A stretch of DNA of 64,000 nt from Plantactinospora soyae. GTDB taxonomy: Bacteria; Actinomycetota; Actinomycetes; Mycobacteriales; Micromonosporaceae. The notes under the pieces are model-generated. The model made no database searches, was not told the origin of the DNA, and worked only from the letters and a program-made list of their open reading frames with translations. Positions within the stretch are counted from its first letter, which is position 1; the number at the start of each line of letters is the position of its first letter. Positions 1 through 64,000 of the stretch are shown here, one piece after another. Location of the stretch: assembly GCF_014874095.1 (NCBI RefSeq), contig NZ_JADBEB010000001.1, forward strand, positions 62,001 through 126,000. Reading direction: 5' to 3'. The position numbers and the translations under genes are program-made.

Positions 1-387
<387 letters not shown>

Positions 388-474
388 CTATTCGTCGTGC
401 CGGTGATCAGCACCGTTCGGACCGACCTGCGATGACGTACGCGTACGCCCCACCAGAGGGCTCATCCCATTCGG

Positions 475-501
475 CTGGCACTCGCGCTAGGCGAGTGCTA
501 A
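475..501 (-). promoter_or_regulatory. CIRCE operator (HrcA site) of groEL
   Basis: Inverted repeat CTGGCACTC, nine-base spacer, GAGTGCTAA. This matches the consensus TTAGCACTC-N9-GAGTGCTAA except for two bases at the outer end of the left arm. It is the known binding site of the repressor HrcA. Confidence 0.93.
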
Positions 502-505
502 CTAC

Positions 506-534
506 GGTGTAGCACCCGCCGCCGGAGAGTGCAA
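506..534 (-). promoter_or_regulatory. Possible groEL promoter overlapping CIRCE
   Basis: On the minus strand TTGCAC (534-529) is followed after 17 bases by TACACC (511-506). Transcription would start close to the CIRCE edge, as is usual for HrcA-controlled promoters. The -10 match is poor. Confidence 0.4.
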
Positions 535-737
535 GAAAACGAAGATCATCCGTCCCGTCCTCCGCGCCCGGCGGCCCGTCGCCCCGGGGACCTGCCCCGA
601 TCGCGCCAGAAGTGCTATACATAGACGAAGCTCGATGAGACCGAGGTCGTGCCCACCGCCCCACCTGGATCGCACCCTCGGCCGGTACCTCGCGATCAGC
701 CCGGTACCTCGTGATCATCTGACCGGACAGGACGGCC

Positions 738-2645
738 ATGAAACAGACCACGCGCAGCGGCGCGATCCCTGTCGGGCTCGTGGCGATCCTGCTCGTCAGC
801 GCCGGCCCGGCCCACGCCCACAGCACCGGGTCACCGAACACCGGGGCTCGCACGACCGCGGCCCAGACCGCAGCGCGGGCAGCCGAGGCCGGCAGCACCG
901 CCCACGACACCCGGGGCGGTCCCCCGACGAGCGCGGCCGCGATCGTCCCGATCACGTTGACCGGCGCCAGTGCCACCAGCACCAGCAGCGACGTCACGAT
1001 CGTCGGCGGCGCCATCACGATCACCGCACCCGGCGAGTACGAGATCACCGGCACCCTTAACGACGGTTACCTGAACGTCGACACCCCGGACCCCGGGGTC
1101 GTACGGCTGATCCTCAACGGCGCGTCCCTCGCCAACTCCACCAACTCCCCGCTCCAGGTCGCCGACGCGGAGGAGGTCGTCGTCGTACTGGCCGACGGCT
1201 CCAGCAACCGGCTGTCGGACGCGACCCGGTACGTCTACCCCGACCCGGAGACGGACGAGCCGAACGCCGCCCTGTTCAGCAAGGTCGACCTGACCATCAC
1301 CGGAAACGGGTCCCTGGCCGTACGCGGTAACGCCAACGACGGCATCGCCAGCAAGGACGGCCTGGTCATCGACGCGGGCACGATCGTGGTGGACGCGGTC
1401 GACGACGGCATCCGGGGCAAGGACCAGCTGCGGGTCGACGGTGGCAACGTCACCGTGACGGCCGGCGGTGACGGCCTCAAGTCAGACGACACCGAAGCCC
1501 CCAACGGCGCGGTGTCGATCACGAACGGTTCGGTGCGGGTCGGCGCGGGCGACGACGCCATCCACGGCGAGAACGCGCTGGACATCTCGGGCGGCACCGT
1601 CACCGTCACCAACTCCTTCGAGGCCCTGGAGGCCCTGCGGGTCACGATCAGCGGCGGCACCGTCAACGTCACGGCGAGCGACGACGCGATCAACGCCGTC
1701 CAGGAGGGGATCGACGAGTTCGCCGTGGCCCCGAACGCCTCGATCGTGGTCAGCGGCGGCACCGTGCTGGTCAACTCCAGCATCGACGGCTTCGACTCCA
1801 ACGGCTCGGTCACGTTCTCCGGCGGAACCGTCGTGGTCAACGGCCCGGTCAGCGGCAGTCCCGGTGAGGGTGCGATCGACTCCAACGGCCCGGTCCGGTT
1901 CAACGGCGGCACCGTCTTCGCCGCCGGTTCGACGTCGATGGCGGTGATGTCCGTGCCGCCGACCTCCGGCCAGGGCTGGGCCGCCCCCAGATTCAGTGCC
2001 AACCAGAGCGCCAACTCGATAGTCCATCTCGTCTCCAACGGCCAGGTACTCGTCTCGTACCGGGCACCGAAGGCGTTCCGGGAGATGGTCTTCTCCTCGA
2101 ACCGGGTCACCAACGGCCAGAGCTACGAGGTCTACCGGGGCGGCAGCATCAGCGGAACGATCCTCGGTGGCATGTCGACCAGCGGCAGCATCTCCGGCGC
2201 GACCCGGGTCATGACCGTCCAGGCCGGTACGTACAGCGGCGGCCTGGTCGGCTGGCCTCCGCCGACCGGTGGCCCCACGCCGCCGCCGACCGGCCCGACC
2301 TCACCCCCGCCCACCGGACCTGCGCCCACCGGCGCACCGGCCCGGGGCTGTACGGCGACGTACACGGTCACCAGCCAGTGGTCCGGAGGCTTCCAGGGCG
2401 ACGTCAGGATCGTGGCCGGCTCGTCGGCAATCAGCGGCTGGCGGGTGACCTGGACGTTCGCCAACGGTCAGACCGTCAGCCAGACCTGGAACGCGACCCT
2501 GACCACCAGCGGCTCGACGGTGACCGCCGGCAACGTGTCCCACAACGGCACGCTCGGCGCCGGCGCCAGCACCACCTTCGGCTTCCTCGGATCGTGGAAC
2601 GGCACCAACACCGCACCCACCACCCTGACCTGCACCGCGTCCTGA
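738..2645 (+). CDS. Secreted beta-helix carbohydrate-binding protein (Cthe_2159/DUF4353-like) with C-terminal CBM2
   Basis: 635 residues. A signal peptide covers about residues 1-28 (cut near AGPAHA). Residues 70-330 hold repeated GGT(V/I)-x-V and DDGI/DDAI turns typical of the right-handed beta-helix family named after Clostridium thermocellum Cthe_2159, which binds pectate-type polymers. A Pro/Thr/Gly linker (about 505-536) leads to a C-terminal CBM2 module of about 100 residues with two cysteines, starting RGCTATYTV and including GWRVTWTF. The protein is therefore exported and probably binds plant cell wall, with CBM2 adding cellulose affinity. No glycosidase catalytic domain is evident; a lyase role cannot be excluded. 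Confidence 0.85.
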   Translation: MKQTTRSGAIPVGLVAILLVSAGPAHAHSTGSPNTGARTTAAQTAARAAEAGSTAHDTRGGPPTSAAAIVPITLTGASATSTSSDVTIVGGAITITAPGEYEITGTLNDGYLNVDTPDPGVVRLILNGASLANSTNSPLQVADAEEVVVVLADGSSNRLSDATRYVYPDPETDEPNAALFSKVDLTITGNGSLAVRGNANDGIASKDGLVIDAGTIVVDAVDDGIRGKDQLRVDGGNVTVTAGGDGLKSDDTEAPNGAVSITNGSVRVGAGDDAIHGENALDISGGTVTVTNSFEALEALRVTISGGTVNVTASDDAINAVQEGIDEFAVAPNASIVVSGGTVLVNSSIDGFDSNGSVTFSGGTVVVNGPVSGSPGEGAIDSNGPVRFNGGTVFAAGSTSMAVMSVPPTSGQGWAAPRFSANQSANSIVHLVSNGQVLVSYRAPKAFREMVFSSNRVTNGQSYEVYRGGSISGTILGGMSTSGSISGATRVMTVQAGTYSGGLVGWPPPTGGPTPPPTGPTSPPPTGPAPTGAPARGCTATYTVTSQWSGGFQGDVRIVAGSSAISGWRVTWTFANGQTVSQTWNATLTTSGSTVTAGNVSHNGTLGAGASTTFGFLGSWNGTNTAPTTLTCTAS

Positions 2646-2726
2646 CGGACGCCCAGGTACGGCTTGACCAGCCGCCCTGGAGCTGATCGCGCGCCGGACC
2701 GCGTAGCCGCGGTCACCGGCGCACGG

Positions 2727-4373
2727 TCAGTGTCGCCCGCGCCGGGTTCCGACCCGGCTTCCGGAGGAGAAGGCCGCCGCGCCACGGGATGCCGCCGGGG
2801 CTTCGCCGCCTGCGCCGCCCTGGCCGCCCGAACGACCCGACGCGCCGCCGGCACCCGACGAGGCGGTTCCACGCCCGCCGCGTCCGCCACGGCCGCCCGC
2901 CGCCGCGGTCGCGGTACGCCGCTCGCCGGTCGCGGCACGCCGGTCACCGGTCGCCGCGTGACGCTCGCCGGTCGTGCCGCCACGACCCCCGGTCGTGGAC
3001 CGCCGGCCACCGGCGGCGCGACCCGTCCCGGCGCGGCCACGCCCGTCGGTCGCGGGCGGCGTCGTCAACACCGGAGGTGCGGTGAAGGTGCGCTCGCCCG
3101 GAGCGAGTTCGGCGAGCAGCGAGTCACCGGGGCGCAACGGAGTGATCTTCGGGTTGATCCCCGCCTGCCTGGTCAGATCGCGTACGTCGGCCACCTGGTC
3201 GTCGGTCATCAGGGTGACGACGATGCCACTCGCGCCGGCCCGCGCGGTCCGCCCCGACCGGTGCAGGTAGGCCTTGTGCTCGGCCGGTGGGTCGGCGTGG
3301 ATCACCAGCGCCACGTCGTCGACGTGGATTCCCCGTGCGGCGATGTCGGTCGCGACCAGCGTGCCGGCGTGACCGGACGAGAACGCCGCCAGGTTCCGGG
3401 TCCGGACGTTCTGCGCCAGGTTGCCGTGCAGTTCGACCGCGGGTACGCCGGAGGCGACCAGTTGGCTGGTCAGCTTCTTCGCACCCCGCTTGGTACGGGT
3501 GAACACCAGCGCCCGGCCGGGGGCGGCGGCCAGGTCGATCAGCACCGGCAGCCGGTCGTCGGGGCGTACCCGGAGCACGTGGTGGGTCATCGCGGCGGGC
3601 GGGGACGCCGCCGAGTCGACGCTGTGCGTGACCGGCTTGCTGAGGTAGCGACGTACCAGGACGTCGACACCGGAGTCGAGGGTCGCCGAGAAGAGCAGCC
3701 GCTGGGAGTCGGCCGGGGTCCGGTCGAGCAGCCGCTTGACCACGGGCAGGAAGCCCAGGTCGGCCATGTGGTCGGCCTCGTCGAGCACCGTGATCTCGAT
3801 CGCGTCGAGCACGGCGTGGCCGGTCGACACGTGGTCGGCGAGCCGCCCCGGGCAGGCGATCAGGATGTCGACCCCGGCCCGCAGCGCGCTCACCTGTGGC
3901 CGGGCGCTCACCCCGCCGAAGACGGTCAGGGTACGCAGGGACAGCTCGGCGGCCAGCGGCGCGATCGTCGCCTCGATCTGGGTGGCCAGTTCCCGGGTGG
4001 GCGCCAGGATCAGCGCGCGCGGCCGACCGGGTCGGCGCGACGTCGGCGGGGTGGCCGCGAGCCGGGCGAGCACCGGAAGGGCGAACGCGTACGTCTTGCC
4101 CGAGCCGGTCCGGCCACGGCCGAGCAGGTCACGCCCGGCCAGCGCGTCCGGGAGCGTCGCGGCCTGGATCGGGAACGGCGCGTTGATGCCGACCCGGCCG
4201 AGCGCGGCGACGAGCGCGGCGGGTACGCCGAGATCGGCGAAACTGGCCACCGTCTGGTCCCCGGCCGCAGCCTGGTCCCCGGCCACCGGCTGGGTGGCGG
4301 AACCGTTCACCGGCGCGGTGGCGGAAGTGGTGGATGGGACAGAAGTCGTCTTGCGGGGGCGGCGTGCCGCCAT
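2727..4373 (-). CDS. DEAD-box ATP-dependent RNA helicase with Gly/Arg-rich tail
   Basis: 548 residues, start at ATG 4373. Helicase core in order: FADLGVP Q-motif region (about 43), Walker A GRTGSGKT (about 95), TPTREL motif Ia (about 135), DEAD (about 197), SAT motif III (about 230) and HRSGRTARAG motif VI (about 371). These mark a superfamily 2 RNA helicase that unwinds RNA duplexes with ATP. The N terminus is Thr/Ala/Val-rich. The last 110 residues are a low-complexity GGRGG tail, commonly an unstructured RNA-binding extension. Long open frames on the opposite strand here are GC-bias shadows. Confidence 0.95.
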   Translation of the reverse strand: MAARRPRKTTSVPSTTSATAPVNGSATQPVAGDQAAAGDQTVASFADLGVPAALVAALGRVGINAPFPIQAATLPDALAGRDLLGRGRTGSGKTYAFALPVLARLAATPPTSRRPGRPRALILAPTRELATQIEATIAPLAAELSLRTLTVFGGVSARPQVSALRAGVDILIACPGRLADHVSTGHAVLDAIEITVLDEADHMADLGFLPVVKRLLDRTPADSQRLLFSATLDSGVDVLVRRYLSKPVTHSVDSAASPPAAMTHHVLRVRPDDRLPVLIDLAAAPGRALVFTRTKRGAKKLTSQLVASGVPAVELHGNLAQNVRTRNLAAFSSGHAGTLVATDIAARGIHVDDVALVIHADPPAEHKAYLHRSGRTARAGASGIVVTLMTDDQVADVRDLTRQAGINPKITPLRPGDSLLAELAPGERTFTAPPVLTTPPATDGRGRAGTGRAAGGRRSTTGGRGGTTGERHAATGDRRAATGERRTATAAAGGRGGRGGRGTASSGAGGASGRSGGQGGAGGEAPAASRGAAAFSSGSRVGTRRGRH

Positions 4374-4635
4374 CGGGTCTCCGAACCTGGAAGGGGTCGG
4401 TCCGTATCCGGCGCTGACCGTTCGGTCGCGGGCGCGGGGAGGCCGACATCAAACGCAGGCCGTGACCGGAGCCAGGGGCTGCGGAACCAAGTCTACCCGC
4501 ACCCGATCTCCGCCCGTGCACCATAGTCAACCAACGGTTCGGGGTACGCTGGCGGCGCGATCGGAACCGAGGGTGTCCCGGCCACGGCCGGATCCAGCCC
4601 GGTCGCTTTCCGCCCCCGTTCGCGTCTGCCGGAGG

Positions 4636-4857
4636 GTGAGCGGCGCATCCGCGCAAATCCCTGAAGCAGACGCAGCCCTGGAGCAGATCTTGACCCATGT
4701 CACGGCGCCGCACTCGAACCTCTTCGTCGACCCTTCGAAGGTGGACCCGAACGAGGAAGAGCGGCCGACCACCGACGTGAGCCGGGCCGCCATGAGCCGA
4801 CTCCGTACCCCGTTCGAGGTCGACAACACCGACCGGGAGACCCAACGGGGCGAATAG
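4636..4857 (+). CDS. Small hypothetical acidic protein
   Basis: 73 residues if translation begins at GTG 4636; TTG 4690 would give a shorter form. The product is hydrophilic and acidic, with no membrane segment or Cys motif. The second half (VDPNEEERPTTDVSRAAMSRL and onward) has good G/C third positions, which suggests real coding. A GGAGG lies immediately before the GTG, closer than normal, so the start is uncertain. I do not recognise the family. The stretch 4374-4635 before it shows nothing clear. Confidence 0.42.
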   Translation: MSGASAQIPEADAALEQILTHVTAPHSNLFVDPSKVDPNEEERPTTDVSRAAMSRLRTPFEVDNTDRETQRGE

Positions 4858-5032
4858 CGCCCACCGGTAGCCCTTTCCGGCGCCTGCCGACGGCGGCGCC
4901 GATCCGGCTCGGCCCGGCGGCCGGAGCAGCAGCACGAGCCGCCGGGCCCCGGTACGCGTACCTCGACCGGAGCCGGTCGGCCTACGGCAGGCGCACCTCG
5001 GCCGGGACCGATCAGCGAGGTCAGGTTGGCCG

Positions 5033-5110
5033 GAGGAGTCCCTGCTGCTCGTAGTAGCACAGCGACCGCTCGCTGACCCCGGTCCGCCGGGAGAACTCCC
5101 CGATCCGCAT
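5033..5110 (-). pseudogene. Broken MerR-family regulator (N-terminal HTH only)
   Basis: From ATG 5110 the frame reads MRIGEFSRRTGVSERSLCYY and then EQQGLLRPT before a stop. This is the start of a MerR DNA-binding domain (helix-turn-helix and the tyrosines before the wing). Only 25 codons remain of a usual 110 or more, and no downstream frame restores a MerR effector domain. The remnant is divergent from the reductase gene at 5170 and shares its operator-like palindrome, so it once probably controlled that gene. Confidence 0.8.
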
Positions 5111-5137
5111 CTGACCTCCGAAATGACAAGCTGGCTC

Positions 5138-5151
5138 TGACACCGGTGTCA
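5138..5151. promoter_or_regulatory. Perfect 14-bp palindrome, likely MerR operator
   Basis: TGACACCGGTGTCA lies between the divergent merR remnant and the reductase gene. On the minus strand TTGACA (5152-5147) overlaps it and is followed 19 bases later by GTCATT. The 19-bp spacer is characteristic of MerR-regulated promoters. Confidence 0.55.
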
Positions 5152-5169
5152 AGGTCTAACTTAGCCGGC

Positions 5170-6072
5170 ATGACGACGCGATCGATCAAGGGCGATCCGG
5201 CCCCCGTGACGGTGCTCGGCCTGGGCCCGATGGGGCAGGCGCTGGCCGCCGCCTTCCTGGCCGGCGGACACGACACGACGGTGTGGAACCGGACCGCCGC
5301 CCGAGCCGAGATTCTCGCCACCCGTGGCGCGACGGCCGCGGCGACCCCGGCCGACGCGGCCGGCGCCAGCCCGCTGGTGGTCGTCTGCGTCCGCGACTAC
5401 GCCGCCGTACGCGCGATCCTGGCCGACGCCGGAGACGCACTGAAGGGTCGAACCCTGGTCAACCTCACCGCCGACGCCCCGGACCGGGCTCGCGAGTTGG
5501 CGGACTGGGCCGCCGAACGGGGTGTCGACTACCTGGACGGGTCCATCATGAGTCCGGTCGAGACGATCGGCGGTCCCCAGGCGGTGGTGCTGTACAGCGG
5601 GCCGGAGCCGGTCTACCAGGCGCACCGGTCGAGCCTGGCGAGCCTCGGCGGCACCCCCAGCTACCTCGGCGCGGACCCCGGGCGGGCGGCGGCGTACGAC
5701 GTGGCCCTGCTCGATCTCTTCTGGACCACCATGAGCGGCTACGCGCACGCCCTGGCGCTGGCCCGTACCCAGGGGATCGCGGCGCGGGATCTCGCGCCGT
5801 ACGCCCTCGGGATCGTGGGGCTGATGGGCGGAATCATCCCCGAGTTCGCGGCCGAAGTGGACGAGAGCCGCCATCCCGGGGACGACGCCACGCTCGTCTC
5901 GGCCGTCGCCGGAATGGACCACGTCATCCACGCCGCGCGGGCCCAGCGCCTCGACGTCGGCGTGCTGGCCGCCGCCCGCGCGGTGGCCGGCCGGGCCCTC
6001 GCCGAGGGGTACGGCGAGGATTCCTTCTCCCGCCTCACCGACGTACTGCTCCGGTCGGCCGCCCACCGGTGA
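5170..6072 (+). CDS. NAD(P)-binding imine-reductase-like oxidoreductase
   Basis: 300 residues from ATG 5170; the upstream in-frame GTG 5146 lies inside the palindrome and is less likely. The Rossmann signature VLGLGPMGQAL near residue 15 and NRT after the second strand indicate NADP(H) preference. The second half is all-helical, with YDVALLDLFW forming the dimer interface. This is the 6-phosphogluconate-dehydrogenase-like / 3-hydroxyisobutyrate-dehydrogenase-like fold, closest in overall pattern to actinobacterial imine reductases that reduce cyclic imines. The natural substrate is unknown. It sits beside a merR remnant, so it was probably inducible. Confidence 0.82.
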   Translation: MTTRSIKGDPAPVTVLGLGPMGQALAAAFLAGGHDTTVWNRTAARAEILATRGATAAATPADAAGASPLVVVCVRDYAAVRAILADAGDALKGRTLVNLTADAPDRARELADWAAERGVDYLDGSIMSPVETIGGPQAVVLYSGPEPVYQAHRSSLASLGGTPSYLGADPGRAAAYDVALLDLFWTTMSGYAHALALARTQGIAARDLAPYALGIVGLMGGIIPEFAAEVDESRHPGDDATLVSAVAGMDHVIHAARAQRLDVGVLAAARAVAGRALAEGYGEDSFSRLTDVLLRSAAHR

Positions 6073-6151
6073 GCCGCCGGACGCGTCACCGGTGAGAGGT
6101 AGCCGTCGATGCGCATCGTGTTCGGTCGATGACAGGGCTACGCTGCCGTTC

Positions 6152-6622
6152 GTGACGGCTTCCGAGATGCCTCCCGTGGCCACCCCGAACGTCGCCGCCG
6201 GTGCCCTCTTCTTCGACGCCGAGGGCCGCGTGCTCCTCGTACGTCCCGCGTACCGGGAGCACTGGGACATCCCCGGCGGCTGCGCCGAGCCCGGCGAGTC
6301 GCCACGCGCCGCCTGCGTACGGGAGATCCAGGAGGAACTCGGCCTCACCGTCGACGTCGGCCCGATCCTGGTGGTCGACTGGGCGCCCGACGACGACAAG
6401 GAGGACTGGCTGCTCTTCGTCTTCGACGCGGGACCGCTCGACGGCGACAGTCAACGCCGGATCGCGTTCGTCGACGGCGAGATCACCGAATGGCGTTTCG
6501 TCGCCGCCGAGGACCTCGACGCGTACGGGCCCGGCCGGCTCGTCCGCCGGATTCTCACCGCCGTGGCGGCGAAGACCGGGGAGCGGTGCGCCTACGCCGA
6601 AAATGGAACAGCACCGGTCTGA
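6152..6622 (+). CDS. Nudix hydrolase
   Basis: About 156 residues from GTG 6152; ATG 6167 is an equally possible start five codons later. The Nudix box GX5EX7REUXEEXGU is intact as GGCAEPGESPRAACVREIQ followed by EELGL, so the Mg-dependent hydrolysis of nucleoside-diphosphate-linked compounds is plausible. The N-terminal strand VAAGALFFDAEGRVLLV is typical. Substrate cannot be predicted. The GNAT gene follows 23 bp downstream on the same strand, so the two may be co-transcribed. Confidence 0.92.
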   Translation: MTASEMPPVATPNVAAGALFFDAEGRVLLVRPAYREHWDIPGGCAEPGESPRAACVREIQEELGLTVDVGPILVVDWAPDDDKEDWLLFVFDAGPLDGDSQRRIAFVDGEITEWRFVAAEDLDAYGPGRLVRRILTAVAAKTGERCAYAENGTAPV

Positions 6623-6645
6623 ATCCCGGCGGTAGGGTGCCGGCC

Positions 6646-7122
6646 ATGCCGCTGCCACTCCGTCTGGAGAAGATCACCCCGGGCAATGTCCTCGCCGCAT
6701 GCCAACTCAGGATCCGGCCCGAACAGGAAGGGCTGGCCGCTCCGGTCGCGCAGTCACTGGCCGAGGCGTACGCACAACCCGAGATCGCCTGGCCCCGGCT
6801 GATCGTCGACGGAGAAGAACCCGTCGGCTTCGTCATGGGATTCTTCATGGTCCGCCTCGATCCGGACGATCCGGCGGACCGGCTCCGCTCCGGGATCTGG
6901 CGACTGAACATCGCCGCCGACAAGCAGGGCCGGGGGTACGGCCGCTTCGCCGTACTGGCCGTGTCCGAGGAGATCCGGCGGCGTGGTCAGAGCCGTGCCA
7001 CGGTGACCTGGGTCCCCGGTGAGCATGGGCCCGAACGGTTCTACCTGCGGCTCGGCTTCCGGTTGACCGGAGAGCAGATCGGCGACGAGGTCGTCGGCGA
7101 GCTGGACCTGCCCGAAGCCTGA
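6646..7122 (+). CDS. GNAT family N-acetyltransferase
   Basis: 158 residues from ATG 6646. The acetyl-CoA pyrophosphate loop is seen as NIAADKQGRGYGRF (Q/R-x-x-G-x-G/A), followed by ALAVSEEIRRRG and a late strand FYLRLGFRLTGE, the usual C-terminal GNAT motif B. It should acetylate an amine on an unidentified small molecule or protein. It follows the Nudix gene closely on the same strand. Confidence 0.9.
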   Translation: MPLPLRLEKITPGNVLAACQLRIRPEQEGLAAPVAQSLAEAYAQPEIAWPRLIVDGEEPVGFVMGFFMVRLDPDDPADRLRSGIWRLNIAADKQGRGYGRFAVLAVSEEIRRRGQSRATVTWVPGEHGPERFYLRLGFRLTGEQIGDEVVGELDLPEA

Positions 7123-7381
7123 GCGTATTCGTCGTTGGCCTGCTGTCACACCCGTTCCGGTGACGTCTCGCCGGCCGCCGCGCACTCACCCGGCCCGGGC
7201 CCTCGCCGGCAGATCAGAAGTTGAGTGCCTACGGTCACAGGAGCGATGGACGGTGGCCGGGTCACCCAGGCGCTACCCTCCGGCCACGGACCACCGGCGC
7301 GACGCCGGGCCACCCCACCGGGCTGCGCGTCGGGCCGGTCACCAGGCGTGACGCCCAGCCGCGAAACGAAAGGAACGGGCC

Positions 7382-8353
7382 ATGCTTGTCGACTGGCCAC
7401 TGGACCGGTTGCGCGACTACCTGCCCGATCGGGACGAGCCAACCGACTTCGACGACTTCTGGGCCGACACGCTGCACCAGGCACGGGACGCCGGCAGTGC
7501 CGCCGAGTTCACCCCGTACGACGCCGGGTTGTCCACAGTAGACGTGTTCGACGTCACGTTCTCCGGATTCGCCGGTCAACCCGTACGCGGCTGGTTCCTG
7601 CTCCCCCGGCACAGCACCGGCCCACTGCCCTGCGTCGTCGACTACATCGGGTACGGCGGCGGGCGCGGCCTCCCGCACGAGTGGCTGACCTGGAGCGCCG
7701 CCGGCTACGCCCATCTAGTGATGGACACCCGGGGCCAGGGCAGCAACGGTTACCTGGTCGGCGACACCCCCGATCCGGATCCCGTCGGCCTGCCCCAGAC
7801 CCCCGGCTTCATGACCCGCGGGCTCACCCACCCCCGGGCGTACTACTACCGGCGGGTCTTCACCGACGCCGTCCGGGCCGTGGACACCGCCCGGGCCCAT
7901 CCCCGGGTCGATCCGGACCGGGTGGTGGTGGCCGGTACCAGCCAGGGCGGCGGGATCAGCATCGCCGTCGCCGGCCTGGTCGACGGGCTCGCGGCGGTAC
8001 TGCCCAACGTGCCGTTCCTCTGCCACTACCGGCGGGCCACCGAGATCACCGACGCGCTGCCGTACCAGGAACTGGTGACGTACCTGAAGACGCACCGGGG
8101 CGATGTCGAGCAGGCGTTCCGGACGCTGAGCTACTTCGACGGGGTGAACTTCGCCAGCCGGGCCACCGCCCCGGCACTCTTCTCCGTCGCCCTGATGGAC
8201 GCCGTCTGCCCGCCGTCGACGGTCTTCGCCGCGTACAACCACTATGCGGTGGAGCAGAAGGAGATCACGGTGTGGCCGTACAACGGTCACGAGGGTGGCG
8301 CGGGATTCCAGTTCCCCCGGCAGGTCGAACTGCTCCGCCAACTGTTCGGCTGA
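7382..8353 (+). CDS. Acetylxylan esterase / cephalosporin-C deacetylase family (AXE1, CE7)
   Basis: 323 residues from ATG 7382, with GAAAGGAACGGG just upstream as ribosome-binding site. The nucleophile elbow GTSQGGG (about residue 183) and the RGQGSNG motif before it are CE7 hallmarks. Asp in ALMDAVCPP and His in NGHEGGAG complete the triad. No signal peptide, so it is cytosolic and likely deacetylates imported acetylated xylo-oligosaccharides or similar esters. Length matches the family (about 320). The preceding 259 bp contain no gene I can support. Confidence 0.94.
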   Translation: MLVDWPLDRLRDYLPDRDEPTDFDDFWADTLHQARDAGSAAEFTPYDAGLSTVDVFDVTFSGFAGQPVRGWFLLPRHSTGPLPCVVDYIGYGGGRGLPHEWLTWSAAGYAHLVMDTRGQGSNGYLVGDTPDPDPVGLPQTPGFMTRGLTHPRAYYYRRVFTDAVRAVDTARAHPRVDPDRVVVAGTSQGGGISIAVAGLVDGLAAVLPNVPFLCHYRRATEITDALPYQELVTYLKTHRGDVEQAFRTLSYFDGVNFASRATAPALFSVALMDAVCPPSTVFAAYNHYAVEQKEITVWPYNGHEGGAGFQFPRQVELLRQLFG

Positions 8354-8538
8354 CCCGGCGTACGTCGGCCGCCGCCGGCCCTGTCGGCGGCGGCCGGGCA
8401 GCGGCGGCGGCGCCCGGACGGCGGCGGCCGGGCCGCACTCCGGGTCAGGGGTCGAGCCGGACTGTCAGATCCACGTCCGCCACTTCCCTCCGACCCCGGC
8501 TACGGAAACGATGGTCCAGAAGTCACGAAAGGGATTCC

Positions 8539-10176
8539 ATGGACCAGGACAATGCCGACCCGGGGCGCCCGGCGGAGCCGCTGCCCGCCGAGTTCGGATC
8601 GGCCAAGCAGAACGCGTACGGCGGCGACCGGGCCGATCCGCTGTCGCCGGTACCCACCTCCCCCAGTCTGGTCACCGACTCGGTGATCGCCCGGCCCCTT
8701 CAGGAGCGGATGCGGGAGTCGGGCAACGAGCCGATCGGCGTGGTGATCGAGCTGCGTACCCGGCATCCGGGCGGGGTGCCACGGGCCCAGTCCCGGGTCC
8801 GCGAACTCATCGTGCAGGTCGCCGGCGCCAGCACTCCGGTCTGGCCGATCGGCTCGTACGTCAGCAGCGCCCTCACCGCCACCCAGATTCGGGCCCTGGT
8901 GGCCGCCGACGCCACCGACGCGGCCGACGCGGACGCCGATGCCGAGGCGGAGGCCGAAGTGGACGGTGGGACCGGCACCCGCCCGGGTCGGACCGTCGAG
9001 GAGGTGGCACCGCCGGCCGTCAGCGGTCCCGCCCAGCGCTGGTCCATCCACCGGATCTGGCCCAACTTCGAGGTCCAGCCGCTGATCCACCGCTCGGTGG
9101 TGACCACCAAGTGCCAGGCGGCGCACCGCGCCTTCAACGCGTACGGCCAGGACCTGGTCTGGGCGGTGCTCGACTCCGGCATCGACGCCGCCCATCCGCA
9201 CTTCCACCGGCACGACAACCTGGGTCTGGCCGCGCCGCTGGCCCACCGGTCCTTCATCTTCGGTACCAGCGATGACCAGGCGGTCGTCGATCTCGCCGGT
9301 CACGGCACCCACGTGGCCGGGATCCTGGCCGGTGAGCAGATCGTCGACGACTCCGCCCCGCCGCTGACGGCGGCCACCTGGTACCAACCGGACGCCGGGG
9401 ACACCCGCTGCGAGCGGGTCCACCTGCGGACGATCAGCGGGATGGCACCGCGCTGCAAGCTGCTCTCCTGCAAGATCCTCCGGGACGACGGCTCCGGGGA
9501 CATGGCCGCCGTGCTGGCGGCACTGGAGTACATCCAGGAACTCAACGATCATGGCCGTGAGCTGCTCGTACACGGGGTGAACCTGTCGGTCGGCTACCCG
9601 TTCGACCCGACCTGGTTCGCCACCGGACTCAGCCCGATCTGCCGCGAGGTCGACCGGTTGGTGCAGTCCGGCGTCGTCGTGGTGGTCGCGGCCGGCAACA
9701 CCGGGTACGGCTACGTCATCGACGCCGGCGGACGGCGGATGCGGACGGCGTTCGACCTGACCATCAACGATCCGGGCAACGCCGAACTGGCCATCACGGT
9801 GGGCGCGACGTCCTGCCGGCCACACGCCTCGGGCGTCTCCTACTTCTCCTCGAAGGGGCCCACCGGCGACGGCCGGGCCAAGCCGGACCTGGTGGCGCCG
9901 GGCGAGCGGGTGATCAGCGCCGGTACCGGCAGGTTGCTGGAGCGTGCGCTGGCCGGTGTCCCCGAGGCGACGTACGTGGAGAACTCCGGCACCTCGATGG
10001 CCGCTCCGCACGTGTCCGGGGTCGCGGCGGCCTTCATGTCGGTGCACCAGGAGTTCATCGGACAACCACACCGGGTCAAACGCGCACTGCTCGAGTCCGC
10101 GACCAGCCTCGGCCGGGACCGCTCGTTCCAGGGCTACGGACTCGTCGACGCGATGCGCGCCCTGCAATCGGTCTGA
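8539..10176 (+). CDS. Cytosolic subtilisin-family (S8) serine peptidase
   Basis: 545 residues from ATG 8539; the frame is open far upstream but that part overlaps the esterase gene. The catalytic triad is complete: Asp212 in VLDSGID, His255 in GHGTHVAGI and Ser486 in SGTSMAAPHVSG. There is no signal peptide, Tat motif or membrane segment, unusual for actinobacterial subtilisins. An acidic Ala/Asp-rich segment (about residues 125-155) separates a 120-residue N-terminal domain from the peptidase. The next gene starts 23 bp downstream, so the two are probably one operon and may act together. Confidence 0.93.
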   Translation: MDQDNADPGRPAEPLPAEFGSAKQNAYGGDRADPLSPVPTSPSLVTDSVIARPLQERMRESGNEPIGVVIELRTRHPGGVPRAQSRVRELIVQVAGASTPVWPIGSYVSSALTATQIRALVAADATDAADADADAEAEAEVDGGTGTRPGRTVEEVAPPAVSGPAQRWSIHRIWPNFEVQPLIHRSVVTTKCQAAHRAFNAYGQDLVWAVLDSGIDAAHPHFHRHDNLGLAAPLAHRSFIFGTSDDQAVVDLAGHGTHVAGILAGEQIVDDSAPPLTAATWYQPDAGDTRCERVHLRTISGMAPRCKLLSCKILRDDGSGDMAAVLAALEYIQELNDHGRELLVHGVNLSVGYPFDPTWFATGLSPICREVDRLVQSGVVVVVAAGNTGYGYVIDAGGRRMRTAFDLTINDPGNAELAITVGATSCRPHASGVSYFSSKGPTGDGRAKPDLVAPGERVISAGTGRLLERALAGVPEATYVENSGTSMAAPHVSGVAAAFMSVHQEFIGQPHRVKRALLESATSLGRDRSFQGYGLVDAMRALQSV

Positions 10177-10199
10177 TCCATTCGGGATGGAGTACTGAG

Positions 10200-11561
10200 A
10201 TGCAGTTTCCGTACGCGGAGGTGGAGATCGAGTCCACCGGAGCGATCCATGACGAGAACCAGCGGCGGGCGGCGTTGGACCTGGTCGCCGCCGCGGGGGT
10301 GACCGACGTCCTCGTCCTCTGCCACGGCTGGAACAACGACATACCGCAGGCCCGACGGCTCTACGTCCGGCTGACCGACAACATGGCGGCGGTACGCTCC
10401 GCGGTCCCGTCGGCGGCGTCCCGGTCCCTGGCCGTGATCGGCGTACTCTGGCCGTCGATCCGCTGGTCCGACGAGGACGAGGTGGCCGGCGGCGGTGCCG
10501 GGTTCGGCGACGAGGCCGCCGCGCTGACCGGGGCGATCGCGGAACGGATCGAGGATCCGGCCAGGGCGGCACTGCTCAGCCGGCTCGTGCCGAAGCTGAG
10601 CGAATCCGCCCAGGCCCGGCGGGAGTTCCTCGACGCCCTGCGCGAGCAGCTGCCGAGCGCGGCGGCCACCCCGAGCACCGGAGGCGGTGCCGAGGTGGAC
10701 GAGGATCCGCCGCCGGAAGCGTTCCTCGACGGCGACCCGGAGGAGGTCTTCGCGGAGGCGGGCGGCCCCGAGGTCGACTTCGGCCTGCCCGAGCGGTCCG
10801 GCGGGGCGGCCGGGTTCGACGTCGTACCGGGCGGGGTCGACGTCGTACCGGGCGGGGTCGACGTCGTACCGGGCGGGGTCGGGGTGCCGTCCGGTGGGGC
10901 GGCCGGGTTCGACTTCGGCCTCGACGACATGCTGCGTCGGGCGCGCGGCCTGCTGAACATCACCACCTACTACACGATGAAGGACAGGGCCGGGCAGGTC
11001 GGCTCCGGCGGCATCGCCGCACTGCTGTCCGCGCTGGCCGCGGCGGCTCCGCAGGCCCGGCTGCACCTGGCCGGCCATTCGTTCGGCGCCCGGGCGGTCT
11101 CGGCCGCCGCCGTACGGCACCCGAGCCTGCACTCGTGCACCCTGTTGCAGGGCGCGTTCAGCCACCACGGCTTCGCCGTCAACTTCAACGGCCGGGGCGA
11201 GAACGGCTTCTTCCGGCCGCTGCTGGCCAGCGGAAAGTTGACCGGGCCGCTGCTGATCACGCACACCGTCAACGACCGCGCGATCGGCCTGGCGTACGCC
11301 GCCGCCTCCCGGCTGGCCCGGCACGCGGGTGCCGGGCTGGGTGACGCGAACGACCCGTACGGCGGGCTGGGCCGCAACGGTGCGCTGAAGACACCGGAGG
11401 TGGTCCAGCCGCAGGGTGAACTCCTGGACGTCGGGGGCGCCTACCATTTCCAGGCCGGCCGGGTGCACAACCTGCGGGCGGACTCCTTCGTCCGGTCGCA
11501 CGGCGATGTCAGCGGCCGACAGACTGCTTACGCACTGTTGAGTGCTATTAACACTGCGTAG
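10200..11561 (+). CDS. Alpha/beta-hydrolase-like protein with repeat-containing linker
   Basis: 453 residues. An N-terminal strand-turn VLVLCHGWNND (about 38-48) resembles the oxyanion-hole region of lipase-like hydrolases. The nucleophile elbow GHSFG places Ser294. Asp in NDR and His in GGAYHFQAG could complete a triad. Between the two halves is a low-complexity linker (about 160-240) with three DVVPGGV repeats. No signal peptide. It is downstream of, and almost certainly co-transcribed with, the cytosolic subtilisin (GGGATGGAG ribosome site before the ATG). Function unknown; esterase or lipase activity is inference. Confidence 0.75.
   Translation: MQFPYAEVEIESTGAIHDENQRRAALDLVAAAGVTDVLVLCHGWNNDIPQARRLYVRLTDNMAAVRSAVPSAASRSLAVIGVLWPSIRWSDEDEVAGGGAGFGDEAAALTGAIAERIEDPARAALLSRLVPKLSESAQARREFLDALREQLPSAAATPSTGGGAEVDEDPPPEAFLDGDPEEVFAEAGGPEVDFGLPERSGGAAGFDVVPGGVDVVPGGVDVVPGGVGVPSGGAAGFDFGLDDMLRRARGLLNITTYYTMKDRAGQVGSGGIAALLSALAAAAPQARLHLAGHSFGARAVSAAAVRHPSLHSCTLLQGAFSHHGFAVNFNGRGENGFFRPLLASGKLTGPLLITHTVNDRAIGLAYAAASRLARHAGAGLGDANDPYGGLGRNGALKTPEVVQPQGELLDVGGAYHFQAGRVHNLRADSFVRSHGDVSGRQTAYALLSAINTA
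10818..10880 (+). repeat. Three 21-bp tandem repeats inside the hydrolase gene
   Basis: Three identical 21-base units (10818-10838, 10839-10859, 10860-10880) encode DVVPGGV three times. They sit in the linker between the two conserved halves, residues 207-227, and are likely to vary in copy number. Confidence 0.95.
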
Positions 11562-11570
11562 TCATCGGCG

Positions 11571-11588
11571 TCGGTGACCGGTCACCGA
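11571..11588. promoter_or_regulatory. 18-bp perfect palindrome
   Basis: TCGGTGACCGGTCACCGA has no loop, so a protein-binding site is more likely than a terminator. It lies 10 bp after the hydrolase stop and 45 bp before the possible SigB promoter of the next gene. Confidence 0.5.
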
Positions 11589-11632
11589 GGGTGGGAATCG
11601 GTCGCCGACCCAGGATGGCCCGGCCGTACGCG

Positions 11633-11656
11633 GTTGACATCGCCGCCGCTGGGTAC
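11633..11656 (+). promoter_or_regulatory. Possible SigB/SigF-type promoter
   Basis: GTTG (11633), 14 bases, GGGTAC (11651-11656). Actinobacterial general-stress sigma factors recognise GTTT-N14-16-GGGTAY, so only one base of the -35 differs. It precedes an RsbW-like anti-sigma gene by 43 bp, a class often under stress-sigma control. Confidence 0.5.
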
Positions 11657-11698
11657 CGTCCGCTGTACCCTGACGGGTCCGGTGACCTTGGAGGCGCC

Positions 11699-12151
11699 AT
11701 GACGGACGGTCCGTTGCACGATCAACGGACGGATACTCAGCATGGCCCGATGTTGTTCCAGGACGACTTTGACGGCGTGCGGGTCGCCGACGTACGCCGG
11801 ACACTCACCGAGTGTCTCCACGCGGCCGGATTGGGCGGGCCCCGGCTCGACGACTTCGTGACCGCGATCAACGAGGCGATGACCAACGCCGTACGGCATG
11901 GCGGCGGCTGGGGCGAGGTGCGGCTGTGGCGGGCGGAGCACCTGGTGTGCGAGGTCCGGGACCGTGGCCCCGGCCTCGCCGATCCGTTGACCGTTCCCCG
12001 CGCCCGTCCCCGGCCGTCCGCGAACGGCGGGATGGGGCTCTGGCTGGCCCGGGAACTCGCCGACTCGATCGATGTCCGGAGCGATGCCGAGGGCGTCCGG
12101 GTACGCCTCACCATGACTCCCGAGCCCAGCACCGACGCCGACCCGAGCTGA
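11699..12151 (+). CDS. RsbW/SpoIIAB-like ATP-binding anti-sigma regulatory factor
   Basis: 150 residues from ATG 11699, with GGAG at spacing 5. The GHKL ATPase boxes are present: N-box INEAMTNAVRHGG, G1 box DRGPGL and G2 box GGMGLWLAREL. Such stand-alone kinases bind a stress sigma factor or phosphorylate a STAS antagonist protein in partner-switching pathways. No STAS or sigma gene lies next to it, so its partner is elsewhere. A possible SigB-type promoter upstream suggests feedback control. Confidence 0.9.
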   Translation: MTDGPLHDQRTDTQHGPMLFQDDFDGVRVADVRRTLTECLHAAGLGGPRLDDFVTAINEAMTNAVRHGGGWGEVRLWRAEHLVCEVRDRGPGLADPLTVPRARPRPSANGGMGLWLARELADSIDVRSDAEGVRVRLTMTPEPSTDADPS

Positions 12152-12261
12152 CCGGTACGGACGGGGTCGGGTAACCGGGCGGCCAGCCGATGTTCGTTTG
12201 ACCTCGATCATCTCCGGCGGAAGTCTGACGGGTGTTTCCCGTTCCGTCCCGTCCGGAGGCG

Positions 12262-13542
12262 ATGGCCTTGCTGTTCCAGATGAATCGTTCGAAGCGACCC
12301 CGTCGAGCCCTGGCCTCGTCGGCGCTCGGCCTGGTACTGGCCGTCCTGACGACGGCGAACCCGGCGGTTGCGGCGCCGAACCCGACCGGCACGGCCACGA
12401 ACCCGGCGACAGCGGCAGCTCCCGGTGCCCTGGTGCCCGGTGCTCTCGCGCCCGGGGTGACGTACCGGGAGTTCAGCCGGGCCACTGCCGGCGGCACCGT
12501 ACCCGGTCATCTCGTCGAGGTCGACCTGCGCAATCCCCTGGTGACCGTGGACCTGCTGACGCCGGGCGCGGTCGCGGCCCGGGCGCCGATCTCCCAGCAG
12601 GCGAACAACCGGCGGGCGGTCGCGGCGGTCAACGGCGACTTCTTCAACATCAGCAACGTCCAGGCCGGGGTCGAGGTGACCGGGTCCGCCGTCGGGCCGG
12701 CGATCGCCGGGCGCGACGACCTGAAGGCCGCCGTACCGAACGGGCAGCGGTTCGGGCCGGGGCTGCCGCCGGGTACGTCCACCTCCGACGTACTCGGTGT
12801 CGGGGTGGACCGGCGGGGTCGACTCGCCCGGGTGGACCTGCGCGGCAAGATCTCCGCCGGCCGGGACAAGTTCGCGGTCACCGGATTCAACCAGTACGCG
12901 CTGCCGGTGAACGGGCTCGGGGTGTTCGACAGCGACTGGGGCACGGTGTCCCGTAAGCGCCCCACCTGCGGCACCGACACCGACCGGGCCGCCGCCTGTA
13001 GCACCGACACCTACGAGGTGAGCGTGCGGCACGGCCGGGTCACCACGGTCGGCACCGAACCAGGAACCGGCGCGATCGCCCGGGACACGGTGGTGCTGGT
13101 CGGCCGGGAGCAGGGTGCCGAGACACTGCGCCAGTTCGAGGTCGGCGAGCGGGTACGCGTCGACTACGACCTCGTCCCCGACACCCGGATGCCGTTCACG
13201 TTCGCGGTCGGCGGGTTCCCGATCCTCCGCGACGGTGCGCCGCTGGCCGGGCTGGACGCGAGGACGGCTGCCGTCCGTACCGCGGCCGGGGTCAGCGCCG
13301 ACGGCCGGCGACTGTATCTGGTGGCCGTCGACGGCGCCGGGCCCGGCCTCACGATTCTCGACCTCGCGCTGACGCTGCGGGATCTCGGCGCGGCCAGCGC
13401 GGTCAACCTCGACGGCGGTGGATCGTCGACCCTGGTCACCCGGACCGTCGCGGATCCCGCCGTCCAGGTACGCAACCATCCGTCCGGTGGCGCCGAGCGC
13501 CCGGTGCCGAACGGCATCGGGGTGTTCTCCCGACTCGGCTGA
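12262..13542 (+). CDS. Secreted phosphodiester glycosidase (NAGPA domain)
   Basis: 426 residues from ATG 12262 (GGAGG just upstream; ATG 12280 is an alternative). A signal peptide with the basic stretch RSKRPRRAL ends at AVA-AP. The NAGPA (DUF2233) domain shows AVNGDFFN near residue 118 and the C-terminal AVNLDGGGSST, the two signature segments of the family that cleaves N-acetylglucosamine from phosphodiester linkages. It acts outside the cell, probably on wall or teichoic-acid-type polymers; the substrate is inference. Four cysteines cluster at RPTCGTDTDRAAACSTDTY. Confidence 0.9.
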   Translation: MALLFQMNRSKRPRRALASSALGLVLAVLTTANPAVAAPNPTGTATNPATAAAPGALVPGALAPGVTYREFSRATAGGTVPGHLVEVDLRNPLVTVDLLTPGAVAARAPISQQANNRRAVAAVNGDFFNISNVQAGVEVTGSAVGPAIAGRDDLKAAVPNGQRFGPGLPPGTSTSDVLGVGVDRRGRLARVDLRGKISAGRDKFAVTGFNQYALPVNGLGVFDSDWGTVSRKRPTCGTDTDRAAACSTDTYEVSVRHGRVTTVGTEPGTGAIARDTVVLVGREQGAETLRQFEVGERVRVDYDLVPDTRMPFTFAVGGFPILRDGAPLAGLDARTAAVRTAAGVSADGRRLYLVAVDGAGPGLTILDLALTLRDLGAASAVNLDGGGSSTLVTRTVADPAVQVRNHPSGGAERPVPNGIGVFSRLG

Positions 13543-13561
13543 CCGACGCCGCCAGGGTGGT

Positions 13562-13615
13562 GTTAAGAAGGGCCCCTTCCTATGCAAAAAGCGATAGGAA
13601 GGGGCCCTTCCTTAC
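13562..13615. terminator. Strong bidirectional hairpin terminator
   Basis: A 17-bp perfect stem (GAAGGGCCCCTTCCTAT and its complement) with a 10-base loop, two further pairs outside, between convergent genes. GGGCCCTT-rich hairpins of this type recur in Micromonosporaceae intergenic regions, to my general knowledge. Confidence 0.85.
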
Positions 13616-13618
13616 ATC

Positions 13619-15721
13619 TCAGCTCGGCGCGGGGGTGTAGCCGGTGGCCCGGGTGGTGAAGGTGCCCCGGCCCTGGGTCCGGCTACGCAACCGGGTCGCG
13701 TAGCCGAACAGCTCGGCCAGCGGCACGGTCGCGGTGACCACGACGGTGCCGGCCCGGGTGGTCGAGCCGGAGACCCGGCCGCGTCGGGCCGCCAGGTCGC
13801 CCAGCACCCCGCCGACGGCGTCGTCGGGCACGGTCACCGTCACCTCGACCACCGGTTCCAGCAGAACCATCTCGCTGGCCCGGAGCGCCTCCCGGAGCGC
13901 GAGCCGGCCCGCCGTCCGGAACGCCAGCTCCGAGGAGTCCTTCGGATGCGTGGCGCCGTCGGCGAGGTTGACCCGCAGGCCGATCACCCGATGACCGCCG
14001 AGTGGACCCTCGGCGAGCGCGTCCCGGCAGCCGGCCTCGACCGCCCGGACGTACTCCTTGGGCACCCGGCCGCCGACGACGGTCGAGCCGAACGCGAAGT
14101 CCCGCGCGTCGCCGCCGCCGGAGCCGTTGCCGGTTCCGCCGTCGCCGGCCGGGTCCGGGTCGCTGGGTGCCAGCGGTTCCACATCGAGTACGACGTGCGC
14201 GTACTGGCCGGCGCCGCCGTCCTGCTTGACGTGCCGGTACAGCAGCCCGGTCACCCCGCGTACCACGGTCTCCCGGTAGGCCACCTGTGGCCGACCGACG
14301 TTCACCTCCAGCCCGTGGGCTCGACGGATCTTCTCCACCGCCACCTCCAGATGCAGTTCTCCCATCCCGGACAGCACGGTCTGGCCGGTCTCGGAGTCGG
14401 TCCGGATGGCCAGCGAGGGATCCTCCTCGACCAGCCGGGCCAACGCCGACGTCAGGCGCTCGCTGTCGGTGCCCCGCCGGGGCTCGACCGCCACCGAGAC
14501 CACCGGATCGGCCACGCTCGGCGGTTCGAGGAGCAGCGGCGCCCCGGGCAGACACAGGGTCGCCCCGGTACGGGCGGCCTTGAGCCCGACCACCGCGACG
14601 ATGTCGCCGGCCTCCGCCCGGTCCACCTCGGTGTGCCGGTCTGCCTGGACCCGCAGGATCCGCCCGATCCGTTCGGTACGCCGCGCGCCGGTGTCCAGCA
14701 CCACGCCTCCCTTCCGGATCGTTCCCGAGTACACCCGCAGGTAGGTCAGTCGCCCGGTCGCGGTGGAGTTCACCTTGAACACCAGCGCGGCGAACGGCGC
14801 CGCCGGGTCGGCGGCCCGTTCCTGCGGCACGCCGTCCCGTACGCCGCGCACCGCCGGCACGTCCAGCGGCGAGGGCAGGTACGCCACCGCCGCGTCGAGC
14901 AGCGGTTCCACGCCCCGGTTCCGGTACGCCGAGCCGCAGAGCACGACCAGGCCGTCGCCGGTACGGGTCAGGTCCCGCAACGCGGCGGCCAGCGTCGCCG
15001 CGGACAGTGTCGAGTGGGCACAGAACTCCTCCAGCGCGGTCGGATGCAGTTCGGCCACCGCCTCCTCCAGTACCCGGCGCCGTCGTTCCGCCTCCGGCCG
15101 CAGGTCGTCCGGTACCGGCCCCTCGGTGAACGTGTCGCCGTCGGCCCAGACCAGCGCGCGCATCCGGAGCAGGTCGACCACGCCGGTGAAGTCGTCCTCC
15201 CGCCCGATCGGCAGTTGGACCACCAGCGGCGTCACCCGGAGCCGTTCCCGGATCGACCGGACCGCGTCGTCCAGGTCGGCGCCGGCCCGGTCCAGCTTGT
15301 TGACGAAGGCGATCCGGGGTACCCGGTGCCGGTCGGCCTGCCGCCAGACCGACTCGCTCTGCGGTTCGACGCCCGCGACGCCGTCGAAGACCGCGATCGC
15401 GCCGTCGAGCACCCGCAGGGCCCGTTCGACCTCGTCGGCGAAGTCGACGTGTCCCGGGGTGTCGATCAGGTTGATCCGGTGACCGGCCCAGTCGCAGCTG
15501 ACGGCGGCGGCGAAAATGGTGATGCCACGGTCACGCTCCTGGGAGTCGAAGTCGGTGACGGTCGTCCCGTCGTGCACCTCGCCGCGCTTGTAGGTGGCGC
15601 CGGTGACGTACAGGATTCGTTCGGTGGTGGTGGTCTTGCCGGCATCGACGTGGGCGAGGATGCCCAGGTTGCGGATGCGGGTCAGGGCGTCGTTGGCATG
15701 GTGGTGCAGGTCGGTACGCAC
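13619..15721 (-). CDS. Elongation factor G paralogue (FusA2-like translational GTPase)
   Basis: 700 residues, normal EF-G length. G-domain motifs: [15 protein letters not shown] (G1), RGITI (G2), DTPGHVDF (G3), NKLDRAG (G4). Domains II-V follow, with a Gly/Asp-rich insertion of about 25 residues near residue 525 (between DPDPAGDGG and DARDFAFG). It sits alone, without rpsL, rpsG or tuf, so it is not the housekeeping fusA of the str operon but a second copy. Such copies serve in recycling or in ribosome protection; which applies cannot be read from sequence. It converges with the glycosidase gene at a shared terminator. Confidence 0.92.
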
Positions 15722-16103
15722 GGCCGATGGCCTTCCTGGGTGAACCGAACGGGGACGGCGCGATTGGCGTGACAGGGCGAGCCGGCCGGCCCCGCAGAGG
15801 GCGGCGGGCAGGCAGGAACCCCGTGGATCGTCCGGAGCGCGATCGGGGGTACGCCTTCGATCGGCTCGGATCAGGGATGTGTCACGCCATCCGGGGTGGC
15901 CGCGCGGGCCGACACCCGGAGGTCAGGAAGACGTCAGAATCACCCGGTGCCGGGACTGGGGAATGGTCACAGCGGTGCGGTACTGCACGGCCGGCTCCCC
16001 TCGCTCGTCGTCCCGCGCGTTCGTCATGAAGTGACAAGATCGCGCTCGGTTCGTGCTGAGTGTACTGAAACCCGGGCCCGTACATAACCCGGTTTCCGGC
16101 CGG
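15722..16103. other. Intergenic stretch without recognisable gene
   Basis: 382 bp between the EF-G paralogue start and the 3' end of the sugar transporter. Short open frames on both strands lack ribosome sites and look like GC shadows. The EF-G2 promoter must lie here but I cannot point to it. Confidence 0.6.
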
Positions 16104-16946
16104 CTACTTCACCGCCCCGGCGGTCAGTCCCTGGACCAGGAACCGTTGCAGCATAAGGAATCCGGCCGCCACCGGCACGCTGACCACCAACGAGGCCGCC
16201 ATCACCTGGTTCCAGTAGACGCCGGCCTGGGTCGAGTAGAGCTGTAGTCCGACCGGCAGCGTACGGCTCTGTTCGGTGGTCATGATCGAGGCGAACAGCA
16301 CCTCGCTCCAGGCGGTCACGAAGGCGTAGATGGCGACCGCGACGATGCCGGGCAGGGCGACCGGCACCACCACCCGGAGCAGCGCGCCGACGGGTCCGGC
16401 CCCGTCGACCAACGCGGCCTCGTCCAGCTCCCGGGGGATCGAGTTGAAGTAGCCGACCAGCATCCAGATCGAGAACGGCAGCGAGAAGGTCAGATAGGTG
16501 ATGACCAGACCGAACCGGGAGCCGTACAGGGTGATGCCGGTGAGCTGGTCGATGTTGACGTAGATCAGGAACAGCGGCAGCAGGAACAGGATGCCCGGGA
16601 ACATCTGGGTGGAGAGCACCGTGACCGAGAAGAGTCCACGTCCGGGGAACCGGAACCGGCTGATGGCGTACGCGGCGAAGACGGCGACCACGACGGAGAG
16701 CAGCGCGGCGGTCGAGGCGACGATCACACTGTTCACGAAGTACCGGCCGAGCGGGATCGTCCGCCAGATGTCGGCGAACGGCCGCAACGTCAGCCCGCTC
16801 GGGATCCAGCGAAAATCGCTCTGTACGTCGCGCAGCGGCTTGGCGGCGGAGGTCGCCATCACGTACAACGGCAGCAGGACGAGGCCGGCGAAGAAGGTCA
16901 GGCCCACCCAGCGGACCCAGCGGAACCAGCGGGGCTCAAACAGCAC
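16104..16946 (-). CDS. Carbohydrate ABC transporter permease (MalG type)
   Basis: 280 residues with six membrane segments. The cytoplasmic EAA loop is clear at ELDEAALVDGAGPVGALLR followed by VVVPVALP, the ATPase docking site of CUT1 importers. It forms the channel with the permease encoded just upstream, which overlaps its start by 11 bp. No ATPase gene is in the cluster; actinobacteria commonly share one (MsiK-type). Substrate not predictable from the permease. Confidence 0.93.
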   Translation of the reverse strand: MLFEPRWFRWVRWVGLTFFAGLVLLPLYVMATSAAKPLRDVQSDFRWIPSGLTLRPFADIWRTIPLGRYFVNSVIVASTAALLSVVVAVFAAYAISRFRFPGRGLFSVTVLSTQMFPGILFLLPLFLIYVNIDQLTGITLYGSRFGLVITYLTFSLPFSIWMLVGYFNSIPRELDEAALVDGAGPVGALLRVVVPVALPGIVAVAIYAFVTAWSEVLFASIMTTEQSRTLPVGLQLYSTQAGVYWNQVMAASLVVSVPVAAGFLMLQRFLVQGLTAGAVK

Positions 16947-17889
16947 GGCGGCGCCTCCTGGAGGTCAGCAGCAGGTACCCGGCGGTGAGCAGGAGCAGGA
17001 AGAGCAGCAGCAGTACGGACATCGCCGAACCGAGCCCGAAGTTCCAGGTCACGAACGAGCTCTGGTAGATGTGCACCGAGATCAGGTCGGCCTGCTCCGG
17101 TGTCGCCGCGCCGAACAGCACGAACGGGGTGGTGAAGTCGTTGAACGTCCAGAGGAAGAGCACCAGGATCAGCACCAGGCTGACCGGCCGCAGCATCGGC
17201 AGGGTCACCCGGCGGATCTGCTGGCCGGGGCCGGCACCGTCGATCGCGGCAGCCTCGTAGAGGTCGGTCGGGATGTTCTGCATCCCCGCCATGATGATCA
17301 GGAACGCGAACGGCCAGTGCCGCCAGATCGACACCAGGACGATCGCGACGAAGCTACGATCGCCGAGCAGCCAGAACGCCCGGTCGTCGGTCAGGTGCAG
17401 GTTGTCCACCAGTAGGTGGTTGATCATCCCGGTGTCCCGCTGCAACATGAAGTTCCAGGCGATCACCGCCGCGTAGGCGGGCAGCGCGTACGGGACGAGG
17501 AAGAGGGTACGAAGCAGTCCCCGGTTGCGCATCGGCCGCTGGAGCAGCAGTGCCGCGACGAAGCCGAGCAGCCAGGAGCCGACGACCACTAGCAGCGCGT
17601 ACGCCAGGGTGATCCAGAGTGAGCGGAGCAGCGCGGCGCCGATCGCCGAGTCGACGTCGACCGCCACCTTGTAGTTGCGCAGCCCGGCCCAGGGTGCCGC
17701 CGACCAGTTCCGGATGAAGAACTGGGTCAGCTCGCGGAAGCTCATCCAGACCCCGACAGCCATCGGCACCAGGTGGACGAGCAACTCCAGGAGCAGCGCC
17801 GGCAGCAACAGCAGGTACGCCAGGCCGGGCCGGCGCCAACCGGCACCGGCCCGACGACGCGCCCCGGTCGACCCGGGGCGGTCAGCCAC
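16936..17889 (-). CDS. Carbohydrate ABC transporter permease (MalF type)
   Basis: 317 residues from GTG 17889, chosen because GTGGCTGA overlaps the stop of the binding-protein gene and couples translation. An Arg-rich N terminus precedes six membrane segments. The EAA loop reads DLYEAAAIDGAGPGQQIRR followed by VTLPMLRP. Second subunit of the CUT1 importer with the gene at 16104. Confidence 0.93.
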   Translation of the reverse strand: MADRPGSTGARRRAGAGWRRPGLAYLLLLPALLLELLVHLVPMAVGVWMSFRELTQFFIRNWSAAPWAGLRNYKVAVDVDSAIGAALLRSLWITLAYALLVVVGSWLLGFVAALLLQRPMRNRGLLRTLFLVPYALPAYAAVIAWNFMLQRDTGMINHLLVDNLHLTDDRAFWLLGDRSFVAIVLVSIWRHWPFAFLIIMAGMQNIPTDLYEAAAIDGAGPGQQIRRVTLPMLRPVSLVLILVLFLWTFNDFTTPFVLFGAATPEQADLISVHIYQSSFVTWNFGLGSAMSVLLLLFLLLLTAGYLLLTSRRRRRAV

Positions 17890-19189
17890 CGGTGCCCATC
17901 TCCTGCTGGGCCTTGGTGAGCGCCGCCGCGACCTCTGCCTCACCGACCGGTTGTCCGCTCGCGATCTTGGCGAAGAGGTCCCGCATCCCGCTGCCCACCG
18001 TGGTCTCGAACTTGCTCTCCTCGGGCACCTGTGGCAGCGGCCCGGCGGTGTTGGCGAGTACGTCCTGGAAGACCTTGATCACCGGGGTCTCGAAGGCAGG
18101 ATCGGAGTAGGCGTCCTTGACCACCGGCAGTGACCCGAGCGCCTTGTTGAGGATCTGCTGCTCGCCGCTGCTGGTCAGGAACTTCACCAGCTCCAGGGCG
18201 CCGTCCCGGTTCTCGGTGTTCTTGAAGACCGAGATGTTGATCCCGGCCACGTGGCTGTTCACCCGCTTGCCGCCCGGCGGGAGCGGGTCGGCGATCGGGA
18301 TCGGCGCGACGCCGTACTCGTCGGGTTTCATTCCGGCGGCGGCGAGCAGGCTGATCGCGTTGCTCTGCCAGAGCAGCATCGCGGCCTTGCCCTTGGCGAA
18401 GTCGCCGATCGGCTGGTTCGGCGTGCTGTACTCGGCGTTGCTGGGGTTGGCGATCTTGTCGGTCGCCATGAAGTCGAGGTACTGCTTCACCGCCATGACG
18501 TGGTGCGGCCCGGTGAACTGCGGCTTGCCCGCGCCGTCGAAGAAGTCCGCGCCGTGCTGCTGGCCGAAGATGAAGGCGTGGTGCGCGTTCTCGGTGTAGC
18601 TCGCTCCCTCGACCGCCAGGCCCCACTGGCCGCCCTTGGTCAGCCTCTTGCCGGCGGCGACGAACTCGGTCCAGTTCTTCGGCGGGGTGGTGATGCCCGC
18701 CTCGGCGAAGAGCCGCTTGTGGTAGAACAGCCCGTACGCCAGGCCGTAGAGCGGCATCGACGTCGGTGGCTGACCGGTCGCTCCGGTGGCGGCGAAGCTC
18801 GGGCCGAGGAAGCGGTCCTTGCCGCCGAGAGTGTCGATCTCGGCCGACTCGAAGGGCAGGAAGGCGCCGGTGGCCTGGAGCGAGGCCGACCAGGTGTTGC
18901 CGATGTTGAGTACGTCCGGCCCCTGCCCGGAGGCGGTGGCCGCCAGGATCCGGTTGAGCAGGTCGGGCCAGCCGATCACCTCCAGCTCGACCTTGATGCC
19001 GGTCTGCTGGGTGAACTTGTCGAGTTCCGGTTGCAGGACCTGCCGGTCCGCGTCCAGGCTGGGCCCCTGGTTGCTGGCCCAGTAGGTGAGGGTCTTCTCC
19101 CCTCCCCCGCCGCCGTCGTCCCCGCAGGCCGCCAGCGACATCAGCAACAGCACGGACGCTGCGGTCGCACCGATCTTCCGAACACGCAT
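17882..19189 (-). CDS. Sugar ABC transporter substrate-binding lipoprotein
   Basis: 435 residues from ATG 19189. The signal peptide ends in the lipobox LAAC, so Cys about residue 22 would be lipidated and the protein anchored outside the membrane. The rest is a family-1 solute-binding fold (TYWASNQGPS, VLNIGNTWSAS, GLAVEG). First gene of the importer cluster, overlapping the first permease gene. A promoter with an internal inverted repeat lies 65 bp upstream. Likely ligand: an oligosaccharide; which is unknown. Confidence 0.94.
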   Translation of the reverse strand: MRVRKIGATAASVLLLMSLAACGDDGGGGGEKTLTYWASNQGPSLDADRQVLQPELDKFTQQTGIKVELEVIGWPDLLNRILAATASGQGPDVLNIGNTWSASLQATGAFLPFESAEIDTLGGKDRFLGPSFAATGATGQPPTSMPLYGLAYGLFYHKRLFAEAGITTPPKNWTEFVAAGKRLTKGGQWGLAVEGASYTENAHHAFIFGQQHGADFFDGAGKPQFTGPHHVMAVKQYLDFMATDKIANPSNAEYSTPNQPIGDFAKGKAAMLLWQSNAISLLAAAGMKPDEYGVAPIPIADPLPPGGKRVNSHVAGINISVFKNTENRDGALELVKFLTSSGEQQILNKALGSLPVVKDAYSDPAFETPVIKVFQDVLANTAGPLPQVPEESKFETTVGSGMRDLFAKIASGQPVGEAEVAAALTKAQQEMGTGG

Positions 19190-19253
19190 GTCAGCCCCCA
19201 GGACAGCCGTGGGAAGCGACCGGCGAGCCGCCCATCGCCATTGATCTATCGAA

Positions 19254-19276
19254 ATCCATCTACTGATGGATGTCAA
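19254..19276 (-). promoter_or_regulatory. Promoter with operator-like dyad for the sugar importer
   Basis: TTGACA at 19276-19271 (minus strand) is followed by the inverted repeat ATCCATC-N4-GATGGAT (19254-19271), which fills the spacer before a weak TTCGAT -10. A regulator bound here would block the polymerase. The regulator is not encoded nearby. Confidence 0.6.
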
Positions 19277-19427
19277 TCGTCGCTGCCCTGACGGGCAACG
19301 CGGTGATGTTGCCTGCTCCTCTGCAGGTCCGTGGAACGCCCGGGTTGAACTCGGGGACTTCCCCGATCGTGGCCGAGAGGCCGGACCTTCAGGCTGATCT
19401 TGCTACTTGCCAGGGAGGCACATCAGA

Positions 19428-21332
19428 GTGTGGAAAATCGGATCGGCCAGCGTCCGGGCACGACTGGGCGCCTTCGTCGGTGCCTGGCTGGCGCTGACTC
19501 TCGGGGTTGCGCTGGTGGCCGCGTGCGGGCTGTTGCTGGCCGCCACGTCGCGGGCGGACGCGGGCGCGCAGGCGGAGCAACTCGCCAGCGCCCTCGCGAT
19601 GCTGGCGATGATCGCTGTCTTCGCCTCGGTGTTCGTGGTCGGGAGCACGTTCTCGTATGTGGTTGCCCAACGGTGGCGTGAATTCGCGCTGTTGCGGCTC
19701 GGCGGCGCCAGCACCTGGCAGGTACGCGCGAGCGTGCTGATGGAGGCGGCGGTCGTCGGAGTCGCCGGCTCGTTGACGGGATGCATGATCGGGGTCGGTG
19801 GCGGGCAGGCACTGGCCTGGGCCGCGCTCCGCCATGGCCTGGTCGACGAACGGCTGGTTGTGCGGGTCAGCGTGGCACCCCTGGTGCTCGCGGTCACCCT
19901 TGGTGTGGCAGTCACTCTGATTGGCGCGAATGCGGCGGCCCGACGAGCGAGTCGGGTCCGCCCGATCGAGGCACTGCGGACGGCCTCCTACGAGCAACCG
20001 ACGATGACCGGTGGGCGGTGGATCTGGGCGGCGCTGCTGCTCTTCGGCGCCTTCGCGACGATCCATTGGACACCGGTCACCGAACCAGAGGACGGCGTCA
20101 GCGCAGCGGTGCTGGCAACGTTCCTGCTCATCGGAGCCGGCACGGCACTCAGCCCGGTACTGGTGCCCCCGCTGGTGTGGACGCTCGCGGCGCCCACCCG
20201 GCTCGGTGGAGCGACCGGGCTGCTGGCCCGCCGCAATACCGGGGGCGCGGTCCGGCGCACCGCGAGCACCGCCGCCCCGGTGCTGGTGACGATGGCGCTG
20301 ACCGTCGGCGTGGTGGGCGCGGCGACCACCGGTGATGTCGCCCAGATGCAGCGGCTACGCCAGGAGACCGGGTACGAACATGTGGTACTGCCGAACGGTG
20401 TGCCAGGGCTGACGCCGGCCGTGGTCGGGGCGCTTGGCGGGGTGCCGGGGGCACGAGTGACCGCACCGCTGCCGACCACCGCCCTGGTCGGCGATCCAGA
20501 CAGCGGGCTGCTCACCGATCCCCTAGGCGCAGCCGGCGTCGACCCGGACCTGCGCGAGGTGCTCCGACTGCGGCCGGTGGCCGGCACCCTCGACGACCTC
20601 GACGACACGCAGACCGTCGCCGTCGGCCAGGACGCGGCCGAGGCGCGTGGCTGGCGGGTCGGCGGCCACATCGAGGTCGGGCTGGAAGACGGGGTGGTCA
20701 TCCGGCCGCGCATCGTCGCGATCGTCGCGGATCCCGCCAGCCCTGCCGACCTGCTGCTCCCCCGGGACCTGGTGGCCGCGCTCGCACCTGTGCCGCTCGC
20801 GCCGGCGGCGTACATCACGCTCGACGTCGGGGCCGAGCCGGCGGGCACCCTGGACGCCCTGCGGCAGGCGGCGGGTGCGAGTGGACGTCTCCAGGCCAGC
20901 GACCAATGGCTGGCGGACCGGGAACGGGCCCTCGACCACCGCCGTCAGCTCGGTCTGCTGTTCCTGCTCGGCCTGCCGATGCTCTACACCGGCATCGCGG
21001 TCGCGAACACGTTGATCATGGCAACCCGGCACCGGGCACGGGAGTTCGCGCTGACCCGGCTCGTCGGTGCCACCCGCGCCCGGGTCATCGGCATGGTCGC
21101 GGTCGAGGCGCTGCTCACCGTAGGGGTCGGCGCCGTTCTGGCCGCCTGCGTGGTCACGGTCACCCTCATGGCGGTGTCACGCGCCGTAGGGACCGCGCCA
21201 GTCGTGCCATGGGCCGTGGCCGGCGCTGTCGTGGCCGGCTGCCTGGCGCTGGCACTGGCGGCAACCGTCGTGCCAACCCACCTGCTGCTACGTCGCGAAC
21301 GGCCGATCCAACTCGTCGTCGGCCGCGAATAG
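19428..21332 (+). CDS. FtsX-like ABC transporter permease (MacB/BceB type)
   Basis: 634 residues from GTG 19428, nine bases after AGGGAGG. Two FtsX repeats are seen: membrane segments near residues 12-35, 60-85 and 105-130, and again at about 505-530, 560-590 and 600-625, each with the (R)EFALxRLxGA motif (REFALLRLGGAS; REFALTRLVGAT). Such proteins transmit ATPase motion to the periplasmic side rather than forming a simple channel. The usual partner ATPase gene is absent within the window on either side. The two-component genes next to it may regulate it, as for antimicrobial-peptide transporters. Confidence 0.92.
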   Translation: MWKIGSASVRARLGAFVGAWLALTLGVALVAACGLLLAATSRADAGAQAEQLASALAMLAMIAVFASVFVVGSTFSYVVAQRWREFALLRLGGASTWQVRASVLMEAAVVGVAGSLTGCMIGVGGGQALAWAALRHGLVDERLVVRVSVAPLVLAVTLGVAVTLIGANAAARRASRVRPIEALRTASYEQPTMTGGRWIWAALLLFGAFATIHWTPVTEPEDGVSAAVLATFLLIGAGTALSPVLVPPLVWTLAAPTRLGGATGLLARRNTGGAVRRTASTAAPVLVTMALTVGVVGAATTGDVAQMQRLRQETGYEHVVLPNGVPGLTPAVVGALGGVPGARVTAPLPTTALVGDPDSGLLTDPLGAAGVDPDLREVLRLRPVAGTLDDLDDTQTVAVGQDAAEARGWRVGGHIEVGLEDGVVIRPRIVAIVADPASPADLLLPRDLVAALAPVPLAPAAYITLDVGAEPAGTLDALRQAAGASGRLQASDQWLADRERALDHRRQLGLLFLLGLPMLYTGIAVANTLIMATRHRAREFALTRLVGATRARVIGMVAVEALLTVGVGAVLAACVVTVTLMAVSRAVGTAPVVPWAVAGAVVAGCLALALAATVVPTHLLLRRERPIQLVVGRE

Positions 21333-21358
21333 TAACGGCCGAAGCACGGTCAAGAACC

Positions 21359-22057
21359 TCATCGGCCGCCGTCGCGCTCATCGCTCGCGTCGTGGGCGAG
21401 CAGCGCGAGCTGGATCCGGTTGGACAGGTCGAGCTTGGCCAGGGCGCTGGAGACGTGCGCCTTGACCGTACCCACCGACATGAACAGCCGATCCGCGATC
21501 TCGCCGTTCGACAGCCCTTCCGCCACCGCAACCGCCACGGACCGCTCCCGGTCGGAGAGCCGACCGAACCGCTCCCGGGCCTGCCGGTGCCGCTGGTCGG
21601 GGCGACGGTGCGGGGCGACGCCCGCGACATGGTCGATCAGGGTACGGGCGACCGTCGGCGAGAGGACCGGCTCACCGGCGGCGGCCCGGCGTACCGCGTC
21701 GACGATCTGCTCCGGCGGGGTGTGCTTGACCAGGAACCCGGCCGCCCCGTTGCGGAGCGCGTCGAGGATCGTCGCGTCGGCGTCGAAGGTGGTCAGCACG
21801 ATGACCTCGGGAGAGTCCCCGGATCGGGCCGTGATCGCCCGGGTCGCCGCGATACCGTCGAGCAGCGGCATCCGGACGTCCATCAGCACCACGTCCGGGC
21901 GCAGCCGGGTCACCGCGTCGGCGACGTCCACCCCGTCCGCCGCCTCACCGACGACCTCGATGTCGGGTGCCCCGCCGAGCATCAGTCGCAGACCGGTACG
22001 GACCAGCGCGTCGTCGTCCACGAGCAGGACGCGGATCACGTCACCACCCGAGGTCAT
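21359..22057 (-). CDS. NarL/LuxR-family response regulator
   Basis: 232 residues from ATG 22057, whose ATGA overlaps the stop of the kinase gene. The receiver domain has the acidic pair DDD, phospho-acceptor Asp in VVLMDVRMPLLDG, Thr in LTTFDAD and Lys in VKHTPPEQ. The C-terminal LuxR HTH reads LSNGEIADRLFMSVGTVKAHV. Forms a two-component system with the kinase at 22054. Confidence 0.96.
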   Translation of the reverse strand: MTSGGDVIRVLLVDDDALVRTGLRLMLGGAPDIEVVGEAADGVDVADAVTRLRPDVVLMDVRMPLLDGIAATRAITARSGDSPEVIVLTTFDADATILDALRNGAAGFLVKHTPPEQIVDAVRRAAAGEPVLSPTVARTLIDHVAGVAPHRRPDQRHRQARERFGRLSDRERSVAVAVAEGLSNGEIADRLFMSVGTVKAHVSSALAKLDLSNRIQLALLAHDASDERDGGR

Positions 22058-23445
22058 GCGGGCCACGGTAGCCGAGTGGTGAGCCGGAACGTTCCGCCGA
22101 TCACGCCGTGCTCGATGGTGCCGCCGTCGATGGTCAGCCGCTCGGCAAGCCCGGTCAGCCCGGCCCCGGCACCCGGCATCTCCTCGACGGTACGTCGCTC
22201 CTGCGGCAGCGGGTTGCTGACCGTCGCGACGATCCCGGTGGCCGGGGTCGCCTCCACCCGTACCGCCACCTCGGCCGCCTGGCCGGCGTGCTTCCGGGCG
22301 TTGGTCAGGCCCTCCTGGACGGTGCGGTAGACCGTACGCTGCACCGCCGGACGCAACGAATCGGCGGCGCCGGGTGCGCAGACCATCTCGAACGTCACCC
22401 GCTGACCTGCCTCCTGCGCCTCCCGGACCAGGCGGGCGATGTCGGCGAGCCGGGGCTGTGGGGCGGCCCGGTCGGCCGCCGTACCCGAGGCGGAGCCGCC
22501 GGCCTGGCGCCGGCTGCCGACGGCGTCGTCCGGATCGGCGTCGGGCTCGCGGGGATCGCCGTCGGCGTCGTCCGGATCGGCGTCGGCGGCGGTGTCGGCG
22601 GGGCGAAGGACCGCGAGTACGTCGCCCAGCTCGACGAGCGCCTGTCGGGCGTTGTCCCGGATGACCTCGATCGCGCCGCCCACCTCCCCGGCGTCCAGCG
22701 GAGCGCCGACACCCGCGTCGGCCTGCTTCGTGCGGTACGCCAACGCGCCGGCATGCACCGTGATCAGCGAGATCCGATGGGCCAGTACGTCGTGCATCTC
22801 CCGTGCGATCCGTTCACGCTCGGCACGGCGGGCACCGGAGAGCCGGTGCCGGTGTTCACGGCGTTCCCGCTCGGCATCCCGGTGCAGGTTCGCGATGAGC
22901 TGTCGACGGGCCCGTACCGCGATCCCCCAACCGAGCGGCGTCAGGTACATCAGACAGATCAGCGTGATGTACGCCCACCGGGTGACGCCGGACGGCGGGT
23001 TCTCGTACCCGAACAACAGGGACGGCAGCAGGTGGAGCGCGGTGACCAGCGTGGCCGGCTGCCAGTTCCGGTGTACCGCCACGGTGAGGACCACGATCAA
23101 CACCGCGGCGAGTCCGGTCGCCGCCAGCGCCATCACCAGGACCATGGCGATGCCGATGCCGATCGGGTACCGGCGCCGCCACCACAGGGCCAGGCAGCCG
23201 AGGCCGCTGACCCAGGGATCGATCGTGTGCATCCAGTCGGGGATCGCGTCGACGTAGTGCAGCGGCGCACTCTGCCAGGTCCACGCCCAGAACAGCACCG
23301 CCAGGCCGAACAGCACGGCGTCGACGATCCAGTCCCGGAGGGTACGGCGGTGGCGCAACGTACCGTCGGAAACCGCCGGCCGTCGGGCCGGCATCACGTC
23401 GCCCGCCCAGCGGCGGAACCAGCGGATATCCGGGGCCCAACCCAT
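22054..23445 (-). CDS. Sensor histidine kinase (HisKA_3, NarX/DesK-like)
   Basis: 463 residues with about five membrane segments in the first 190. Phospho-acceptor His in REMHDVLAHRISLI, and HATPase with the N-box QEGLTNARKHAG and the G-box GAGAGLTGLAER. An unusual Asp/Pro/Ala-rich low-complexity insert (about 280-330) separates the dimerisation and ATPase domains. Translationally coupled to its response regulator. A deleted copy of two parts of this gene lies at 38739-38960. Target genes unknown; the FtsX permease is the neighbour. Confidence 0.95.
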   Translation of the reverse strand: MGWAPDIRWFRRWAGDVMPARRPAVSDGTLRHRRTLRDWIVDAVLFGLAVLFWAWTWQSAPLHYVDAIPDWMHTIDPWVSGLGCLALWWRRRYPIGIGIAMVLVMALAATGLAAVLIVVLTVAVHRNWQPATLVTALHLLPSLLFGYENPPSGVTRWAYITLICLMYLTPLGWGIAVRARRQLIANLHRDAERERREHRHRLSGARRAERERIAREMHDVLAHRISLITVHAGALAYRTKQADAGVGAPLDAGEVGGAIEVIRDNARQALVELGDVLAVLRPADTAADADPDDADGDPREPDADPDDAVGSRRQAGGSASGTAADRAAPQPRLADIARLVREAQEAGQRVTFEMVCAPGAADSLRPAVQRTVYRTVQEGLTNARKHAGQAAEVAVRVEATPATGIVATVSNPLPQERRTVEEMPGAGAGLTGLAERLTIDGGTIEHGVIGGTFRLTTRLPWPA

Positions 23446-23480
23446 GCCGCGAGCCTACAAACGGTCAGCTACCCGGCGGT

Positions 23481-23539
23481 CCGGTCAACCGGCCAATACG
23501 GCTGGCCAGCCGACCAGAACCATGGCCGGCGGCAGATGC
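23481..23539 (+). repeat. Direct repeat, copy 1 of 2
   Basis: About 59 bp almost identical to 27103-27162 (four differences), both intergenic and in the same orientation. Core GGCTGGCCAGCCGACCAGAA. Confidence 0.85.
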
Positions 23540-23556
23540 CCAGCCCTCCGATCGAC

Positions 23557-24255
23557 TCACCTGCCCGTGTCGACGCGCCACCAGTCCCGCGCGTCGGTCG
23601 CTTCTTCGGACCAGAATTCCAGGAGGTCTCCGGGCGCGAGTCCGAGGGCCCGTTCGATCTCGCTGGGAGTGAGGCTGCGCAGGGAGTCGGACAGCGACCG
23701 GGTCAGGTCGAGCCAGTAGCCACGCAGCGTGGACTCGCTCACGAACAGTTGCTTGGCAATCTGGGCGTAGCTCAGTCCGCGGGCACGGCCGTGGAGAAGC
23801 TGGCGCTGACGCTCGCTGAGCAGGGTGATGGAGCCCCGCCGGACCAGAACCTCGAGTATCCCGACGACCGACTGTGGTACGACGGTGCCACCGGAAGCGA
23901 CCTCGAGGAGGAGTTGCTCGGCCCGGCCGGTCGGCAGCGCCTTGGAGACGGCCCCGCTCGCACCTGCCGCTATACATGCCGCAAGGACGAAGCGGCGCTC
24001 CTCCTGGCTGTAGATGCAGACCCGGTAGCCACGGCCCGTCAGAGCCCGGATCGCGGCGACGCCCTGCCGGACGTCAGGCTGCTGTTCGAGGTTCGTCAAG
24101 TGCAGGTCGAGCAGGACCACGTCTACCACCGGGCGACGGCGCATCAGTTCCTCCACCGTCGCGACCGCAGCGACGACGTCGAGGCCCGGCATGAGCAGGC
24201 CGATCGACTCGCGTATCAGCGATGCGTCGTCGACGACCGCCACCGTGGGCCTCAT
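23557..24255 (-). CDS. LuxR-family response regulator
   Basis: 232 residues. Receiver domain with VVDDASLIRES, phospho-acceptor Asp in VVLLDLHLT and Lys in VSKALP. The HTH is LSYAQIAKQLFVSESTLRGY. The C-terminal extension SEIERALGLAPGDLLEFW is unlike most NarL regulators. The start ATG overlaps the stop of the kinase at 24252 (ATGA). Confidence 0.92.
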   Translation of the reverse strand: MRPTVAVVDDASLIRESIGLLMPGLDVVAAVATVEELMRRRPVVDVVLLDLHLTNLEQQPDVRQGVAAIRALTGRGYRVCIYSQEERRFVLAACIAAGASGAVSKALPTGRAEQLLLEVASGGTVVPQSVVGILEVLVRRGSITLLSERQRQLLHGRARGLSYAQIAKQLFVSESTLRGYWLDLTRSLSDSLRSLTPSEIERALGLAPGDLLEFWSEEATDARDWWRVDTGR

Positions 24256-25499
24256 GCCGCGTCCGTGGAGGCGTTCCGGTTTGCACGCGCCGCTGCCGGC
24301 CCGGGCCCGGACGAGATCGTCACTGTCGTCCCCTCGTCCACTGCGGACTCGATATCGACATCGAGCCCGTGCAGCCGTAGCTCGCCCACGACGACCTCGC
24401 GCAGGCCGATTCCGGTGGTCACCGACGCCGGGTCGAAGCCGATACCGTCGTCGCGCACGGTCAGTGTCCAGCTCCCGTCCGTACCCTGGTCCAGGTGGAC
24501 CACGACGGCATCTGCCCGGGCGTGCACGCGTACGTTGAGCAGCAGGCTTTCGAGCGCGCGTTCGAGGGCCTCGGCGTGCGCGGTGGGAAGTTCCAGGTCA
24601 GCGCCGAGGTCGAGCAGTGCGTCGACGTTCAGGTCGGCGAACCGGTCGCAGACCCGCTCGATCAGCGCAGCGAGCACCACGGTGGGGTGGGAATCGCCCG
24701 CCGCGTCGGCGACGGCCCCGCCCCCGTCCGGCGCTTGGCCTCGCAGGTAGGTCCGCATTCTCCGCAGTTCCACCTCAGCCTGGTCGATGAGGCGGGAGCG
24801 TGACGCGTCGGTCCCCGGCTCGGTGAGCAGGCGCATGAGGGCGACGCCGTTGTGCATCATCACCTGGGCACGTCGTTCCTCCTCGCGCCGCGCCAGCTCC
24901 GCGGCGCGGGCCCGCGAGGCGTCGGCGTCATGCGCGATGCGGCGCGTGAATCCGAAGAACATGCGGGCGACCAGCGCGTACACCACATAGCTGATGACGT
25001 TGCCGATCGCGGTCGAGGTCATGTTCCCCCCGGCCTCGGCGCCGAGATAAACCACGTAGCAGACGACAACGCCGAGGAGGCCGCCCGCCCAGAGGGTGAG
25101 GCTGCGGACACCGCTGGCCGTGTAGAGGACCGACAGCGCGTAGCCCGGCTGGTAGGCGACCCAGGTCCCGAAGCGGTCGCCCGGCGTAAGCACCAGCGGC
25201 CCCAGCACGAGCAAGAGACAGGCCAGCGCGAAGTCCACTGCGGAACCCGCCGCGCCCAGGGGTCGACGGCGCACCAGCGCCACCGCGCTGACCGTGACGG
25301 CCGCGCACGCCGCAGCAACCCAGCACGCGAGGTAGGCAACGCCATGCGGTGACGTCGTCACGCCGATGTACACCGCCGGGATCATCTGCGCGACCGTGCC
25401 CAAGCGGACACCCGTGATGAAGTACGAGAACGCCCGCTCGACGCCGGCCTTGGTCGTCGGCAGATCCGCGACGCGCCACAGCCGGATCCGACCGCTCAT
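24252..25499 (-). CDS. Sensor kinase with atypical phospho-acceptor region
   Basis: 415 residues. Six membrane segments in residues 25-190. A GHKL ATPase end domain is present (ALESLLLNVRVHARA N-box; RDDGIGFDP; GIGLREVV). The dimerisation region has MMHNGVALMRLL in place of the standard E-(L/M)-HD motif; its His (about residue 220) is the only plausible acceptor. Coupled to the response regulator downstream. Signal unknown. Confidence 0.88.
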   Translation of the reverse strand: MSGRIRLWRVADLPTTKAGVERAFSYFITGVRLGTVAQMIPAVYIGVTTSPHGVAYLACWVAAACAAVTVSAVALVRRRPLGAAGSAVDFALACLLLVLGPLVLTPGDRFGTWVAYQPGYALSVLYTASGVRSLTLWAGGLLGVVVCYVVYLGAEAGGNMTSTAIGNVISYVVYALVARMFFGFTRRIAHDADASRARAAELARREEERRAQVMMHNGVALMRLLTEPGTDASRSRLIDQAEVELRRMRTYLRGQAPDGGGAVADAAGDSHPTVVLAALIERVCDRFADLNVDALLDLGADLELPTAHAEALERALESLLLNVRVHARADAVVVHLDQGTDGSWTLTVRDDGIGFDPASVTTGIGLREVVVGELRLHGLDVDIESAVDEGTTVTISSGPGPAAARANRNASTDAA

Positions 25500-25643
25500 G
25501 GTCCTCCCTCGGGTGGCCGACGGTCCAGGCCGACAGAAGTTCGCGGATTCGTTGGGTCACAACGATCGCGCGAGACGCAACGATCAGGCTACTTCAGCGA
25601 ACGGAGCTGGATATCACCAGTTTTTTCCGAAAGGACACAATAG

Positions 25644-26969
25644 ATGCGCCGAGCACTGACCCTGCTCACCTCGCTGGCGATCACCGCCGGCCTGACACTG
25701 GTCGTGGCAGCTCCCGCCCCGGCAGCCCCCGCCCCTGGCAACACCGAGGAAGCGGCGATTTTCGAGCCTGGGAACGTGCCGGTGCGGGCCGCGCCGACGT
25801 CGGCGGGCACCTTCCGGGTGACCGGGACGGGCCGGTCCGCACTGGCTCTGGATGACGCGGCGATGCAGGACCTGACCACGTACGCCAAGGAGAGCGGACG
25901 GGATCTGTCCGCCGTCGTCGCTGCGCACCAGGGCATCCACGAGTTCAGCGCCTTCACCACGCAACTGGAGGAGAGCAGCCCGGACGTGTTCGTGCGGGCC
26001 GGCCTGGCTACCGAGGGTGGGGCGGCCAGCCCCTGGATCCAGTTCACCGCCAAGCCGAGCGCAGACGTTGTCGCCGAACTGGAGCGCCTGCCGGTGGACA
26101 CCGAGGTGCAGTACGGTGCGCCGGCCAGCTCGACGGAACTGGCCGACCTGGCCTACGCGCTCACCACGTCCTTGGCGGTGCGCTCCGACGTCATCCGGTC
26201 AGCCGGGACCCGCTACGACCACGAGCGACGCGTGCTGCGTCTTGAGTACGCGCCCGTCGGGGGCATCCAACAGAGCGCGCTCGACTCGGTCTTTCAGGGG
26301 GCGCTGACCGCAGGCACCATCGGGGGACAGCTTCCCATCGACGTCGTGCTCGAGCTCAATGTTGACCGGACCGGGGTCACCGAGCGAACCGTAGAAGGTG
26401 GAAGGGACCTCAACCTGACCAACGGCAGAGCCGAGTGCACTGCCGGGTTCACCGCGGTCCGCTCCGGCAACTGGGGTGTGCTGACCGCGCGGCACTGCGG
26501 CAACGCGCTCCGGTACGGCAACGCCGTGGGGCTCATCAGCACCAGCCCAAACCAGACCGCGAATGCCGCGATCGATCTCCAGTTCCACCGGACCCTGACC
26601 GAGAACGGCCACGCGACGAACAAGCAGTTCCGGGCGACCAACCGGCAGGCAGCCGGAGACCGGCAGGTGCTGGCCGTCGCCAACGCACCGATCAACTCGA
26701 CCGTGTGCCATTGGGGCCGGACCAGCGGTTACCGCTGCACCTCCATCGTCGACACCAACAACTGCGAGACGTACGACGATGGCCAACGGCGGTGCGGTCT
26801 GGATACCACCGATTCGGATGTCTCGGAGGGTGGTGACAGCGGCGGGCCGTGGTTCTTCGGGAGCACTGCCCGGGGCATCCACAACGGCGCCTGGGACGGC
26901 GTGGCAAGCTACTTCACCCGGATCAGCCTGGTGAATCAACACCTCGCTGCCACGGTAGTGCAGAACTAG
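25644..26969 (+). CDS. Secreted S1 (alpha-lytic/streptogrisin-like) serine protease
   Basis: 441 residues from ATG 25644 (AAAGGA upstream). Signal peptide to about residue 29 (AAPAPAAPAPG). Residues 30-260 form a long pro-region. The catalytic domain has His284 (TARHCGN), Asp311 (AAIDLQF) and Ser399 (GGDSGGPW). Six cysteines match the disulphides of alpha-lytic proteases. It is exported as a zymogen and matured by autocleavage, as known for the family. A hairpin at 27045 probably ends its transcript. Confidence 0.95.
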   Translation: MRRALTLLTSLAITAGLTLVVAAPAPAAPAPGNTEEAAIFEPGNVPVRAAPTSAGTFRVTGTGRSALALDDAAMQDLTTYAKESGRDLSAVVAAHQGIHEFSAFTTQLEESSPDVFVRAGLATEGGAASPWIQFTAKPSADVVAELERLPVDTEVQYGAPASSTELADLAYALTTSLAVRSDVIRSAGTRYDHERRVLRLEYAPVGGIQQSALDSVFQGALTAGTIGGQLPIDVVLELNVDRTGVTERTVEGGRDLNLTNGRAECTAGFTAVRSGNWGVLTARHCGNALRYGNAVGLISTSPNQTANAAIDLQFHRTLTENGHATNKQFRATNRQAAGDRQVLAVANAPINSTVCHWGRTSGYRCTSIVDTNNCETYDDGQRRCGLDTTDSDVSEGGDSGGPWFFGSTARGIHNGAWDGVASYFTRISLVNQHLAATVVQN

Positions 26970-27044
26970 TGCCTCGTCTTCGACATGCCTAGTCTTCGAA
27001 AGTTGATCGGGTAATCCGTCGGTTCTGAGGATGTGCCACGCACG

Positions 27045-27076
27045 CCGTCTCCCAACGGTTCGCCGTTGGGAGACGG
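27045..27076 (+). terminator. 14-bp hairpin with TTCG loop
   Basis: CCGTCTCCCAACGG and its perfect complement around TTCG, 76 bp after the protease stop. The very stable stem fits an actinobacterial U-less terminator. Confidence 0.7.
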
Positions 27077-27102
27077 TCGCTGGTGGGGCAGACGCCGGCG
27101 AC

Positions 27103-27162
27103 CCGGTCGACGGGCCAATAGGGCTGGCCAGCCGACCAGAACCATGGCCGGGCGGCAGATGC
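27103..27162 (+). repeat. Direct repeat, copy 2 of 2
   Basis: Nearly identical to 23481-23539. It lies 51 bp before the DUF998 gene. Confidence 0.85.
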
Positions 27163-27212
27163 GGCCGGTCGGGCCAATGGCGGACCGTACGAGGATGGCC
27201 CCGAAGGGAAGC

Positions 27213-27938
27213 ATGTCGACGCATCGCCTGACCCGGACACTGCTCGGCTGCGGGGCGGTCGCTCCGGGTCTGTTCATCCTGGTGTTCCTGGTCGACGGCG
27301 CCACCCGGGCCGGATACGACCCCACCTACCACCCGGTGAGTGCGCTGAGCCTCGGCCCACGCGGGTGGATCCAGATCACCAACTTCGTCCTGACCGGACT
27401 GCTGCTCCTCGGCTTCGCCGTCGGACTCCGCCGCGCCCTCCACCCCGGCCGCGCCAGCCGATGGGGACCGCTCATGATCAGCGGGTACGGCCTCAGCCTG
27501 CTGCTCTCCGGCACCTTCGTGATGGACCCGACGCGCGGCTATCCACCCGGCACCACAGGCGACAGCAGCGCGGGCACCAGTTGGCACGGCGTCCTGCACG
27601 ACAACCTCGGCATCGTGGTCTTCCTCTCGGTGCCGATCGCCTGCTTCATCCTCGCCCGCCGGTCCGTCACCCGGCCGTACGGTCACGCCTGGGCCGGGTA
27701 CGACATCCTGACCGGAATCGCCGGCCTGGCCCTACTCGTCGCATTCGGTTCAGCGTGGGAAACCGACCATCCGTCGACCGGCCTGATCCAACGAGTGATG
27801 ATCGCCGTCGACTGGACCTGGATCACCCTGCTCGCACTCCGACTGCTCGCCGAGATCCCGCCCCCGCAGAGCCCAGCGGTCGGGGGCGGCGCCGATGGCC
27901 TCGCCGGTCCGGATCCGGCGAGGCCATCGGCGCTCTAG
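27213..27938 (+). CDS. DUF998 family membrane protein
   Basis: 241 residues from ATG 27213 (GAAGGGAAGC upstream). Six hydrophobic segments, with HPVSALSLGPRGWIQITNF between the first two, the conserved DUF998 signature. Function of the family is unknown. A broken second copy lies at 33107-33740. Its stop is 2 bp from that of the convergent S8 protease gene. Confidence 0.9.
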   Translation: MSTHRLTRTLLGCGAVAPGLFILVFLVDGATRAGYDPTYHPVSALSLGPRGWIQITNFVLTGLLLLGFAVGLRRALHPGRASRWGPLMISGYGLSLLLSGTFVMDPTRGYPPGTTGDSSAGTSWHGVLHDNLGIVVFLSVPIACFILARRSVTRPYGHAWAGYDILTGIAGLALLVAFGSAWETDHPSTGLIQRVMIAVDWTWITLLALRLLAEIPPPQSPAVGGGADGLAGPDPARPSAL

Positions 27939-27940
27939 GT

Positions 27941-30900
27941 CTACGTCACGGGACCGTAGCGGTACGCGCGGATGATGGTCTGCTCCACGGTGTTGCCGAC
28001 GCTGTCAGCCGCTCTGGCCCGCAGGGACACGAAGCCACGCCCCGTCGGCTGGGCCACGAGGACGCTGTCGCCCCTCACCGGTACGGGTCGCCAGTCGGCG
28101 CCGTCGTTGAACGACGCCTCGACCGTGAGGCTGACCAGCTTGCCGCTGTCCGAGCCGGGTTGGGGCGTGACCGACACCGGCACGGTCTGGACCGTACCGC
28201 CGGGTGTGCTGTTGTACGGGTCGACCCGGGGACTGAAACCGACTATCCACAGGGGAAGGGCGGCGGGCGTTTCCGGGTCGGCGTGACCGGAGCGGAACGT
28301 CCAGGCGAGGTCGGTCCTGGTGGACAGGGCGAACGGCTCACCCCGCTCGGCGTGCAGTTCCAACCGGTACGACGCCTCGGCGGACGGAACCTCGAAGGCG
28401 GCCCATCGGGCGGCATCGGTGCTGCCGATCTTCGTGCCCTCGCGGAACAGACTGGCGCCGAAGCTGTCCGCCACCGTTCCGCCGGGATGGCCGACGCCGT
28501 CTCCGTACATCGGCACGTCGAGCCCAATGGTGTTCCCGGCCCGTCGGACACCCTCCCAGGAGTCCAGGGACACCGCCGGCAGTGACGGCGCTAAGACAGC
28601 CCTGTTCCACTGTTCCTGGTACGGCCGGCCGGCACCGTACTCGATATTGGGTACCGAGGCGGTGGCGGCCAGCAGCTGGTCGCCGGACAGCTCCTCGAAC
28701 TGGCCCGTCGCGCCCACCCCCGGCGTGCCGTTGTAGAACTCGGTACGGCTGAACGGCAGCTGGAAGCTGTGGAACTCGCCGTAGAAGCCGGACTTCGTAC
28801 GGCTCAGCCCCGCACCGATGCGCTTCTGGCCGGTGGTGCCCGTCCGGCTGGCCGCGAAGTCGGCCCGTACCGCGACCAGATCCCGGTCGGCCACGGTGCG
28901 CTGGTACCCGGTCACCAACCGTCCCGCCTCGGGAAACATCAGCGAGTAGAAGTACGGGCTGTTGTCCGTGCTGCCGTCCGCGTTGCCCTGTGCCCACTGG
29001 CCGCCGATCAGCGACGTGAAGCTGTCGTCATCGGTGTCGGGGCCGAGCTGGGCGGTGTAGATGTTCGCGAAGGACCAGGCCAGGATGTAGTTGCCCATCC
29101 CCACCGTGCCGCCGGTCTGGCTCGGCACGATGGTCTGCGCCGACACGAATGCGCGAACCTGCTGGGCCGAGGAGCGTGGCACGGTGACCGAGATCGGTTT
29201 TCCGCGCTGGGCGTCGAGTTCGACGGTCATGCTCCGATCGACGTTCAGATCGGGCTGCGCGAGCAGGGTCTTGGCAACGATCGGTACCGGCTTCCCGCCG
29301 GAGTCGTCGGTGCCGAGCAGGGTGTCGACCGTACTGGTCAGGGTGTAGTGGCCCTTCGGCACCCGGAATGTCACGCTGTCGCCCGGGTCGGGGCCTATCC
29401 AGCTGAACCAGTCCCGGTCGCTGCCGCGCTTGTTGAGACTGCTGGCGAAGGACCACGGGGTGGCGCCGTTGCGGTCGGTGTGGGTCAGGGTCACGTCGTA
29501 GCTCTCCACCTCCTTCTGCACCGTCAACGGCGTCTGGACCATCTGGTTTCCGCTGGTGGCGGTCAGCCAGCCGCCGAGGTAGCCGTCCGGACCCGATGTC
29601 CGGGTGTCGGCGGTGACGGTGACCTTCGCGTCGCCACCGGCCGGAACGACCACCGAAGTCCGGTCGACGCTGAACATGCCATCCGGGGTGGGAGCGCCGT
29701 CCGGGCTGGACGTGCTCATCGTCAGTTCGAGCGGCATGTCGGTCGGACCGCCGTTGTGGTAGGTGACGTCCCTGGTCAGCACCTCGTCGTCCTGGTGCGG
29801 CCAGAGCTGCCTGCCGAAGCTGACACCGGTCGGAGCGGTGGACAGCTGCTGCCCGATCGCGCGGGCGATGTCGAGCTGGCCGGCGCCCTGGGCATGTGCC
29901 CCGTACCCCGGATTGGGTTTGGCCGAGGCCGTCAGCGTCGCCTTGATCTGCCGGCCGGGCCAGTCGGGGTGCTGTTGGGCCAGGATCGCCGCGGCGCCGG
30001 CCACGTGCGGCGCCGCCATCGACGTGCCGGACAACCTGGTGTACGCGTCACCCCGGTTGCCGGGAACGCGCACAGCGTCCCTGCCGCGCGCCGCGGTGAT
30101 GTCCACTCCGGGCGCGGTGATGTCCGGCTTCAGCCTGCCGTCGGTGGTCGGGCCCCGCCGGGAGAAGCCCGGCACCTCGTTCCTGTCGTTCACCGCGCCC
30201 ACCGTCAGGGCCATGTCGGCGCTACCGGGTGACGAGATCGCACCTTCGACAACGCCACCGTCGGTGTTGCCCGCCGAGATCACGAACAGCGTGCCGTACC
30301 GGTCGCTGAGAGTCTGCACCGCCTCTTCCAGCGGATCCACGACCGTGGGGTCGTCGTCACCGCCGAGGCTCATGTTGACCACCTTGGCGTGCTGGTCGGC
30401 CGCCGCCCAGGTCATCCCGGCCAGAATCCACGAATCCGCGCATCCGCCCGCGACGCAGACCTTGCCATCCAGCAGTTTCGCGCCCGGCGCCACACCCTGG
30501 TATCTCCCACCCGAGGCCGCACCGGTGCCGGCGATCGTGGCGGCCACATGCGTACCGTGCCCGGAAACATCGTTGTCGGGCTCGACGTCCTCGGTGAAGT
30601 TCTGCCGACCGACCACCTGGCCGGTCAGGTCCGGATGGGTGTCGTCAATGCCGGAGTCCAGCACCGCGACCGTGGTGCCCCTACCGGTGATGCCCGCCCG
30701 CCAGGCAACCGGTGCACCGGTCTGCGGAACGCTGACGTCCAACGTCGGCTGGCGCATCCCATCGAGCCACAACTTCCCCACACCGGACCGGAGAGTACGC
30801 GCCGATGGCGCACCGCCGGTCAGCCCGTGCCAGGAATCGGCCGCCTTGCCGCGCGACTGGCGTACCGCCATCCCGTTGATTACCGGCAGGTCCCGTTCCT

Positions 30901-31342
30901 TGGTGAAACCGTCGACGCCCTTCCGGGTACCCGTCACGATCAACGGCAGATGGTCCCTGCGGTCGTACCCGGCCTCGATCAACCCGGTCACGTCGAACAG
31001 CCGTCGGTCCAACCGCCCTGCGGCCAGCAACGGACCGGCATCGCTCGGGACAACCCGCACCCGACCGCCGGCCGTCGTGATGTCGAACGAGATCGCCTTA
31101 CGTCCGGGGCCAGCCTGCGCCGACACCTGCCCCGCACCGGACACCGTCACCCGATCACCGGTCACCAACGTCACCGTGTGCTCAGCGGCCCGGTCGACCA
31201 CCGGTCGAGCCAGCACCGGCCCTGGCACCGCCAGAGGCGCCGATGACAGCCCCGCCACCGCGCTGCCCGGCGCGGCCGTACCCGCCGCCACCACCACTGC
31301 GGTGGCCGTGACGCCCAGCCGCAGTCGTCTTGAGAGACGCAC
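27941..31342 (-). CDS. Large secreted subtilisin-family (S8) serine protease
   Basis: 1133 residues from GTG 31342. Signal peptide (RLSRRLRLGVTATAVVV, cut near AVA). A pro-domain is followed by the S8 domain with Asp229 (VLDSGID), His262 (GHGTHVAA) and Ser441 (SGTSMAAPH). About 600 residues of beta-rich accessory domains follow, including an Ig-like region just after the catalytic domain. No LPXTG or membrane anchor, so it is free outside the cell. Upstream on the same strand are a putative anti-sigma gene and a SigE-family sigma gene, which may control it. Confidence 0.94.
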   Translation of the reverse strand: MRLSRRLRLGVTATAVVVAAGTAAPGSAVAGLSSAPLAVPGPVLARPVVDRAAEHTVTLVTGDRVTVSGAGQVSAQAGPGRKAISFDITTAGGRVRVVPSDAGPLLAAGRLDRRLFDVTGLIEAGYDRRDHLPLIVTGTRKGVDGFTKERDLPVINGMAVRQSRGKAADSWHGLTGGAPSARTLRSGVGKLWLDGMRQPTLDVSVPQTGAPVAWRAGITGRGTTVAVLDSGIDDTHPDLTGQVVGRQNFTEDVEPDNDVSGHGTHVAATIAGTGAASGGRYQGVAPGAKLLDGKVCVAGGCADSWILAGMTWAAADQHAKVVNMSLGGDDDPTVVDPLEEAVQTLSDRYGTLFVISAGNTDGGVVEGAISSPGSADMALTVGAVNDRNEVPGFSRRGPTTDGRLKPDITAPGVDITAARGRDAVRVPGNRGDAYTRLSGTSMAAPHVAGAAAILAQQHPDWPGRQIKATLTASAKPNPGYGAHAQGAGQLDIARAIGQQLSTAPTGVSFGRQLWPHQDDEVLTRDVTYHNGGPTDMPLELTMSTSSPDGAPTPDGMFSVDRTSVVVPAGGDAKVTVTADTRTSGPDGYLGGWLTATSGNQMVQTPLTVQKEVESYDVTLTHTDRNGATPWSFASSLNKRGSDRDWFSWIGPDPGDSVTFRVPKGHYTLTSTVDTLLGTDDSGGKPVPIVAKTLLAQPDLNVDRSMTVELDAQRGKPISVTVPRSSAQQVRAFVSAQTIVPSQTGGTVGMGNYILAWSFANIYTAQLGPDTDDDSFTSLIGGQWAQGNADGSTDNSPYFYSLMFPEAGRLVTGYQRTVADRDLVAVRADFAASRTGTTGQKRIGAGLSRTKSGFYGEFHSFQLPFSRTEFYNGTPGVGATGQFEELSGDQLLAATASVPNIEYGAGRPYQEQWNRAVLAPSLPAVSLDSWEGVRRAGNTIGLDVPMYGDGVGHPGGTVADSFGASLFREGTKIGSTDAARWAAFEVPSAEASYRLELHAERGEPFALSTRTDLAWTFRSGHADPETPAALPLWIVGFSPRVDPYNSTPGGTVQTVPVSVTPQPGSDSGKLVSLTVEASFNDGADWRPVPVRGDSVLVAQPTGRGFVSLRARAADSVGNTVEQTIIRAYRYGPVT

Positions 31343-31440
31343 GTCGTGTGTTCCTTCCCTTGTACGAAGACAGGGCTGCCCGCGGCCCAAGGGACGCGGG
31401 CAGCCCGGTTATGGAGAGCGAGAGGTCGAACGGGTACGCC

Positions 31441-32295
31441 TTACTTGACGACGACCACGCGGGTCGGCTTGGCTACCTCTACCGCCGTGCCATATTCGGA
31501 CAGCTCCACATTGACTGCCCAGGTGCTGGTAGACGTCGTGCCGTCCTTCTCGTGCCGGGTGGTCCGCTCATAGGCGACCTTCGCGATCCGCTTGTCCGCG
31601 TTCAGGGTTACATCGCCGATCATGATGTCGCTGATGGTCGCGCTGGATTTGCTCTTCAACGACACTTCGAAGTGATAGCTGCCGGCACCGGCCGGGGTAA
31701 TTTTCGCGCCGGACTCCCGCAACACCGCGAACAGCTGCTGCGGATCCGCCGACGCGCCCACGGCACCGCTCAGCGCGCGATCATAGGCCAGCCGGTCATG
31801 CTCACCCGGATACTGCTTCCACGTGTCGTCACAACCCGAACAACCCGTGAACCGGACCCCATTTGCCAGCCGCTCCTGATAGACATTCCCGCCCTCCCGC
31901 GATGACGAGTTGAGATAGCCCGTCGCCGTGTCGGGATCGAAGGCACCCACCGTCGTGACCTCGACCGGGTCGCCCTTGAGCCCGGCCGTCACCTTCACCT
32001 TGTAACTGATGCCCTCGCTCTCCGCGACGGCCGCCACCAGGGTCAACTGCGGCGACTGCACCTCCGCCGACGCAACGCTCGACGGGCTCGTCGTCGCTGG
32101 CTGGGTGACCGTGGTCGCCACCAACGCACCCACCGCCAGCACAGCGAACGACCCGGTCAGCACCCCCACCATCCTCCGACGACGGCGTCCTCGTCGCCCC
32201 CTGAGCAGCATGGACTGCACCGGCGGCGCCGAGCCCGGCTCAGCGTCGACCACCTCGTGCAGGCGGGCAGCCACCTGCTCGTCGATAGAACTCAT
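31441..32295 (-). CDS. Membrane-anchored putative anti-sigma factor / lipoprotein-carrier-like sensor
   Basis: 284 residues. A cytoplasmic segment of 45 residues, a basic stop-transfer GRRGRRRRR, one membrane segment (44-64), then a 220-residue extracytoplasmic domain with CSGCDD. The start overlaps the stop of the sigma factor gene (ATGA), the classic arrangement for a sigma factor and its antagonist. A zinc-binding anti-sigma motif is not seen, so the antagonist role rests on gene order. Confidence 0.7.
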   Translation of the reverse strand: MSSIDEQVAARLHEVVDAEPGSAPPVQSMLLRGRRGRRRRRMVGVLTGSFAVLAVGALVATTVTQPATTSPSSVASAEVQSPQLTLVAAVAESEGISYKVKVTAGLKGDPVEVTTVGAFDPDTATGYLNSSSREGGNVYQERLANGVRFTGCSGCDDTWKQYPGEHDRLAYDRALSGAVGASADPQQLFAVLRESGAKITPAGAGSYHFEVSLKSKSSATISDIMIGDVTLNADKRIAKVAYERTTRHEKDGTTSTSTWAVNVELSEYGTAVEVAKPTRVVVVK

Positions 32296-32813
32296 CGGAT
32301 TCCCCTCGCCTGCTCGTAATTACGCTCATGCACCAGATGCCGCAGCTTCTCCAGTGCACGGGCGTACTGACTTTTTACGGTGCCGAGCGGGCACCCCAAC
32401 GTCTCCGCGACCCGCCGTTCTGACAGGTCCTCATAAAGACGCAGCACCACCACCGCCCGCTGTCGGGGCGGCAGCGCCATCAGCGCACGTTTGACCTCAG
32501 CGCCGGAGTCCGCCTCTACCGGGCTTGGGCGGTCCGGAACATCGGCTACGAGATTTTCCCGCCGGCGCCGCCGCCACATCGACGTGTTGTTGTTCGCCAG
32601 TGCCCGCCGCAGATATGCGTGCAGATCACTGTGTCGCGACAGCTTGCCCCACCGCTCATACATCTTGACCAAGCTGTCCTGCAACAACTCCTCGCCCCGC
32701 CACCGGTCCCCGGTCAGCAGAATCGCCAGCCGCAGATGCCGTTCCCAGGCCGACTCCATAAAAGCCACAAACGATTCGTCGGCCGCCGTCAGCGGCTTCG
32801 CTCGGTCCGTCAC
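32292..32813 (-). CDS. SigE-family ECF RNA polymerase sigma factor
   Basis: 173 residues from GTG 32813 (GGTAGAGG before it; ATG 32849 adds 12 residues). Region 2: FVAFMESAWERHLRLAILLTG and DSLVKMYERW. Region 4: LPPRQRAVVVLRLYEDLSERR followed by VAETLGCPLGTVKSQYARAL. This is the actinobacterial SigE-type (ECF) pattern. It directs transcription of a small regulon, perhaps including the downstream anti-sigma and S8 protease genes. Confidence 0.94.
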   Translation of the reverse strand: MTDRAKPLTAADESFVAFMESAWERHLRLAILLTGDRWRGEELLQDSLVKMYERWGKLSRHSDLHAYLRRALANNNTSMWRRRRRENLVADVPDRPSPVEADSGAEVKRALMALPPRQRAVVVLRLYEDLSERRVAETLGCPLGTVKSQYARALEKLRHLVHERNYEQARGIR

Positions 32814-33007
32814 GCCTCTACCACGGCACACCGCCGGGAAAGGTTCCATCCCTCGGCGAAAAGCTCATAGATACACACGCTGAAATCCACCACATACAGA
32901 TCGTGACCATAACGGCGGAATCCGCACCTCTCCGTCCTGGTGGCGGCCTCATGCCTGCCGAGGAGGCTGCCACAGCGCAGCATGGGTCGGCGTCCGCCAG
33001 GACGACG

Positions 33008-33104
33008 TCATAGCCGCTGGCTGATCGCCGCAATGTGGATCGCCGCTGGGTAGCGCACCCTGATTCTGTCGAACCGGGTGGCGACGCCACGACGCTGTTT
33101 GAGC
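33008..33104 (-). pseudogene. C-terminal remnant of an IS5-family transposase
   Basis: The minus strand encodes LKQRRGVATRFDRIRVRYP followed by AAIHIAAISQRL and a stop, the typical last 32 residues of IS5-type DDE transposases (R-G-x-A-T-R-x-D-K). Nothing of the catalytic part remains, and no inverted repeats were found. The fusion to the DUF998 copy is at about 33105. The 160 bp before it (32850-33007) hold nothing recognisable. Confidence 0.75.
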
Positions 33105-33106
33105 TG

Positions 33107-33740
33107 GTCGACGCATCGCCTGACCAGGACACTGCTCGGCTGCGGGGCGGTCGCCCCGGGTCTGTTCATCCTGGTGTTCCTGGTCGACGGCGCCACCCGG
33201 GCCGGATACGACCCCACCTACCACCCGGTGAGTGCACTGAGCCTCGGCCCACGCGGGTGGATCCAGATCACCAACTTCGTCCTGACCGGACTGCTGCTCC
33301 TCGGCTTCGCCGTGTCCTCTATCCCGGTCGCGCAAGCCGCTGACGGCCACTCATGATCGGCGGGTACGGCCTCTGCCTGCTGCTCTCCGGCACCTTCGTG
33401 ATGGACCCGACGCGTGGCTACCCGCCCTGGGCCGCCCGATGACGGCAGCGCGATCCCAAGTTGGCATCACGTACTGCACGACAATCTCGGGCTGGTGGTG
33501 TTCCTTTCGGTGCCGGTCGGCTGCTTCGACCTCGCCCGCTGGTCCGTCATCCGGCCGTACGGTCGCATCTGGTCCGGCTACAACATCCTGACCGGGACTG
33601 CCGGCCTGGCCCTGCTCGTCGCGTTCGGTACGGCGTGGGAGACGGCTCATCCGTCGGCCGGCCTGATCAAACGAGTGAGGATCGCCGTCGATTGGGCCTG
33701 GATCACGTTGCTCGCACTCCGGCTCCTCGCCCAGACCCGC
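33107..33740 (+). pseudogene. Broken second copy of the DUF998 gene
   Basis: Matches 27215-27857 closely. The start codon is lost (CTG in its place). The frame breaks near 33312, where the text corresponding to GLRRALHPGRASRWG is shortened and shifted, and it is restored in another frame from about 33460 to 33740. A non-functional duplicate beside the transposase tail. Confidence 0.9.
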
Positions 33741-33879
33741 ACTCGGTCCGACGAGCCGCCGCAGGTCCGCACCACGGGCGAGCGCGACCAGACAGGGCGA
33801 GGTCAATACCGCCGGGACCGCCACCTTTGTGGAGGTGATGGCGTGATCGGAGCCCGTGTCTCAGGGGCTGCGAAACCTG

Positions 33880-34084
33880 TGACTAAAAGCTGGACTTGTC
33901 TCTTGCCAGTAGGCCGTGTGCAACCTTCAATCGCGGGCTGGCCGAGGTCAAGGCCCGATTCAGGATGATCAGGCGAATCCTCCACGAAATTGAACGAACC
34001 CACCGCAAGACGGCAATGCCCTTCACTGCCGCCCATGCGGCGCTGGACGCCTATCGAGTGCGATATCCGCGCGGAACGCGATGA
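33880..34084 (+). pseudogene. Degraded copy of the small coiled-coil gene
   Basis: The reading KAGLVSCQ-stop-AVCNLQS continues after a shift as LAEVKARFRMIRRILHEIER. It aligns with LKAELASCQQALCALQS and LTEAKSRLGMISRIARDVER of the gene at 37050. An in-frame TAG and a frameshift mark it as decayed. It is in the same orientation as the intact copy. Confidence 0.75.
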
Positions 34085-34311
34085 ACCACTTCAGACCAGA
34101 TCAATCTCTGCTCGGCGAAGACAGAAGAAAGCGCGCACTGCCTGCCCTTTCACCCCCGAACCGGTAAGCATTGACCGGGGCTGCCGCGATGGTCCTCCTA
34201 GTGTCGCCGGACGGCGCCTGGCAGGTGCACGGATCCACCATGGCTACTGGCCCCCTCTTCCCCGGACCTCCACCGTCCGCTATTTTGTCAGCACAGCGTG
34301 TAGGGGGGTTC

Positions 34312-35502
34312 GTGAGCAGCCACGACGAATTTTTCAACACGAAGCAAGCGGAGGCCGTCTTCAAGCACGGAATCCTCAAGCGTTACCCCGTCGTCTTCGC
34401 CTCCAAGACGGGCTCGGCCGTGGACGGCGGCCGGGTCGTGTTCCTTGACGGCTATGCCGGCCGCGGTGAGTACAAGGACGGATCGCCTGGCTCACCATTG
34501 CTGCTATCGCAGGCTGCTGAGTTCCTGCAGAGCACCCGCGATGTCCTGGGGTACTTCGTCGAACAAGACGACGATAGCTTCGACAACCTTGAACGGGTTC
34601 TGCGCGACAAGGGCGGCCCGACGAACTTCGAGGTCCGCCACGGCTCAGTGGACGATCACCTACCCGAACTACTCACCCTCGCTCGCAGCGCTTCGTTGTT
34701 CGCCTTCCTTGACCCGTTCGGCCCAGCACTGGACTTCAACATCATCAAGGGTTCGCTGCTCGGACGGTCGAAGTGGCCGCCCACCGAGGTCCTGCTGCAT
34801 TTCAGCGTGCTCAGCGTCGCCCGCATGGGCCGAGCGGTCCACATCGCTCGCCAGTCGAGCGGTGGGCTATCGGAAGATGACGGCAAGACGGCAGCGCGCC
34901 TGGACCGATTCCTCGACGGTGGCTGGTGGAAAGACTACTTCGCCCAAGTCCACGACGACGGCGACGAACAGAAAGCCACTGACGTCGCTATGCGAGTCTG
35001 CGCCGAGTACCAGCAGAGGCTGATCGCCGGAACCAGATACACGGCGATCAGCATGCCCGTGCGTCCGCGCCCCGACCTGGCGCCCAAGTACGTGCTGATG
35101 TTGCTGACCGCCGACAGCGAAGGCGCCTGGTGCTTCGCCGACGCGCTGGGCAGAGCCGGACGGGACTGGACTGCGGCCTGGTTCACTGAGCGGATGAACC
35201 GAGAGGGACCCGCCGGACAGGGATCACTGTTCGGCGAAGCGCCGGTCTTCGACCACAACCAGTACGAGGTGGACAACCGGGCTACGTGGATACAAACCAT
35301 CGCCGCGAACATCGACGGCCTGCTTACCGGTGTCGGCCCTTTCAAACTCGTCGACCGGGTACCAGAGGTCTACGGCATGGTACTGGGTCAGGCATGGGAG
35401 CGACATGTCAAAGCGGCGGTCAAGCTGCTGCATAACAGCCGCAAGATCGACCACGACGGCAAAGGCAAGTACTTCTTCAGAGACGTACTACGTCGCATGT
35501 AG
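34312..35502 (+). CDS. tcmP: Three-Cys-motif partner protein TcmP
   Basis: 396 residues from GTG 34312, with AGGGGGG six bases upstream. The opening DEFFNTKQAEAVFKHGILKRY, the phrase VFLDGYAGRGEYKDGSPGSP and FAFLDPFG are characteristic of TcmP (TIGR04474-like), a family found next to DUF5131 proteins that carry a three-cysteine motif. The GYAGRGEY and LDPFG segments resemble a class I methyltransferase fold (inference). The partner gene converges from 36308. Base composition is less GC-rich than the neighbours, suggesting acquisition. Confidence 0.88.
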   Translation: MSSHDEFFNTKQAEAVFKHGILKRYPVVFASKTGSAVDGGRVVFLDGYAGRGEYKDGSPGSPLLLSQAAEFLQSTRDVLGYFVEQDDDSFDNLERVLRDKGGPTNFEVRHGSVDDHLPELLTLARSASLFAFLDPFGPALDFNIIKGSLLGRSKWPPTEVLLHFSVLSVARMGRAVHIARQSSGGLSEDDGKTAARLDRFLDGGWWKDYFAQVHDDGDEQKATDVAMRVCAEYQQRLIAGTRYTAISMPVRPRPDLAPKYVLMLLTADSEGAWCFADALGRAGRDWTAAWFTERMNREGPAGQGSLFGEAPVFDHNQYEVDNRATWIQTIAANIDGLLTGVGPFKLVDRVPEVYGMVLGQAWERHVKAAVKLLHNSRKIDHDGKGKYFFRDVLRRM

Positions 35503-35549
35503 ACGCACGCCATCTACGCCAGCCCGATCGGCGGCCGCGCAGCATCCCC

Positions 35550-36308
35550 CTACCGCACCGTGGCCAACCGCTGACCGGATGGCATCTCGTCCCACGTCCG
35601 GCCGTCGAGTAGCCGGCCCCCCGCCTTCGGCGTCCGTCCACCCCACTGCTTGAAGAAAAACGCCGTCCCAGCCGCGTTGCACTGGTCCCGAAGTTCTCGT
35701 ACCCACTGTGGGTTCATGGGGCGACAGTTCTGCCCGGACTCACCGCCGGCAATGAGCCAGTCAATACCGCTCAGTTTCAAGCCGGTAAGCGAACCAAGTA
35801 GCGGCTCCGCCGAAACGAACCGCACCGCGGCCGGAACCTGGCGTAGCTCATCGATGCGAGCCACCTCGTCGGCGTTCTCGACGCTGACACCCATCCACAC
35901 GTTCGCTGGCCAGTCGAGCTGCGGCGCTAACTTCGCCAGCCTCGCAGCTCGCTTGGTGAGCAACTGATAGGTGTGCCGGGGCGTCTCGTGCATGACGCCG
36001 AACACGCGCCGCACGTACTCTAGCGGCACCCGAGCATGGAACAGGTCGGACATCGAGTTGACAAACACGACCCGTGGATCCCGCCACCGTCGCGGGATAT
36101 CCAAGGTGTCCTCATGGACGGCCACACCGAAGCCGGGTCCGGAGGTGCGTGGGTCGCCATCGGTCTGGTACTTCGCCGATCCCATGGCCTTCAGTCGCTT
36201 CGACAGCGCGAGAGCATAGCAGTTATCGCAGCCGGACGAGATGCGGTCGCACCCTGTTGTCGGGTTCCACGTCGCCTCGGTCCACTCGATGGTGCTGTGG
36301 TCCGCCAC
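35550..36308 (-). CDS. DUF5131 (phage Gp37/Gp68-like) three-Cys-motif protein
   Basis: 252 residues from GTG 36308, four bases after GGAGGTGA; TTG 36311 is less likely. The motif Cys20-x6-Cys27-x2-Cys30 in GCDRISSGCDNCYA suggests an iron-sulphur site of radical-SAM type. Later family signatures are VFVNSMSDLFH, WMGVSVEN and GGESG. Homologues occur in phages and mobile elements. Convergent with tcmP, its usual partner. The reaction is unknown. Confidence 0.9.
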   Translation of the reverse strand: MADHSTIEWTEATWNPTTGCDRISSGCDNCYALALSKRLKAMGSAKYQTDGDPRTSGPGFGVAVHEDTLDIPRRWRDPRVVFVNSMSDLFHARVPLEYVRRVFGVMHETPRHTYQLLTKRAARLAKLAPQLDWPANVWMGVSVENADEVARIDELRQVPAAVRFVSAEPLLGSLTGLKLSGIDWLIAGGESGQNCRPMNPQWVRELRDQCNAAGTAFFFKQWGGRTPKAGGRLLDGRTWDEMPSGQRLATVR

Positions 36309-36687
36309 CAAATCACCTCCCTGAGATCAACCATCTTGTCGAACATCCGTACGGTACGGAAGGGTTCACAGGCTGTCGTACCCAACCGATTACCTGCCGG
36401 GTATGTCATCGGGTACAACGCCACGGGCTTCCTCACGTCGTTGGCACCAGCAGCCGGACCGTGCACATGTGCGATCGGCCGGGAACATCGCACAAGTCAG
36501 GCTGCCGATCCGCCGCAGGTACCTGGCCAAACAGGAGGTATGGCGAAACGAGCGGCTCGTCCAAGCAAAGGCCGGTCGCGTGCTTGGGCGCGACAACACC
36601 CAAGATGCTGTTCCAGCAGGTCGGGGCCGCAACTCGCCTCGTCACGACATCCTGCCGCCCACGTGATCCCCAGCAGCGAATCCGGGG
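36309..36687. other. Intergenic stretch without supported gene
   Basis: 379 bp between the DUF5131 start and the HTH gene stop. Open frames exist on both strands, for example ATG 36540, but none has a well-spaced ribosome site or a familiar product. Confidence 0.5.
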
Positions 36688-36909
36688 CTAGGGTCCGTCG
36701 TCGACCTGCCGCTGGTGCGGCCGATGCTTCCGGATGTACTCCTCGACGTCGCTCCTAAGCCAAATCGCTCCAGCGGTCAGCACCTGGTACGGCTTCGGAA
36801 ACTTCGGGTTCGCGGTGATCTGCTTCAACCGCGATCGGCTGACGCCGCCCAACAACTCCATCACCTCAGCCGGCCCCGCGAGCGGGCCGGGCGGACGGTC
36901 GGCGGGCAT
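36688..36909 (-). CDS. Small AlpA/MerR-like helix-turn-helix protein
   Basis: 73 residues from ATG 36909. GPAEVMELLGGVSRSRLKQI is followed by PKFPKPYQVLTAGAIWLRSDVEEYI, the AlpA/excisionase-type winged HTH: helix, turn, then FPKP and W-x-x-x-(D/E)-V-E-x-W/Y. Such proteins regulate or excise integrated elements. No integrase is in the window. A longer N terminus (GTG 36927 or ATG 36969) is possible. Confidence 0.82.
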   Translation of the reverse strand: MPADRPPGPLAGPAEVMELLGGVSRSRLKQITANPKFPKPYQVLTAGAIWLRSDVEEYIRKHRPHQRQVDDGP

Positions 36910-37049
36910 GCCCAAGATGGTCCCCACGCCTAGGCCTCCCCATGTTGGGACTGCCCATGCATGGCTCCCCATATTGACAGGGGGATGAGGCTCGGGGACG
37001 ATCCAGGACAGGCCCCCTGCCTGGTCGCACATGCCGGCGCCGGGCGGGG

Positions 37050-37364
37050 GTGCCGCATTCTCAGTCGAGCCGGGGAGGACCTTTGCTGCATCACGCGTTC
37101 CATCCGCCCGAGCAACCCTCGCTAACGCCCGAGCAGCGGACGGAGCGTCTGAAGGCTGAACTTGCCTCCTGCCAACAAGCCCTGTGCGCGCTCCAGTCCG
37201 AGCTGACGGAGGCCAAAAGCAGGCTTGGGATGATCAGCCGGATAGCGCGAGACGTCGAGCGGACCCGTCGAGCCCCCGGAGTTTCGTGGGCCGCAGTCCG
37301 AGCAGCGTTGTACGCCCGGCCAGGGAAACCCCCGGACCGCGGGCCGGACTTACCGATCTTGTGA
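37050..37364 (+). CDS. Small coiled-coil protein
   Basis: 104 residues. The middle (LKAELASCQQALCALQSELT) is a heptad-patterned coiled coil and the tail reads VSWAAVRAALYARPGK. Unknown family. Two damaged relatives lie at 33880 and 39018, so it belongs to a locally multiplied gene. The first ATG may be too early: the pattern that has relatives starts near residue 30. Confidence 0.6.
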   Translation: MPHSQSSRGGPLLHHAFHPPEQPSLTPEQRTERLKAELASCQQALCALQSELTEAKSRLGMISRIARDVERTRRAPGVSWAAVRAALYARPGKPPDRGPDLPIL

Positions 37365-37396
37365 CCGCAACAAGGCCCGAGGCCGCACCTGGACCC

Positions 37397-37420
37397 ATTT
37401 CCCCCGCATATCGGGGAAAT
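37397..37420 (+). terminator. Possible terminator after coiled-coil gene
   Basis: ATTTCCCC, an eight-base loop and GGGGAAAT, 32 bp after the stop. The stem is short. Confidence 0.4.
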
Positions 37421-37477
37421 ACATCCTTGAGGATGTCGCTCATGCCCCTGGTCAACGCGCTCCCCTTGGCGCTTTGC

Positions 37478-37865
37478 GCCCAGTGGGTGCCCCAGCGAGT
37501 ACCCCGGCCGGCGCGTCGAGCAGGATCCAGCGTACGACGTTCAGGCCGAGGCGCGTACGCAGTCGGGGCAGGAACCGATTCGGCAGGTACGCCATCCCCG
37601 GCATATCGCCGTACCCGACGGTCTGGCTGCGGCGGGCGACGTCACCGCCGAGCAGCAGGTGCTCAATCATGCCCTGCGCGCACACCGCCTCGATCAGCTC
37701 GATCAACGCGCTGTCCGGCCGCTCCCGGCGCCGTGCCATCCCGCCATAGCCCAGGTACGCGCCCCGCTGGGTGCGAGTTCCACGTACAGCCCCGGATCAG
37801 GGGCACGGTCGGCATGCGCGCAGCACGACCCGTCCCGCAGCAGCCCCATCAGCCTCCAGCAGGTC
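37478..37865 (-). pseudogene. Phosphotriesterase fragment, copy A
   Basis: Corresponds to the C-terminal third of the gene at 44043: DPGLYVELAPSGA, RPDSALIELIEAVCAQGM and HLLLGGDVARRSQTVGYG. The N-terminal metal-binding half is missing and the end differs, so it cannot be active. About 85% DNA identity by eye. Confidence 0.85.
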
Positions 37866-37968
37866 GGGACCTCGGCGCGGGCCGGCGCCGTACCCCAAGT
37901 CCGCCAGCGCCCAGGGACGCGACACCAGGGCCGCCCGGCGGACCCGGCGCATGACGGCATTTTTGACA

Positions 37969-37996
37969 TTGACGCTGGACGATAGCCAAGGATAAT
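37969..37996 (+). promoter_or_regulatory. Promoter of secreted four-Cys gene, copy 1
   Basis: TTGACG (37969-37974), 16 bases, GATAAT (37991-37996). The same arrangement stands before copy 2 at 43373. The operator at 38004 lies just downstream. Confidence 0.7.
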
Positions 37997-38003
37997 TCCT
38001 CGA

Positions 38004-38017
38004 GGAAAGCGCTTTCC
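38004..38017. promoter_or_regulatory. LacI-family operator, copy 1
   Basis: GGAAAGCGCTTTCC, a perfect palindrome with the central CG typical of LacI-family sites, placed over the expected transcription start. An identical site is at 43407. Confidence 0.75.
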
Positions 38018-38086
38018 GAAGACATGCCGGGGCGGCAGGGATGACGTTTGCGCCTGCCTGCGCGCTCGGCCACGAGAGGAGACCGC

Positions 38087-38527
38087 GTGAGACCCAGACT
38101 GCTCGCTTCCGTGACCGCGACGATCCGCACCGCCGCGATCACGGCAACCGGTGGCGCCGGTAAGAACTCCACCGTCCGCAGAGTCCTGGGGGCACTGGTG
38201 ATACTCCCGCTGGTGGCCGTCGCCCTGGCCGTCGCCCAGCCCGCTCAGGCCGAGCCCGGCTTCACCACGACACCGCCCGAGGGCTGCCACCTATACCACT
38301 ACGTGCACCAGGGCTTCACCTACGCCTCGGAGACCTATTGCGTCAGAACAGGCGGTTTGCACCGCGCGGCGGCACGCTGCGCCGATGGCCGGGTCGTCTA
38401 TGGCTGGACCGAGGAGATGGCCTACTTCCTGATGTCCAAGGCCGAGTGCCGTTCCGGCGGCGGATGGGACGGCGGCACTCCGATTCCGGCCGTCGAGATC
38501 TGGGGCGAGTTCTGGCTCGACTGGTAA
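38087..38527 (+). CDS. Small secreted four-cysteine protein, copy 1
   Basis: 146 residues from GTG 38087 (AGAGGAG, spacing 5). A long basic n-region, then a hydrophobic stretch VLGALVILPLVAVALAVA and a cut after AQA give a mature protein of 91 residues beginning EPGFTTTPP. It has four cysteines (GCHL, TYC, ARC, AEC) that probably pair, and ends with PIPAVEIWGEFW. 79% identical in the mature part to the copy at 43490. I do not recognise the family. A LacI-type operator suggests sugar-dependent expression. Confidence 0.82.
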   Translation: MRPRLLASVTATIRTAAITATGGAGKNSTVRRVLGALVILPLVAVALAVAQPAQAEPGFTTTPPEGCHLYHYVHQGFTYASETYCVRTGGLHRAAARCADGRVVYGWTEEMAYFLMSKAECRSGGGWDGGTPIPAVEIWGEFWLDW

Positions 38528-38549
38528 GCGGGTTCAACACGCTGACTCC

Positions 38550-38584
38550 GTCGACCGTCACCTCCGCTGCGAGTGACGGTCGAC
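38550..38584 (+). terminator. Terminator, secreted-protein cassette copy 1
   Basis: GTCGACCGTCAC, 11-base loop, GTGACGGTCGAC: a 12-bp perfect stem 23 bp after the stop, conserved in all three cassette copies. Confidence 0.85.
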
Positions 38585-38642
38585 TGGTGGCTGAACTCGG
38601 GCCGTCGTCACACCGTGACCCAGCCGGCTTGGACCCGACGGT

Positions 38643-38700
38643 CAGCCGCTGGTGCCCCAAGCAAGTACCCGGTCCGGCGCGTCAACCAGGATCCGGTGGG
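38643..38700 (-). pseudogene. Phosphotriesterase fragment, copy B (extreme C terminus)
   Basis: The minus strand reads HRILVDAPDRVLAWGTSG and stops, matching the last residues RRILVDAPARVLAWGTSG of the gene at 44043. It follows the cassette terminator just as the full gene follows copy 2. Confidence 0.8.
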
Positions 38701-38738
38701 CAGACGCCCGGCGGTGTTCGTCCGGCAGGTGGTCCACG

Positions 38739-38960
38739 CGTTCAACGAGCGCCTGTCGGGCATTGTCCCGAATAACCTCGATCGCGCCGCCCACCTTCCC
38801 CCGCGTCCAGGGGAGCGCCGGAACGGCAGGGCCGGCAGCAGATGGATCGCCGTGACCGGCGTGGCCGGGTGCCAGGTGCGGTGTACCTCCCCGGTGAGGA
38901 CCGCGATCATCGCCGCGCCGAGTCCGGTCGCCGCCAGTCCCGGCACCACGGCATGCCATC
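38739..38960 (-). pseudogene. Deleted remnant of a histidine kinase gene
   Basis: Two blocks match the kinase at 22054-23445: 38739-38818 equals about 22629-22713, and 38819-38960 equals about 23005-23150. Residues such as HRTWHPATPVTAIHLLPALPF correspond to HRNWQPATLVTALHLLPSLLF. About 300 bp between them are missing. Confidence 0.8.
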
Positions 38961-39017
38961 GGCTGCCCGAGGGGTGTCGAGTCCCGCCTAGTCTCCGCAG
39001 GTCCGACGAGTGGACCG

Positions 39018-39109
39018 GGCCCGACGTGTCCATCGCTGCCATCCGAGCGGCGCTCTACGCCCGACCAGACCGGCTCGGCGATCTCGGGGCCGACCTACAC
39101 GTCTCGTAA
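39018..39109 (+). pseudogene. Tail fragment of the small coiled-coil gene
   Basis: VSIAAIRAALYARPDRLGD and the following GADLHVS align with VSWAAVRAALYARPGKPPD and GPDLPIL at the end of the gene at 37050. The N-terminal coiled coil is absent. Confidence 0.7.
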
Positions 39110-39203
39110 GCCCAGCGGCGGACGCTTTCATGAAACTCTTGAGCTCTTGCACGATCCCCTCGCTGCTGGACGGTCACCGCAATTTTCGTGTTGCAATCGG
39201 GGC

Positions 39204-40109
39204 ATGTCCCTGGACGAGCTTCGCGACCTGCTGGAACGACATGTACGTCCTGATTTGACCACTGTCATCGACGGTGTCCGGGTCTGCAAGGTCGACGACA
39301 GCGCTTCGCCGGTGTCGTCGATGTCCGGCACGGTGCTGGCGGTCATCGCCCGGGGTGGCAAGCGTCTCGCCCTGGGGGACCGGGTGTTCGAGTACGGCGT
39401 CGGTCAGTACCTCGTCGCCTCGATCGACCTCCCGGTGACGGGGCACGTCATCGACGCCGCTCCGGGCCACCCCGCGCTCGGTTTCGGGATGACCCTGGAA
39501 CCTGCTGCCATCGCGGAATTGCTGCTGCAGGTCGGGCCGGGGGATCTGCCACGGTCCCCCGCTACCGCACGGCCGGGAATCACGGTCAGTGACGCCCCAG
39601 ACGAGTTGCTCGACGCCATCGTGCGGCTGCTGCGCCTACTCGACCGGCCACGGGACCGGAAGGCACTGGTCCCGTTGTACAAGCGCGAGATCCTCTGGCG
39701 GTTGATGACCGGGGAACAAGGTGACGTCGTCCGTCAGCTCGGCCTCGCGGACAGCAGCCTGAGCCACATCACGAGGGCGGTACGGTGGATTCGGGAGAAC
39801 TACACCCGGCCGTTCCGGGTCGAGGAAGTAGCACAGCTCTCGGGGTTGAGTGTCTCCGCGTTCCACCGGAATTTCCAGGCGGTGACGGCAATGAGCCCGA
39901 TCCAGTTCCAAAAGCACATCCGGCTACAGGCGGCGAGATTGCTGCTGGCGAACAATCCTAACGACATCACCGGCGTCGGCAATCGCGTCGGATACGACAA
40001 TCCGTCCCAGTTCAGCCGTGAGTATCGGCGCCTGTTCGGTGCTCCGCCCAGCCTTGATGCGGTACGCATGCGTGATGGAGTCGATCCCGCTGCTACGGCG
40101 CTGCCCTGA
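39204..40109 (+). CDS. AraC-family transcriptional regulator
   Basis: 301 residues from ATG 39204. The AraC_N-type domain (about 10-160: DRVFEYGVGQYLVASIDLPV, HPALGF) is followed by two HTH units: RPFRVEEVAQLSGLSVSAFH, then NDITGVGNRVGYDNPSQFSRE. Such regulators usually control neighbouring reductase genes; the F420-type reductase and aldo/keto reductase downstream are candidates. Confidence 0.94.
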   Translation: MSLDELRDLLERHVRPDLTTVIDGVRVCKVDDSASPVSSMSGTVLAVIARGGKRLALGDRVFEYGVGQYLVASIDLPVTGHVIDAAPGHPALGFGMTLEPAAIAELLLQVGPGDLPRSPATARPGITVSDAPDELLDAIVRLLRLLDRPRDRKALVPLYKREILWRLMTGEQGDVVRQLGLADSSLSHITRAVRWIRENYTRPFRVEEVAQLSGLSVSAFHRNFQAVTAMSPIQFQKHIRLQAARLLLANNPNDITGVGNRVGYDNPSQFSREYRRLFGAPPSLDAVRMRDGVDPAATALP

Positions 40110-40244
40110 CGTCGCCTGGGCGAAGAGGAATGTGCAGCCAAACGAGACGATTTCGCTAGCACGGCGGTTGCGGCTCTGTTTTCCTGGAGTTACCGGAACG
40201 TGCCACGGATTCCGAGGCAGTCACCAGGAAGCAGGAGGCGGGCA

Positions 40245-40370
40245 ATGAAGGTCACCGAACAGACACCGACCGCCTCCAGGGGGAGAAGTATGAAGTACCG
40301 CACGCTGGGCCGGGCCGGAATTGAGGGTGGCGGCCTGCCCCTCGACGACGAGCGGCCGACCGGACTGTGA
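40245..40370 (+). pseudogene. Truncated aldo/keto reductase start, coupled to next gene
   Basis: 41 codons from ATG 40245 with GCAGGAGG upstream. The inner segment MKYRTLGRAGIE matches the first residues of the reductase at 40946 (MKYRSLGRTGIE), including the preceding GGGGAGAA. After 12 matching residues it diverges and stops. The stop overlaps the GTG of the next gene (GTGA), so its translation may still drive that gene. Confidence 0.7.
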
Positions 40371-40816
40371 CCGTGGACAATGCCGTCGCGCACGCCCTCG
40401 CCATCGGACCGGACTCTTCGGCGGCTGAGCGCACCATCGATATCACAACGCTGGGCGCACGCAGCGGCATTCCGCGCCGCATCGAAATCTGGTTCCACCG
40501 CGTTGACAACCGCTGGTACCTGAGCGGCATGCCCGGACCCCGCAGTTGGTACGCGAACGTGCGCGCTCATCCGCGGTTCATGGTGCACCTGAAGCATGGG
40601 GTCAAGGCCGACCTGCCCGCGACCGCGGTGCCGGTCGACGAGCCGACACGACGGCGGGTTATCGCCGCAGTACTCGACCTACAGAACCGGCCCGAGTTCG
40701 CGGCGCGGGTAAACCAGCGCCAGGAGTTCGACGACTGGTTCGCGCGTAGCCCGCTGGTCGAGATCGTGTTCGACGACGAGGCGTTGCGGACGGCGTCCTC
40801 GGCGCAGTCCGGATAG
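40367..40816 (+). CDS. Deazaflavin (F420)-dependent nitroreductase-family protein
   Basis: 149 residues from GTG 40367, overlapping the upstream stop. The split-barrel pattern TIDITTLGARSGIPRRIEIW and the basic NVRAHPRFMVHLKHG are typical of the DUF385/F420H2-dependent family (Ddn-like). Probably binds F420 or a related cofactor and reduces an unknown substrate. Small size is normal for the family. Confidence 0.85.
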   Translation: MTVDNAVAHALAIGPDSSAAERTIDITTLGARSGIPRRIEIWFHRVDNRWYLSGMPGPRSWYANVRAHPRFMVHLKHGVKADLPATAVPVDEPTRRRVIAAVLDLQNRPEFAARVNQRQEFDDWFARSPLVEIVFDDEALRTASSAQSG

Positions 40817-40942
40817 TCCGAACCTCCGGAGGGATCACGTCGACAGAGCGACCAGACGGGGGTACTGGTCGGCGGCGGGGCAAGGCACCGGCACGGCACC
40901 GACCACTCACCAGTCACTCAACAAACGCCTCCAAAGGGGAGA

Positions 40943-41974
40943 ATGATGAAGTACCGCTCGCTGGGCCGGACCGGAATCGAGGTCAGCCCCTATTGTCTGG
41001 GAGCCATGATGTTCGGCGCCATGGGAAATCCCGACCACGACGACTCGATCCGGATCATCCACAGGGCCCTGGACGCAGGGATCAACTTTATCGACACCGC
41101 CGACGTGTACTCCCAGGGCGAATCCGAGGAAATCGTCGGCAAGGCGCTCAAGGGCCGCCGCGACGACGTCGTGCTCGCCAGCAAGGTGCACTACCCGATG
41201 GGCAATGATCCGAACCACCGGGGAAACTCACGGCGCTGGATCATGACTGCAGTCGAGAATTCCCTGCGCCGCCTGCAGACCGATCACCTCGATCTCTACC
41301 AGGTCCACCGCCCCGACCCGACGGTCGACGTAGAGGAGACGCTGTCTGCCCTGTCCGACCTGATCCACAGCGGCAAGGTCCGCGCGATCGGTGCGTCGGG
41401 CTTCCCAGCTCCGGAAATCGTCGAGGCGCAGTGGGTCGCCGAGCGACGCGGCCTCGAGCGCTTCCGTACCGAGCAGCCGCCGTATTCGATCGTCAACAGG
41501 AGCATCGAACGCGAGGTCCTGCCGGTCTGTCAGCGCTACGGGATGGGCACGCTGGTCTGGAGCCCGCTGGGCCAGGGCCTGCTCACCGGCCGGTACCGCA
41601 AGGGGAAGCAGACGGACAGCCACCGGTCCGGCGGCATGCCGCAGCACTTCAGCGACGAGCGCAAGCTCGACGTGGTCGAACAGCTCATCCCGCTCGCCGA
41701 GAGGGCCGGCCTGCCGCTGACCCACCTCGCGATGGCGTTCGCCATCGCCCACCCGGGCGTGACCTCGGCGATCATCGGGCCGCGCACCATGGAACAACTC
41801 GACGACCTGCTCGCCGGCGCCGACACCACCCTGGACGACGAGATCCTCGACCGGATCGACGAGATCGCTCCGCCCGGTACCGACGCCGCCCCCAACGACG
41901 TGGCCTACACACCGCCGGCCGTCTCGAACGTGAGCCTGCGCCGCCTGCCAGTCGCCGAGCGCTCCGCCGCCTGA
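40943..41974 (+). CDS. Aldo/keto reductase
   Basis: 343 residues; ATG 40943 or 40946. The catalytic tetrad is visible: Asp in DTADVY, Tyr in the same motif, Lys in LASKVHYP and His in YQVHRPD. The C-terminal IIGPRTMEQLDD is the NADP-binding loop. A cytosolic NADPH-dependent carbonyl reductase of unknown substrate. The AraC regulator upstream is the likely controller. Ends in a junction with the secreted-protein remnant. Confidence 0.95.
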   Translation: MMKYRSLGRTGIEVSPYCLGAMMFGAMGNPDHDDSIRIIHRALDAGINFIDTADVYSQGESEEIVGKALKGRRDDVVLASKVHYPMGNDPNHRGNSRRWIMTAVENSLRRLQTDHLDLYQVHRPDPTVDVEETLSALSDLIHSGKVRAIGASGFPAPEIVEAQWVAERRGLERFRTEQPPYSIVNRSIEREVLPVCQRYGMGTLVWSPLGQGLLTGRYRKGKQTDSHRSGGMPQHFSDERKLDVVEQLIPLAERAGLPLTHLAMAFAIAHPGVTSAIIGPRTMEQLDDLLAGADTTLDDEILDRIDEIAPPGTDAAPNDVAYTPPAVSNVSLRRLPVAERSAA

Positions 41975-41996
41975 CCGAGGGGTACGGCGCCAGGGG

Positions 41997-42063
41997 CGCG
42001 CCCGGCGGCGGCACCCCGATCCCGGCCGTCGAAATCTGGGGCGAGTTCTGGCTCGAATACTGA
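41997..42063 (+). pseudogene. 3' remnant of the secreted four-Cys protein, copy 3
   Basis: GGGTPIPAVEIWGEFWLEY and stop match the ends of the copies at 38527 and 43930. Only the last 20 or so codons remain. The cassette terminator follows. Confidence 0.85.
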
Positions 42064-42083
42064 GCGGATTCAACGCTGACTCC

Positions 42084-42118
42084 GTCGACCGTCACATCCG
42101 CAGCGAGTGACGGTCGAC
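42084..42118 (+). terminator. Terminator, cassette copy 3
   Basis: Same 12-bp stem GTCGACCGTCAC/GTGACGGTCGAC with an 11-base loop; it may now end the aldo/keto reductase transcript. Confidence 0.8.
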
Positions 42119-42164
42119 TGGTGCCCGGCTTGAGCACAAGGGGCCGGTCCGAACGACGAGCCGG

Positions 42165-42350
42165 CTCCCGATGCCGCGCCATCCCGTCGTAACCCAGGTA
42201 CGCACCCCGCTGGGCGAGTTCCACGTGCAGCCCCGGATCAGGATCACGGTCGACATGCGCGAGCACGGCCCGTCCCGCAGCAACCCGGCCGGCGCCCAAC
42301 AGGTTGAGGACTTCGGGGCCGGCGCCGTACCTCCAAGCTCGACCATCACA
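42165..42350 (-). pseudogene. Phosphotriesterase fragment, copy C
   Basis: The minus strand reads AVLAHVDRDPDPGLHVELAQ and RGAYLGYDGMARHR, matching the part of the gene at 44043 that carries the HxD-type metal ligands, with a further match at the CTCGACCATCAC end. Both termini are missing. Confidence 0.85.
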
Positions 42351-42453
42351 CCACGCCACTCGCAAACTGGCATTGCAGGACTAGGCTCGTGGCCATCGAT
42401 GGGCGTCCGATCCTGCGGTCGGGCGCGTCGCCGTATCGGACCCTGGAAGCGCT

Positions 42454-43272
42454 GTGCGGGAAGAGCCACGGTACGACTTCGTCGGTGGCCTGGTCGTCGC
42501 CCTGATCGGTGCCGCCGCCGGTGGCCTCATCGGGCTGCTCGGCGGAAACCTGCTGGCGGTGCTGCTCCTGGCGTCCTACGGTGCGATACCCGGCGTTTTC
42601 TGGGCGTTCGCCCCACCCGAGGAGCGCGGCCGGCCGGCCCGCCCGAGGGTGCTCAGCCCACGGCAGCAGAAGGCGCGGGAGCGGCAGTTGCGCCGCCACG
42701 AGCGGCGGCTGGCCCGGCGGGAGCGGCGTCGTCAACGCCGGCAAAAGACGGCTGACACGACCGCTCGCCTGCTGACGTCCGCCTGGTTCGGCGGCGCGAC
42801 CGGCTGGTTTGCCTCGGTCCCGCTGCTGCTGGTCGCCGCCGCGTGCGGGCTCGCCCCGGGGATCAGCCCCCCGCTCGCCATGCTGCCCCTGCCGCTACTG
42901 ACCGCGGCGGTGGCCGGGGTGGTACAAGGGTTCGCGGGACGGACGGGCGGGTGGTGGAACACCGCCTGGGATCTCGTGCGGCGGAGCCTGCCGGCCGCGT
43001 TGCTCGTACTGAGCGTTCCTGGGCTCGCGCTCGGCTGGACACTGGCGATGCCGCTGGCCGGGGCGGCCGTCTGGCTCGGGCTGGCGCGTACCACCGCCTG
43101 GATCTGGGTGGTGCTCCCGGTCACCCTGCTCGGCTACTTCGCCGCCACGGTCGTTTGGCGCCGGGTCCTGCTACGTACCGATCGCCGCCCTGGCAGTGGC
43201 GGTGGAGGCCGACCGCGCTCCATCGGCGGCGGATCCTGGGACGACGTCGACGGCAGCACCTGGGAAGGCTGA
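42454..43272 (+). CDS. Polytopic membrane protein with basic cytoplasmic helix
   Basis: 272 residues from GTG 42454. Two membrane segments in residues 8-50, then a highly basic helix of about 45 residues (RRHERRLARRERRRQRRQK), then four to five more segments to about residue 235, and a Gly-rich tail. I do not recognise a family. Isolated between phosphotriesterase fragments and the second secreted-protein cassette, so it may have arrived with them. Confidence 0.7.
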   Translation: MREEPRYDFVGGLVVALIGAAAGGLIGLLGGNLLAVLLLASYGAIPGVFWAFAPPEERGRPARPRVLSPRQQKARERQLRRHERRLARRERRRQRRQKTADTTARLLTSAWFGGATGWFASVPLLLVAAACGLAPGISPPLAMLPLPLLTAAVAGVVQGFAGRTGGWWNTAWDLVRRSLPAALLVLSVPGLALGWTLAMPLAGAAVWLGLARTTAWIWVVLPVTLLGYFAATVVWRRVLLRTDRRPGSGGGGRPRSIGGGSWDDVDGSTWEG

Positions 43273-43372
43273 CCGGCAAGTCGCGGCGCCCACACCGCCG
43301 TACCGAGCAGCCGTTACATCACCTGCGGGTCTGTGCGCACGGCGGACCCGGCGGATGACGGCATTTTTGACA

Positions 43373-43400
43373 TTGACGCTGTCCGATAGCCAGAGATAAT
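43373..43400 (+). promoter_or_regulatory. Promoter of secreted four-Cys gene, copy 2
   Basis: TTGACG (43373-43378), 16 bases, GATAAT (43395-43400), conserved with copy 1. Confidence 0.7.
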
Positions 43401-43406
43401 CATGCA

Positions 43407-43420
43407 GGAAAGCGCTTTCC
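43407..43420. promoter_or_regulatory. LacI-family operator, copy 2
   Basis: GGAAAGCGCTTTCC, identical to the site at 38004 and at the same distance from the -10 within a few bases. Confidence 0.75.
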
Positions 43421-43489
43421 ATTGATCTGCCTGGGCGGCAGGGATGACGCATGCGCCTGCCTGCACGCTCGACCACGAGAGGAGACCGC

Positions 43490-43930
43490 GTGAGACCCAG
43501 ACCGCTCGCTTCCGTGACCGCAATGATCCGCGCCGCCGCGATCACCGCAACCGGTGCCGCCGGCAAGAACTCCAACATGCGCAAAATCCTGCGGGCACTA
43601 GTGATCGTTCCGCTGGTGGCCGGCGCCCTGGCCGTCGCCCAGCCCGCTCAGGCCGACCCCGGCTACACCACGACCCCGCCCCAGGGCTGCTACCTGGGCC
43701 ACTACGTGCACCAGGGCTTCACCTACGCCTCGCAGACCTATTGCACGAGAATGGGCGGCTTGCATCGCGCGGTGGCACGCTGTTCCGATGGCCGGGTCGT
43801 CTACGGCTATGTCGAGGAGATGGACTACTTCCTGATGTCCAGGGCCGAGTGCCGTACCGGCGTCGGATGGGACGGCGGCCCCCCGATTCCGGCCGTAGAA
43901 ATTTGGGGCGAATTCTGGTCCGATTACTGA
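43490..43930 (+). CDS. Small secreted four-cysteine protein, copy 2
   Basis: 146 residues from GTG 43490 (AGAGGAG upstream). An internal ATG at 43577 would give a shorter, more usual signal peptide MRKILRALVIVPLVAGALA; copy 1 has no start codon there. The mature part begins DPGYTTTPP after AQA, with cysteines in GCYL, TYC, ARC and AEC. Converges with the phosphotriesterase gene, whose fragments accompany every copy of this cassette. Function unknown. Confidence 0.82.
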   Translation: MRPRPLASVTAMIRAAAITATGAAGKNSNMRKILRALVIVPLVAGALAVAQPAQADPGYTTTPPQGCYLGHYVHQGFTYASQTYCTRMGGLHRAVARCSDGRVVYGYVEEMDYFLMSRAECRTGVGWDGGPPIPAVEIWGEFWSDY

Positions 43931-43952
43931 GCGGGTTCAGCACACCGACTCC

Positions 43953-43987
43953 GTCGACCGTCACCTCCGCTGCGAGTGACGGTCGAC
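43953..43987 (+). terminator. Terminator, cassette copy 2
   Basis: 12-bp stem GTCGACCGTCAC/GTGACGGTCGAC, 22 bp after the stop; being palindromic it can also serve the convergent sugar operon that ends at 44043. Confidence 0.85.
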
Positions 43988-44042
43988 TGGTGTCTGAACC
44001 AGCCGTCGTCACACCGTGGCCCAGCCGGCTCGGACCCGACGG

Positions 44043-45026
44043 TCAGCCGCTGGTGCCCCAGGCGAGCACCCGGGCCGGCGCGTCGACCAGGATCCGGCGT
44101 ACGACGTCCGGGCCGAGGTGCGTACGCAGCCGGGGCAGGAACCGGTTGGGCAGGTACGCCATCCCCGGCATCCCGCCGTACCCGACGTACCGGCTGCGGC
44201 GGGCGACGTCACCGCCGAGCAGCAGATGGTCGGTCATCCCCTGTCCACACACCGCTTCGATCAGCTCGATCAACGCGCTGTCCGGCCGATCCCGATGCCG
44301 CGCCATCCCGTCATAACCCAGGTACGCACCCCGCTGGGCGAGTTCCACGTGCAGCCCCGGATCAGGATTACGGTCGGCATGGGCGAGCACCACCCGTCCC
44401 GCAGCAACCGCATCCGCAGCCAGCAGGTCAAGAACCTCGTGCGCAGCGCTGCCATGCTCCAGGTGCACCATCACGGGAGCACCGGACGAGCGATGCGCGG
44501 CAGCCACCGCCCCCAGCACCCGACGCTCGAACGGACCGATCGACCAGTACCCAAGTCCCGCCTTCAACAGCCCGGCCCGCACCGGCCGCCCCGACGGATC
44601 CAGCGCGACCGCCGTACCCCTGCCGTGGTCTTCGGAAGCGGTGCCGACGTCGCGGGCCGGACACCCGTCGACCAGATCGGCAAGGAAGCGTGCCGCAAGC
44701 TGCGCCTCCGACCAGGAGGCCAGCGGATGGTCCGGGCCGTAGTGCGCGGCCCGGTGCGCCCCGGTCGTCGCCACCACCCGCATCCCGGTGGCCGCGCTGA
44801 TCCGGGCGACCGCCGCCGGGTCGCGGCCGAGCCCAACCGGGGTCGCCTCCACCATCGCAGTGATGCCGGCCTCGAACAGCAACGCCGTCTCGGCCTGGCT
44901 CGACGGCTCGTCGTCCAGCTCGTCCCCGGCCAGCAGCGGGCTGGCCTGGAACAGGTGCTCGTGATAGTCGGTCGGTCCGAGGTCCGAGGGTGACACGTCA
45001 CCGAGCACGGTCCGGACGAAGCTCAC
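44043..45026 (-). CDS. Phosphotriesterase-family metal-dependent hydrolase/lactonase
   Basis: 327 residues from GTG 45026, overlapping the upstream stop (GTGA). Binuclear-metal ligands: HEH in DYHEHLF, Lys in GLLKAGLGY (carboxylated bridging Lys), His in VMVHLEHG, His in LAHADRNPD and Asp in LLGGDVAR. PTE-family members in sugar operons are usually lactonases or carbohydrate esterases; true organophosphate activity is unlikely. Last gene of the operon starting at 52789. Fragments of it occur at 37478, 38643 and 42165. Confidence 0.92.
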   Translation of the reverse strand: MSFVRTVLGDVSPSDLGPTDYHEHLFQASPLLAGDELDDEPSSQAETALLFEAGITAMVEATPVGLGRDPAAVARISAATGMRVVATTGAHRAAHYGPDHPLASWSEAQLAARFLADLVDGCPARDVGTASEDHGRGTAVALDPSGRPVRAGLLKAGLGYWSIGPFERRVLGAVAAAHRSSGAPVMVHLEHGSAAHEVLDLLAADAVAAGRVVLAHADRNPDPGLHVELAQRGAYLGYDGMARHRDRPDSALIELIEAVCGQGMTDHLLLGGDVARRSRYVGYGGMPGMAYLPNRFLPRLRTHLGPDVVRRILVDAPARVLAWGTSG

Positions 45027-45982
45027 CGCACCGCCTCGGCCGCCGCCGACAGCCGCTGCACCGTCGCGGGATCCATCGGTACGTCGAAGATTTCGGCGAT
45101 CGCCTGGCTCCACCCGTGGATGAAGTACCGCCATCCGTCGACCACGGTCAGGCCACGCTCGTCGGCCTGGGCTCGGGCCTGGTGCAGGAACTCCAGGCTG
45201 CCCCGGTAGTTGAACTCCCAGACGTAGCCCTGCCGGGGCAGCCTGGCCCCGGGCGGCAGTGGCGAGCCCGGCCGGTCCTTGCCGAGCCCGGTCGCGTTGA
45301 CCACCAGACTCCAGTCCGGGGCCGTGTGGAGCAGGTCGAGGACGGCCCGTGGATCGGCCGCCGGCACGTACTCGACGAGTTCGGCCGATACGCCGCCGCG
45401 CTGGGCAACCGCGCGGAGGTGGGCGAGCCGATCCGGATCGGTGTCCGTGCAGACGATCCGCCGCGGCCGGTCCTTCCGCTGGCTCAGGTACCAGACCAGG
45501 GCGGTACCGGCACCACCCGCGCCCAGGCAGACGACCTCGGCACCGGTTGCCGTGAAGTGGTCGTCGGGCAGGAACTCCTCGGCGGCCAGGCCGGCGGTCA
45601 GCGGGTCCTTGGCGTGTCCCAGCAGCTTGCCGTCCCGCTTCGCGATGCTGGAGATCTCGCCGCAGAGCCGGGCGAAGTCGTCCACCTCGTCGAACAGGTC
45701 GTGCGCCGCCTGGTAGAGCCGGAGCTTGTGCGTGGTAACCAGCGCGCCCAGGTGCGCCGGGTCGTCCCGGATCTGTCGTACGAGGTCGCGGTACTGCTCG
45801 TCGTCCGCGTCCAACGGCAGGTCGTGTCCGACCAGTCGCTGGGTCGGCAGCCCGAGGATCTCGGCCCAGCTCGGAAAGACCTGGTTGATCGACGAGCTGC
45901 CGGTGGTGACCCCGACGAATCCCATGTAGTTGGCCCGATCCACCGTCTCACCCGCCTCCAGCCGTCGGTGCCGTCCGCTCAT
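45023..45982 (-). CDS. Shikimate-dehydrogenase-like oxidoreductase
   Basis: 319 residues. The N-terminal substrate domain carries LGALVTTHKLRLY, the equivalent of the catalytic Lys motif of AroE, and GVTTGSSSINQVFPSWAEIL. The Rossmann motif is VVCLGAGGAGTALVW (GxGGAGxA). The C terminus, GWRYFIHGWSQAIAEIF, replaces the usual MLxxQ motif. It lacks the rest of the shikimate pathway around it and lies in a sugar operon, so it likely oxidises a sugar-derived alcohol or acid. Overlaps both neighbours by 4 bp. Confidence 0.85.
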   Translation of the reverse strand: MSGRHRRLEAGETVDRANYMGFVGVTTGSSSINQVFPSWAEILGLPTQRLVGHDLPLDADDEQYRDLVRQIRDDPAHLGALVTTHKLRLYQAAHDLFDEVDDFARLCGEISSIAKRDGKLLGHAKDPLTAGLAAEEFLPDDHFTATGAEVVCLGAGGAGTALVWYLSQRKDRPRRIVCTDTDPDRLAHLRAVAQRGGVSAELVEYVPAADPRAVLDLLHTAPDWSLVVNATGLGKDRPGSPLPPGARLPRQGYVWEFNYRGSLEFLHQARAQADERGLTVVDGWRYFIHGWSQAIAEIFDVPMDPATVQRLSAAAEAVR

Positions 45983-46977
45983 CGGGAACCACCTACCCGT
46001 ACCGGATGGGTCGGGGTGCCGCCGTCGAGCACGGCGAGCAGGTCGGCCACCGCCAGCGAGCCCATCCGGTCGATCGCCTCCACGGTCTGCGCCCCGAGAT
46101 GAGGCGTCACCACCACCTTGTCAGCCAGGTCTTCGGCAAGCAGCGGCGAGGTACCCCCGGTCGACTCCGTGTCGAGCGTGTCGGCGGCGTACCCGGCGAC
46201 CCGACCGCTGCGCAGTGCGGCGGCGAGGGCCGGCTCGTCGACGAGGTCGGCGCGGGCGCTGTTGACCAGGATCAGGCCGTCCCGGGCCCCCGCCAGCCAG
46301 TCGGCGTCGACCAGCGGCCGGCCACCCCCGGGCGCGTGCAGCGAGATTGCCGTACAGCGGGCCGGCAGTTCAGCCAGCTCCACCGGTTCGGCGCCGGCCG
46401 CCCGGATCGCCTCGGCGTCCAGCATCGGGTCGTACGCCAGGACCGTGGCACCGAACCCGGACAGCCGGCGCCCGACCGCGCGACCGATCCGGCCGAAGCC
46501 GACGATCCCGACGGTCAGTGCGCCGAGTTCCCGGCCCCGCGAGATCGTCCAACTGCCGGACCGGACCCGCCGGTCCCCGGCCGGGATACCGCGCAACGCG
46601 GCGAGCAGCAGCCCGATGGTGAGGTCGGCGACCGCCTCGGTGTTCGCCCCCGGTGTGTTGGTGACCACGACACCGCGCGCCGCCGCCGCTTCCAGGTCCA
46701 CCGCGTCGACCCCGACGCCGTACCGGGCCAGCACCGTCAGGCGGGGCGCGGCGGACAGGTGCGCCTCGGTCACCGGGCCGGTGCCGGCGATCCAGCCGAC
46801 GGTGCCGGCGAGCAGCGGGCGCAGCGCGTCGAGCCGGTGGTCGGCTGGTCCGCGTACGACGGTCAGGCCGGCCTCCGCCAGCTCGCCGAGCAGGTCCCGG
46901 GAACCGGAGGAGAACGACCGCGACGTGACGAGCACACTGCGCCCGCCGGCCGGGCCGATCCGTTCGGTCACGCTCAT
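45979..46977 (-). CDS. D-isomer-specific 2-hydroxyacid dehydrogenase
   Basis: 332 residues from ATG 46977 (ATGA overlap with the kinase). NAD motif VGIVGFGRIGRAVG. Catalytic Arg in LVNSARADLVD, acidic Glu/Asp in the GYAADTLDTE region, and His in VVTPHLGAQT. Related to phosphoglycerate dehydrogenase in pattern but about 200 residues shorter than long SerA forms. In this operon it likely oxidises a sugar acid. Confidence 0.92.
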   Translation of the reverse strand: MSVTERIGPAGGRSVLVTSRSFSSGSRDLLGELAEAGLTVVRGPADHRLDALRPLLAGTVGWIAGTGPVTEAHLSAAPRLTVLARYGVGVDAVDLEAAAARGVVVTNTPGANTEAVADLTIGLLLAALRGIPAGDRRVRSGSWTISRGRELGALTVGIVGFGRIGRAVGRRLSGFGATVLAYDPMLDAEAIRAAGAEPVELAELPARCTAISLHAPGGGRPLVDADWLAGARDGLILVNSARADLVDEPALAAALRSGRVAGYAADTLDTESTGGTSPLLAEDLADKVVVTPHLGAQTVEAIDRMGSLAVADLLAVLDGGTPTHPVRVGGSR

Positions 46978-48485
46978 CGCGTACCACCGCCGCCGCCCCG
47001 GCCCTCGAACCACGGCTCAAGCCGGCGGTACGCGTCGAGGAAGACCGCGTGCCGTTCCCGGTAGGCGGCGTGCCGCTCCGGATCGGGCGTGAACTCGGCG
47101 GTGACCTCGGACAACTCCCGGGCCACGCCGAAATCGTCGACCAGGCCGAGGCCCACGGCCGCCGTGACCGCCGCGCCGAGGCTGTTCGCCTCCTCCACGA
47201 TGGAGCGACGGCGTACCGGGCAGCCCCAGACGTCGGCGAGGATCCGCAGCCAGACGTCGCTTGCCGCACCACCACCGATGGCGTCCACCCGGTCCACCGG
47301 CGCGCCATGTTCCCGGAAGGCGTCAACGCAGGTCAGCAGGTTGAACGCGACGCCCTCCAGCACGGCCCGGACCAGGTGTGGCCGGTCGTGGTGCCGGCGG
47401 ATCCCGACGAACGCCCCGGCCGCGTCCGGATTCCAGTACGGCGACCGCTCGCCCAACAGGTGCGGCAGGAAGTACAGCCCGTCGCTGGACGCGTCGGCGG
47501 TCTCGGCCGCCTCGACCAGTCGACCGAACCGGTCCCCGGCCTCGCCCGGTTCCAGCACGTCGGCGATCCACTCCAGCGAGGCGCCGCCGGCCTGCATGGT
47601 GGCGGTCGGCACGTAGTGCCCGGGTACCACGTGGTCGAAGGTCATCGTCCGCATCGCCGGATCGTGCAGCGGGCGCGGCGCGGCCACCGAGACCCAGGAC
47701 GAGGAGCCGAGATAGCAGTACGCGCCGTCGGCCGGCGACACCACCCCGGCACCGACCGCCGCCAGTGGGCCGTCCCCGCCGCCCATCACGATCGGGGTAC
47801 CGGCGCGCAGGCCGGTGGCCCCCGCCGCCGCCGAAGTCAACGTGCCGACCACGGCGGTGGCGGGGACGATCTCCGGCAGGAGTGCCGGATCCAGCCCGGC
47901 CGCGCCGAGCACCACGTCCGACCAGGTCCCCCGCTCCTGGTCGTACGCGTTCGTGGAGGAGGCGTCGGACGGGTCGGTGGCGAGCCGGCCGGTGAGCCGG
48001 TACACCGCGTAGTCCTTCGCGAGGCAGACGTGTCGTACCTTCGCGAACACCTCCGGTTCGCGGTCCCGTACCCACATCACCTTCGTGATCGAGTACGTCG
48101 GATTCAGCCGGTGCCCCAACAGCTTGTACGCCCGCTCCGCGCCGATCCGCCCCACCAACTGGTCAGCCTGCTCGCCGCTGCGGGTGTCCGCCCAGATGAT
48201 CGCCGGTCGGACCGGCCGGTACGCCGCGTCGAGCAGCACCGCGCCCATCATCTGGCCCGAGATCGCCAGTCCCCGGACATCGGCGGCGTCGACGTCGTGT
48301 CGGGCCAGGAGTTCCCGGGTCGCCTCGGTCAGCGCCCGCCACCAGTCCTCCGGGTCCTGTTCGGCGATCCCGCCCGGGGCGAACCTGGTCGGATAGGTCA
48401 CGGTGACCGAGCCGATCAGGGCGCCGTTGTCGGAGTGCAGCGAGGCCTTGTTGCCGGTGGTGCCGAGGTCGTGGGCGATCAGCAT
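46974..48485 (-). CDS. FGGY-family carbohydrate kinase (xylulokinase-like)
   Basis: 503 residues from ATG 48485. N-terminal ATP loop MLIAHDLGTTGNKASL, substrate-side motif WADTRSGEQ, and C-terminal VDAIGGGAASDVWLRILAD. Length matches FGGY kinases. Phosphorylates a pentulose, polyol or sugar acid after uptake; substrate not determinable. Two bases separate it from the permease stop. Confidence 0.93.
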   Translation of the reverse strand: MLIAHDLGTTGNKASLHSDNGALIGSVTVTYPTRFAPGGIAEQDPEDWWRALTEATRELLARHDVDAADVRGLAISGQMMGAVLLDAAYRPVRPAIIWADTRSGEQADQLVGRIGAERAYKLLGHRLNPTYSITKVMWVRDREPEVFAKVRHVCLAKDYAVYRLTGRLATDPSDASSTNAYDQERGTWSDVVLGAAGLDPALLPEIVPATAVVGTLTSAAAGATGLRAGTPIVMGGGDGPLAAVGAGVVSPADGAYCYLGSSSWVSVAAPRPLHDPAMRTMTFDHVVPGHYVPTATMQAGGASLEWIADVLEPGEAGDRFGRLVEAAETADASSDGLYFLPHLLGERSPYWNPDAAGAFVGIRRHHDRPHLVRAVLEGVAFNLLTCVDAFREHGAPVDRVDAIGGGAASDVWLRILADVWGCPVRRRSIVEEANSLGAAVTAAVGLGLVDDFGVARELSEVTAEFTPDPERHAAYRERHAVFLDAYRRLEPWFEGRGGGGGTR

Positions 48486-48487
48486 CG

Positions 48488-49558
48488 TCACGCCCCCCGG
48501 CGGACGAGCCGCCGCCCCTGCAACTGGTCGACGCCGACCGCGACCAGGATCAGCGCGCCGATCGCGACCTGCAACCAGAACGGGTCGATGCCGAGCAGCG
48601 TGCCGCCGTTGTTGAGCAGCCCGACGATCAGCGCGCCGACAAGCGCACCGAGCGCCGATCCCCGGGCGCCGAACAGGCTCGCCCCGCCGATCACACACGC
48701 GGCGATCGCCTGGAGTTCGTATCCGGTGCCGGCGGTCGGTACGCCGTTGCCGAGCCGGGAGGCCAGCAGGATGCCGCCGAGCGCCGCCAGCATGCCGGAG
48801 AGGGCGTAGACGCTGAGCAGGACGGCGTTCACCGGTACCCCGGTCAGCCGGGCCGACTCCGGATTCGATCCGACCGCGTAGATGTAGCGGCCCCAGACCG
48901 TCCGCCGCAGCCCGAACCCGACCAGCAGCGCGATCAGTACGGTCAGCCAGATCAGGTTGGCGACGCCGAGGAACTCCCCGCCGGCTATCTGGGTGAACGA
49001 GCGCGGCAGCGGCTGGACGGTCCGGCCTTCGGTGTAGAGCAGGGTCAGGCCCCGGGCCATCCCGAGGGTGCCGAGGGTGACGATGAACGGCGGCATCTTC
49101 AGGATCGCCACGAGTACGCCGTTCAGCAGCCCGACCGCCGCCCCGACCAGCAGGGCGAGCACGACTGCGAGCAGCACCGATCCGCCACCGGCGGTGTCGA
49201 AGACCGCCTTCGCGGCGATCACCCCGGACAGCCCGACCACCGAGCCGACCGAGAGGTCGATGCCGGCGGTCAGGATCACCAGGAGCTGGCCGATCGCGAT
49301 GATCGCGTAGATCGAGACCTGCCGGCCGAGGTTGTCCAGGTTGGTGCCGGTCAGGAAGGTGTCGGTGGCCAGGCTCAACCCGAGGACCAGCAACACGAGT
49401 ACGGGCAGCCCGCCGAAGCCGCGCCCGAGCAGGGCGCCCAGCCCGAGCACCTCCTTCTCCGGCGGCGTACCCGGCTGCTCGCTCGTGGCCGGCTGTTCGT
49501 CGACGGCCGGATCGCTGGACTGTCCGGTGGCCGGGGTCGCGTTCTTGTCGAGGGTCAT
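48488..49558 (-). CDS. Ribose-type sugar ABC transporter permease (RbsC-like)
   Basis: 356 residues, about nine membrane segments after a 40-residue Pro/Thr/Glu-rich cytoplasmic N terminus. Signatures GIDLSVGSVVGLSGV and GSNPESARLTGVPVN are typical of CUT2 permeases. Overlaps the ATPase gene (ATGA). Confidence 0.94.
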   Translation of the reverse strand: MTLDKNATPATGQSSDPAVDEQPATSEQPGTPPEKEVLGLGALLGRGFGGLPVLVLLVLGLSLATDTFLTGTNLDNLGRQVSIYAIIAIGQLLVILTAGIDLSVGSVVGLSGVIAAKAVFDTAGGGSVLLAVVLALLVGAAVGLLNGVLVAILKMPPFIVTLGTLGMARGLTLLYTEGRTVQPLPRSFTQIAGGEFLGVANLIWLTVLIALLVGFGLRRTVWGRYIYAVGSNPESARLTGVPVNAVLLSVYALSGMLAALGGILLASRLGNGVPTAGTGYELQAIAACVIGGASLFGARGSALGALVGALIVGLLNNGGTLLGIDPFWLQVAIGALILVAVGVDQLQGRRLVRRGA

Positions 49559-51108
49559 CGGGACTCCAGAGGGGCTTGCGCGGGCATCGGGGCCGACAGG
49601 TCCGCAGCCGACGTCAGTGGACTGGTCAGGCGGAGGATCTTCTCCTCGGTGGCCTCCCCCGCCGGAAGCTCACCGACGACCTCCCGCTCCCGTACGACGA
49701 CGATGCGGTCGCAGAGGCCGAGCAGCTCGGGCAGGTACGAGGAGACGACCAGTACGGCGAGCCCGTTGCGGGCCATCTCCGCGATCGCCTGGTAGATGTC
49801 GGCCTTGGCGCCGACGTCGACGCCCTTGGTCGGCTCGTCCAGCAGCAGCACCTTCGCGCCGGTGGCGAGCCAGCGGGCGAGCAGGACCTTCTGCTGGTTG
49901 CCGCCGGAGAGCGAGGTCACCGGGTCGTCGAACGAGCCGTACTTCAGGCGTAGGCCCTGGACGGACTGTTGGACGTGCCGGCGTTCGCGGCTTCCGCGTA
50001 GCACCGATCCGCTGGAGACCTGGCCGAGGCTGGCGATGGAGACGTTCGCCTCGATCGAGAGCTGGAGCAGCAGCCCCGACTCCTTCCGGTCCTCGGTCAC
50101 CAGGGCGACGCCGTGCCGGGCTGCGGCCCGGGGCGAGCCACCGGGCACCGCCACCCCGTCGACCTTGACCTGCCCGCCCTCGACCGGATCGGCGCCGAAG
50201 ACCGCCCGGACGATCTCCGACCGGCCGGCGCCGAGCAGCCCGGCCAGCCCGACGATCTCGCCCCGACCAACGGTCAGGTCGACCGGGGCGGCGAAGCCGG
50301 CGATCCGCAGGCCGCGTACCTCCAGCCGGGGCGGGCCGATCTCGTGTCGTACGCCGGGATAGAGGTTCTGGACCGGGCGGCCGACCATCGCCTGGATCAG
50401 CGAATCGTGGTCGTACTCGGCGACCGGCCGGGTCGCGACCACCTTGCCGTCGCGGAGCACGGTGACCCGGTCCCCGACCGCGAACATCTCCTCCAGCCGG
50501 TGGGTCACGTAGAGCACGGTGTGGCCGGCGTCCCGCAGCGCGCCGACCCGGTCCAGCAGCGCCGCCGCCTCCCGCTCCGACAGCGCGGTGGTCGGCTCGT
50601 CGAAGATCACCAGCTTGGCGTCGGTGCCGAGGACCCGGGCGATCTCGACGAGCTGCCGGGTCGCGGTCGGCAGCGCCCGGACCGGCTGGTCCAGGTCGAG
50701 GTCGCCCAGGCCGACCCGGTCCAGGTGGCCCAGCGCGGTCCGGCGCTGCGCGGCCCGGTCGATGATGCCGAACAGCCGGCGCGGAAACCGGCCCATGGTG
50801 AGGTTGTCCAGCACGCTGAGGTCCGGCAGCAGGCTCAGTTCCTGGTAGACGACGCCGATCCCGGCGTCGCGGGTCTCGACCGGCGACGGGCGCGGCCCGA
50901 GAGCCCCACCCGACACCTGGTAGTCGCCCCGGTCCCGGGCCACCGCGCCGGTCAACACCTTGATCAGGGTCGACTTGCCGGCCCCGTTCTCCCCGGCGAG
51001 GCAGTGCACCTCGCCGGGAAGCAGGTCCAGGTCGACGTCCTCCAGCGCCGTCACCGGCCCGTACGCCTTGGTGACGCCGCGCAGCCGCACCACGGGTACG
51101 TCGCTCAT
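49555..51108 (-). CDS. Sugar ABC transporter ATP-binding protein (RbsA/MglA-like)
   Basis: 517 residues with two ABC domains. The first has Walker A GENGAGKSTLIKVL, Q-loop region and Walker B LVIFDEPTTALS. The second has the degenerate Walker A GLLGAGRSE and signature LSGGNQQKVLLARWL with LLLDEPTKGVD. This doubled structure is normal for CUT2 importers. GGAGGTGT precedes ATG 51108. Confidence 0.96.
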   Translation of the reverse strand: MSDVPVVRLRGVTKAYGPVTALEDVDLDLLPGEVHCLAGENGAGKSTLIKVLTGAVARDRGDYQVSGGALGPRPSPVETRDAGIGVVYQELSLLPDLSVLDNLTMGRFPRRLFGIIDRAAQRRTALGHLDRVGLGDLDLDQPVRALPTATRQLVEIARVLGTDAKLVIFDEPTTALSEREAAALLDRVGALRDAGHTVLYVTHRLEEMFAVGDRVTVLRDGKVVATRPVAEYDHDSLIQAMVGRPVQNLYPGVRHEIGPPRLEVRGLRIAGFAAPVDLTVGRGEIVGLAGLLGAGRSEIVRAVFGADPVEGGQVKVDGVAVPGGSPRAAARHGVALVTEDRKESGLLLQLSIEANVSIASLGQVSSGSVLRGSRERRHVQQSVQGLRLKYGSFDDPVTSLSGGNQQKVLLARWLATGAKVLLLDEPTKGVDVGAKADIYQAIAEMARNGLAVLVVSSYLPELLGLCDRIVVVREREVVGELPAGEATEEKILRLTSPLTSAADLSAPMPAQAPLESR

Positions 51109-51128
51109 GACACCTCCCTCGGGTCGGC

Positions 51129-52166
51129 TCAGCCCTTGGTCTTCGGCGGGTTCAGCAGCGCCTTGAGTTCCTCGGCGTCGACGTTGCCCTTGTCCACCAG
51201 TACCGCACCCGGGTCGAGCCGCTGCGGTGCGTTGCTGCCGGCGACCGCCATCGCCGCCTCCACCACTCCCTGGTACCCGAAGAAGAACGGGTTCTGTACG
51301 ACGATCGCGTCGATTCCGCCGGACCGTACCGCCTCGACCTCGGCCGGGTCGGAGTCGAACGCCACCACGGCGACCCGGTCGCCGACGCCCTTCTCCTGGA
51401 CCGCCTTGGCGGTGCCGACCCCGGAGGTGTTGTTGTCGGCGAAGATGCCGGCGAGGTCGGGTACCCGGGTCAGCGCGTCGTTGACCTGGCCGACCGCCTT
51501 GTTCAGGTCATTGTCGTTGACCAGCGTCTGCACGATCGTCGCCTGCGGGCACTTCTCCGCCAGGCCCTGCTTGAAGCCCTCGAACCGGTCGATCAGCACC
51601 TGTATGCCGGAGACCGCCGACTCGTGCAGTACCTTGCCGTTCGGCTTGCCGGCCTGGGTGATCAGCTCACAGAGCCGCTGACCCGCCTGGGCGCCGGCCT
51701 TGACGTTGTCGGTACCGATGAAGCCGTCGCTCTTGGTCTGCACCGCGTTGTCGACGATCACCACCTTGATCCCGGTGGACCGGGCCCGGTCGATCACGCC
51801 GTTCAGCGCGGTGGAGGAGTTCGGCGCCAGGACGATCCCCTTGGCGCCTCGGGAGATGGCGTCCTCGACCAGCCGTACCTGCGGTTCGATGTCGGCTTCC
51901 GAGGTGGGGCCGAACAGGTCCAGTTCGATCCCGAGGTCGGTGCCGGCCTTCTTCGCGCCGGCGAGCATGGACTGCCAGAACTCGGATTCGGTCGCCTTGA
52001 CGATGACGTCGATCTTCGTACCGGCGATCGCCGCCGTCGCGGCGTCACCGCCACCGTCGTCCGATCCGGAACCGGAGCTGAAGGCCCGGCCGGCGACGAC
52101 GCCGACGGCCAGGGTGACGACCGCGGCGAGCCCGGCCGCGGCGAGTGAGACGCTCTTCGTTGCCAT
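51129..52166 (-). CDS. Sugar-binding periplasmic-type protein (RbsB-like)
   Basis: 345 residues from ATG 52166. The N-terminal hydrophobic segment VSLAAAGLAAVVTLAVGVV has no lipobox Cys, so it is probably a membrane anchor. The rest is a Peripla_BP_4 fold: IDVIVKATESEFWQSMLAGA, GIVLAPNSSTAL, VIVDNAVQ, ADNNTSGVGTA. It delivers the unknown substrate to the RbsC/RbsA pair. Confidence 0.94.
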   Translation of the reverse strand: MATKSVSLAAAGLAAVVTLAVGVVAGRAFSSGSGSDDGGGDAATAAIAGTKIDVIVKATESEFWQSMLAGAKKAGTDLGIELDLFGPTSEADIEPQVRLVEDAISRGAKGIVLAPNSSTALNGVIDRARSTGIKVVIVDNAVQTKSDGFIGTDNVKAGAQAGQRLCELITQAGKPNGKVLHESAVSGIQVLIDRFEGFKQGLAEKCPQATIVQTLVNDNDLNKAVGQVNDALTRVPDLAGIFADNNTSGVGTAKAVQEKGVGDRVAVVAFDSDPAEVEAVRSGGIDAIVVQNPFFFGYQGVVEAAMAVAGSNAPQRLDPGAVLVDKGNVDAEELKALLNPPKTKG

Positions 52167-52177
52167 GGGGTCTCCTG

Positions 52178-52789
52178 TCAGTGGGAGCGGGCGGTGGGTC
52201 CGGCGGTACCTGCCGGGGTGCCGAACGGGACGAGTTCGACCCGGTCTGCGGAGCGGCGGGCCCGCAGACCCATGCCGTGGGTGAGCACCCAGCCGTAGTC
52301 GTGTCCGGCGCTGCCGGGATAGACGGCGAGGAACCGGTACGGCTCGTCGCCGACGTTGACGCTGCGGTGCGCCCAGCCCGGCGGGATGTAACCGATCACT
52401 CCGGGGCTGATGTCCAGCCATTCGGCCCGCTCGCCGTCGAAGAGCAGCAGGCCGCCGTGACCCTCCAACCCGAGGTAGATCTCGCCCTGCGGGTCGGGGT
52501 GCTGGTGTCCCTTGGTCATCCAGAACTCGCCGCCGGTGTCCCCCGGAAAGATCGTGGTGATCGACTGCGGCAGCTCCCGGGCGGTCTCCGGCACCGGTGA
52601 GGAGACGACCGTGTAGACCACGGGGTCGCCGTCCGCGACCGCCTGTTCCCAGGCGCGGCGGTCCGCGAACAACCCCTCAAGGTCGGACATCCGCCGCTGG
52701 AGGGTCGGCCCCTGCGGTTCCAGCGTGGCGTTGTCGGCGCCGAACCGGATCGCGAAGGGCTGGAGCGGCGGGGTGGCGCTTGTACTCAC
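52178..52789 (-). CDS. Cupin-type glucose-6-phosphate-isomerase-like protein
   Basis: 203 residues from GTG 52789. The cupin metal motif TKGHQHPDPQGEIYLGLEG and a second His in PPGWAHRSVN match archaeal-type (cupin) phosphoglucose isomerase, a known alternative to the sugar isomerase fold. First gene of the operon after the GntR-controlled promoter. In this setting it probably isomerises a sugar phosphate or free sugar. Confidence 0.88.
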   Translation of the reverse strand: MSTSATPPLQPFAIRFGADNATLEPQGPTLQRRMSDLEGLFADRRAWEQAVADGDPVVYTVVSSPVPETARELPQSITTIFPGDTGGEFWMTKGHQHPDPQGEIYLGLEGHGGLLLFDGERAEWLDISPGVIGYIPPGWAHRSVNVGDEPYRFLAVYPGSAGHDYGWVLTHGMGLRARRSADRVELVPFGTPAGTAGPTARSH

Positions 52790-52828
52790 GTCAGCTCCCG
52801 TTTCGGTCGTGTTTCGGGACACTGTCGT

Positions 52829-52849
52829 CCTGTCATTACAGGATGTCAA
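52829..52849 (-). promoter_or_regulatory. Sugar-operon promoter with GntR-type operator
   Basis: TTGACA (52849-52844, minus strand), then the inverted repeat CCTGTAATGACAGG (52842-52829) in the spacer and a weak GACAGT -10. The GntR gene is immediately upstream. CCTGTTATCCT near its own start (53720-53730) may be a second site. Confidence 0.65.
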
Positions 52850-52920
52850 GAGATCCACCGAGATTTCCGCAGGTCCGAGGGCCGCACGGGCCGGAATCGA
52901 CTCCGGGTCGGAGCCGGAGG

Positions 52921-53712
52921 TCAGGACGTGACGAGTACGAGCGGAGTGCCGGCCCGGCCACTGGCGGCGGCGCGGTTCAACTCGACCTGGAACCGGCTGC
53001 GGTCGCCCCGGTGCAGCGCGAGGAAGCTCTCTACCGGGCGCCCCGACTCACCGATGCTCACACTGCGCAGCACCAGCACCGGATCACCTCGCCGGATCCC
53101 GAGCAGTCTCGCCTGGGCCGCACTCGCCACCGACGCCTCGACGGACCGGACACCCCGGACCAGCCGTACCCCGTAGGAGGCTTCGAGCACCTGGTAGAGC
53201 GAGCGGTCGGTGAGGTCCTCGTCGACCAGGCCCGGGGCGAGTGCCGCCGGAAGGTGGGTCACCGTCCAGACCCAGGGTTCGTTGTCGACGAACCGCAGCC
53301 GCTCCAGGTGGATCACCGGATCACCGGGTGACATCTCCAGGTCGGCGGCGACGGCGGCATCGGCCGGCAGCACCTCGGCGCGGCGTACCTCGCTGCGCAG
53401 GTGACCGCCCCGGGCGGCGACGTCCTCGAACAGCCCCGTCAACGACTGGACCAGCCCTTCGGCGGTCTTCGGATGCGCGACGAAGGTGCCCCGACCCTTG
53501 ACCCGCTCGATCAGGCCCTCGTTCTCCAGGTCGGTCAGCGCCTGCCGGACGACCGTACGGGAGACGTCGTACCGGGCACACAGCTCATGGTCGCCGAGGA
53601 GCCGATCACCCGGCTGGAGTCCCCGTCGCTCGATGTCCCGAAGGATCAACTGCTTGAGCTGGTAGTACATCGGCAGCGGCGAGCCGCGGTCGATCCGGTC
53701 CCCTGCCTGCAT
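52921..53712 (-). CDS. GntR/HutC-family transcriptional regulator
   Basis: 263 residues from ATG 53712. Winged HTH at the N terminus (PMYYQLKQLILRDIERRGLQ; LGDHELCARYDVSRTVVRQA; GRGTFVAH), then a UTRA ligand-binding domain ending in LALHRGDRSRFQVEL. Likely binds the dyad at 52829 and responds to a phosphorylated sugar made by the operon, in the manner of the HutC subfamily. It is transcribed in the same direction as the operon. Confidence 0.94.
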   Translation of the reverse strand: MQAGDRIDRGSPLPMYYQLKQLILRDIERRGLQPGDRLLGDHELCARYDVSRTVVRQALTDLENEGLIERVKGRGTFVAHPKTAEGLVQSLTGLFEDVAARGGHLRSEVRRAEVLPADAAVAADLEMSPGDPVIHLERLRFVDNEPWVWTVTHLPAALAPGLVDEDLTDRSLYQVLEASYGVRLVRGVRSVEASVASAAQARLLGIRRGDPVLVLRSVSIGESGRPVESFLALHRGDRSRFQVELNRAAASGRAGTPLVLVTS

Positions 53713-53788
53713 GTCATGAGAGGATAACAGGACGGGTGCAGGCGAACGGGGCTGACTGACGGCCACCGATGGGCGTAGGTTCGCCTCC

Positions 53789-54112
53789 ATGACCGAGGCC
53801 AGGGCGCGCGCCCACATCGAGCGGTTCAACGCGGCCGTCGCCAGTGGTGACTGGTCCTGGCTGACCGCCAGCCTCCATCCGGACGCGGTCATGACCTTCG
53901 TCGGCCCGCCGGTCGGCCCGTTCGTCGGCCGGGACGCCATCGCCGAGGCGTACGCGACGAATCCTCCGGACGACACGATGCGGGTCCTGGCCGTACGCAC
54001 CGACGCGGCGGCCGAGGTGATCTCCTTCGAGTGGTCCCGTGGCGGCACCGGCACGCTCACCATCCACCGCAGCGCCGATCAGATCACCAGCCTCCTGATC
54101 AAGTTCGACTGA
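53789..54112 (+). CDS. SnoaL/NTF2-like small protein
   Basis: 107 residues. The pattern ARAHIERFNAAVASGDWSW with LHPDAVMTFVGPP and GRDAIAEAYA is the cone-shaped NTF2-like fold, used by SnoaL-type cyclases and isomerases and by binding proteins. No catalytic residue can be assigned. Divergent from the GntR gene, 76 bp away. Confidence 0.85.
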   Translation: MTEARARAHIERFNAAVASGDWSWLTASLHPDAVMTFVGPPVGPFVGRDAIAEAYATNPPDDTMRVLAVRTDAAAEVISFEWSRGGTGTLTIHRSADQITSLLIKFD

Positions 54113-54164
54113 TCACCGGGGGCAGGATTGGCGGAGGGCTGAGCGGTGACGTCCGCCCGTCGTG

Positions 54165-54995
54165 TCACTTTCGGACGGGGTCGCCTTGTGCGAGGTGTGA
54201 GATGTAGTCCCATTCCTCAAGCCCAGCGAGACGGCCGGAGTACTCCGTTCGTAGCGCGTCGAGTCCGTTGGTGCCGAAGAGTACTCGCAGGGGCGGATTG
54301 GGCGTGTCGGCGAGTGCGAGGATCGCATGGGCCGTGGCCGCGGGGTCTCCAGGGACGAATCCGGAGCTGGCCGCGCCGGCATAGAGGGCTTCGCGGGCAT
54401 GCGTGTATGCGGGGTCCGGGGTGGCCTGGGGCGAGGCGGCGGCCAGGCCGGTGGGAAACATGATCGGTTCGATGAGGGTGACGTGGATGTCGTAGGCGGC
54501 GACCTCGGCGGCCAGCGCCTGGCTCATCGCTTCGAGTGCCCATTTCGACGCCTGGTAAATGCCCAACGCCGGGTAAGCGACCAGACCCCCAAGGGAGGAA
54601 ACCTGCATGATTCGGCCACGGCGACGACGACGCATGCCGGGCAGCACGGCCCGGGTGGTCCACAGGGCGCCGAAGTAATTGACGTCCATCTGCGCGCGGG
54701 CCTGCTCGGCGCTGACTTCTTCCACCGCGCCGACAAGCATGTGCCCGGCATTGTTGACCAGTAGGTCGATACCGTCGAATCGCTGCTCGGCCGTGTCCAC
54801 GGCGGCGTCGACGGCGGCGCGGTCGGTGACGTCCAGCTCGAGCGCGAGCATCCGGTCGCCATAGCGGTCGGTCAGCGGTTTCAGCGTTTCGGCGTCGCGG
54901 GCGGCGGCGGCGAGGTTGTCGCCGCGGTCCAGGATGGCTTCGGCCCAGTGGGCGCCGAGCCCGCGGGACGCGCCGGTGAGGAACCAGGTGGCCAT
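54165..54995 (-). CDS. Short-chain dehydrogenase/reductase (SDR)
   Basis: 276 residues from ATG 54995, GGGAGAA upstream. Cofactor motif TGASRGLG, NNAGH, catalytic Ser in QVSSLGG and YxxxK in YQASKWAL. Classical SDR length and order. Divergent from the HTH regulator at 55171, which probably controls it through the 30-bp repeats between them. Confidence 0.94.
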   Translation of the reverse strand: MATWFLTGASRGLGAHWAEAILDRGDNLAAAARDAETLKPLTDRYGDRMLALELDVTDRAAVDAAVDTAEQRFDGIDLLVNNAGHMLVGAVEEVSAEQARAQMDVNYFGALWTTRAVLPGMRRRRRGRIMQVSSLGGLVAYPALGIYQASKWALEAMSQALAAEVAAYDIHVTLIEPIMFPTGLAAASPQATPDPAYTHAREALYAGAASSGFVPGDPAATAHAILALADTPNPPLRVLFGTNGLDALRTEYSGRLAGLEEWDYISHLAQGDPVRK

Positions 54996-55004
54996 GGTGT
55001 TTCT

Positions 55005-55094
55005 CCCAAGATCGGTCGAATCAATCGTCATCAACCCAGATAAGCCGAATCCGTCATAATTAAACCCAGATCGGTCGGATCGGTCGTGATCCAA
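55005..55094. repeat. Three 30-bp imperfect tandem repeats, likely operator array
   Basis: Units 55005-55034, 55035-55064 and 55065-55094 each begin CCCA and contain a GAT(C/A)(G/A)G(T/C)CG(A/G)ATC core. They lie in the divergent promoter region of an SDR gene and an HTH regulator, with repeat length near three DNA turns. Confidence 0.75.
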
Positions 55095-55170
55095 GCTACG
55101 GTCATCCCGGCGGCCCTGGCAGAGTGAGTTTCACTCTGTCGAACGAGTGTGTGGGCGCCACACTGGAAGG

Positions 55171-56016
55171 GTGGATGCTCAACTGCTGGCAGGGTTCCTG
55201 AGGACTCGCCGGGCCGCGCTGAGCCCCGGCGAGGTCGGCTTACCCGCGGCTGGCCGGCGGCGGACCCCCGGACTACGTCGAGAGGAAGTCGCTGCCCTGG
55301 CCGGCGTCTCGACCGACTACTACACCCGGCTCGAGCAGCAACGGGCCACCGCGGTGCCCTCCGAGGTCGTGGTGCGTTCATTGACCCGGGCGCTACGGCT
55401 GAGTCAAGACGAGCGCGACCACCTCTACCGGCTCACCGGTCACCCAGTTCCCGGACGCCACAAAGACGATCGGCATGTCGCTCCGGCGTTGCTCAGTGTC
55501 CTCGACGCGCTGACCGACATTCCGGCCCAGGTAATGACCGATCTCGGCGAGACTCTCGTGCAGAACAGCTTGGCGCGCGCCGTCTTTGGCAGTCCTTCCG
55601 CTGGTAACAAGTTGAAGGCGAGCGTCATCTACCGCTGGTTCTGCGAGCCCGCCGCACGGGACGGCTACCCCGTCGAGGACCATGGCGCGGAATCCCGCGC
55701 ACTGGTTGCCGATCTGCGTGCCGCGGTCACGCGCCGCGACGATGCTCCCGCCCGGTCGCTGGTTTCGCACCTACTGGCCGACAGCCCGGAGTTCACCGCG
55801 CTCTGGAACCTACATGACGTTGCCGTACTGCGCCGTCGCCGCAAACGGATACGGCATCCTCAGGTCGGGCTGCTCGAGTTCGACTGCCAGTTCCTCGTTG
55901 ACGAGGACCGTTCGCAAATCCTTGCCCTCTTCTCACCGCTGCCCGGAACTCCGACAACCGAGCGGCTCACGCTGCTTGCCCTCGCCCACGACTCATTCGC
56001 CGTCCCGACAAGATGA
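55171..56016 (+). CDS. XRE-type HTH regulator with MmyB-like ligand domain
   Basis: 281 residues from GTG 55171; GTG 55147 gives eight more. HTH_31: RRTPGLRREEVAALAGVSTD followed by YYTRLEQQRA. The C-terminal MmyB-like domain (about 105-280) includes NSLARAVFG and HPQVGLLEFDCQFLV. Typical regulator of a divergent SDR gene in actinomycetes. Confidence 0.95.
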   Translation: MDAQLLAGFLRTRRAALSPGEVGLPAAGRRRTPGLRREEVAALAGVSTDYYTRLEQQRATAVPSEVVVRSLTRALRLSQDERDHLYRLTGHPVPGRHKDDRHVAPALLSVLDALTDIPAQVMTDLGETLVQNSLARAVFGSPSAGNKLKASVIYRWFCEPAARDGYPVEDHGAESRALVADLRAAVTRRDDAPARSLVSHLLADSPEFTALWNLHDVAVLRRRRKRIRHPQVGLLEFDCQFLVDEDRSQILALFSPLPGTPTTERLTLLALAHDSFAVPTR

Positions 56017-56338
56017 AACGCCGCGAGGAGAACGTCGATCCCGAGGGGGCTATAGCGGCAGCAGGTCCCGGACGAGGCGGTGTCTCACCTGCCACTGGTC
56101 ATCGTCACCGGACGGCCAGGGAAAACCGCCTCTCACGCTGGAGCCAGTTGTCGTTCCCTGTTTTCCTCCCGGGCCCGCTGCCACGGCGGCCGTGGTGTCG
56201 TTGATCATGCACCGGTAGACGATGTCGGACAGGCGTCGTTTCGGCGCCCGCATCGCTTACATCGATGCGCATGTGCCGGTCCACCTCGGGGTATGCCGGG
56301 CCGACCGATAAGGCCCGGCCGGCCCGGATCGCGCGGTG
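56017..56338. other. Intergenic stretch without supported gene
   Basis: 322 bp between convergent genes. Short frames on both strands, none with a convincing start or product. Confidence 0.5.
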
Positions 56339-56467
56339 CTACCTGTTGCGCGAGCGCAGGAACAGGATCACGACCATGGCGACCGCGACGAGGACGAAGA
56401 AGCCGATCAGCACCGGTGTGGCGACAGGCGTTTTCGGGCCGCCGACCACGGCGAGGTCTTCCAGCAT
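56339..56467 (-). CDS. 42-residue single-membrane-segment peptide
   Basis: From ATG 56467 with GGAG six bases before it. A short N terminus (MLEDLAVVGG) precedes VLIGFFVLVAVAMVVILFL and a basic end RSRNR, so it should insert with its C terminus inside. Unknown function. A second small frame lies just upstream on the same strand. Confidence 0.6.
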   Translation of the reverse strand: MLEDLAVVGGPKTPVATPVLIGFFVLVAVAMVVILFLRSRNR

Positions 56468-56498
56468 GTCGATCTCCGTCCGATGAGGAGGGTACGGG

Positions 56499-56630
56499 TC
56501 AGAACCTCTCTGTTTCCAAAATGCCCAGCGAGCAACCCAGGTCGGCGCTGCCCGGGCCGACCGAGGTGCCGTACTCGTCCTCGCCGGTCTCCCTGGACTC
56601 CTCGACCTCGGCGTTGAACGACCCGGCCAA
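56499..56630 (-). CDS. Possible 43-residue acidic peptide
   Basis: Open from TTG 56630 (no ATG or GTG and no clear ribosome site). Acidic, with one Cys near the end (ADLGCSLGILETERF). The codon pattern looks coding and it lies 31 bp before the membrane peptide. It may be a small partner or a degraded end of a larger gene. The stretch 56631-56905 shows nothing else. Confidence 0.25.
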   Translation of the reverse strand: MAGSFNAEVEESRETGEDEYGTSVGPGSADLGCSLGILETERF

Positions 56631-56905
56631 CCCGCCCAGGTCACCGGATGCGACGCGCCTTGCCGCGCGATCAGGGTGGGGAGCGTGGAGTCAGTGTGCG
56701 GTCGGTGCCGGCCTGCGGCGAACCCGCCACCACACCTCGAGCTGTCACGCGATCAGGGAGCGGCGCTCGCTCGGGGTGGCGGCCGGCTGCGGGCCGCCGG
56801 GCAGCCGGCCCGGTTCTCGAACCGGAGGCGACCCCGGCGGGCCTGGTCCTCCGGCCCGTCGAGGTCGCCTCGTCGGTGTTGCTCAGCCCGTCATCAGGCT
56901 GCCGG

Positions 56906-59161
56906 TCAGGGGTTCAACTCCTCCTCGGCGTTTCCGGCGGCCAGCAGGATGTCCCAGCGATCGTCCTTGGTGATCAGGCCCAGCCGTACCCACTCGGTCG
57001 AGGTCTGGGAGACCTTCGTCATGAACCTGCTGTGGCTGGCGAAGGGCGCCGCCGACCAGACCGCGTCGAGGAACGACGTACCGTCCTCGCGCCGGGCATT
57101 GGCGACGCCGGAATCCTCCGTACCGAAGACGATCGACGGCTCGTGGCGCCGGAAGTAGACGTGGTGCGCCTGGGTGTCGCCGACGTAGAGCGGCCGGAGC
57201 GTGTGGTCGTTCGTGGTGAAGGTGTTCGAGTCGCCCGGCAGGACCGCCCGGGAGAGATCCCCGTTGCGGTTGTAGTGCCGGTAGAACGAGAAGTCCCGCA
57301 ACGACGTCGCGGTGCTGAGCGCCGGGAGCAGGATCGGGCCGTTGAACAGGGACTGGACCTCCGGGGCGTCCAGCGCCTTCTCCACCCGTACGTCGAACGG
57401 GATCGACACCTCGATGGTGTCGCCGGGCTTCCAGTTCCGCTGGATGCTCAGATAGCTGCCCGGGGTCGCCTTCCCCTTGCGTACCACGCCATTGATCTTG
57501 ACCTGGAAGTCCTTCGCCCAGCCCGGCACCCGGAGCTTGATGTCGAGCCGGCCCCGACCGTTCACGGTCAGCTTGCTCTGCTCCGACCTCGGGTAGTCGG
57601 TCTCCTGCCGGATGACGAAACCGTTCGCCTCCCAGGTGAGGACGGACGCCAGGTACAGGTTGACGTAGAGCGCCGAGTTGTCGGCGGCCCGGAAGTAGAT
57701 TGACTCCTGGTACTTCGTGTGGTTCTCCAGACCCGAGCCGCCGCAGCAGGTGCCGGTGTTGCCGTAGCCCCGGGAGTTGCCCGGGGACAATGGCACGAAG
57801 TAGGTGACGTTCGGACTGGTGCCGCTGTCCGCGTCCCGCCGCGAGCCGAGAATGTGGTTGAGCAGGGTGCGCTCGTAGTACTCCATGTACTTCGGGTCCG
57901 GGTCGTGGAAGAAGAGGTTCCGCGCCACCTTGAGCAGGTTGTACGACGTACAGGTCTCGGCACCGCTGCCGCCGATGGAACCGGCGATGTTCCCCCTCGG
58001 CTGGAACAGTTCGGCGTTCGTGTTCGCCGGCAGTCCCGGGCTCGCCGGCCAGGTACCGCTGGTGCCGCCGTGGCTGTACATCCGGTGCGGAACGACCATG
58101 TTCCAGAAGTTCTCCGCCGCCGCGTGGTACGTCTCCTCGCCGCTACGGTCGAAGACCCGCAGGTAGCCGACGAACTGCGGTACGTGGGTGTTGGCGTGCA
58201 GCCGGGTGATGATGTCCTGGTCGTTCACGCAGGCGTCGAAGAGCGACTGCCGGTTGTCGAAGCACTTCGCCGTGGTCAGGTACTTCTCGTTCCCGGTGAG
58301 GGCGTGCAGGTCCGCCATCACCTCGTTCATTCCGCCGTACTCGCCCGCGATGTAGATGGCCCACATCCGGTTCAGGGTCTCCCGGGGCAGCACGGAGAGC
58401 CGGCTGTGCACCCAGTCGCCCATCTTGGTCACGACGTCGAGCGCCTGCTCGTTGCCAACCAGCAGGTACGCGTCCAGCAGTCCGCGCATGATTTTGTGAC
58501 AGGTGTAGTACGGCGCCCAGATGGTCGGGTACGTCGCGAACGATTCGAGCCGGACGAACTGCTCCTCCGGATAGGCGGCCAGGAATCCGGGATGGCTGTA
58601 CAGCCCGCCCTCGGCCATCGCATCCTGGCACTTCGCCAACTCGGCGACGATGTAGTCGACCTTGTCGGCGAAGACCGAGTCGCTCGTCGAGGCGTACGCC
58701 TGGCTGAAGGCGGTGATGAAGTGTCCGCTGTAGTGACCGCGCAGGTTGCCGGTGGCGTCGTCCCAGCCGCCCGGTGGGCTGGACCCGGTGGGCGTGGGCA
58801 GGCCGGCGGTGACCCGGAAGTTGTGCAGCACCCGGTCCGCCGGGTACGCCGCGATGAAGTCCAGCACCCGGTCCCGCTTCTCGGCGAACAGCGTCCCGTC
58901 GAGCAGTTCGACCTCGTCCAACCCGAACGGCTTCACCACCCAGCGCGGGTTCTGGTCGTAGAAGTCGCCGTGGGACAGGGTCGCGGCGCGCGCCGCCGCA
59001 CCGGAATCGGGCGCGGTCCGGGCCGCCGGCTGCCCCGCCGGAACGGGAGCGGCCGAGGCGGCCGTCGGGTCGAGCTGGGTGGTGATAACGGTGCCGGCCG
59101 TGACGGCACCGACGGTCTTCAGGAAACGTCGCCGGTCAACTGCCTGCTGGTCTGAGGCCAC
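56906..59161 (-). CDS. Tat-exported GH127 beta-L-arabinofuranosidase-like enzyme
   Basis: 751 residues from GTG 59161. Twin-arginine signal DRRRFLKTVGA. GH127 active-site set: Glu402 and Cys404 in GAETCTSYN, Cys472 and Cys473 in GTCCGGSG, and a Glu at about 384 (NAELFQ); in the family these Cys/Glu residues bind zinc and one Cys is the nucleophile. It should release L-arabinofuranose from plant or glycoprotein glycans outside the cell. A LacI-type operator lies 153 bp upstream. Confidence 0.92.
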   Translation of the reverse strand: MASDQQAVDRRRFLKTVGAVTAGTVITTQLDPTAASAAPVPAGQPAARTAPDSGAAARAATLSHGDFYDQNPRWVVKPFGLDEVELLDGTLFAEKRDRVLDFIAAYPADRVLHNFRVTAGLPTPTGSSPPGGWDDATGNLRGHYSGHFITAFSQAYASTSDSVFADKVDYIVAELAKCQDAMAEGGLYSHPGFLAAYPEEQFVRLESFATYPTIWAPYYTCHKIMRGLLDAYLLVGNEQALDVVTKMGDWVHSRLSVLPRETLNRMWAIYIAGEYGGMNEVMADLHALTGNEKYLTTAKCFDNRQSLFDACVNDQDIITRLHANTHVPQFVGYLRVFDRSGEETYHAAAENFWNMVVPHRMYSHGGTSGTWPASPGLPANTNAELFQPRGNIAGSIGGSGAETCTSYNLLKVARNLFFHDPDPKYMEYYERTLLNHILGSRRDADSGTSPNVTYFVPLSPGNSRGYGNTGTCCGGSGLENHTKYQESIYFRAADNSALYVNLYLASVLTWEANGFVIRQETDYPRSEQSKLTVNGRGRLDIKLRVPGWAKDFQVKINGVVRKGKATPGSYLSIQRNWKPGDTIEVSIPFDVRVEKALDAPEVQSLFNGPILLPALSTATSLRDFSFYRHYNRNGDLSRAVLPGDSNTFTTNDHTLRPLYVGDTQAHHVYFRRHEPSIVFGTEDSGVANARREDGTSFLDAVWSAAPFASHSRFMTKVSQTSTEWVRLGLITKDDRWDILLAAGNAEEELNP

Positions 59162-59313
59162 TGCCTACCTACCTCTCGGGTGGTGGCCGGCGCCCGTCGC
59201 GTCCGATCCTGGCGAATCGTGGCGGGGGCGGGCCACGGCGTTCTGGCTGGCTGCCGACCCGTGGCAACGCCCGCCACTGCGGGACGCCCGGGCGTCACCA
59301 AGATCGACATCCA

Positions 59314-59327
59314 TGTGATCGCTAACA
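59314..59327. promoter_or_regulatory. LacI-family operator before GH127
   Basis: TGTGATCGCTAACA, two bases from the palindrome TGTTAGCGCTAACA recognised by many actinobacterial LacI-type repressors. Confidence 0.65.
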
Positions 59328-59568
59328 TCTCGGCCGGAATTTACTGAAGAATCCCCGGGGCGCCTATGGACGTTTGTCGGAAACCTGGGCCGGCGAAGAC
59401 CTGCTTCCGCCGTACCGGACGCCGTCAACCGGCCTCGATGGATCTCGGCGACGCCGCATGTGCGTCCTCGTCTCTTCGAACCGATCGTCAGCCGGGGCCC
59501 GGATGTCGAACTCGGGAGCCGCACACGGCCGTCCCGACGACGAAAGATCCCGCAACTATGCTGGACCG

Positions 59569-60003
59569 ATGCCGTCGGTCAAACAGTTCCAAGTCACCTT
59601 CGACTGCGCGGACCCTGAGCGCGTCGCCCGGTTCTGGTGCGAGGTGTTGGGGTACGTCGTACCGCCGCCGCCGAAGGGGTTCGCCAACTGGGAGGAGTAC
59701 AACCGCACGCTGCCGCCCGAGCGTCAGGGTGCATCGTTCGTCTGCATCGATCCCTCGGGCGTGGGCCCTCGGATGTACTTCCAGCGCGTGCCCGAAGGCA
59801 AGGTCGTCAAGAATCGGGTGCATCTCGACGTACGGGTCGGCACCGGGCTCGTGGGTGAAGAGCGCCTGGCCGCGCTGGAGGCCGAATGCGCCCGACTGGT
59901 CCCGCTCGGCGCGGTACGCGGGCAACTACTGCTTGCCGATGACGAAAACGAGTCGTGCCTCGGGATGCAGGACGTCGAGGGCAACGAGTTCTGTCTCGAC
60001 TGA
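59569..60003 (+). CDS. VOC (glyoxalase-like) family protein
   Basis: 144 residues from ATG 59569. FQVTFDCADPERVARFWCEV is followed by the paired beta-alpha-beta units ending KNRVHLDVRVG and VEGNEFCLD, the latter giving the second metal-ligand position. Glyoxalase_6-type. Metal binding and a role as lyase, dioxygenase or binding protein are all possible. Confidence 0.9.
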   Translation: MPSVKQFQVTFDCADPERVARFWCEVLGYVVPPPPKGFANWEEYNRTLPPERQGASFVCIDPSGVGPRMYFQRVPEGKVVKNRVHLDVRVGTGLVGEERLAALEAECARLVPLGAVRGQLLLADDENESCLGMQDVEGNEFCLD

Positions 60004-60225
60004 GTGGCCGCGAAACGCCCCGCCGTCAGAACGGAACGTCTCAGCTCGGAGCTGTCAACGCCCACCGGCCGGGCCAGCTTGGCACTGGCGGCAACGGCGG
60101 GATCTGGCCGGGCCAACCGAGATCAGGCGTGCTCTCCTGTCGCGATCGGCGCGTGTCCCTGCGCCGACGACCGACAGGATCTCGATCGCGGTGGGCCCGG
60201 CCGGGTGATCCTGGTCCTGCCCCTG

Positions 60226-60891
60226 CTAGAGGCTGCGGGCGGTGATGTCGCCGTGCGAGGTGGTGGCACGGATGTCGAGTTCGGCGGTCCCATCGTTCTT
60301 CAGGGCGTTGTTGACGCGTCCGTAGCCGGTGCCGGCGTCCAGCGCGGCCGAGGCACCCGCAGCGGCGGTGACCGAAATGTCGCCGGACTCGGTGCGGAGC
60401 ACCACCGTGCCCCGCACCGCCTCGGCGATCCGGATGTCACCCCGGGTGGTACTGATCTCCGCCGAACCGCCCAGCCGACCGACCTCAACGTCGCCGTCGA
60501 TCGCGGTCAGCCGGACACTCGCGGCCTCGTCGAACCTGATCTCGCGGTACGCGCCCTCGAACGCGACATCACCGAGACGACCGACCCCACTGACCTCACA
60601 GCAGGCGGTCTTCGCCTCGACACCGGAGCCGGCCGGCAGACCGATGGTCACCTCGATCGAGCCGGAAGAACCCAGAAGCTGGTTCTTACCACCCGGGGTC
60701 TCGATCCGCAGAACACCGTCGCCGTACGCCACCGTGGTCCGCGCCGCCGCCTTCACATCACGGCCCTTCGCCGCGTCCACGGGCAGAACCCGCACGGTCG
60801 TGTCGGACCGGTCGGCGGCGATGAACCGGACCCGTCCGGCCGGGATGTTCAGAACGGCGAAGATCGGGCTGGGGGTGTCGAACGTCCGCAT
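60226..60891 (-). CDS. DUF4097 family beta-strand repeat protein
   Basis: 221 residues from ATG 60891, with AGGAG at spacing 6 (ATG 60924 is an alternative). Opens MRTFDTPSPIFAVLNIPAG and continues with repeated G-(D/S)-(I/V)-x-(V/I) strands forming a putative adhesin-like beta-solenoid (DUF4097). No signal peptide or membrane segment. Function unknown; homologues are common in actinomycetes. Confidence 0.88.
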   Translation of the reverse strand: MRTFDTPSPIFAVLNIPAGRVRFIAADRSDTTVRVLPVDAAKGRDVKAAARTTVAYGDGVLRIETPGGKNQLLGSSGSIEVTIGLPAGSGVEAKTACCEVSGVGRLGDVAFEGAYREIRFDEAASVRLTAIDGDVEVGRLGGSAEISTTRGDIRIAEAVRGTVVLRTESGDISVTAAAGASAALDAGTGYGRVNNALKNDGTAELDIRATTSHGDITARSL

Positions 60892-61023
60892 GATGTTCTC
60901 CTGTGCCTGGCTGTTGTTCGTCATGCGCCAACTATCGGCACCCGGCCTGCCACGCCCCTGCCACGCCACTGACACGACCGCTGACACGCGTTCCACACCG
61001 TGGCCGCGCTCACCCAGGCGGGC

Positions 61024-61105
61024 CGAGTGAACACGATTGCCGGGCCGTTCCCGGTCCGGGACGAGTGAACACGATTGCCGGCCTTGCCGGTCCGGGACGA
61101 GTGAC
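61024..61105. repeat. Tandem repeat of about 37 bp, two full units and a partial
   Basis: CGAGTGAACACGATTGCCGG followed by GGTCCGGGA occurs at 61024 and 61062, then CGAGTGA at 61098. It lies between the DUF4097 and DsbA-like genes. Confidence 0.75.
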
Positions 61106-61109
61106 GCGG

Positions 61110-61811
61110 CTACGGGGCCTTCACCACCGGACGGTCCGGGACGGGTGGCATCCAGGGGCGCGACCCGAAGGTGAGCTTGGACGGCTGGACCCGCCAGCCC
61201 GGCAGGTTCGGCTGCTCGGTGCGGTGCCGCTTCAGCTCGAAGAAGTTGTCGTACCCGGCGAGCCAGGACAGGTGCCGCCAGATCCGTACCGCGTCCTCGT
61301 CGCCCGGCAGTTCGCTCAGCACGGGGCCGAAGATGGCCGGCCCGGCGCCGCCGTCGAGGATCAGCGTCGGCAGCCCGATCCCGCCCTTCTCGGTCACCAG
61401 GTGCCGGTGCTGGTCGAGTACGTCGAGCCAGGTGTCCGGGTCGGCGAGCGCCTCGGCGAAGAGCGACCGGTCGAAGCCGGCCTCCTCGACCGACTCGGCG
61501 ACCGCGAGGTCCCGGTCCTTCGCCGGCTCGCTGGTCTCCCAGACCCGGTTGCCGAGCGCCTGGTAGAACCGCCCGATCGCCCGGGAGTTCTCCTTCCGGC
61601 CGATCGCGGCGGCGGCCCGCAGCGCGGTCGCCGACCGGGCCGTCTCGCCCAGCGGTACCGGGTCGGCGCCGTCGGCGAGGTTGGCCACCTCCAGGCAGTA
61701 GAGCGCCCAGTCGAGCTCGATCTCGCCGAGCGCCTCCAGCCGGCGGGCCCACCGACTGGCCTGGTAACACCAGGGACAGCGCGGGTCGAAGTAGAACGTG
61801 ACCTTCTCCAT
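61110..61811 (-). CDS. DsbA-family thioredoxin-fold protein
   Basis: 233 residues. The N-terminal redox motif CPWC in YFDPRCPWCYQASRW (residues 12-15) and the cis-Pro loop GGIGLPTLIL show a DsbA/FrnE-type thiol oxidoreductase; no signal peptide, so it works in the cytosol. The helical insertion carries RAAAAIGRK. Could act as a disulphide isomerase or a glutathione/mycothiol-dependent isomerase. Confidence 0.92.
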   Translation of the reverse strand: MEKVTFYFDPRCPWCYQASRWARRLEALGEIELDWALYCLEVANLADGADPVPLGETARSATALRAAAAIGRKENSRAIGRFYQALGNRVWETSEPAKDRDLAVAESVEEAGFDRSLFAEALADPDTWLDVLDQHRHLVTEKGGIGLPTLILDGGAGPAIFGPVLSELPGDEDAVRIWRHLSWLAGYDNFFELKRHRTEQPNLPGWRVQPSKLTFGSRPWMPPVPDRPVVKAP

Positions 61812-61897
61812 CTGGCTTCTCCTTCGAATGGGACCGTCGGCCGGTCGGGCCGGCCGGCCGGAGTACCGGCCGACCGCCCCGATCGCGTGGCACGCCG

Positions 61898-63451
61898 TCA
61901 GCTGCTCTGGGAGACCTTCTCCCAGGCCACCCAGGGCACGCCCTGGTCGATCCCCTGTACGGACTTCGCCGCGACGTTGAACGTCTGCCGGGTGAAGAGG
62001 ATCTTGTTGTACGCCTTGTCGTTAATGATCTTGAAAACGTCCTGGTACGCCGCCGTGCGGGCCGCCGTGTCCTTGCCCTGCCGCGCCTGCTCCAGCGCCC
62101 CGTCCAGGGCCGGATCCTTCACCCCGCTGTTCAGCCCCTTCGAACCGAAGTACCGGTCGATGCTCAGGCCCAGCGCCGGGTCATAGTTGCCCACCCAGGC
62201 GAAGTCCAGGGTCCAGTTGTTGGAGGCGAAGTTGTCGTTGCGGGTCTGCAACGGCTCCTGCTTGATCGCCTTGACGGTGATCCCGGCCGCTCCCCACATC
62301 GTCTTGATCGCCTCGGCGACCTGCATCTCCTCCTGTGCGCCGCCGAGCATGATCTCGACCTCCAGCCCGCCGAGCTGCTGGACCAGTTCCTTCGCCTTGG
62401 CCAGGTCGAAGCCCCGGAAGCCGTCGATCGTGGGCTGGTAGAAGAGACCACCGGGCGCGGTCGGCGTCTGGGCCGACTGGTTGAGGCCGCCGAACAACAC
62501 CTTGTTGATCGTGTCGGCGTCGGTCGCGTACGAGAGCGCCTCCCGGGCCCGCTGGTCGTTCAGCGGAGCCTTCAGGGTGTTGTACTGCAACTGCCACACC
62601 GAGACCGAGGCCACCGGCGCGAGGTTGAACTGCTGCTTGGCCTGGGTCAGCAGCGGAACGGTGGTGATGCCCTCCAGCACGTCCGCCGAACCGGACTGCA
62701 ACGCGGCGTACGCCGTCTGGTCGGAGCCGATGGTCTTGAACGTCAGCTTGTCCAGGAACGGGGCTGCCTTGTCGAAGTAGGTCTCGTTCCGCTGGAGCAC
62801 GAGTTCCTGGTTGGCGACGTTGCTGACCACCTTGAACGGTCCGGCGCCGACCGGCTTCTGCCCGAACGCGTCGGCGCCCATCGACGTCAGTGCGGCCGGC
62901 GAGGGAACCCAGTTCGGCGCCTCGTTCAGGAACGAGGCGATGACCAGCGGGAACGGCTCGGAGAACTTCATTACGACCTTGTGGTCGCCGTCCGTCTCCA
63001 CGGCGGTGACCGGCGCGAACAGTTGCACGCAGCGGCAGGCGTTCTTCGGGTCGAGCGAGCGGTCGAGGTTCGCCTTCACGGCGGCGGCGTTGAACGGCGT
63101 ACCGTCGGAGAAGCTGACGCCCTCGCGGAGGGCGATCGTCACCGAGAGCTGGTCGGGGGCGAACGTGTAGCCGGTGGCCAGGACGGGCTCGACGGCGTTG
63201 TTCGGTCCCTGGGTGAAGAGCTGGCCGAAGATGGCGTTCCGGTACTCGTGGTTGGCCACCCCGGCGGCGACCGGGTCGAGGGTCGGCCAGCGGGCGAATC
63301 CGCCCTCCGACACCAGGACGGTCAGGTCGCCACCCCGGACGGGTGCCCCGGTGGCGGCGGCGCCGGGCGAGCCCGACGAGCCGCAGGCGGCCGAGGCCAG
63401 CGCCAACGTGGCGACCAGCGCGACGACGACGCCTTTCCTTCGCCTATTCAT
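61898..63451 (-). CDS. Family-5 (peptide/nickel-type) ABC substrate-binding lipoprotein
   Basis: 517 residues. Lipobox LASAAC (Cys23). SBP_bac_5 features: DLTVLVSEGGFARWPTLDPV, LREGVSFSDGTPFNAAAVKA and the C-terminal LDFAWVGNYDP. It captures oligopeptides or similar ligands. Permease and ATPase genes are not in the window; the upstream neighbour is an enoyl-CoA hydratase gene. Confidence 0.93.
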   Translation of the reverse strand: MNRRRKGVVVALVATLALASAACGSSGSPGAAATGAPVRGGDLTVLVSEGGFARWPTLDPVAAGVANHEYRNAIFGQLFTQGPNNAVEPVLATGYTFAPDQLSVTIALREGVSFSDGTPFNAAAVKANLDRSLDPKNACRCVQLFAPVTAVETDGDHKVVMKFSEPFPLVIASFLNEAPNWVPSPAALTSMGADAFGQKPVGAGPFKVVSNVANQELVLQRNETYFDKAAPFLDKLTFKTIGSDQTAYAALQSGSADVLEGITTVPLLTQAKQQFNLAPVASVSVWQLQYNTLKAPLNDQRAREALSYATDADTINKVLFGGLNQSAQTPTAPGGLFYQPTIDGFRGFDLAKAKELVQQLGGLEVEIMLGGAQEEMQVAEAIKTMWGAAGITVKAIKQEPLQTRNDNFASNNWTLDFAWVGNYDPALGLSIDRYFGSKGLNSGVKDPALDGALEQARQGKDTAARTAAYQDVFKIINDKAYNKILFTRQTFNVAAKSVQGIDQGVPWVAWEKVSQSS

Positions 63452-63460
63452 TGTCGTTCC

Positions 63461-64000
63461 TCATTCTGTGGTGGGTACTGGCGGTGGACGTGTCGAGCCC
63501 TCGGGGGCCCCGCCGGCAGCCGCTCTCCCTTCCCGGTCGAGCCCTCTCCGGTCGAGGAATGAGCGCACTGAGTCGCGGTGGGCATCGGTCGTGTAGCAGA
63601 TCGCCTGGGCCTGGCTGCCGAGGCTGGCGATCTGGTCGAGCGAGGATTCGAAGCTGCGGTTGATGATCGACTTGGCCAGCATCAGGGCCGCCCGGGACCG
63701 TTCGGTGAACCGGGCGGCGTACTCGGTGGCGTGTGCGAGGACGGCGCCGGGCTCGGCCAGGAGGTCGATCAGCCCGATCTCCAGCGCCTCCGTGGCGTCC
63801 ACCCGGCGACCGGACAGCAGCAGCTCCTTGGCGCGCTGCGGGCCGACCCGGCGCGGCAGGTGGTACATGCTGCCGCCGTCGGGCACCAGTCCCCGCAGCA
63901 CGAAGCTGGCGACGAACGACGCGTCGGGATCGGCCACGATGAAGTCGCAGGCCAGGGCGAGGTCCATCCCGAGTCCGGCGGCGGGTCCGTTGACCGCCGC
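63461..64000 (-). CDS. Enoyl-CoA hydratase/isomerase family protein (5' end beyond window)
   Basis: 180 codons of the C-terminal part. The frame is open to the window edge. AAVNGPAAGLGMDLALACDF is the crotonase oxyanion-hole region, and the next block GLVPDGGSMYHLPRRVG has Asp rather than Glu at the usual acid position. The product lacks its first 90 or so residues here. It likely hydrates or isomerises an acyl-CoA. Confidence 0.92.
   Translation of the reverse strand, partial: AAVNGPAAGLGMDLALACDFIVADPDASFVASFVLRGLVPDGGSMYHLPRRVGPQRAKELLLSGRRVDATEALEIGLIDLLAEPGAVLAHATEYAARFTERSRAALMLAKSIINRSFESSLDQIASLGSQAQAICYTTDAHRDSVRSFLDRRGLDREGRAAAGGAPEGSTRPPPVPTTE

Follow-up and report, generated by a model that had tools for sequence, protein, structure and literature searches.

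Spore photoproduct lyase (SPL) is a radical SAM DNA repair enzyme with the Cys spacing CX3CX2C, canonical for radical SAM proteins. RlmJ, the 23S rRNA m6A2030 methyltransferase, depends on an essential K18 (PMC3814359). The PADLOC entries PDC-M30 and PDC-M41 combine in adjoining genes the same two families that meet in the locus analyzed here, TcmP (TIGR04474) and a three-Cys protein, and give neither reaction nor regulation. In NCBIfam, TIGR04471 is a "radical SAM mobile pair protein A." The actinobacterial regulons to which we compare the promoters of the pair are that of LexA, with its SOS boxes, and that of PafBC, which acts at RecA-NDp, the RecA-independent DNA damage promoter.

We analyzed a window of 64 kb (the whole stretch of DNA under study) from the 9.7-Mb genome of Plantactinospora soyae. 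The initial annotation had described an intact TcmP gene converging on an intact DUF5131 gene with a CX6CX2C motif, and both open frames, the family matches, and the Cys codons (36249-36251, 36228-36230, and 36219-36221) confirmed that description (Table 1). The TcmP frame is open over 34171-35502 (+); GTG 34312 is its most likely start, and the start falls at the same place in a congener (L129) and in the relatives L143 and L145. The two genes are separated by 47 nt, and profile searches of the source genome returned a single match for each family (TcmP, n = 1; DUF5131, n = 1). No RNA family reached its gathering score in the scan of the window from 33 to 40 kb.

Table 1. Features of the TcmP-DUF5131 locus, in window coordinates
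Feature	Position	Strand	Description
tcmP	34312..35502	+	RlmJ-like class I methyltransferase-like protein, 396 aa
Lys18 codon of TcmP	34363..34365	+	Invariant in 50 aligned TcmPs
TcmP motif I, D46-GYAGRG	34447..34467	+	SAM-binding loop; 50 aligned TcmPs
TcmP motif IV, D134-PFG	34711..34722	+	D134 invariant in 50 TcmPs
TcmP QGSLF, residues 303-307	35218..35232	+	Beta-clamp-binding-like motif; low-confidence linker, pLDDT about 58
DUF5131	35550..36311	-	SPL-like radical-SAM-like protein; start GTG 36308 (probable) or TTG 36311
C21-X6-C28-X2-C31 of DUF5131	36219..36251	-	Putative [4Fe-4S] site; invariant in 58 aligned DUF5131 proteins
Near-SOS (LexA) box CGTACGGATGTTCGACA	36337..36353	-	Lies some 28 nt 5' of DUF5131; differs from CGAAC-N4-GTTCG at one position
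AlpA/excisionase-like HTH	36688..37032	-	Pfam Phage_AlpA, E 0.092, 13.1 bits (cut-off 21)

TcmP scored well over the cut-off of TIGR04474 (103.9 bits over residues 17-279; cut-off 53). A methyltransferase-like fold had been suggested for it, in agreement with our computations: the profile of 50 TcmPs matched the RlmJ structure 7p8q (E 2.7e-5), and a Foldseek search with the AF2 model (pLDDT 90.7) retrieved the Trm1 and RlmJ folds, with low TM-scores of 0.34-0.37. The likeness to RlmJ and Trm1 in sequence and fold extends to motif I, in which D46 is invariant and G50 and G52 are present in at least 90% of the 50 TcmPs, to the Asp of motif IV, and to Lys18, which, judging from its motif context, probably takes the place of the catalytic Lys18 of RlmJ. 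TcmP differs from RlmJ in that its motif IV reads DPFG rather than DPPY and in that it has a C-terminal extension and a QxxLF linker. The QGSLF of this linker keeps Q1, L4, and F5, but not L2, of the beta-clamp-binding consensus QLxLF (PMC4549789). The pattern Q..[LMI][FW] was found in the tails of 27 of 85 non-redundant TcmPs (shuffles 3.19, max 9).

DUF5131 matched Pfam PF07505 over positions 2-243 of 243, far above the gathering cut-off (338.1 bits, E 3.8e-101; cut-off 28.9). The top four Foldseek matches to its AF2 model (pLDDT 88.6) were SPL structures, with a low TMq of 0.46. Compared with SPL, DUF5131 is shorter, is paired with TcmP, and has CX6CX2C rather than CX3CX2C. The protein resembles TIGR04471 over residues 78-222 (76.4 bits, E 2.1e-21), a stretch that lies outside the Cys motif, and is not a member of that family because the cut-off is 355. 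The Pfam scan of the window protein gave no match to Radical_SAM (PF04055) up to E 1 and listed no SPL model. A link came from TcmP loci without a DUF5131 neighbor: all seven that were inspected encode an adjoining SPL-like protein bearing CX3CX3C. Four of these partners were scanned; Radical_SAM exceeded its cut-off in two (L098 and L104), and the DUF5131 model gave a match below its cut-off in all four. Their profile matched SPL in the PDB at E 8e-7, in an alignment in which the canonical spacing of SPL is visible, and aligned with DUF5131 over the Cys motif at E 3e-7, the Cys residues of DUF5131 falling on the GCxHGCxxPCYA of the partners. At the level of sequence, the SPL-like partners of TcmP thus bridge DUF5131 to the radical SAM proteins, and DUF5131 is therefore predicted to be a radical SAM enzyme. 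The hint of a radical-SAM-like site, originally taken from the Cys spacing, is in this way backed computationally by the SPL fold, the weak TIGR04471 match, and the bridging partners that match Radical_SAM.

The two families had been said to co-occur, and a place on a mobile element had been called plausible; both points held. Of the 80 nearest DUF5131 loci on chromosomes, 79 also have TcmP, and it was found in 51 of 80 viral ones (in 4 of the 29 other viral loci, the sequence runs out no more than 170 nt from the DUF5131 gene); with these frequencies, the pairing is not due to chance. The control genome of Thermotoga maritima has DUF5131 and gave no TcmP match. Carriage by mobile elements was evident from viral contigs, from integrases among the neighboring genes, and from the temperate Gordonia phage Fairfaxidum, in which the immunity repressor gene precedes the start of the TcmP gene by 3 nt and the integrase is close by. 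In the congener G297, the two genes are convergent with one gene between them. The copy in L129 is chromosomal, with no phage genes around it as judged by eye.

The annotation had also placed a small AlpA-like HTH gene next to the pair as its switch. This part was not upheld: the Pfam match is below cut-off, and phmmer detected no homologue among 165 related loci, which places the gene outside the conserved unit and speaks against it as a switch of TcmP and DUF5131. Congeners retain the AraC gene that lies on the right side of the pair. When 20 kb was compared with three stretches, there was no clean empty site, as this right flank alone aligned.

We analyzed the promoters of the pair with SOS, RecA-NDp, E. 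coli-type, and alpha-type box patterns. The pattern of the near-SOS 17-mer before the window's DUF5131 occurs twice in the source genome, here and before ruvC, and the box is common to the seven nearest relatives. The count of one-mismatch SOS boxes in the window is by itself not unusual (3 found, 3.98 expected). The source genome has 29 exact matches to the SOS pattern, which is not calibrated on this genome's recA or lexA; of 15 inspected, 12 lie inside genes, an assignment that rests on gene picks, and none was recognized as belonging to recA or lexA. For the TcmP gene of the window, the stretch before the GTG is RecA-NDp-like; a PafBC promoter was rejected there, as nothing matched within two mismatches, and the congener's TcmP promoter does not share the stretch (by eye).

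Across 70 non-redundant relatives, the DUF5131 promoters were enriched in damage-response boxes. Exact SOS boxes precede 7 of the 70 genes (shuffles 0.01, max 1) and boxes within one mismatch precede 17 (shuffles 0.27, max 2); RecA-NDp was found within one mismatch in 5 (shuffles 0.04, max 1) and within two in 11 (shuffles 0.38, max 3), and the reversed RecA-NDp pattern in none. Among 615 neighboring genes, a control set chosen by the same kind of G+C-codon rule as the neighbor survey described below, exact SOS boxes were absent, one-mismatch boxes preceded 8 genes, 3 of them TcmP, and RecA-NDp within two mismatches preceded 8. TcmP promoters were weakly enriched (SOS within one mismatch, 5/76; shuffles 0.80, max 4). 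Before DUF5131, neither E. coli-type boxes (4 with one mismatch, shuffles 4.94) nor alpha-type boxes with one mismatch (8; shuffles 4.60, max 12) were enriched; exact alpha-type boxes numbered 2 (shuffles 0.15, max 1). Many DUF5131 genes thus carry at promoter position the boxes of the SOS and PafBC regulons, whereas the box in the window has one mismatch and 42 of the 70 promoters have neither type. The latter applies to a mostly Streptomyces group of relatives, which shares another motif, CGTTRGGCA (11/72). The enrichment of LexA/SOS or RecA-NDp boxes in DUF5131 promoters is new here; the open-access literature, which leaves out preprints and most subscription papers, returned nothing that connects boxes of LexA or PafBC with either family, TcmP or DUF5131, and no paper for the term DUF5131.

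In one mycobacterial genome (L235), recA (with an intein), recX, and TcmP follow each other directly, DUF5131 is convergent, and the DUF5131 promoter contains RecA-NDp with one mismatch. For the Rv genes, we assume the order Rv2737c-Rv2733c. Co-transcription of recA, recX, and Rv2735c has been described (PMC3062782), and a mitomycin data set places a mycobacterial pair among its differentially expressed genes, in a cluster of Rv2734, Rv2735c, recX, and recA, the passage cited giving no direction of the response (PMC5057432). BCG_2748c, which from its numbering is probably Rv2735c, has been called a TcmP-domain protein (PMC7387457).

We consider it probable that TcmP and DUF5131 form a mobile, DNA damage-inducible pair for nucleic acid repair or modification. 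DNA repair or modification is preferred to phage defense alone because damage control signals precede DUF5131 in many relatives. A pair devoted to anti-phage defense, acting on invading nucleic acid or marking self DNA and protecting the lysogen when expressed upon damage or from a prophage, is the strongest competitor, and we regard it as rather unlikely. It would suit the position of TcmP behind the immunity repressor gene in Fairfaxidum and the matches of DUF5131 to PDC-M41B and PDC-M30B (363 and 346 bits), but PADLOC lists these systems as candidates only; TcmP itself matches the A models of PDC-M30 and PDC-M41 weakly and in part (E 4e-7 and 5.5e-7). PDC-M30 was predicted in 32 strains of Pseudomonas aeruginosa, and 68.8% of these strains were resistant to phage (PMC10855318). 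An expression table has the TcmP gene SMa2243 as the entry immediately following hna, SMa2245 (PMC12445080). A defense module had been among the roles proposed for the pair at first. In a survey of the surroundings of the pair, the G+C-codon rule gave 131 neighbors, of which 110 were scanned and 21, mostly short, were left out irrespective of their identity. Some neighbors are defense genes, with an MmeI-type IIG enzyme in one case and matches to PD-Lambda-3, Mko, and pAgo models among the 110, but such matches were few, as raw counts with no baseline for comparison. The place in the recA-recX operon and the SOS and RecA-NDp promoters are signatures of repair and argue against defense.

An RNA- or translation-linked role appears improbable; here the pair would serve a stress response, TcmP methylating an RNA, like RlmJ or Trm1, and DUF5131 using radical chemistry to modify that RNA as well. 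The nearest relatives of TcmP with structures, RlmJ and Trm1, are RNA methyltransferases, but SPL, the relative of DUF5131, repairs DNA, the clamp-like motif of TcmP and the damage promoters point to DNA, and the active site of RlmJ has itself been described as closer to those of DNA m6A enzymes (PMC3814359). That the pair builds a modified base as phage or mobile-element DNA hypermodification against restriction is very improbable: DUF5131 matches occur in 157 phage records and TcmP matches in 10, but the L129 copy has no phage genes around it, one copy adjoins recX, and the pair consists of two genes only.

Within the preferred reading of a damage-inducible repair or modification pair, direct reversal of a lesion, as in SPL, is a tentative refinement. 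More doubtful is the full version, a hitherto unrecognized two-enzyme lesion-reversal system in which a damage-induced SPL-like radical SAM enzyme would work at the replication fork with an RlmJ-like methyltransferase tethered to the clamp; its genes, which adjoin recA-recX in one mycobacterial genome or more and travel as cargo of temperate phages, would so far have been filed only as a possible phage defense. In the preferred reading, DNA damage would open the DUF5131 gene, through LexA in the relatives of the window and through PafBC in many mycobacteria, as the boxes suggest. The product, which fold and motif mark as an SPL-like but divergent member of the radical SAM enzymes, would coordinate a [4Fe-4S] cluster through its three Cys residues, cleave SAM to the 5'-deoxyadenosyl radical, and act on a base. 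TcmP would be an RlmJ-like SAM-dependent amino-methyltransferase or a DNA-binding partner with a methyltransferase-like build. The sliding clamp, in line with the motif enrichment, and a C-terminal winged-helix-like domain would probably recruit it to DNA that is being replicated or repaired. Together, the two proteins might reverse or remodel a lesion or a modified base.

The pair occurs widely among actinobacteria and phages, and we came across no reaction assigned to it. The damage promoters and the place beside recA-recX put it in a biological context that can be tested, for which the Gordonia phages that carry it are a possible laboratory model. If our reading is true, genes now filed as defense candidates would have to be reinterpreted as genes of DNA repair or modification, and the damage response of several actinobacteria would gain a step.

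Searches of the source genome (a single contig of 9.7 Mb, placed among actinobacteria by its closest relatives, with the window at 62001-126000) returned a single match for each family, TcmP and DUF5131. The initial annotation had described a TcmP gene converging on a DUF5131 gene with a CX6CX2C motif, and both family models confirmed this arrangement, with 47 nt between the two genes. No homologue of the AlpA-like helix-turn-helix gene, which it had placed next to them as a switch, turned up in 165 related loci, and this gene was taken as a neighbour only. Open frames with ends that resemble one another by eye lie on both sides of the pair, and again farther to the right; a single small gene may have given rise to them by copying and decay.

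Features of the window around the TcmP-DUF5131 pair
Feature	Position	Strand	Remarks
TcmP	34312-35502	+	TIGR04474, 103.9 bits
DUF5131	36311-35550	-	PF07505, 338 bits; C21-X6-C28-X2-C31
AlpA-like HTH	36688-37032	-	E 0.092
Near-SOS box	36337-36353		one mismatch, CGTAC for CGAAC
Open frames	33896-34084, 37050-37364, 38950-39109		possible decayed copies
Direct repeat, 39 nt	37490-37528 / 38656-38694		85% identity; copies offset by 1166 nt; lies to the right of the AlpA-like gene

Co-occurrence of the two families in other genomes, also claimed initially, was upheld. TcmP is present in 51 of 80 viral DUF5131 loci and in 79 of the 80 nearest loci on chromosomes (best 80 of at least 591), the exception sitting at a contig end. 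Of the 29 viral loci in which TcmP was not found, 4 end within 170 nt of DUF5131, and in many others DUF5131 has a longer form. In the 79 chromosomal pairs (from the best 80 of at least 591), the two genes converge in 61 cases, stand in tandem with DUF5131 leading in 17 and diverge in 1; in one of the 79, TcmP lies 2775 nt from DUF5131. In a phylum sample of 296 genomes, with TcmP in 37 and DUF5131 in 36, both occur in 25 versus about 4.5 expected if independent (count from the tables), two of the 25 (G105, G207) being counted through DUF5131 matches under the cut-off.

DUF5131 occurs in 3 of 7 genomes of the genus. One congener (G301) has a convergent pair at L129, amid ordinary chromosomal genes, and a tandem pair at L128, close to an IS66 transposase; its phage-like stretches hold two more copies of DUF5131, without TcmP (L131, L132). 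These two and viral loci such as L017, L018 and L025 have unpaired forms, often longer than paired ones. In another congener (G297) both genes are present and converge, separated by a single gene. Gordonia phages bear the pair as well: in Fairfaxidum, TcmP starts 3 nt past the immunity repressor gene and overlaps a convergent DUF5131, with a serine integrase nearby. Nine of 110 proteins encoded near such pairs hit the phage-integrase family of Pfam. The pair is real and mobile, in line with the proposed carriage on mobile elements. Elsewhere, an MmeI-type IIG restriction enzyme adjoins the pair (L199, 6966-9773), and a uvrA gene with a RecA-independent damage promoter (RecA-NDp) box at up to 1 mismatch lies near it (L161, 8973-10733).

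The four best PDB matches of the predicted DUF5131 model (pLDDT 88.6) are spore photoproduct lyase (SPL; TMq 0.46 and E 4.3e-4 for the best). In sequence searches its similarity to 'radical SAM mobile pair protein A' stays far under that model's cut-off (E 2.1e-21), and the Radical_SAM model was not matched. Twelve of the 37 TcmP genomes in the phylum sample have no DUF5131 match, and in all seven loci read from these an SPL-like CX3CX3C protein adjoins TcmP (L096, L097, L098, L101, L102, L104, L110); the L109 partner has CX3CX2C. Among four such partners scanned, two match Radical_SAM over its cut-off, and all four match DUF5131 under that model's own. A profile of eight partners matches SPL (E 8e-7) and aligns with DUF5131 over 36 columns including the Cys motif (E 3e-7). 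Because of the SPL fold matches and these bridging partners, the best reading of DUF5131 is a radical SAM branch akin to SPL, alike in predicted fold and unlike in its wider Cys spacing; the radical-SAM likeness suggested initially thus stands on fold, partners and the mobile pair protein match, and not on the Radical_SAM model. A further Pfam family, GP88 (gene product 88), is hit by the window's DUF5131 slightly under the cut-off (E 8.4e-5) and by the Fairfaxidum protein slightly over it; the fold may thus have GP88 as one more branch.

The methyltransferase-like fold attributed to TcmP found support in a profile from 50 TcmPs that matches RlmJ (E 2.7e-5), and in matches of the predicted model (pLDDT 90.7) to Trm1 (E 1.7e-5, TMq 0.34) and RlmJ (E 2.1e-5, TMq 0.37). 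Lys18, Tyr25, Asp46 and Asp134 are invariant in the 50 aligned; an excerpt of PMC3814359 gives Lys18, placed alike in TcmP by motif context, and the motif-IV Asp, also kept in TcmP, as essential in RlmJ. Motif IV reads DPFG in TcmP versus DPPY in RlmJ, so the target group is uncertain. The catalytic domain is followed in the model by a low-confidence linker with QGSLF and a helical end, read as winged-helix-like. The motif Q..[LMI][FW], resembling the clamp-binding consensus QLxLF (PMC4549789, in excerpt), occurs in 27 of 85 non-redundant TcmP tails, where shuffles average 3.19 and reach 9 at most; an earlier set had it in 19 of 79 tails versus 1.76. In heads it is at shuffle level (8 versus 8.4).

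Regions upstream of DUF5131 are enriched in damage-response boxes. Among 107 regions from viral and first genome loci, 4 contain the SOS box CGAAC-N4-GTTCG without mismatch (shuffles 0.03) and 15 with at most one (0.58, max 2). Among 70 non-redundant regions from the chromosomal set (best 80 of at least 591), 7 have a perfect SOS box (0.01, max 1) and 17 one with no more than one mismatch (0.27, max 2). RecA-NDp is there in 5 if one mismatch is allowed (0.04, max 1) and in 11 if two are (0.38, max 3), with 0 of 70 for its backward control; at these limits 28 regions carry a box of either kind, and no region carries the two together. In 615 neighbouring genes serving as control, SOS was exact in 0 and within one mismatch in 8 (3 of them TcmP), and RecA-NDp within one mismatch in 5 (one 5′ of uvrA, one 5′ of TcmP) and within two in 8. 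TcmP promoters are weakly enriched (SOS within one mismatch, 5/76 versus 0.80, max 4). CGTTRGGCA lies upstream of DUF5131 in 11 of 72 regions (0.105, max 2; L148, L149, L151, L152, L156, L157, L167, L174, L178, L191, L202), 54-67 nt 5′ of its start (21 nt in L148), a candidate third type of promoter or operator, in regions that lack both SOS and RecA-NDp boxes.

The window's own one-mismatch box is, by number alone, an ordinary match in 64 kb. The seven closest relatives (L140-L146; Micromonospora, Salinispora) share it, and the eighth, L147, has none (best 80 of at least 591 loci); congener loci L129 and L130 have it, and L128 has an exact box. A 17-mer pattern, picked after these boxes had been seen, occurs twice in 9.7 Mb, at the window box and before ruvC (RuvC E 9.8e-49), and its backward control has 0 matches; SOS boxes of the source-genome recA and lexA were not found among the 15 exact matches read of 29.

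In a one-genus sample of 148 genomes, 26 have TcmP, and DUF5131 adjoins it in 26 of 29 loci. At L235 the order is recA with an intein, recX, TcmP, then convergent DUF5131, with a one-mismatch RecA-NDp box, and a UPF0004 (miaB-type) gene. The 26 DUF5131 promoters of this sample (RecA-NDp within two mismatches in 14, exact SOS in 2) overlap the 70-region set, include near-identical rows and are not an independent test. Excerpts of published work report recA-recX-Rv2735c as co-transcribed (PMC3062782) and describe a gene cluster, Rv2734, Rv2735c, recX and recA, whose expression differs after mitomycin treatment (PMC5057432). From the L235 order and an excerpt calling BCG_2748c a TcmP-domain protein (PMC7387457), we infer that Rv2735c/Rv2734 are TcmP/DUF5131.

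Beyond the observed families, co-occurrence, fold relations, and motif and box enrichments, we predict that the two genes probably form a nucleic-acid repair or modification pair inducible by DNA damage, a reading favoured jointly by the fold, the bridging partners, the promoters, the link to recA and the clamp-like motif. Against it count the modest structural scores, the 29 of 80 viral loci in which TcmP was not found, the CGTTRGGCA regions, the 42 of 70 relatives (best 80 of at least 591) with neither box, and the control genome Thermotoga maritima, in which DUF5131 is present and TcmP was not found. Anti-phage defence is a less probable candidate function: PADLOC files the pair as a candidate defence system, and the site beside a phage repressor suits cargo protecting a lysogen; the neighbourhood survey suggested initially did find some defence genes, as raw, unweighted sightings. 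As a repair or modification pair, damage would induce it in this strain: the DUF5131 cysteines would hold an Fe-S cluster for radical chemistry, and TcmP would bind the clamp and transfer methyl, the pair acting on a putative nucleic-acid substrate.
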